21,415 nt of DNA from a virus: positions 1 through 21,415 of IMG/VR virus record IMGVR_UViG_3300047386_000329, one strand, 5' to 3'. Both the position numbers and the translations under genes were made by a program. The notes beneath the pieces were generated by a model. The model searched no databases and had not been told where the DNA came from. It was given only the letters and a program-made list of their open reading frames with translations. Shown piece after piece: positions 1 to 21,415 of this stretch (positions are counted from its first letter, which is position 1; the number at the start of each line of letters is the position of its first letter).

Positions 1-1
1 T

Positions 2-97
2 GACTTTTCAGCAGCGGGTGAGATCCGCGAGCGAAATCACGTGGCCAAGCTGCTCGACACTGAGGCGGCTTTCCACGAGGCTCGCCAAGCAGCATAA
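2..97 (+). CDS. C-terminal end of an upstream phage gene (partial)
   Basis: An open frame enters from the left edge and ends with TAA at 95-97, giving 31 residues that read DFSAAGEIRERNHVAKLL and so on, ending in EARQAA. The stretch is charged, alanine-rich and probably helical. It is followed seven bases later by a strong terminator, which supports it as the true end of a transcription unit. I do not recognise the family and the start lies outside the window. Confidence 0.6.
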   Translation, partial: DFSAAGEIRERNHVAKLLDTEAAFHEARQAA

Positions 98-103
98 CCA
101 ACC

Positions 104-127
104 GGGCCCTTCGGGGCCCTTTTTTTT
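104..127 (+). terminator. Intrinsic terminator with UUCG tetraloop
   Basis: GGGCCC (104-109) and GGGCCC (114-119) form a six-pair stem closed on the very stable C(UUCG)G loop, followed by eight T. It ends the upstream gene and isolates the 294 gene from readthrough. Confidence 0.9.
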
Positions 128-142
128 AGCCACTAAAAGGTG

Positions 143-171
143 TTTACATTATATTAAGAGCAGTTTATAAT
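143..171 (+). promoter_or_regulatory. Sigma70-type promoter P1 of the 294 gene
   Basis: TTTACA at 143-148, a 17-base spacer and a perfect TATAAT at 166-171. Transcription would start near 178, inside the palindrome at 178-192. It lies directly after a terminator, as expected for a new transcription unit. Confidence 0.85.
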
Positions 172-177
172 GAAATT

Positions 178-192
178 AGGAATTGAATTCCT
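178..192. promoter_or_regulatory. Palindrome at the P1 start site, candidate operator
   Basis: AGGAATT-G-AATTCCT is a perfect 7+1+7 inverted repeat beginning about seven bases after the TATAAT box of P1. A site here could bind a dimeric repressor that blocks initiation. The sister leader before the gene at 793 has no such palindrome. Its function is inferred from position only. Confidence 0.35.
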
Positions 193-222
193 GGACTAGG
201 GTAAAAAAGATGCTAAAAGGTG

Positions 223-251
223 TTTACATTATATAGATCTTTTAGTAGAAT
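223..251 (+). promoter_or_regulatory. Sigma70-type promoter P2 of the 294 gene
   Basis: TTTACA at 223-228, a 17-base spacer and TAGAAT at 246-251 (five of six bases of the consensus). The start would fall near 258, giving a leader of about 36 bases that begins with the hairpin at 262-274. Confidence 0.8.
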
Positions 252-261
252 TACCCTATCG

Positions 262-274
262 GCTGCTGAGCAGC
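262..274 (+). promoter_or_regulatory. Leader stem-loop before the 294 gene
   Basis: GCTGC (262-266), loop TGA, GCAGC (270-274) form a five-pair stem at the 5' end of the P2 transcript, just before the ribosome site CTGGAGA at 282-288. The same stem with a different loop occurs at 761-773, so the stem is conserved while the loop is not. A role in mRNA stability or translation is inferred. Confidence 0.6.
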
Positions 275-293
275 TTTAGTTCTGGAGAGAAAA

Positions 294-584
294 ATGACGA
301 CATTTGTTAAAGACGAGTTTGTTTGGGACGGCATGTATCTTATGTATCGTGGCCGTCACGAGGGTTCAGTCAACATGGAGGTTGCACACCCTGACTGCCA
401 CCCCAGCTGGGTAGGTAAGCCCAAGCCCCAGTTCATCGCCCGCTTCAAGTATGGCTACAAGCCCTGGAGAGCGTGGGTAAACTGGCTCTGCAAGAACGTC
501 ACCGTTGAGGAGTACGTTGCCTTGGAGAAAGCCTCCAGCCCGGTCCACGCCATGCGGCATCTTGGCTACAAGGGGAAAGTTTAA
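294..584 (+). CDS. Small aromatic, basic phage protein, unknown function
   Basis: This 96-residue protein has ATG at 294 with GGAGA at 284-288 as ribosome site. It is rich in Trp, Tyr, Lys and Arg, with a Trp cluster in KPWRAWVNWLCKN (about residues 56-68), and has no membrane segment or signal peptide. I do not recognise a family. It sits alone as a monocistronic unit with terminators on both sides, two tandem promoters and a leader hairpin. Such isolated small genes under strong host-type promoters are usually expressed early in infection and often act on host functions, but no specific target can be read from the sequence. Confidence 0.8.
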   Translation: MTTFVKDEFVWDGMYLMYRGRHEGSVNMEVAHPDCHPSWVGKPKPQFIARFKYGYKPWRAWVNWLCKNVTVEEYVALEKASSPVHAMRHLGYKGKV

Positions 585-592
585 AAACCTTC

Positions 593-616
593 GGGGCCTT
601 CGGGCCCCTTTTTTTT
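593..616 (+). terminator. Intrinsic terminator with UUCG tetraloop
   Basis: GGGGCC (593-598), TTCG loop, GGCCCC (603-608), then eight T (609-616). It ends the 294 gene and has the same design as the terminator at 104-127. Confidence 0.9.
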
Positions 617-631
617 GACCATCAACTGTAG

Positions 632-660
632 TTTACATTATGCTAATTCCAGTTTATAAT
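632..660 (+). promoter_or_regulatory. Sigma70-type promoter P1 of the 793 operon
   Basis: TTTACA at 632-637, 17-base spacer, perfect TATAAT at 655-660. The surrounding GTTTACATTAT and AGTTTATAATGAAA are shared with P1 at 143-171, so the two promoters look homologous. Confidence 0.85.
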
Positions 661-722
661 GAAACTAGACGAGATTTTTCTGGGATAGCCTTAACTTATT
701 TTAAAAAATATATAAAAAGATG

Positions 723-750
723 TTTACATTTTCGGTAGACTTGATAGAAT
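723..750 (+). promoter_or_regulatory. Sigma70-type promoter P2 of the 793 operon
   Basis: TTTACA at 723-728, 16-base spacer, TAGAAT at 745-750. The same -10 box and the following TTACC are found in P2 at 223-251. An A/T-rich tract at about 690-718 upstream could act as an UP element. Confidence 0.75.
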
Positions 751-760
751 TACCTAGTCG

Positions 761-773
761 GCTGCCACGCAGC
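761..773 (+). promoter_or_regulatory. Leader stem-loop before the 793 operon
   Basis: GCTGC (761-765), loop CAC, GCAGC (769-773), followed by CTTTACTTCTGGAGA and the start codon. It is the counterpart of the hairpin at 262-274: stem and downstream ribosome site are conserved, the loop has changed. Confidence 0.6.
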
Positions 774-792
774 TTTACTTCTGGAGAAAAAT

Positions 793-1248
793 ATGAAAGC
801 GGTTATCTTCACTCAGTACATGGAAAACTACGGCGCCCACGACTGGGACGGCCAAGGCGAGTGCCCCCAGCGCTGGAAATACAAGGGTGGTGATTGCTTC
901 ATCGTAGAGCTCAGCATTGAGCAGAACCAAAGCAAAGAGTTTTGGGAGGGTGTAGCGTCTTGCATCGAGTACAAATCTGACTATGAGCAGATGTACATGA
1001 CCGGCGAAACCATCGTCGACGACATCGACTTTAAAGAGTCTGACTTTGTTGACCACTGGGAATCTCCCATCTACTGCATCAAGCTGTCCACCGAGGACAG
1101 GCTGCTGTGCAAGCAGGTGATGCGCAAGTATGACTCTGAAGCTACTCCTTACGGTGAGCGTTCATGGTCTCAAAACAAGGACGGCAAGAGCGAGCCTCGG
1201 TGCTTTACCTTCGAGGAAATGGAAGAGCTCAATAGGGGTGCAGCATGA
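793..1248 (+). CDS. Acidic phage protein, first gene of early operon, unknown function
   Basis: This 151-residue protein starts at ATG 793 after GGAGA at 783-787. The N-terminal part, ENYGAHDWDGQGECPQRWKYKGG (residues 11-33 in two pieces ENYGAHDWDG and QGECPQRWKYKGG), has the look of a conserved core rich in Trp, Gly and polar residues; similar small proteins occur in phage early regions, but I cannot name the family. The middle is strongly acidic (ETIVDDIDFKESDF). There is no transmembrane segment. Its stop overlaps the ATG of the next gene (ATGA), so translation is coupled. It is the first gene after the second copy of the promoter-leader module. Confidence 0.8.
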   Translation: MKAVIFTQYMENYGAHDWDGQGECPQRWKYKGGDCFIVELSIEQNQSKEFWEGVASCIEYKSDYEQMYMTGETIVDDIDFKESDFVDHWESPIYCIKLSTEDRLLCKQVMRKYDSEATPYGERSWSQNKDGKSEPRCFTFEEMEELNRGAA

Positions 1249-1523
1249 AATATCGTGACCAGCTAGCCAAAGAACAACTCATGGACGAGCTTCGGCTCGT
1301 TCAGGACACTGCTAACAACTACATCGCCGGCGACAGTTCAAGCCTGGAGATACTGTTCAAGGTTGCTATGCAGATAGAGGAAATCAGCTTCAAAGACGAG
1401 CTCGCTAACGTTGACTACGTCTTTGAGCAGTTGATGAGTGCACTTGAAGATGTGGTAACCAAGTGTGATGACGTTCTGGATGGACCAATCTTCCAGGGTT
1501 TTGAATATGGCCGAATGGGCTAA
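1245..1523 (+). CDS. Small acidic helical phage protein, unknown function
   Basis: This 92-residue protein starts at ATG 1245, overlapping the previous stop by four bases, with AGGGG about six bases upstream. It is acidic and mostly helical in appearance (KYRDQLAKEQLMDELRLVQ and FEQLMSALEDVVTKCDDVL), without a membrane segment or recognisable motif. The next gene follows after ten bases with its ribosome site overlapping the end of this one. I do not recognise the family; position suggests an early accessory protein. Confidence 0.7.
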   Translation: MKYRDQLAKEQLMDELRLVQDTANNYIAGDSSSLEILFKVAMQIEEISFKDELANVDYVFEQLMSALEDVVTKCDDVLDGPIFQGFEYGRMG

Positions 1524-1533
1524 GGAGAAAAAA

Positions 1534-1737
1534 ATGACACAGAAAGACATGATCTTAAACTGGCTGCAGAAAGGCAAGACCATTACCCCGATGGAGGCAT
1601 TAGAGAATTTTGGATGCTTCCGTCTTGCAGCGAGGATTCACAACCTTCGCGAGTCCGGGTACAACATTGTTGCTACTCCGTGGGAGACTCCTAGCGGCAA
1701 GTGTGTTGCTCGGTATTCTCTCAAGGCAAAAGCGTGA
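1534..1737 (+). CDS. Small helix-turn-helix protein (HTH_39-like)
   Basis: This 67-residue protein is chosen to start at ATG 1534, which has AAGGAG at 1522-1527 in front; the longer in-frame start at 1465 lies inside the previous gene and has no better ribosome site. The pattern is TQKDMILNWLQKGKTITPMEAL, then FGCFRLAARIHNLRESGYNI and GKCVARYSL: a helix, a turn-helix with recognition helix at about residues 27-40, and a short wing. This matches the phage helix-turn-helix family PF14090 (HTH_39) from memory. It is probably a small DNA-binding regulator or accessory factor of the early operon. The C-terminal stop overlaps the GTG start of the next gene. Confidence 0.75.
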   Translation: MTQKDMILNWLQKGKTITPMEALENFGCFRLAARIHNLRESGYNIVATPWETPSGKCVARYSLKAKA

Positions 1738-1943
1738 GAGTCTGGCAGAAAAAAGGACCACATGGGGAGCCTGGCAAGTGGCTGGCAACCCTAAGGTCTC
1801 CTGTTGGAAAACATACCGCTCAAGGCGACACTATGCTTGAGGCTATGCAGCAGGTATTCAAAGAAGCGTTGTATGCCGTGGACTACATCGAGGCTGCCCA
1901 AAAGGACGGGCAAGCAATGATGGCTGGCCATGAGCTACGCTGA
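1734..1943 (+). CDS. Small phage protein, GTG start, unknown function
   Basis: This 69-residue protein is assigned GTG 1734 as start because it overlaps the preceding TGA as GTGA and has AAGG about ten bases upstream; an upstream ATG at 1701 lies inside the preceding gene. The N-terminus MRVWQKKGPHGEPGKWLATL has the look of a short beta-hairpin, followed by a helix EAMQQVFKEALYAVDYIEAA. I do not recognise the family. The last 14 bases overlap the start of a tiny membrane peptide. Confidence 0.6.
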   Translation: MRVWQKKGPHGEPGKWLATLRSPVGKHTAQGDTMLEAMQQVFKEALYAVDYIEAAQKDGQAMMAGHELR

Positions 1944-2004
1944 GTTTGTCATACTAGGGTTGGCTATGCTGGCCCTTTACATATTCTTGGAGTTAAAAAA
2001 ATGA
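1930..2004 (+). CDS. 24-residue single-pass membrane peptide
   Basis: A short frame from ATG 1930 to TGA 2002-2004 encodes MSYAEFVILGLAMLALYIF followed by LELKK: one hydrophobic helix of about 16 residues between an acidic N-terminus and a basic C-terminus, which would favour N-out, C-in insertion. It overlaps the previous stop by 14 bases and the next start by four (ATGA), filling what would otherwise be a 57-base gap, which supports it as a real coupled gene. The ribosome site is weak. Tiny membrane peptides are common in phage operons; the function is unknown. Confidence 0.5.
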   Translation: MSYAEFVILGLAMLALYIFLELKK

Positions 2005-2717
2005 GTAGTGTATTTACCAATCTTCAGGGAGTCAACGTTAATGACTTCACTGAGAAGAAGGGAAACCTAACTTACCTTTCGTGGGCTAACGCTTGGTCTG
2101 AGCTGTTGAAGAAGTATCCTGCAGCGACGTTTAAGTTTCATGATCCTACTGTGTTTCCTGATGAGACCATGATGGTGTATTGCACGGTCGAGGTAGAGGG
2201 GATCAAGAGACGTTGCCATCTTCCTGTGCTAGACCACAAGAACAACGCCATTAAGGGCCCTAACGCTTTCCAGGTGAACACAGCTATGATGCGGTGTTTA
2301 GCTAAGGCTATCGGGTTACATGGTCTTGGTCTGTATATATACCAGGGGGAAGATCTGCCTTTTGAGTCACCATATCAAGAGGCTGTCCGTATGCTCCAAG
2401 GTCCATCAATGGATTTCCATGAATGGAATCATACCCTCTCAGATCATCAACGCGAGGAGGCCTTTGGTGGAGCCCCACATGGTGAGAAGGTAAAGTTCAA
2501 GGAAGAGTGGAGACTGAAGAACAAAGAGGCAGATGATATTATTGAAAACTCTGCTGCTGAGCTGTTAGCTGCACTTGAGGCAGAAAACAGTTGGGACTTT
2601 AAGTCAGCTGCTAGTAACCTAACAAAATACGAGAAATCGTGCGTATGGGCTAGGTTTAGTGACGTACAAAAAGAGAAGATAGCATCACTGATGCATTTGG
2701 AGGAGAAAGATGGGTGA
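2001..2717 (+). CDS. Sak3-type (DUF1071) single-strand annealing protein
   Basis: This 238-residue protein starts at ATG 2001 with GGAG at 1989-1992. Residues 1-120 carry the DUF1071 pattern: FTNLQGVNVNDFTEKKGNLT, YLSWANAWSELLKKYP, a central MMVYCTVEVEGIKRRCHLPV, and FQVNTAMMRCLAKAIGLHGLGLYIYQGEDLP. Family members of phages (Sak3 of lactococcal phage p2 is the studied one) anneal or pair single-stranded DNA in phage recombination and replication. The C-terminal 110 residues are charged and helical and are less conserved. It is followed with an eight-base overlap by a gene ending in an SSB-type tail, a sensible partner for an annealing protein. Assignment to DUF1071 is from memory of the family pattern. 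Confidence 0.8.
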   Translation: MSSVFTNLQGVNVNDFTEKKGNLTYLSWANAWSELLKKYPAATFKFHDPTVFPDETMMVYCTVEVEGIKRRCHLPVLDHKNNAIKGPNAFQVNTAMMRCLAKAIGLHGLGLYIYQGEDLPFESPYQEAVRMLQGPSMDFHEWNHTLSDHQREEAFGGAPHGEKVKFKEEWRLKNKEADDIIENSAAELLAALEAENSWDFKSAASNLTKYEKSCVWARFSDVQKEKIASLMHLEEKDG

Positions 2718-3000
2718 TCTAATCAAGGGTGTTTACCCTAAGCCAAGGAACGATAACGCGCCAAGCTTTGTGATTGGTAAGTTTAATATTAATATCCCTC
2801 AGCTAAGAGAGTTTTTAGATGAGTGGCAGAAGCAGAACCCTGGTAAGGACTGGTTAAACACCGAGGCCAAGGTTGGTAAGAATGGTAAGGCTTGTTGCTT
2901 CGAAGATGACTGGCAGAATGATAAGTCTGCAGCTGATGGATCTGCTGATGCACAAGGTCAGAAGCTAGATCCAGTAGGAGACGACGATATCCCGTTTTAG
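2710..3000 (+). CDS. Small protein with SSB-type acidic C-terminal tip
   Basis: This 96-residue protein starts at ATG 2710 after GGAGGAG at 2699-2705. The N-terminal half reads SFVIGKFNINIPQLREFLDE then WQKQNPGKDWLNTEAKVGKN, a small compact domain with no visible OB fold. The C-terminal third is a disordered acidic linker ending in VGDDDIPF, the same last six residues (DDDIPF) as bacterial SSB, which bind host exonuclease I, RecQ, PriA, RecO and other partners. It is cotranscribed with the Sak3-type protein. Likely role (inference): DNA-bound or annealing-protein-associated factor that recruits host SSB partners. It could also be a divergent SSB whose fold cannot be seen by eye. Confidence 0.7.
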   Translation: MGDLIKGVYPKPRNDNAPSFVIGKFNINIPQLREFLDEWQKQNPGKDWLNTEAKVGKNGKACCFEDDWQNDKSAADGSADAQGQKLDPVGDDDIPF

Positions 3001-3020
3001 GACCCCCATGGTCCGTCTTT

Positions 3021-3063
3021 GGCCGACCCTTTTGCTCAAACGTTTGAGGGTCGGTCTTTTTTT
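3021..3063 (+). terminator. Strong intrinsic terminator of the early operon
   Basis: GGCCGACCC (3021-3029) pairs with GGGTCGGTC (3048-3056) with one G-U pair; the interior contains a further palindrome CTCAAACGTTTGAG; seven T follow (3057-3063). It closes the 793-3000 operon. Confidence 0.9.
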
Positions 3064-3064
3064 G

Positions 3065-3093
3065 TTTACATGAGGATAGAGGTAGGATAAATT
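3065..3093 (+). promoter_or_regulatory. Possible promoter into the structured noncoding region
   Basis: TTTACA at 3065-3070, 17 bases, TAAATT at 3088-3093 (four of six). The -35 hexamer and its preceding G are the same as in the four early promoters. The start would fall near 3100, just before the hairpins at 3105-3219. It directly follows a terminator. Confidence 0.4.
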
Positions 3094-3104
3094 AAATGAG
3101 CGGT

Positions 3105-3219
3105 GTCAAACAGGTTGTGGTGACCTTTTGACGTGAGAACCGTGGGGAAGGGATGACAGTTACTGGCCGCTCAAGGCCGATTATACTGCCACTCCCTCCA
3201 AATAAACACGTTCTCACGT
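3105..3219 (+). ncRNA. Candidate structured RNA: two stacked hairpins
   Basis: Hairpin 1: GTCAAA (3105-3110), bulged C, AGGT (3112-3115) pair with ACCTTTTGAC (3123-3132) around a seven-base loop. Hairpin 2 is longer: ACGTGAGAAC (3131-3140) with GTTCTCACGT (3210-3219), GTG with CAC after a bulged C, then GG-A-GGGA with TCCCTCC, CAGT (3157-3160) with ACTG (3185-3188), and an apical GGCC/GGCC (3165-3168, 3175-3178). This makes an approximately 89-base interrupted rod. The two hairpins share only two bases and could stack. No known RNA family was recognised and there is no T-run after it, so it may be a leader, a DNA structure (origin), or an independent RNA. Structures were drawn by hand, without energy calculation. 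Confidence 0.45.
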
Positions 3220-3228
3220 TAACAGTTA

Positions 3229-3257
3229 TTTACAATCTAAGCCGCTGAGCGTATGCT
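3229..3257 (+). promoter_or_regulatory. Possible promoter after the long hairpin
   Basis: TTTACA at 3229-3234, 17 bases, TATGCT at 3252-3257 (four of six). Spacing and -35 box match the early promoters. Transcription from here would give a leader of about 230 bases before the gene at 3497. Confidence 0.4.
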
Positions 3258-3440
3258 ACCGAGCCCTGAGCCGGAGAGATTCCGGAGTTCGTCCACGGAG
3301 ACGCGGGAGGCTGGTTATCCACGAGAGCAGTGGTTAACGTAAGCGCTAATTGCACTAGCGACTGATTTGTAGTAACGCAAAGCTCGTCAATGATGTCAAC
3401 AGCTGTTTATGGAACGGTCTGTATACCCGTATCCGACAGT
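3258..3440. other. Noncoding stretch with serial small inverted repeats
   Basis: No gene is supported here. Visible elements: CCGGA/TCCGG hairpin (3271-3285); GTTATCCAC (3314-3322) facing GTGGTTAAC (3330-3338), eight pairs with one T-T mismatch, whose left arm contains TTATCCAC (3315-3322), eight of nine bases of a DnaA box if the following G is counted as the mismatch; CGCTA/TAGCG hairpin (3344-3360); palindrome AACAGCTGTT (3398-3407). The density of inverted repeats between two replication/recombination operons would suit a replication origin or a structured leader. No tRNA cloverleaf could be fitted. Confidence 0.4.
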
Positions 3441-3467
3441 TTTACGGTCCCTATCCAAATTTATAAT
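3441..3467 (+). promoter_or_regulatory. Possible promoter of the 3497 operon
   Basis: A perfect TATAAT lies at 3462-3467 with TTTACG at 3441-3446, but only 15 bases apart, shorter than usual. The TATAAT lies inside a hairpin-forming palindrome CCAAATT-TAT-AATTTGG (3455-3471). A start near 3474 would give a short leader with the purine-rich ribosome region. Confidence 0.4.
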
Positions 3468-3496
3468 TTGGGGGGAGGAGACTTGGAGGAGCGTTA

Positions 3497-3961
3497 ATGA
3501 CGCGAAATGAAGAGGATGACGTCCTGTCTGCTGTAAGTAAGGTCTTTCAATTCTACAATAGAGATTTTGATGACTTGTCCAGACAAATGTGGCGTTCGTA
3601 TTTTAGAGGTAGAAACGAGGAACCAGAAGAGCTCAAGTCAGCACTCAGAAAGCATTGTGCTAAGAGCAAGTTCTACCCTAAGCCGGCTGATATTACTGAG
3701 TTCCTTGATAACAAACCAAGGAGAGCCAGCAGTCATGATTGGAACGAACCACTAACTACTGATTGTCCTGTTGAGATAGCTGACGCTTGGCGATATTGGT
3801 TAGGCAAGTGGTGGGGCCATAAAATATTCTTAGCAAGAGATCCTGTTGATGATGAAGAACAGGAGCGCTGGCTGATTACTGTCAACAAGGAAGCTAAAAG
3901 GACTAGCACCCCCGAGGCTATACCCGATGAGTATAAACTAAAGGAGGTTTGGGGTGGGTAG
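3497..3961 (+). CDS. Probable replication protein, helicase-loader-like domain
   Basis: This 154-residue protein starts at ATG 3497 with GGAGGAG about six bases upstream. Residues 12-70 give a helical pattern: VSKVFQFYNRDFDDLSRQMW, RSYFRG, PEELKSALRKHCAKSKFYPK and PADITEFLD. A Trp-containing helix, a set of residues feeding a long helix, then FYPKPADI resembles the fold of phage helicase loaders of the G39P type (PF11417), where the last motif reads FPPTIADI. The C-terminal half is Trp-rich (DAWRYWLGKWWGHK). It leads the second DNA-metabolism operon after the noncoding block. Loader function is a family-pattern inference; no helicase gene is in the window. Confidence 0.55.
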   Translation: MTRNEEDDVLSAVSKVFQFYNRDFDDLSRQMWRSYFRGRNEEPEELKSALRKHCAKSKFYPKPADITEFLDNKPRRASSHDWNEPLTTDCPVEIADAWRYWLGKWWGHKIFLARDPVDDEEQERWLITVNKEAKRTSTPEAIPDEYKLKEVWGG

Positions 3962-4409
3962 ACCAACTTCATCAAATGCAAGATGCATAAAAGGATGTCA
4001 AAAGATAATCGAGCTCAAGCCGGAGGGGTTATTCACTAGAGCAGAGGTTAGTGAATGGTGTGATGTAAGTCTGAAGTACGCTTACCAAGTCATAACGTAT
4101 GGCGTTACTCACGGCTACATCGATGTGGCTAAGAAAGATTACGAATCATCAACAACTTATTATCAACTGCGCGGAGCTGGTAAGAAGTGGTTAACAATGA
4201 GGTGGGGAAATGGAAGCGTGGGTTGTGACAACCAAGAATCAAGCGGAGCAGATGTGCAAGCACGTGATGGAGAACATCGAGAAGAGACTCACTTACGAGA
4301 TTCATCAGCAGCAGCGATCGAAGCCTCAAAACGCTGCCTTGCACTCTTGTCTAAGACGCCTAGCGAAAGGGCTGAACAACGCAGGTTATGGAATAGCTCA
4401 TCCTCTTAA
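3954..4409 (+). CDS. Winged-helix-like protein with out-of-frame overlapping C-terminus
   Basis: The frame starts at GTG 3954, six bases after a perfect AAGGAGG (3941-3947), and encodes 151 residues. Residues 10-80 look like a winged helix: helix with KIIELKPEGLFTRAEVSEWC, recognition helix VSLKYAYQVITYGVTHGY, wing DVAKKDYESSTTYYQL, ending GAGKKWL. From residue 86 on, 200 bases (4210-4409) overlap the next gene in another frame. That tail (rich in Ser, Glu, Arg and Ala) is low in conserved-looking features and may be a by-product. A TAA exists in the +1 frame at 4192-4194, exactly where a wing domain could end, so a one-base indel upstream is an alternative explanation. Role: possible DNA-binding accessory protein. 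Confidence 0.6.
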   Translation: MGRPTSSNARCIKGCQKIIELKPEGLFTRAEVSEWCDVSLKYAYQVITYGVTHGYIDVAKKDYESSTTYYQLRGAGKKWLTMRWGNGSVGCDNQESSGADVQARDGEHREETHLRDSSAAAIEASKRCLALLSKTPSERAEQRRLWNSSSS

Positions 4410-4626
4410 ACCAGAGCTTGAGATACCTTATACTGAGGAAAATTGTAAAGAGCTGTTACTTCGGCCTATAATACAGGCTATGTATTCAAAGGGCTCGACT
4501 TCTTCTCTGACAAAGGATGAGGTTAGCAAAAGTATGGACGTGCTGCTAAATAGGATTAGTGAGCTGACAGGTGTAGTAGAAGGATTTACCCTGGAAGAAT
4601 CTAGGCTGCTCAATGGCAAAGACTAG
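4210..4626 (+). CDS. Conserved phage recombination-region protein, NinB-like position
   Basis: This 138-residue protein starts at ATG 4210 after GAGGTGGGG. The pattern YEIHQQQRSKPQNAALHSCL, RLAKGLNNAGYG, then EIPYTEENCKELLLRPIIQA, MYSKGSTSSLTKDEVSKSMD and LLNRISELTGV belongs to a widespread phage family found beside NinG, typically reading QNaaLH, wT-vKE-LwrP and K-ST--Lt. NinB of lambda occupies the equivalent place and binds single-stranded DNA in recombination, but sequence similarity to lambda NinB itself is weak by eye, so I leave the symbol empty. It overlaps the next gene by 14 bases, and the upstream winged-helix-like gene by 200 bases. Confidence 0.7.
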   Translation: MEAWVVTTKNQAEQMCKHVMENIEKRLTYEIHQQQRSKPQNAALHSCLRRLAKGLNNAGYGIAHPLKPELEIPYTEENCKELLLRPIIQAMYSKGSTSSLTKDEVSKSMDVLLNRISELTGVVEGFTLEESRLLNGKD

Positions 4627-5020
4627 GCCAATAGGTAAGGTTGTTGACCAGGCTGCTACCTTGATGCAAAAGCTCACAAGGATGAAGGCAGCTGACAAAG
4701 ATGGAATAGCAACCTGTGTTACGTGCGGTAAAAAAGCCCACTGGAAGGAAATGGATGGAGGCCACTTCATCTCAAGAACCTATTCGAAGCATAAGCTCAA
4801 CGAAGAGAATTGCCACCCCCAGTGTCCTGGGTGCAATCGCTTTAGCAATAGATCTATTGATGATTACTTTCTTTATATGGTTGATATGTATGGTCAAGAC
4901 CATGTGAGGGGTATGATTGAATCTAAGCGAGAAGTAACCAAGTGGAATCGAGCCGTACTAGAAGATACCATAAAGGACTTTAAAGCAAGGATCAAAGAGC
5001 AGGAGGCTCGCCTTGGTTAA
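4613..5020 (+). CDS. ninG: NinG/Rap-family recombination protein
   Basis: This 135-residue protein has two CxxC pairs, C35-T-C-G-K (C35, C38) and C71-P-G-C74, flanking DGGHFISR (48-55) and N66-x-H68. This is the NinG (Rap) pattern, an HNH-like zinc-binding nuclease fold; lambda Rap is a structure-specific endonuclease that acts on branched recombination intermediates such as Holliday junctions. The protein is shorter than lambda NinG (about 200 residues), lacking N-terminal sequence, which is common in phage homologues. The C-terminal helix is charged (EDTIKDFKARIKEQEARLG). It follows the NinB-region protein with overlap and belongs to the same operon as the probable helicase-loader-like gene, fitting processing of replication or recombination intermediates before packaging. 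Confidence 0.9.
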   Translation: MAKTRPIGKVVDQAATLMQKLTRMKAADKDGIATCVTCGKKAHWKEMDGGHFISRTYSKHKLNEENCHPQCPGCNRFSNRSIDDYFLYMVDMYGQDHVRGMIESKREVTKWNRAVLEDTIKDFKARIKEQEARLG

Positions 5021-5081
5021 CGAAATGTGGTTCGGTATATCAATTGTAATTGCTATTTCAGTCTATATCCTTATGATGTAA
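5013..5081 (+). CDS. 22-residue single-pass membrane peptide
   Basis: A short frame ends with TAA at 5079-5081. TTG 5013 is chosen as start because a perfect AGGAGG (5001-5006) lies six bases upstream; the in-frame ATG at 5025 would be 18 bases away from it and yield 18 residues. The product is MVNEMWFGISIVIAISVYIL followed by MM, almost entirely one hydrophobic helix. It overlaps the NinG stop by eight bases. It resembles in size and style the peptide at 1930-2004, without sequence similarity. The function is unknown; candidates include membrane anchoring or perturbation. Confidence 0.5.
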   Translation: MVNEMWFGISIVIAISVYILMM

Positions 5082-5107
5082 GATAGGCAAACTACTTATT
5101 GAGCTCG

Positions 5108-5116
5108 TGTTATGAT
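5108..5116 (+). promoter_or_regulatory. Possible extended -10 promoter of the packaging/late operon
   Basis: TG-T-TATGAT (5108-5116) is an extended -10 element; no convincing -35 box is seen 17 bases upstream. It lies in the only gap between NinG-region genes and the terminase genes, so a late promoter is expected about here. The gene that follows has only a weak ribosome site (TTGAG about 15 bases before the ATG). Confidence 0.35.
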
Positions 5117-5152
5117 TTGTTTTAGCAATCAAAACCTTGAGCATTAAAAACC

Positions 5153-5455
5153 ATGTCCAGGCCTCTTGGATCAAGCAACAGGAATAAGACTTTTCTTCTG
5201 AATCGTCTTAGGGACATGTATGGAGATGACTTCCATCCTATTATGCGTATGGCAGAGAATGCTGTCGTGCTGCATGAGCAAGCCAAAGCAAGTATGGAGC
5301 CTGGTGACCTTAGGTTATCCATTGATGCATGGGACAAGATCGCTCAGTACACAGAACCAAAGCTAAAGGCTACTGAGATAGACCTCACTGGAGATCTTAC
5401 GGTAGAACACCCTGAAGCTATCCGCATTGTTGCTGAGTTAGATGAAAACGCTTGA
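5153..5455 (+). CDS. Terminase small subunit-like protein
   Basis: This 100-residue protein begins SRPLGSSNRNKTFLLNRLRD, followed by MYGDDFHPIMRMAENAVVLH, the typical opening of a group of short phage DNA-recognition (small terminase) proteins: a basic GRPKGSxN-like arm followed by helices. It lies directly before the large terminase and overlaps it by 14 bases. Small terminases bind the packaging site and stimulate the large subunit; here recognition rests on context and N-terminal pattern. The C-terminus is acidic and may contact the large subunit. The protein is shorter than most small terminases (about 140-180 residues), but similar short ones exist in this context. Confidence 0.7.
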   Translation: MSRPLGSSNRNKTFLLNRLRDMYGDDFHPIMRMAENAVVLHEQAKASMEPGDLRLSIDAWDKIAQYTEPKLKATEIDLTGDLTVEHPEAIRIVAELDENA

Positions 5456-6743
5456 CGTAAGAATGCCCAAGAAGATGGCTCGTCTATTCGATGGCGACGC
5501 TAGATACAGGGTTGCTTACGGCGGTAGAGGTTCAGGTAAGACAAGAACGTTTGCCAAGATGGCAGCAATCATGGGGTATTACTTTCAACGCCAAGGCAAG
5601 AAAGGCCAGATACTCTGCGCAAGAGAACACCTTAACAGTTTAGATGAGTCCTCATTTACCGAGATCAAAGGAGCCATTCAAGAAAATGAGTTCCTTGATT
5701 CGATATACGACTGTGGTGCTAAGTTTATACGGACTAAAGATAAGACTGTTGAGTTTACGTTTTCGGGTCTTCGCCATAATCTGGATTCGGTCAAATCTAA
5801 AGCAAGGATTCTTCTTACGTGGATTGACGAGGCTGAGCAAGTTAGCGAGGAAGCCTGGAGAACCTTACTTCCTACGGTCCGAGAAGAGGGATCAGAAGTC
5901 TGGGTATCGTTTAACCCGAGAGACCCCGAGAGTCCTACATATCAGAGATTCGTTGAGAATGCCCCAGAGAATGCAAAGGTTGAGATGGTCAACTGGCAAG
6001 ACAATCCGTATTTTCCGGAGGTCCTGCTCCAGGAGATGGAGGCAGATAAAATACGCCTCAAGCCAGAAGTATTCCACCATGTGTGGGAAGGTCAGCCGCT
6101 TGATTTCGAAGAGGGAGCGTATTACCGCGAAGAGCTAATCCAAGCTGAGAGAGATGGCAGGATACTCGAGAACATAAATTACGACAGATCAATACCTGTT
6201 GTGACTGCCTGGGATTTAGGCATGAACGACAGCACTTCAATAGTTTTTGCTCAGCATGTAGGCAGTGAGATACGTATCATTGACTTCTACGAGCATAACG
6301 GTGTGGCCTTAGATCATTACGTCCAGATGCTTAGGGACAAGTCTCATGAGCTAGGCTACAACTACGGAACAGTCATCCTTCCGCACGATGCAAGGGTCAG
6401 AGAGTTGGGCAGTGGTAAGTCACGGATTGAGATCCTGAATAATTTGGGAATACGAGATGTGTCTATTGCACCACAGCTACGAGTAGACGACGGCATCGCT
6501 GCGGTTAGGATGGCCTTTAACAGGCTTTACTTCGATAAGTCAAAGACATCAAGGCTGATGAAGTGCCTTCGCCATTATCATGCAGAGTATCTAGACAAGG
6601 CCAAGACGTTTAGACAGAGACCTGAGCATGATTGGTCAAGTCACGCAGCAGACGCGTTTCGCTATTTGATTACTGGTCATCGTGATACAGCAAGCTGGGG
6701 CGGAACAGACGTAAGAAGAAACTCAGAGAGGTATGTTGCTTGA
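5442..6743 (+). CDS. terL: Terminase large subunit (ATPase and nuclease)
   Basis: This 433-residue protein packages DNA into the procapsid and cuts the concatemer. The N-terminal ATPase has Walker A GGRGSGKT (27-34), Walker B LLTWIDEAE (124-132, D129 and catalytic E130) and coupling motif SFNP (156-159). The C-terminal RNase H-like nuclease shows AWDLG with D258, PHDA with D316 and DWSSHAADAFRY with D397 and D404 as metal-ligand candidates. The pattern matches the PBSX/Terminase_3 (PF04466) group with a typical length. The start at ATG 5442 overlaps the small subunit; ATG 5463 is an alternative. The stop overlaps the TTG start of the adaptor gene, with no portal or capsid genes in between. 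Confidence 0.95.
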   Translation: MKTLDVRMPKKMARLFDGDARYRVAYGGRGSGKTRTFAKMAAIMGYYFQRQGKKGQILCAREHLNSLDESSFTEIKGAIQENEFLDSIYDCGAKFIRTKDKTVEFTFSGLRHNLDSVKSKARILLTWIDEAEQVSEEAWRTLLPTVREEGSEVWVSFNPRDPESPTYQRFVENAPENAKVEMVNWQDNPYFPEVLLQEMEADKIRLKPEVFHHVWEGQPLDFEEGAYYREELIQAERDGRILENINYDRSIPVVTAWDLGMNDSTSIVFAQHVGSEIRIIDFYEHNGVALDHYVQMLRDKSHELGYNYGTVILPHDARVRELGSGKSRIEILNNLGIRDVSIAPQLRVDDGIAAVRMAFNRLYFDKSKTSRLMKCLRHYHAEYLDKAKTFRQRPEHDWSSHAADAFRYLITGHRDTASWGGTDVRRNSERYVA

Positions 6744-7342
6744 ACTACTCAGAGCTTCAGTCCGTGGTAGCAGATTTTGCAGATAGGCAGGATTTGACAT
6801 CACAGATTCCGACATTTATTCAGCTGGCAGAGGCGAGAATCAATCGAGACGTAAGGCATTGGCGCATGAGCAAGCGCGCTGAAGCCGAGGTTACTGGTGA
6901 GCGATTCCCACTGCCGTGCGATTGGGTTGAGACTGTCCGTGTGACAGCAGACGGTAAGCCCTTGCGTTTATCTGACGTATGGATGGTTGATGCTGTTGAT
7001 CACGCTGGTCATTACACGGGCGGTAACCGTTTTTATCGTCATTCAGGTGATCAGCTTGAGCTGCATCCGCCGCAGGATAATCCTGTTCCTTTTATGCTTG
7101 AGTACATTGCGGAGGTTCCTGCTCTTTCTGATGAGGAGCCGACAAACTGGCTACTTGAGGAGTTCCCTGACGTGTACATATATGGGGCGATGCTGCAGGT
7201 ATCCCCATTCTTGCATGATGACTCTAGGGTTCCTCTGTGGACTCAGGCATACGGAGAGGCTGTATCTGCTGCTAACATAACGAGCGATAAGGCTAAACAC
7301 TCTGGCTCTGCGCTAAGGTTGCAACGCCATGGCATCGCCTGA
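6740..7342 (+). CDS. Head-tail connector adaptor protein (SU10-type)
   Basis: This 200-residue protein starts with TTG 6740, overlapping the terL stop as TTGA, with AGAGAGG about eight bases upstream. The N-terminus NYSELQSVVADFADRQDLTS, QIPTFIQLAEARINRDVRHW has the helical pattern of phage adaptor proteins (e.g. phage SU10 adaptor), which sit below the portal ring and join the tail. The middle, RFPLPCDWVETVRV and NRFYRHSGDQLELHPP, and C-terminal helix EFPDVYIYGAMLQVSPFLHD fit the same family. Adaptors are usually encoded after portal and capsid; here the gene directly follows terL. Confidence is good for the family, lower for the exact virion position. Confidence 0.8.
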   Translation: MNYSELQSVVADFADRQDLTSQIPTFIQLAEARINRDVRHWRMSKRAEAEVTGERFPLPCDWVETVRVTADGKPLRLSDVWMVDAVDHAGHYTGGNRFYRHSGDQLELHPPQDNPVPFMLEYIAEVPALSDEEPTNWLLEEFPDVYIYGAMLQVSPFLHDDSRVPLWTQAYGEAVSAANITSDKAKHSGSALRLQRHGIA

Positions 7343-7541
7343 CTGCAGCGCGTGGACTGATGTCCCCAAGGGCGATTGCGATGAGTGGGAAGTAGTCGAT
7401 GATGACGGCAATTGCAATAATTGGAAAACGAACGAGGATTGGATACTTATCACTGCCTTTTGGCAGGACATTGAACACTACTGGCGAGATATCGCGCTTT
7501 GGCGCGACCGCCCCACAAACTGGGTATCTGTGAATGGTTGA
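7329..7541 (+). CDS. Small Trp-rich protein with three CxxW repeats
   Basis: This 70-residue protein has ATG 7329 (14-base overlap with the adaptor gene) and AAGG ten bases upstream. It carries three regularly spaced C-x-x-W units, C6-W9, C17-W20 and C29-W32, each preceded by an acidic residue or Asn, then Trp at 38, 45, 52, 58 and 65. Eight Trp in 70 residues with Asp-rich surroundings suggests a small repetitive beta or Trp-packed structure. No family is recognised. Its place between adaptor and first tail fibre suggests a structural part of the tail tip or a fibre attachment factor (inference). The codon use resembles the neighbours. Confidence 0.65.
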   Translation: MASPDCSAWTDVPKGDCDEWEVVDDDGNCNNWKTNEDWILITAFWQDIEHYWRDIALWRDRPTNWVSVNG

Positions 7542-9333
7542 CCATATTAATAATGGCGAGGAAGGTTTTTCCGTAAGGGAAAAATTGAACACCGTCATCG
7601 ACCGCACCAATACCCTCAACGGTATTGAGAATCAGGTTGAGGCAAACAAGAACCTGAGCCAGCAGAACAGCGCCCGTATCAATAAAGAGATACAGGACCG
7701 CATCGATGGCGATCAGGAGCTTTGGGATCACGTTAATGATGTCGAGGACCAACTAGATAACCTCGATGTCTCAATACTTGATGCCAAGATTGATCAGGAG
7801 ATACTAGACCGTATCGCTGGCGATGAGGCTCTAGACGCAAAGATCGACTCAGTAGAGTCCTCGCTAACAGGTGCAATCACATCTGGCGACACTGCGCTGC
7901 AGGGACAGATCGACGCTATCGTTGCCGAGCTTGCCGACGGTGGCACTGGCGCGGGTATGGTCATCTCGCCCACGGAGCCTCCAGTCGAGGACCGTGTCGA
8001 GGGTATGCAGTGGCTCGACTCCACCACAGCCGACGTCTGGATTTGGGATGGCGAGAAGTGGCTGGAGTTCCCGGTCAAAGGTGTGCAGGGAGACCAAGGC
8101 GAGCCCGGAGAGAAGGGCGACAAGGGCGACAAGGGCGACACGGGAGAAGCTGCAGACGTCCCGCCGTGGGACTACGAGTTCACGCCCAACACGCTCGTAC
8201 TGCGTGACAACCTCGGCAACCTGAAGGGCAAGAAGGTTATTGGTCAGACATTGCAGATGACCACTGGCGGCACTACAGACATTGTTGCGCGCCCAGGCGA
8301 TACGATCTTCTACTCCAGCACAAGCAATCAGCTATACAAGAATTCAAAGGACGGGATGCGGGCTGCGCTTGGCATTCAGGACGCTGACAACTTCTTCACC
8401 GACATCAGCGCCGAGACCGGCAACAACACCATCGAGCGTTTTGGTGATGAGGTCTGGGTCACTAACTTTAAAACCGCTGAGGTTTTCGTCGGCACAAAGA
8501 TCGGCAACGGCGTCGAGACCACGGGCAACCTGTCTGCAGGCGATGGCACATTCGGGGGGACCGTAGCCGCCGCAGAGTTCACTGGAGACGGAAGCACCTT
8601 GACTGGGGTTGCAACCTCCGGTTATCAAGACGCTGGTGACTTCAACGACCAACTCACCAACCCTTTTGTCAACTCGTTCAACGCCACCGCCAATGCACCT
8701 AATGGTGTCAATGGCTGGTACAACACCGTCAATATCAGACACCGTGGCGGACAAGGTGACGGTAATCGATACGGCGCTCAGATTGCTGTAGGCATGACAA
8801 CGCAATCGGGGCGATTATTTTTCCGGAATCAAAATTCTGACGCTTGGGGTGAGTGGCAAGAACTTGGTAACGGTATCTCTGCCACGGATGTCACCGCCCT
8901 GTATGAAGGCGGATCAGCGAAAAAGGTTTACACCTATGGGTCAGGTGGGCGCGTCACAGGCAACCTACTAGCCACCAGCGATGTTTACGCCTACTACTCC
9001 GATGAGCGTCTCAAGACAAAGACCGGCGAGATCGAGAACGCACTCGACAAGGTGGAGGCAATCGACTGCTTCTACTACACGCATAACGACATCGCAAGGT
9101 CACTCGGATATGAGGGTGACGATCAGCAGGTCGGTGTATCAGCTCAATCAGTGAAGGCAGTCATGCCCGAGTGCGTTGGACGCGCTCCCATTGATGATGA
9201 TGGCATGGGCGGATCAGTCTCTGGTGAGGACTACATGACCGTGAAATATGAGCGGCTTGTGCCTCTGCTTCTCCAGAGTATCAGTGAGCTTGCAGCACGC
9301 GTGAAGGAGCTTGAAGCCAATGCCGGTCACTAA
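7534..9333 (+). CDS. Tail fibre with collagen-like segment and S74 chaperone domain
   Basis: This 599-residue protein is a probable receptor-binding fibre. Residues 1-130 are heptad-like coiled coil (repeated EIQDRIDGDQEL and EILDRIAGDEAL). A collagen-like stretch of eight Gly-X-Y units covers residues 183-206. A middle beta-rich region has GDGSTLTG, and 'NVNGWYNTVNIRHRG...WGEWQELG'-type repeats near 385-450 as in many trimeric fibres. The C-terminus from S489-D490-E-R-L-K494 is a peptidase S74 intramolecular chaperone: Ser and Lys spaced by five as in phage endosialidases, where the chaperone drives trimer folding and cleaves itself off before S-D. It ends with a helix VPLLLQSISELAARVKELEA. 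It overlaps the preceding gene by eight bases. Confidence 0.85.
   Translation: MVDHINNGEEGFSVREKLNTVIDRTNTLNGIENQVEANKNLSQQNSARINKEIQDRIDGDQELWDHVNDVEDQLDNLDVSILDAKIDQEILDRIAGDEALDAKIDSVESSLTGAITSGDTALQGQIDAIVAELADGGTGAGMVISPTEPPVEDRVEGMQWLDSTTADVWIWDGEKWLEFPVKGVQGDQGEPGEKGDKGDKGDTGEAADVPPWDYEFTPNTLVLRDNLGNLKGKKVIGQTLQMTTGGTTDIVARPGDTIFYSSTSNQLYKNSKDGMRAALGIQDADNFFTDISAETGNNTIERFGDEVWVTNFKTAEVFVGTKIGNGVETTGNLSAGDGTFGGTVAAAEFTGDGSTLTGVATSGYQDAGDFNDQLTNPFVNSFNATANAPNGVNGWYNTVNIRHRGGQGDGNRYGAQIAVGMTTQSGRLFFRNQNSDAWGEWQELGNGISATDVTALYEGGSAKKVYTYGSGGRVTGNLLATSDVYAYYSDERLKTKTGEIENALDKVEAIDCFYYTHNDIARSLGYEGDDQQVGVSAQSVKAVMPECVGRAPIDDDGMGGSVSGEDYMTVKYERLVPLLLQSISELAARVKELEANAGH
8115..8141 (+). repeat. 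Tandem 9-base repeat in collagen-like region
   Basis: Three copies of GGGCGACAA (the last ends in C) encode consecutive Gly-Asp-Lys/Thr units of the collagen-like segment. Such repeats change length by slippage, altering fibre length. Confidence 0.8.
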
Positions 9334-10120
9334 TGGGCCGCAGATTGCCCTCCGCGCAGACATAGGTGCAGAGGCTGGCCTTGGGTCTAGCTCAAACGTC
9401 AACCTAGATAACGCGGATATACGATCACTAATCGGCAAGGCATCCAGCGCACAGAACGCCATGAGCGAATACTACGGGGCTAGCAATTCTGCCTCCGTTG
9501 TTAGCTGGTCGGCAGTCGTAAACACTGCGGGACTTCAGACTTCTAACTATACAGGATCGACCCAGAACATAGATGTGCAGGGCGGCGACCTATTGGTCAT
9601 GTGCTACACTGCGAGGGGCGGTAACGATGGAGACAACAGTGGCTCGTTCAAAATGTTCGCTAGTCAAAACGCGGCGGGTGTCCAGACAAACCTCACTGCT
9701 ACCACGGCCATAAGGGAGCACGGCGGTACTGTTAGTGGAATCATGTATGCAACCGCTAACAGGACATACAAATCCATGCAGGCGCATATATCGGCTGGAA
9801 AGTCCTTTAACGGTATGGCGCTGTGGGCCGGCGTATTTAGGGATGTCGGCACTAATACTAGAAACGGCTGGAAAGCAGGAGGAAACGGTAGCACGAACCA
9901 ATCGATCTCCCTCTCCGGCCTTACTCCTCCGGGTGTTGTTATTGCTATCGGAGGCCGCAGTACAACATCTAGCAGCACGGTAACCTTTACTAACCTGACT
10001 TCCATCGTCATCCCTAACGGCAATGCTGGGGGGACCTCCGGGTACAAACTAAACCCCGGCACAAGCTACAGTAGTTCTTGTAGCCATGCGTGGTCTTACT
10101 CTGTTGCTCACTTCACATAG
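9320..10120 (+). CDS. Tail-associated protein, probable adhesin
   Basis: This 266-residue protein is assigned ATG 9320 because AAGGAG (9304-9309) is ten bases upstream; the in-frame TTG at 9311 is too close to it. The N-terminus GPQIALRADIGAEAGLGSSS, NVNLDNADIRSLIGK and MSEYYGASNS is a variant of the widespread phage tail motif that reads I-l-DI--ElG then V-l-D--vR-L-G and DFYG. This probably anchors the protein to the tail. The remainder is Ser/Thr/Gly-rich beta-structure (LLVMCYTARGGNDGDNSGSF; GLTPPGVVIAIGGRSTTSSS) resembling minor tail or fibre-tip proteins. A short overlap with the preceding fibre gene suggests the two act together. Confidence 0.65.
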   Translation: MPVTNGPQIALRADIGAEAGLGSSSNVNLDNADIRSLIGKASSAQNAMSEYYGASNSASVVSWSAVVNTAGLQTSNYTGSTQNIDVQGGDLLVMCYTARGGNDGDNSGSFKMFASQNAAGVQTNLTATTAIREHGGTVSGIMYATANRTYKSMQAHISAGKSFNGMALWAGVFRDVGTNTRNGWKAGGNGSTNQSISLSGLTPPGVVIAIGGRSTTSSSTVTFTNLTSIVIPNGNAGGTSGYKLNPGTSYSSSCSHAWSYSVAHFT

Positions 10121-10128
10121 GTATCTAT

Positions 10129-10551
10129 ATGCTATACAAAGAAGAGACAGTAAAGGTATACACCCGCGTCTCAGACATCGCGATCAACAATCCCCTGCCA
10201 TCCTCTGGGTTGATTCCCGAGGCGCGATTCAATGAGGAATTGGCATCTGTCGGTGAAGATGGTGAGCACGTTACCGTGTCTGGAATGGTTGACTACTGCA
10301 CCTTGGCACTAGCACCTGAGAACAGGTCCAGCGCCTTTGACCTGCTGAACCCTGAGACCAACACGGTTGTGGGTAAGGCCACTTATGCTGATGTGATGAT
10401 CCTTCTGCACTCAATGTATATCCACGCGGCAGAGATGCGAGACAATGCACGGGTCGAGGAGTCAACTCCTCCGCCTGTTGATGTTGATGTTGATGTTGAT
10501 GCGATACCGGAAGAAGTCCTTGTGGTTGAACCAGAAGAAGCCAAATCATGA
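10129..10551 (+). CDS. Small acidic tail-region protein
   Basis: This 140-residue protein starts at ATG 10129, nine bases after the previous stop; a longer in-frame start at 10090 lies inside the previous gene and lacks a better ribosome site. Residues 1-100 form a compact domain with a helix ATYADVMILLHSMYIHAAEM and following RD, a pattern found in small phage proteins next to fibre genes. The C-terminus is an acidic, disordered tail with VDVDVDVDA encoded by a hexanucleotide repeat, ending EEAKS. Its stop overlaps the next ATG by four bases. The function is unknown; a fibre assembly or connection role is plausible by context. Confidence 0.6.
   Translation: MLYKEETVKVYTRVSDIAINNPLPSSGLIPEARFNEELASVGEDGEHVTVSGMVDYCTLALAPENRSSAFDLLNPETNTVVGKATYADVMILLHSMYIHAAEMRDNARVEESTPPPVDVDVDVDAIPEEVLVVEPEEAKS
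10477..10500 (+). repeat. Four tandem GTTGAT units
   Basis: Perfect hexanucleotide repeat encoding Val-Asp four times in the acidic tail of the 10129 gene; length changes stay in frame. Confidence 0.85.
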
Positions 10552-11423
10552 CATCACGAATCATTGATGACCCAACGTCTGCAGGCTGGGTAGAGACATC
10601 TCCGGGCTTCTGGAAGTATGTCACTGGGCCTCTCGTTGAAGAGGCACCAGAGGATTCCAAGCAGTACGCCCGTCAGGACGCAGCTTGGTCTGAGGTAGTA
10701 ATACCCGAGGTCCCTGAGTTTGTCGAGACGGACCCAACTGTGCCAGCCCATGTCAAAGGGATAACCCAAGAGCAGATCACTAGCTGGGACACCGAGTTCG
10801 TTGAGACCGATCCAACTGTTCCCGAACATGTGAAGTCTATCAGCACGGGTGACATTGCCAATTGGAATTCTGTCCAGATAGAAGATGGCACACAGGAAAA
10901 CCAGATTGCTCATTGGCATAGCGACAGTGGCAAGTGGATAGGTGTTGCCAATGTTGCTGTGTCAGACTCAGGCAGAATGTCGATAGGCGCTACTTCGGCC
11001 CGAACCATACTTCATCTTTTGGATGGCTCCCCTGAGATTACGTTTGAAAATGCCAGTGGCGTTGCGTCTAAAATTGGCATAAACAGTGTTGATAACACAA
11101 TGAGAGTCACTACCGACCTTGAGGTAAGCGGTAACGTCACCGCACTAGACTTGATTGCCACATCTGATCGCCGAGAAAAGAAAAACATCGCCACCGCACC
11201 TGTCGGTATCATCGACCAGATTCGCGGCGTTGAGTACGAGTGGAAAACATCGGGTAAGATGGGCTCTGGCGTTATTGCTCAGGAGCTTGAGGAAATTCCC
11301 GGGCTTGCACACCTCGTTCATGAAAGTGATGACGGCACAAAACACGTTTCTTACCTTGGCCTGATCGGTTATCTGATCGAAGAGGTTAAGGCCATGAAGT
11401 CTAAGATTGAGGCGCCAAAGTGA
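10548..11423 (+). CDS. Second fibre-like protein with S74 chaperone domain
   Basis: This 291-residue protein begins with a region containing two near-identical units, EFVETDPTVPAHVKGITQEQ ITSWD and EFVETDPTVPEHVKSISTGD IANWN (residues about 57-107), a repeat frequent in phage fibre N-termini. A beta-rich middle (GRMSIGATSARTILHLLDGS) precedes a peptidase S74 domain starting at S206-D207-R-R-E-K211, with GSGVIAQELEEIP and a short C-terminal helix (YLIEEVKAMKSKIEA). The Ser-Lys spacing of five fits the self-cleaving dyad. It is much shorter than the 7534 fibre, so it may be a secondary short fibre or an appendage. It starts in a four-base overlap with the preceding gene. Confidence 0.8.
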   Translation: MTSRIIDDPTSAGWVETSPGFWKYVTGPLVEEAPEDSKQYARQDAAWSEVVIPEVPEFVETDPTVPAHVKGITQEQITSWDTEFVETDPTVPEHVKSISTGDIANWNSVQIEDGTQENQIAHWHSDSGKWIGVANVAVSDSGRMSIGATSARTILHLLDGSPEITFENASGVASKIGINSVDNTMRVTTDLEVSGNVTALDLIATSDRREKKNIATAPVGIIDQIRGVEYEWKTSGKMGSGVIAQELEEIPGLAHLVHESDDGTKHVSYLGLIGYLIEEVKAMKSKIEAPK

Positions 11424-12313
11424 TGGCGCTGCCAAGCACGGGAAACATTAGCATCGAAGATATTGCAGCTGAATTTGGTGGCACCGCTCCGCACGGCTTG
11501 ACTGAGTATTACGGCGTTTCCGCAGGCATACCTAGTAGCGGCACGATCAAGGCCACTGACTTCTACGGCGCTAGTTCAGCAAGCCCCATTCAGGCAACCG
11601 GTGGAAGCATTACCGACTCTGGTGGATACCGTTATCACTCATGGACAAGCAATAGCAATTTCCAAGTGACTGATCAGGCCACTGGCTCTTTCTCTAACAA
11701 CATTGAGGTGTGCCTTCTTGGTGGGGGAGCTGGCGGAGCCTATGCAAAAAACAATTACGGAGCTGGCGGGGGTGGTGCGGGCGGCAAGAAAGTATTCAAT
11801 GTCGAGGCTACTGTGGGCACGTTCCCTTTGACTGTCGGAGCGAGCGCTAGCGGGGGAAGTAACAACGGCCCCAGTAAAGGCAGGAGCACCACAATGATGA
11901 ACAACACGGGAGACGGCGGTGGCGGTGGCGGCCAGTACGGCTCAAGTAGTGGCAGGTCGGGTGGTTGCGGCGGCGGCGGCTGTACCAATTCCGGAGGGGG
12001 GTCTGGCAGTCAGGGCTACAACGGCGGCCGAGGTGCAAGCTGGAGCGGCGGTGGCGGTGGTGGTCTTGGTAGTGCTGGCACTAGTGCCGTTTCCAATGAT
12101 TACGGCGGCACTGGAGGCAATGGCGGGAGTAATGGCTCATGGGGATTGTGGAGCTTCGGATACGGCGGTAAGGGCGGCTCAAGTGGAACAGGCGGTGGTG
12201 GCAACGCTTCGTCTTACGGTAGCGGCGGCAATGGTAATAACGTCAACAACTCCGCGTCCGCAGGCGGCACCGGTTATCAGGGGATGGTAATGCTTAGGTA
12301 TCAATACGGGTAA
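11423..12313 (+). CDS. Glycine-rich tail protein (adhesin type)
   Basis: This 296-residue protein is started at ATG 11423, overlapping the preceding TGA; GTG 11420 is an in-frame alternative. Residues 5-55 hold a tandem tail-anchoring motif, GNISIEDIAAEFGG then LTEYYG and GIPSSGTIKATDFYGASS. Residues 75-290 are a glycine-rich domain (core pattern VCLLGGGAGGAYAKNNYGAG, then GGGGAGGKKVFNV) of the kind found in phage tail-tip adhesins with stacked polyglycine helices. Gly exceeds one third of the residues in parts, and two Cys lie in GGCGGGGC. The final TGYQGMVMLRYQYG is a typical closing strand. Similar architecture, with different sequence, occurs at 14541. Confidence 0.8.
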   Translation: MALPSTGNISIEDIAAEFGGTAPHGLTEYYGVSAGIPSSGTIKATDFYGASSASPIQATGGSITDSGGYRYHSWTSNSNFQVTDQATGSFSNNIEVCLLGGGAGGAYAKNNYGAGGGGAGGKKVFNVEATVGTFPLTVGASASGGSNNGPSKGRSTTMMNNTGDGGGGGGQYGSSSGRSGGCGGGGCTNSGGGSGSQGYNGGRGASWSGGGGGGLGSAGTSAVSNDYGGTGGNGGSNGSWGLWSFGYGGKGGSSGTGGGGNASSYGSGGNGNNVNNSASAGGTGYQGMVMLRYQYG

Positions 12314-12319
12314 GAGATT

Positions 12320-12979
12320 ATGAATTACACATATAGAGTAGACACGCTTATCCCCAAGTCCGAGTTCATGTCCGTCACCTACATGTCAGACGGATACCCA
12401 GACTACCGCAGGAACTTCAACCCGACCGATTTCTCAAAGGATTCGCTCACCAAGATGGTCGAGGGTTTTGCGCCAGTCGTCGTGGACTTCTGGGAGCGTC
12501 AGGATAGCCACCCAGATGAGGTGTCGTTCACAGGCGGGTCAGGTGCGGCAGAGGCTCCCGTCACGCAGGAGATTGACCCAAGTCATGTGCCGGTCATCGA
12601 GCCCGAGCCTGAGTACAATCCATTCACGCAGTACATAACGCTGGACATGATTGAAGACCCAATGCAGGAGACGGTTGGCTGGACTATAACCGACATGACT
12701 GCAGAGGAGCAGGCGCAATACCTAGAGGATTGGCGACAAGGCACTTATGTGAGCATGGTGCAGTTCCGGTTGGCGCTCGCCGAGAAGGAGGTCCTCAAGA
12801 GGGTCTCTGAATCAATAACCAACAGGGAAGGCGATGGCGACCCGACCACGGAGATAATGTGGACAGCCGACGCGCACGTCGCACGGAATTCTGATTGGGC
12901 AAAAACAGAGCTTGGTTTTGACGAAGCGGATATGGATGAATTCTTTAAGTTAGCTCTCACGATGCCCATCGCGCTGTAA
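12320..12979 (+). CDS. Tail-associated protein, two-domain, function uncertain
   Basis: This 219-residue protein starts at ATG 12320. The N-terminal domain (YRVDTLIPKSEFMSVTYMSD, GYPDYRRNFNPTDFSKDSLT) is found with fibre genes of marine-type phages, in my recollection without a known function. The C-terminal part, TYVSMVQFRLALAEKEVLKR VSESI and FDEADMDEFFKLALTM, resembles the C-terminal helical domain of phage tail proteins reading SxxQARLAL--agLLd-V, with D-LF--A. The linker is acidic and Pro-rich (EPEPEYNPF). It could be a tail fibre chaperone or a virion component; I cannot decide. It precedes the lipoprotein gene with a 28-base gap. Confidence 0.6.
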   Translation: MNYTYRVDTLIPKSEFMSVTYMSDGYPDYRRNFNPTDFSKDSLTKMVEGFAPVVVDFWERQDSHPDEVSFTGGSGAAEAPVTQEIDPSHVPVIEPEPEYNPFTQYITLDMIEDPMQETVGWTITDMTAEEQAQYLEDWRQGTYVSMVQFRLALAEKEVLKRVSESITNREGDGDPTTEIMWTADAHVARNSDWAKTELGFDEADMDEFFKLALTMPIAL

Positions 12980-13007
12980 GAGATAGGCCAACCACAGGGG
13001 AAAGGTA

Positions 13008-13883
13008 ATGACAGGAAGTATGAAGATTGCTGCAGGGATTGCTGCGGTATCTATTTTGGCTGGCTGTGCCACATCCAAAGGCAATCAACGCCATGCTCAG
13101 CATTCGGCTGACCAGATAAAGATGGTTGCTGTACAGAGAGAGGCGCGATTACAGGAGGCGCAGGCTGAATCAGCCACTCAGGTAGCCCTTGTTCAGGCTC
13201 TCTCAGAGGTCGCTAAGTCTAACCCTGACCATGCCCCAGCCGTAACTGTAGCGTTAGCTGTAATTGGCGTGAGGGGTTCTGAGGGGACCTCTAAGGATGC
13301 TCCTATTATTGGCCTTCAGCAGCAGAGAAACGAGGCTCTAGAGTGGACTAAGGCGCTGGCCCCAACGCTAGGTAATCTTGCAAGCGGCCTAGGTGTAGCG
13401 GCAATACAGGCCAATGTGACTAAGAAACAGGCTGAGATTACGCGAGATATCCAGATCAATGACGCTAATAGTGACGTTGCCATTGTTCAGGCGGTTGCCG
13501 GGTTAGGTACTGCTGCTGCTAACAACAGCGGTATTACTGCTGGCGGCGATGTTTACCAGGTTCAAGACCAGGGGGTCATTGATCAATCAACCGACAGTAG
13601 CACTACAACTACGAATGAAACCACGTATACTGCCTCAGAAGAGGCGTTTATAAACACTGGCGTGAATGATTTCTCAGATAGAATTATTGAATTCGAGGGT
13701 TCTGCAATGACCATTCAGGACCTGATTTCTTTGCTTGACACACAAGGCGCTTCATACTCCATTGACTTAGATGGTGATGGAACCCCCGATTATACAGGTG
13801 GTGATGGTGGAACGGAGACCGTTTACGTTAACTGTAACGATCCCCAGTTCAGCCCAATGCCTCCGGTTTGCACAGGAGCTTAA
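13008..13883 (+). CDS. Phage lipoprotein with calcium-loop motif
   Basis: This 291-residue protein begins with a lipoprotein signal peptide: basic start, hydrophobic IAAGIAAVSILAGC and lipobox L17-A-G-C20. ATG 13008 follows AGGGGAAAGG; ATG 13020 is an in-frame alternative giving a 16-residue signal. After the Cys comes a long Ala/Gln-rich helical part (QREARLQEAQAESATQVALV), a Ser/Thr-rich linker (STDSSTTTTNETTY) and a C-terminal domain with DLDGDGTPD (253-261), a DxDxDGxxD calcium-binding loop, and a Cys pair near the end. It lacks a visible late membrane helix. As part of a tail operon it may be a spanin-like, superinfection-exclusion or virion lipoprotein; the sequence does not decide. Confidence 0.75.
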   Translation: MTGSMKIAAGIAAVSILAGCATSKGNQRHAQHSADQIKMVAVQREARLQEAQAESATQVALVQALSEVAKSNPDHAPAVTVALAVIGVRGSEGTSKDAPIIGLQQQRNEALEWTKALAPTLGNLASGLGVAAIQANVTKKQAEITRDIQINDANSDVAIVQAVAGLGTAAANNSGITAGGDVYQVQDQGVIDQSTDSSTTTTNETTYTASEEAFINTGVNDFSDRIIEFEGSAMTIQDLISLLDTQGASYSIDLDGDGTPDYTGGDGGTETVYVNCNDPQFSPMPPVCTGA

Positions 13884-13884
13884 C

Positions 13885-14544
13885 ATGCCAACGCCAACTA
13901 AAAACTATTCCTTGACCAAGCCCGATGTGGGCGGATCAGAAAACGAATGGGGCGGATACCTTAATGGTGACCTAGATCAAATTGATGCTCTTCTTGGTGG
14001 AGATGAGCCTGTAAACGGCATTAATATCGAATCAGGAACCATTGATGGTGGCTCAATTACCGGTGAGATCGGCAACGCAGACCCAGATAATCCGACCACA
14101 ATCAACCCAGAGACGGTAATAAGCGGAAAGGTTAAGAGACTTGTCGGCCTCGATGACCCTGACGGCGTCATTGAAAACTGCGATGTCGAGGCGCGTAACC
14201 TAACTGTAGAGAACGGCGTCACTGAGACTCAGTACACCTTCGGCTCTGGAAACAATGCCGATGTTTTGGGTTCGAAAAGCTCAGTTCAGTACATGCCAAT
14301 TGTTGACCCGGCGCAGACTATCAAGCTCACTATGGACTACGGTCACTCTGTAACGCTGGTGCTCAACTGGACAGACCCGAGCAACCCTCCTGCTATATCC
14401 TGGGAGCCTCAGAATGCGACCCTGCTGTGGGTAGGCGGAGGTTCTCCTAATATTAACGAAGGCAAGAACGTCATTCAGTTCTGGTGCATGGACTTTGGCA
14501 CTGGTAGAACTATCTGCGGGGCCTACACGGGAGTCGTCTCTTGA
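13885..14544 (+). CDS. Tail fibre-type protein
   Basis: This 219-residue protein starts at ATG 13885 with CAGGAG just upstream; the in-frame start at 13771 lies inside the lipoprotein gene. The N-terminus TKNYSLTKPDVGGSENEWGG, YLNGDLDQIDALLGG, then ESGTIDGGSITGEIG is a widespread phage fibre motif (NY-L-KP--G-s-dtWG--lN-n-d-iD). The middle is a series of polar strands, and the C-terminus LTMDYGHSVTLVLNWTDPSN, then WVGGGSPNINEGKNVIQFWC is a typical closing beta-domain. The stop overlaps the TTG start of the next gene. It probably forms a trimeric spike or fibre part together with the following glycine-rich protein. Confidence 0.75.
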   Translation: MPTPTKNYSLTKPDVGGSENEWGGYLNGDLDQIDALLGGDEPVNGINIESGTIDGGSITGEIGNADPDNPTTINPETVISGKVKRLVGLDDPDGVIENCDVEARNLTVENGVTETQYTFGSGNNADVLGSKSSVQYMPIVDPAQTIKLTMDYGHSVTLVLNWTDPSNPPAISWEPQNATLLWVGGGSPNINEGKNVIQFWCMDFGTGRTICGAYTGVVS

Positions 14545-15434
14545 TTCGACCCAAGCTACTGACAGCCACCGGCGACCCCGATATCTACATTGGGGAGAGG
14601 GAGTATATTTCTGGCCCTGGAACCTACTCGTTTAAGGTGCCCTTGTCTGTGACGCGCATTCATGCCTGCTGTATAGGTGGCGGGGCTCAGGGTGCAGCAC
14701 AGAGTAATAGCTACCAGGAAGATTGGGATGGCGGCGGTGGCGGCGGTCTCGGATGGGCCAACAACATTGAGGTCGAACCGGGGGAAGAGCTTACTATTCA
14801 AGTCGGAGGCACAGTCGGCATTAACGGCGCAAACGCCAACGATGGCGACTCTTTCATCAAGCGAGGCGATGACATCCTCGTTGCTGGACATGCCCCCGGC
14901 AATACCTATGGAAACTTTATTAATGGCGGCACGTTCGTTGGAGACGGCGGTGGCGAAGGCGGCCGCGGTGCAGGAAACAGCACTTGGACGGGTGAAAATG
15001 GCACCCGTTATGTGAAGAACAAAGGCTCTGGCGGCGGTGCTGGCGGCTACACCGGTAACGGCGGAAACGGCTCGATTTATGGCGGAGAAAACGCGGGGAC
15101 CGGAGGCGCTGGATCAGGTGGAGTCTCAAGGAACAACGATTGGAACGGCAACTTCACCCAAAGCGCGGTCGGCTCGAGAGGCGGCGGCACTGGCATTCTA
15201 GGAGCGGGTGCGAGCGGTGCTGCACCAAGACCTAGTGCGGTTGAGTTCTGGAGTAGCGCACCGCAGCAACCCGGATTCCCCGGATCTGGCGGCGACAAGA
15301 TGGAGTTCGGTGCCGGTGGTGCTGGTGAGAAAGATGGCTGGGACGGATCCGATAATACTCAGGCTGGTCACGGCGCAGTGAGAATTATCTGGGGCAACCA
15401 GTTCAGCTACCCCAACAATGCGGATGTAAAGTAA
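14541..15434 (+). CDS. Second glycine-rich tail protein
   Basis: This 297-residue protein starts with TTG 14541, overlapping the previous stop (TTGA) with GGGAG about seven bases upstream. It has a short N-terminal lead and YSFKVPLSVTRIHACCIGGG as entry strand into a Gly/Asn-rich domain (GGGGGGLGWANNIEVEPGEE; GGGAGGYTGNGGNGSIYGGE), closing with HGAVRIIWG. The fold type is the same as the protein at 11423, but it lacks the DFYG-type anchor motif, suggesting it is attached differently (for example through the 13885 protein). Alternation of Gly-rich loops suggests stacked polyglycine helices used for receptor binding in some phages; that is a family inference. Confidence 0.75.
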   Translation: MIRPKLLTATGDPDIYIGEREYISGPGTYSFKVPLSVTRIHACCIGGGAQGAAQSNSYQEDWDGGGGGGLGWANNIEVEPGEELTIQVGGTVGINGANANDGDSFIKRGDDILVAGHAPGNTYGNFINGGTFVGDGGGEGGRGAGNSTWTGENGTRYVKNKGSGGGAGGYTGNGGNGSIYGGENAGTGGAGSGGVSRNNDWNGNFTQSAVGSRGGGTGILGAGASGAAPRPSAVEFWSSAPQQPGFPGSGGDKMEFGAGGAGEKDGWDGSDNTQAGHGAVRIIWGNQFSYPNNADVK

Positions 15435-17044
15435 TGAAATATCTTCGTCTTTCAATTCCGATGGGTATTAGGTGGCACGGTACTGGCTACCAAGCTGATA
15501 ACCGCTGGCACCGGGCTAACATGATGCGTTGGGACGATGGGGCTATGCTCCCAGTTGGTGGTTGGTTACCTTACGTGGATAACACAGGCTCACAAACAAG
15601 CATAGATAAAAGCAACGGAAGCATAAAAAACGCGCACAGCTGGTTTGGTAAGGCCGGAACCTCTTCAGACGGTGCTAGTTATTACATTGCTGCAGCTGTC
15701 CACTCCGGTGTTTATGTTTTTGACGGACTGGGGTCTCAGGTTGATGTAAGTCCCGCTGGGATTACACCTGGTGCAGATGCCCCGTACGTTAACAAGGGGT
15801 ATGGAGGAGGAAGATATGGGCCAGAGAGCGGTAATCCAGTAGAAGCTATTAGTTACTACGGCACACCACGACAAACTGAAAATCAAAGCAAGATACCAGC
15901 TACAACATGGGCACTAGATAATTACGGTGAATGGCTAATAGGAGTGTCTACTGCCGATAGAAGACTATGGAAATGGGTGCCAGGAACCACAGAAATGGAG
16001 TTGGTCTCTGGAGCTCCTAATTGCATGTCAATGGTAGCAACAGAAGAAAGGTTTATCTTTGCTTTAAGCGCCGAGGATTCTACAGGCGCGTTAAATGTTA
16101 GGCGTATTGCTTGGTGCGACAGAGAAGATCCAGAGGTATGGGAAGCGACTTCTGTTAACGAGGCAGGCGGATTCGAGCTTCAGACAGATGGAGCCATTCG
16201 GTGCGGTATTCGCGTCAGAGGCAGGACGTTAATTATCACTACGACTGATGCTCACGTAGCTCAATATGCCGGTCCGCCCCTCGTGTTCGGATTTCAACAG
16301 GTAGGTAAAAACTGCGGAATCATATCTGATCGTGCTGCTGCCTCCACGGGTGCCGGCGCGTTCTGGATGGGAAATAACGACTTCTATTTTTATGACGGCT
16401 CTGCAGTAAGAGAGCTCCCATGTGAGGTTCACGATTACGTGTTTAGGTTTATCAGCCGGTCTTACTCCAGCAATACATACGCTGTCGCCAACGCTGCAAA
16501 CAATGAGATATGGTGGTTTTATACCTCTTCGGCTGCTGAGGCAGAGCTCAACGACGAGGGAGCTCTAATGGCATATAACGACAGATATGTAAGCTATGAC
16601 TACAAGCAGAATATATGGTCTTTCGGTGAAATAGAACGCATGGCAGGGGTTGATTCAGGTATTTTTGATGATCCTATATGGATAGATAGTGATAACAACT
16701 TCTGGCGACATGAGCTAAAGGCTCAAACCCATAACGGGTCTGTGCCCTGGGCTGAAACTGGTCCTCTTTCCTTGGGGGATGGAGATCAAATCATTAAGGC
16801 TGTTCAGGTTTTAACCGATTCAATACCAGAAAACAGAGTCAACTTAGAGTTCAAGACTCGCTTTGAGCCGCAAGGCGAAGAGAGGGCGTACGGACCTTAT
16901 GAGGTGAAGCCTAAGACAGATGTTAGGTTTACTGGTCGCCAGGTCAGGATGAGGGTTAACGCCATTGAGGACGATACATCTACTAACTACGATTACAGAA
17001 TAGGTGATATGCGCCTTATGGTCACACCTGGGGGTAGGCGATGA
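15434..17044 (+). CDS. Tail nozzle/stabilisation-type protein
   Basis: This 536-residue protein starts at ATG 15434 overlapping the previous TAA. It shows the pattern of a common short-tailed phage structural protein: ATTWALDNYGEWLIGVSTAD RRLWKW, IAWCDREDPEVWEATSVNEA GGFEL, TLIITTTDAHVAQYAGPPLV FGFQQV, GAFWMGNNDFYFYDGSAVRE LPC, and NEIWWFYTSS. These beta-propeller-like WxxxD/E and YdG motifs fit the nozzle or stabilisation protein that closes the tail tube. The length is typical. Its DNA base composition is visibly more A/T-rich than that of the fibre region before it. It precedes a short coiled-coil protein with a four-base overlap. Confidence 0.7.
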   Translation: MKYLRLSIPMGIRWHGTGYQADNRWHRANMMRWDDGAMLPVGGWLPYVDNTGSQTSIDKSNGSIKNAHSWFGKAGTSSDGASYYIAAAVHSGVYVFDGLGSQVDVSPAGITPGADAPYVNKGYGGGRYGPESGNPVEAISYYGTPRQTENQSKIPATTWALDNYGEWLIGVSTADRRLWKWVPGTTEMELVSGAPNCMSMVATEERFIFALSAEDSTGALNVRRIAWCDREDPEVWEATSVNEAGGFELQTDGAIRCGIRVRGRTLIITTTDAHVAQYAGPPLVFGFQQVGKNCGIISDRAAASTGAGAFWMGNNDFYFYDGSAVRELPCEVHDYVFRFISRSYSSNTYAVANAANNEIWWFYTSSAAEAELNDEGALMAYNDRYVSYDYKQNIWSFGEIERMAGVDSGIFDDPIWIDSDNNFWRHELKAQTHNGSVPWAETGPLSLGDGDQIIKAVQVLTDSIPENRVNLEFKTRFEPQGEERAYGPYEVKPKTDVRFTGRQVRMRVNAIEDDTSTNYDYRIGDMRLMVTPGGRR

Positions 17045-17226
17045 GCAAGTCAGATAGGTTTGATTTTATTAAAGACAATCCAGAGCCTCCGCCGCCTTAT
17101 TCAGGCGACACCCAGCTTTGGGCAGAAGACCTGGACAACTACCTTCGTAGACGATTTCAGCAGATGGAAGATCGCATGAAGAACCTTGAGGCCTTCATGA
17201 GGACCAAAATGAATGGAAGCGATTGA
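17041..17226 (+). CDS. Short coiled-coil phage protein
   Basis: This 61-residue protein starts at ATG 17041 (ATGA overlap). It has a Pro-rich stretch NPEPPPPYSGDTQLWAEDLD and a short helix YLRRRFQQMEDRMKNLEAFM typical of coiled coils. The last 14 bases overlap the next gene. Proteins of this size and design are common after nozzle genes; no function is established by the sequence. Confidence 0.65.
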   Translation: MSKSDRFDFIKDNPEPPPPYSGDTQLWAEDLDNYLRRRFQQMEDRMKNLEAFMRTKMNGSD

Positions 17227-17596
17227 TCTCCATAAAGAGGTGTTGCGCGTTAGGCCTTTTTTGGAGCCTGCGCTTGCTTACGGTGGTGATACACATAGCT
17301 ATGTTCACATTGTTAACGGTGTTATTAGCGGCCAGTTTCATCTTTGGCCTACTGAAAACTCGGCTTTGGTGACAGAGATACATGATTACCCCAACAAGAG
17401 GTTGCTGCACATATTTCTTGCTGGTGGTGATCTTAATGAAATAAAGAATCTGCACGGTGATGTTGTACAATTTGCCAAATCTATTGGAGCTGTAGGGTTA
17501 TCACTAACAGGCAGACCTGGGTGGATAAAGGCGTTATCAGATCTAGGTTTTGGTGACAAAGGATTACGTTACGTTATAAAGGAGTTTGATAAATGA
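17213..17596 (+). CDS. GNAT-fold-like phage protein
   Basis: This 127-residue protein starts at ATG 17213. The pattern ISGQFHLWPTENSALVTEIH DYPNKRLLHIFLAGGDLNEI, then VQFAKSIGAVGLSLTGRPGW IKALSDLGF is found in a phage family reading AVVTEi-eYPrkr-LhlwLAGGdL, with the GR-GW--vL---Gf end, which structure searches usually place in the GNAT acyltransferase fold. No clear acetyl-CoA pyrophosphate loop (R/Q-x-x-G-x-G/A) is seen, so it may be structural. It lies between the coiled-coil protein and the ejection-type proteins, overlapping both. Confidence 0.65.
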   Translation: MEAIDLHKEVLRVRPFLEPALAYGGDTHSYVHIVNGVISGQFHLWPTENSALVTEIHDYPNKRLLHIFLAGGDLNEIKNLHGDVVQFAKSIGAVGLSLTGRPGWIKALSDLGFGDKGLRYVIKEFDK

Positions 17597-18090
17597 GCAG
17601 CGGCGGAAAGGGAGATAGTCAAAGCACGTCATTAGATCCAGAGCTGAAATCTAGGCTCATAAAGACGTTTGACCAGGGAGCTAAGTTATCTAGAACTGCT
17701 CCTCTTAATTACACTGGACTAACAATGGCTGCTCCTAGTGCTGCCACTCAGTCCTATATGAATCAAACCAACGATGCTGCCAACCTGCTTGGGTTGGGTA
17801 TGGCTGGAAACCCTACTGACGGGCTTCCAGAGGCGAAGACAGTGAACGGCATGACTGGCTACGCCGCAAACGACTTGTATCAAGATGAGATTGCCAGGCA
17901 GTGGGAGCAAAACCCACAAAAAGTAGGAAACCTGAATAGCTTGGTTCCTAACCTTATGCCAAATCCAAACCAGCCGCAAGGTGGTGGTCAAGGTATGCCA
18001 GGCTACCCCAATTTCCCTGGGTTTCCGGGGTTTCCACCGGGTTATAACTACACTGATATAGCCAACTTCTATAGAGGTAAAACACAATGA
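17593..18090 (+). CDS. Low-complexity virion protein, probable ejection component
   Basis: This 165-residue protein starts at ATG 17593 (ATGA overlap). It opens with SSGGKGDSQSTSLDPELKSR, followed by NYTGLTMAAPSAATQSYMNQ, a pattern seen at the start of internal virion protein genes, and ends with a Pro/Gly/Phe-rich tail (MPGYPNFPGFPGFPPGYNYT). There is no signal or membrane segment. It is coupled to the next, related low-complexity gene. Internal (ejection) protein is inferred from composition and position. Confidence 0.55.
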   Translation: MSSGGKGDSQSTSLDPELKSRLIKTFDQGAKLSRTAPLNYTGLTMAAPSAATQSYMNQTNDAANLLGLGMAGNPTDGLPEAKTVNGMTGYAANDLYQDEIARQWEQNPQKVGNLNSLVPNLMPNPNQPQGGGQGMPGYPNFPGFPGFPPGYNYTDIANFYRGKTQ

Positions 18091-19739
18091 GTGGCGGCGG
18101 AATGCAGAATGGGGCTAGCTCGCCAGGCGGCAAAGGCGGTCAGATGGGTGGCTCCCAGCTTAACGGCATGTCTCAGCAAATTACTGGACCGCAAGGTCCT
18201 ATGATGCAGCCCGATATGACTGGCGGCGGCGGTAAGGGCGGTCAGACTGGGGGCAACACTAAAGGCCCATACGGACCGGGTGAGGGTACTCCCGGTGTCG
18301 CTGTCACGCCAATGCCAAACATGACCGGCATGGTGTCACAAAAAGACAGCGCTCTTACTCAGGGCCTTGGCGGCATGGATCTTTCTATGGATTGGATGCA
18401 GAACGCCATGAATTATCAGGCCCCGCAGCTAGGAGGAGATTACAACGTGGGAGGCCTCGACGGGGACAAGTACCTCGGCAATATGGGGGCGGCAAGTGGC
18501 GGTGGTTACAATGCCTCGATGATGTCGGCCCCCGGCAAGGAGCTTTACGACTACGACCCCGCCCTTGCGCAGGCTCAGTCCTACAGCGCAGCTCAGCTGT
18601 CTGACAAGAACATCAATGACTACATGAACCCATACACTCAAAACGTCATCGATACCACGATGGGTGATCTCAATAAGGCACGTCAACAGGCGCTTAACTC
18701 TACAGGGGCAGCAGCTACGTCGGGTGGCGCATTTGGTGGAGACCGTCACGGCATAATGGAAGCTCAAAACAACGCTGATTATATGGATCAGGTTGCTCGA
18801 TCATCTGCTCAGCTGCGCAATCAGGGCTACCAAAACGCTCAGCAGGCAGCAATGGGTGATGTTAACGCGCTTAATCAGAGCTACCAGTCGAACGCAGGTA
18901 TGGCGCAGCAGTCTAACCTTGCAAACCAATCTGCAAATAACGCAAGAAGCCAGTTTGTCGGCAGCACAGCAAACTCTAACGCAATGCAAACTGCAGCGAA
19001 TAACCAATCTGCTTCTAACCAAGCGAAAGCACTCGGAGCACAGCTTAGCTCTCAGGCATCGATTGCGAACGCTAACAACAGAAACTCAATGCTCAGCCAA
19101 CTAATGGGATATGACAACGCGAACCAGCAGTTCAACGCTAGCATGGACTTTTCAAAAGATCAGTTCAACGCGGGTCAGGATCAACAGCAGTTTACAAACC
19201 AAATGAATGCTGCTAACCAGATGTATGGTATGGGCAACGACCGCTGGAATATGGGTCAAGATGCTATTAATAACCTAGGCCAAGTTGGAGGCCAGATTGA
19301 CGCCATTAACAACCAGTATCTTGGTCAAGGTTTTAACATGTTTAATGGAATGGCCAACTCTCCATTTGAGCAATATCAGTATGCTTTAGGCCCATTAGGT
19401 AGCTTAACTAGCGGCGGATCAACAACCACAAACACCCCCGGAACAAAGTCTATGCTAGGTAATGCAATGGGCATCGGGGGCGCGTTCTTGAAGTCAGACG
19501 CTCGCCTAAAAGAGAACATCAAAAAGGTAGCCACTATCAACGGCATCAACCTTTATGAGTGGGATTGGAATGAAACCGGCAAGCAGGTCGCTGGAGAGCA
19601 AGCCACCTTCGGCGTTATAGCCCAAGAGGTGCTCAACGACCGCCCTGATGCCATCCTAGAGGATTCTAACGGCTGGTTAGTAGTAGACTATGGTAAGCTG
19701 CCGGAAGTGTCTAGAACGGTAATGATGAGGAATCAGTAA
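18087..19739 (+). CDS. Probable ejection protein with C-terminal S74 chaperone domain
   Basis: This 550-residue protein has a Gly/Met/Pro-rich low-complexity N-terminus (1-110), then a helical, Asn/Gln/Ala-rich body. Residues 181-222 carry NPYTQNVIDTTMGDLNKARQ and AFGGDRHG, a pattern common in internal virion or DNA-injection proteins of short-tailed phages. The C-terminus begins S470-D471-A-R-L-K475-ENI and has FGVIAQEVLNDRPDAI: a peptidase S74-type chaperone, with the Ser/Lys pair at spacing five, but ending soon after without the usual long coiled helix. The combination of an ejection-type body and an S74 domain is unusual. Alternatives: a tail fibre with an Asn/Gln-rich shaft. Confidence 0.65.
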   Translation: MSGGGMQNGASSPGGKGGQMGGSQLNGMSQQITGPQGPMMQPDMTGGGGKGGQTGGNTKGPYGPGEGTPGVAVTPMPNMTGMVSQKDSALTQGLGGMDLSMDWMQNAMNYQAPQLGGDYNVGGLDGDKYLGNMGAASGGGYNASMMSAPGKELYDYDPALAQAQSYSAAQLSDKNINDYMNPYTQNVIDTTMGDLNKARQQALNSTGAAATSGGAFGGDRHGIMEAQNNADYMDQVARSSAQLRNQGYQNAQQAAMGDVNALNQSYQSNAGMAQQSNLANQSANNARSQFVGSTANSNAMQTAANNQSASNQAKALGAQLSSQASIANANNRNSMLSQLMGYDNANQQFNASMDFSKDQFNAGQDQQQFTNQMNAANQMYGMGNDRWNMGQDAINNLGQVGGQIDAINNQYLGQGFNMFNGMANSPFEQYQYALGPLGSLTSGGSTTTNTPGTKSMLGNAMGIGGAFLKSDARLKENIKKVATINGINLYEWDWNETGKQVAGEQATFGVIAQEVLNDRPDAILEDSNGWLVVDYGKLPEVSRTVMMRNQ

Positions 19740-21022
19740 TGGGCATTTTTGATATCTTCGGGCTGTTGAATGCCCAGCAAGGTCCCGCGCCTAATGGTGC
19801 AACACCTCCGTATGTACCTGGACAAGCTCAGCCTCCTGCGCCACCCTCTGCGCCACCTCCTCAGGCAAGCCAGCCGATGCCTCCACCTCAATCTTTTTTA
19901 GGGCAAGCAGCCCAGTCAAGGGGAGCATTAAAAGATCTTGGCGTTGGCCCCACTGATTACGCTATGGCTAATCAAGCAAAACAGCCTAAAGAGGGAAAGT
20001 GGTACGACACCTTCAAGGATAAGAATAACTGGTCTATGGCTCTATCAGCGGGAGCCGCTGCTATGGGCTCTCCTGGCCTTAAGCAAATTGCCAATGCTAA
20101 TTACGCCCACGGATTGAAAACCAAGCAAAACAACAAGACGCTTGAGCTGCTGAGAACGCAGAATCCAGAGCTCTACAAGATAGCTAAAGATTTGCCGCCT
20201 GAGTATCTTGGCGAGTTTATGCAGCAGCACATTAAAAGAAAGGCTGGTGGACCTGAGTTCAGAACAAACACCTCCGGCGTTCAGATAGATGAGGCCACGG
20301 GAAGGCGGTTTGTTGTTGAGTCTGATGGTTATGGCAACCCACCCACGATTAGATTCCTGAAAGATGATGAAGGGAATTACCTCACTGGTCAAACAGGTCA
20401 AGATGAGGCCGATATTGAGATTAGAACCAACGGTATTACTTTGGCCGCTGACAAAGGCTCTCAATTCTTCGACCAGGGAGAGAGCTTGCGAGCAGACATT
20501 AGGTTGATGGAAGAGGCAAAGTCTGCACTAGCAGATGGTGCTCGAACGGGTATAGCTCAACAATATCTTCCAGCGTTTGATGAGGCCACACAGAGGCTTA
20601 GAACGGCTGCTAACAAGGCTGGTATTAACATTATCAACTCTGCAACATTTGGTGCTCTAAGTGAAAAAGAAATGGCGCTAGCGTTGAGCACTGGAATACC
20701 TCAAGGTCTTAACGAGGCAGAGCTTAACGAATATCTAACCGACCGTATTGCAGCACAAGAAAAGCTGTATGGCGAGATCACTCAAAGAGCCATCGACCTT
20801 AACAGTGGGTCGAAGACGCTTGGCGAGTGGCAAGAGGTTTGGAGAGAGCAAGAAAAAGGCTACGAGTACAATGATGATTACGCGTCGCGCTGGTCGGATA
20901 TTAAGTACGACAAGCACGGAAAAAAGATCGAAGATGATGACGACGATGACGACGACATCATTGATGTTACTACCCCCACGGCAACAGTTGAACGGACCGG
21001 TCCTCGGCGCAGGAGATACTAA
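19739..21022 (+). CDS. Probable internal virion protein
   Basis: This 427-residue protein starts at ATG 19739, overlapping the previous TAA. A Pro/Gln-rich disordered N-terminus (16-52) precedes an amphipathic helix region (WSMALSAGAAAMGSPGLKQI) and a core with FGALSEKEMALALSTGIPQG and LTDRIAAQEKLYGEITQRAI DLNSGSKTLGEW, a pattern shared by phage proteins encoded between the tail and large ejection genes. The C-terminus has eight consecutive Asp (399-406) and then a basic GPRRRRY end. Such charge blocks may help unfolding or interaction in ejection. The exact function is unknown. Confidence 0.6.
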   Translation: MGIFDIFGLLNAQQGPAPNGATPPYVPGQAQPPAPPSAPPPQASQPMPPPQSFLGQAAQSRGALKDLGVGPTDYAMANQAKQPKEGKWYDTFKDKNNWSMALSAGAAAMGSPGLKQIANANYAHGLKTKQNNKTLELLRTQNPELYKIAKDLPPEYLGEFMQQHIKRKAGGPEFRTNTSGVQIDEATGRRFVVESDGYGNPPTIRFLKDDEGNYLTGQTGQDEADIEIRTNGITLAADKGSQFFDQGESLRADIRLMEEAKSALADGARTGIAQQYLPAFDEATQRLRTAANKAGINIINSATFGALSEKEMALALSTGIPQGLNEAELNEYLTDRIAAQEKLYGEITQRAIDLNSGSKTLGEWQEVWREQEKGYEYNDDYASRWSDIKYDKHGKKIEDDDDDDDDIIDVTTPTATVERTGPRRRRY

Positions 21023-21024
21023 TA

Positions 21025-21415
21025 ATGCCTATTGGCAAGTTCAGAGACGAGAACGGTGAAGTCCACAGGTTCCGCTATGCGGAAGGGCAGGACAAAGAAG
21101 AGGCAGCTCGGTTAGCCTACGAGAGGCTAAAACAGGAGCGAGAAGGTACATTTGGAGACCGTTTTCGCGAGCTTTCTGCCGGTCTTACCTTTGAGTTTGG
21201 CGATGAGATTGAAGCTGGCTTTAAAACCGGCTTTGGCACTAACGGCGATTACAAAACAAAGCGTGACGAGATTCGAGCTGAAATGGCCAAGTTTCGAGAC
21301 AACAACCGCGGAGAGGCCTTGGGGTGGAATATTGCGGGCTCGTTACCTACAGCGTTAATACCTGGCCTTGGTATGGCAAGAGCCGCACAAGGGGCTTCAC
21401 GGCTTGCTAAGGTTG
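21025..21415 (+). CDS. Large internal virion protein, N-terminal part (partial)
   Basis: ATG 21025 opens a frame that runs past the window end; 130 residues are visible. The opening PIGKFRDENGEVHRFRYAEG QDKEEAARLAY is followed by GLTFEFGDEIEAGFKTGFGT and RDNNRGEALGWNIAGSLPTA LIPGLGMARAA. The pattern GLtFgfGDE----- then NP--A---EiaG-lp-al is characteristic of the start of long phage proteins (often more than 1000 residues) with lytic transglycosylase or ejection functions. No catalytic motif is within the visible part. It starts directly after the previous gene. Confidence 0.7.
   Translation, partial: MPIGKFRDENGEVHRFRYAEGQDKEEAARLAYERLKQEREGTFGDRFRELSAGLTFEFGDEIEAGFKTGFGTNGDYKTKRDEIRAEMAKFRDNNRGEALGWNIAGSLPTALIPGLGMARAAQGASRLAKV

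Follow-up and report, generated by a model that had tools for sequence, protein, structure and literature searches.

Repeated gene-start cassettes with a predicted 5'-leader hairpin in a podovirus-like phage, and their partial likeness to the PeSLs of T4-type phages

Two neighbouring genes of the viral DNA analysed here (IMGVR_UViG_3300047386_000329, a stretch of 21,415 nt from a marine phage, referred to as the window) encode proteins of 96 and 151 aa without resemblance to each other, and both are preceded by what looks like the same intergenic block. The question raised by this locus is what such a block does in front of unrelated genes, and whether it is a mobile module comparable to the promoter-early stem-loops (PeSLs) of T4-type phages. 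A preliminary description had placed a UUCG-capped terminator, two promoters, a stem, CTTTA, TTCTGGAGA and a start codon in each of the stretches 101–293 and 591–792, ahead of unlike genes; all of these elements were found in that order and at those places, and the genes are indeed unlike. It also proposed that the two leaders be aligned, and the end-to-end alignment of the two stretches confirms that they are copies of one module, with a Smith-Waterman score of 126 compared with 18.5 ± 2.7 (maximum 34) in 500 dinucleotide shuffles. An independent repeat search recovered two blocks between the copies, one of 77 nt at 79% identity and one of 52 nt at 83%. Taken alone, promoter-like sites (18, with 19.8 expected by chance) and terminator-like sites (19, with 15.7 expected) are not in excess, and it is the order of the elements and their shared sequence, rather than site counts, that carry the significance of the cassettes.

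All parts lie on the plus strand. The first copy (slot 1) opens with the intrinsic terminator of the preceding transcription unit (104–127; 6-bp GC stem, UUCG loop, T8), followed by a distal promoter, TTTACA-17-TATAAT (143–171), which shares CTAAAAGGTGTTTACATTATAT with the proximal promoter and is probably a duplicate of its core. Just 3' of this distal promoter there is a palindrome, AGGAATTGAATTCCT (179–192), with no counterpart in slot 2. Beginning 9 nt past the −10 box of the proximal promoter, TTTACA-17-TAGAAT (223–251), is the 5'-leader hairpin GGCUGC-UGA-GCAGCU (261–275), and then come the putative ribosome-binding segment TTCTGGAGA (280–288) and the 96-aa gene (294–584, start codon at 294). 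Slot 2 repeats this arrangement, with an intrinsic terminator of the same make 3' of the slot-1 gene (593–616; 6-bp GC stem, UUCG loop, T8), a distal promoter TTTACA-17-TATAAT (632–660), a proximal promoter TTTACA-16-TAGAAT (723–750), the hairpin GGCUGC-CAC-GCAGCU (760–774), again 9 nt past the −10 box, the segment TTCTGGAGA (779–787) and the 151-aa gene (793–1248, start codon at 793). Downstream of the hairpin, both slots have CTTTA and then TTCTGGAGA.

A scan of 2.9 million viral contigs for the promoter and hairpin pattern returned three contigs. Two of them belong to the same phage as the window: IMGVR_UViG_3300047373_000550, which is near-identical, has all compared proteins identical and reaches further upstream, and IMGVR_3300047386_000448, which has an identical DUF932 protein in common with the former. 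The third, IMGVR_3300045135_001196 (L036), is a relative in which the 96-aa protein is 88% and the DUF932 protein 71% identical. The lineage sample thus comprises two distinct phages, all contigs being metagenomic fragments; the relatives gathered by terminase (L006 and L007) stop short of the cassette region. At both slots L036 retains the proximal promoter, the hairpin (in one case with the closing pair changed from G-U to G-C) and the Shine-Dalgarno (SD) segment; the distal promoters have no counterpart at its slots and its upstream GC hairpins are not followed by a U-tract. The conserved unit is therefore the proximal promoter, the 5' hairpin and the SD, not the five-part cassette.

The slots of L036 hold the orthologues of the genes in the window (88% identical in slot 1, 38% overall in slot 2), so no gene swap is visible between the two phages of this lineage. 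The slot-2 leader of L036, however, is 86% identical to the slot-1 leader of the window and only 71% identical to that of the orthologous slot, which suggests, in this small sample, exchange between leader copies. The earlier proposal of a mobile cassette that marks sites of gene swapping is thus supported only in part: the similarity of the leaders does not follow orthology, but the leaders of L036 stand at the same two orthologues, and mobility is not demonstrated in this lineage.

In IMGVR_UViG_3300047373_000550 the DNA a short way upstream of the window holds one more copy and a leftward hairpin leader. This third rightward copy, TTTACA-17-TAGAAT...ACGCTGC-TGA-GCAGCATTACACACGGAG, opens the unit of a 100-aa gene and the DUF932 gene, and no terminator precedes it. 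Back to back with it there is a leftward promoter, TGTACA-17-TAGAAT, followed by a longer and different hairpin (GGTTGCGCAGCATGGGGCTGCAGCAGCTGACC, with −20.4 kcal/mol when the stretch is folded) that lies 9 nt past the −10 box and before GGGAG and ATG. All four strong sigma-70-type promoters that adjoin genes (three rightward, one leftward) have a hairpin 9–10 nt past TAGAAT, which therefore lies near the predicted 5' end of the mRNA. In a scan for strong promoters that covered the window, L003, L037 and L036, every one that adjoins an SD-bearing gene start has a hairpin leader, except for the weak site at 17553 (GTGACA-16-TATAAA), and the distal TATAAT promoters have none.

The leader is specific to this lineage. 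Its role as a general companion of TTTACA/TAGAAT promoters was ruled out, given that other viral contigs contain 73 distinct promoters of this kind (AAAAGNNGTTTACA-16/18-TAGAAT) of which none has a downstream hairpin of at least 5 pairs, including 4 G-C pairs, within 5–12 nt; such a hairpin occurs at 0.46% of window positions per given 3-nt start range. Among 84,980 genomes searched for prophage or host copies there are nine matches to the promoter and hairpin pattern, which are attributed to chance because none continues into CTTTA, SD and ATG. BLAST of the leaders against isolated phages gave chance-level matches only, and comparison of the window, L003, L036 and five distant loci with Rfam found nothing at the gathering score (sub-threshold matches only in window 1–900). 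In predicted folds the hairpin is the minimum-free-energy structure of four of the five rightward leaders and the centroid of the fifth, and the SD is largely unpaired; whole-leader folding energies are not below those of shuffles (z about 0). The stem is invariant across the five sequences of the lineage, with no compensatory change, and its central three bases vary. Since it never varies, the case for RNA structure in this lineage is drawn from the leftward leader and from analogy.

The genes behind the cassettes tell more about what the leader belongs to. The 96-aa gene is found in 338 viral contigs of marine phages, and its protein is 63% identical in the T4-like Methylophilales phage Melnitz. 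In other phages the gene stands behind plain TTGACA-TATAAT promoters without a hairpin; the leader therefore belongs to the start sites of this lineage and not to the gene, and the possibility that it moves as one unit together with the 96-aa gene was ruled out by such ordinary promoters in hundreds of contigs. The 96-aa protein has a confident predicted fold (pLDDT 89), which gave no significant match in the PDB, and it has no match in Pfam or PADLOC; PADLOC gave no match for eight early proteins. The slot-2 protein, which has a homolog in the Kyanoviridae phage C48C1, is conserved between the two related phages in an N-terminal ENYGAHDWDGQGECPQ block and has diverged in its C-terminus. Just downstream of the cassettes (1513–1737) a protein with a winged-helix HTH_39 domain is encoded, and the neighbouring genes include a Sak recombinase, DUF932 and ssDNA-related genes, which suggest early timing of the cassette units. 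Terminase_3, an SU10-type adaptor and NinB/NinG show that the phage is not T4-like; the first two fit a podovirus-like virion, in agreement with the preliminary assignment to podoviruses.

Elsewhere in the window, a gene-free stretch of about 500 nt (3000–3490) lies behind a terminator and a TTTACA-17-TAAATT promoter and is 76% identical to positions 3413–4026 of L036. The stretch, with the RNA candidate at 3100–3490, folds at −132.7 kcal/mol (z −2.7, none of 100 shuffles as good), has 13 compensatory pairs between the two sequences and has no match in Rfam or in isolated phages; it is a candidate for a large structured noncoding RNA or a replication origin. Two separate genes, at 7534–9333 and 18087–19739, each end in a Peptidase_S74 chaperone domain.

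Cassettes of analogous construction were found in a distant group of aquatic phages (L157–L160 and L164–L167), reached through DUF932 relatives at about 50% identity, in which the order is terminator, promoter block, hairpin, CTTTGGGA and ATG. The promoter blocks, TATGCGATA or CCGTAATAT, were gathered irrespective of folding: 25 of the 26 stand before a gene start, 23 of those 25 have a hairpin next, and 19 have a T-run upstream, which in most cases forms the tail of a terminator hairpin rich in GC. Their GATAGT or GATACC is only a putative sigma-70 −10 box, and the hairpin starts about 6–8 nt past that position, compared with 9–10 nt in the window lineage. Six distant loci contain 29 hairpins (2.4 in shuffles). 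Covariation was assessed in alignment A8, selected by promoter block only, instead of A6, which had been picked for hairpins and is therefore biased. In A8, 91.7% of the cells pair, four of the six stem pairs are altered on both sides by compensatory changes, and the covariation score exceeds 500 of 500 shuffles and all slid controls. Loops are 3–6 nt long, and neither loop nor stem sequences are conserved. A covariance model finds four to five copies in each of the eight distant-group contigs and one marginal match in the other 20 records, none of it in the window lineage; homology of the window leaders to these cassettes is not supported, the best window match to model R1 having an E of only about 1.

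In this distant group gene shuffling around the cassettes is evident from the arrangement of genes, and the pattern is what a PeSL-like exchange of modules would be expected to leave. About 15 gene families have a cassette in front of them. F10 and F16 precede the GP88-like gene F0 in one phage but follow it in another, with a cassette of their own in either position, and F5, F19 and F3 come and go. The cassette before F3 in L165 and that before the unrelated F5 in L160 are 97% identical over 66 nt, from just before the terminator to the start codon, and within the genome L167 an identical leader of ~46 nt stands before two genes that are unrelated. The terminase of L160 is 55–64% identical to those of pelagiphages HTVC027P and HTVC023P, phage 023Pt_psg01 and phage DSL-LC04 (OR003939). 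The last has three leaders with three different hairpins, each followed by ACATAC(A/T)G, and one of them matches the covariance model (E = 8e-5). Upstream of the terminase of HTVC023P (L253), several well-spaced genes have a leader segment, ACTAACAAA, in common ahead of their start codons, which may be a further repeated element of gene starts. In a third phage type (L040; 3430–3520 and 4385–4455) the promoter block AAAAGTGTTTACAAGTTANGGAATTCCATTAG is repeated before two genes, one copy having a hairpin, GGCAATAACGCC, before TTTATGGGAG.

How might such a cassette work? From the sequences come its parts, order, spacing and copy number, its conservation in the relative and the covarying stems of the distant analogues; the transcription start sites, early timing, mRNA protection and recombination mechanism of the following scheme we infer. 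The spacing between a sigma-70 −10 box and the transcription start is established, and by that spacing the start of the hairpin coincides with the first nucleotides predicted to be transcribed. At slots 1 and 2 the terminator would close the preceding unit and a host sigma-70-type promoter would start a new RNA, whose first nucleotides would fold at once into a hairpin of 5–6 bp covering the 5' end, with a strong SD left unpaired about 5 nt further on. The hairpin would most likely slow 5'-end-dependent mRNA decay (RppH/RNase E entry), and it would keep the start region open whichever gene follows, so that any small gene behind the cassette would be expressed well. Copies would arise by duplication and exchange sequence by recombination. 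We consider it somewhat probable that these are insulated gene-start cassettes for early units, in which an RNA hairpin at the 5' terminus shields the mRNA and keeps the ribosome site isolated. A protective and insulating structure at the 5' end is preferred because the hairpin stands at the predicted RNA start, the SD is free, and 5' hairpins are known to hinder conversion by RppH and to make bla mRNA more stable (PMC3997798).

Because the arms of GCTGC-N3-GCAGC never vary, the chief alternative for the copies in the window itself is a DNA operator over the transcription start, through which a phage repressor would shut all early units together. Invariant arms in five copies around three variable central bases are what a palindromic operator would have, and the winged-helix HTH_39 protein encoded just downstream is a candidate repressor; the leftward leader, however, lacks GCTGC-N3-GCAGC and has a hairpin at the same spacing, and the analogous cassettes change the sequence of the stem and keep its pairing, so that an operator appears unlikely. 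The hairpin could instead be a site of translational control, recognised by an RNA-binding protein, of the phage or of its host, that would regulate the ribosome site behind it. This is suggested by the short fixed distance between hairpin and SD (5–10 nt) and by the conserved bases between them (CTTTA or CTTTGGGA), but the unconserved loops and stems of the distant group, with loops of 3–6 nt, offer little for specific recognition, and we consider control of this kind improbable too.

Another way of looking at the hairpin is as a signal to RNA polymerase, acting by an early pause or by put-like antitermination to allow read-through of the downstream cassette terminators. It is placed where nascent RNA exits, and with terminators between units a control of read-through would be useful. 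The put elements of HK022 are longer, two-hairpin RNAs, and a single stem of 5–6 bp without sequence conservation is unlike them; with no match in Rfam either, action on polymerase seems very unlikely. There is finally the notion that recent duplication alone explains the likeness of the two copies and that the hairpin has no function, with which the lineage-specific distal promoters and U-tracts would agree. Against it, the hairpin stays with promoter and SD in L036 in spite of diverged flanks and is also present in the third and fourth leaders, which makes duplication alone highly improbable.

Among known systems, the SAS of Cluster K mycobacteriophages are 13-bp fixed sequences at translation starts, and the ESAS upstream are 17-bp imperfect inverted repeats with a variable spacer, mostly of 4–13 bp (Pope et al., 2011; PMC3203893). 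As in SAS/ESAS, repeated elements are found here at the translation starts of many small non-structural genes; unlike them, the stem has 5–7 bp, its distance from a promoter is fixed and its sequence differs from phage to phage, and the leaders of the window lineage contain no 13-bp repeat of the GGGATAGGAGCCC type. The 5'-terminal stem-loops of bacterial mRNAs such as ompA and papA protect against 5'-end-dependent decay (PMC3997798). The leaders resemble these in having a short hairpin near the predicted mRNA 5' end and then an open ribosome site, and differ from those single leaders of cellular genes in that a single type of hairpin recurs at all putative early units as part of a repeated cassette.

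The PeSLs of T4-type phages (Arbiol et al., 2010, and Comeau et al., 2014, as cited in PMC4503421) are reported to be composite promoter-terminator motifs. Compared with them, the window has the same kind of repeated intergenic element, a strong sigma-70-like promoter with a stem-loop terminator among small accessory genes, and genes are shuffled around cassette copies in the distant group; differences are that the window phage is not T4-like and that what is conserved is another hairpin, additional to the terminator, which lies within the 5' leader and downstream of the promoter. The preliminary name of a PeSL-like module suits the promoter and terminator composite of slots 1 and 2 in a non-T4 phage, as well as the dispersal of copies beyond two genes; it does not extend to the third copy, which lacks the terminator, or to L036, where the whole cassette, U-tract included, is not conserved. 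The window cassette would thus work like a PeSL in part, and it is not placed in that family because it does not come from a T4-like phage, because another part is conserved and because its lineage gives no proof of shuffling.

Phages gain and lose small early genes, often for host takeover or counter-defence, at a fast pace, and newcomers need immediate transcription and translation, which a portable insulated start cassette would explain. We give about even chances to the broader proposal that non-T4 aquatic phages have their own PeSL-like recombining cassettes (terminator, promoter, 5' hairpin and SD) for swapping small early genes, in which the sequence of the hairpin changes and its structure is retained, and that their users include the window phage, the group with HTVC023P/HTVC027P-like terminases and, more loosely, DSL-LC04. 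The signature of promoter, hairpin at predicted +1 to +3 and SD could help to locate the early accessory genes of aquatic phages that have not been cultured. Unlike the PeSLs of T4 phages, these cassettes would carry a structural RNA element at the predicted 5' end of the mRNA, and in this way they would link gene swapping with mRNA protection.
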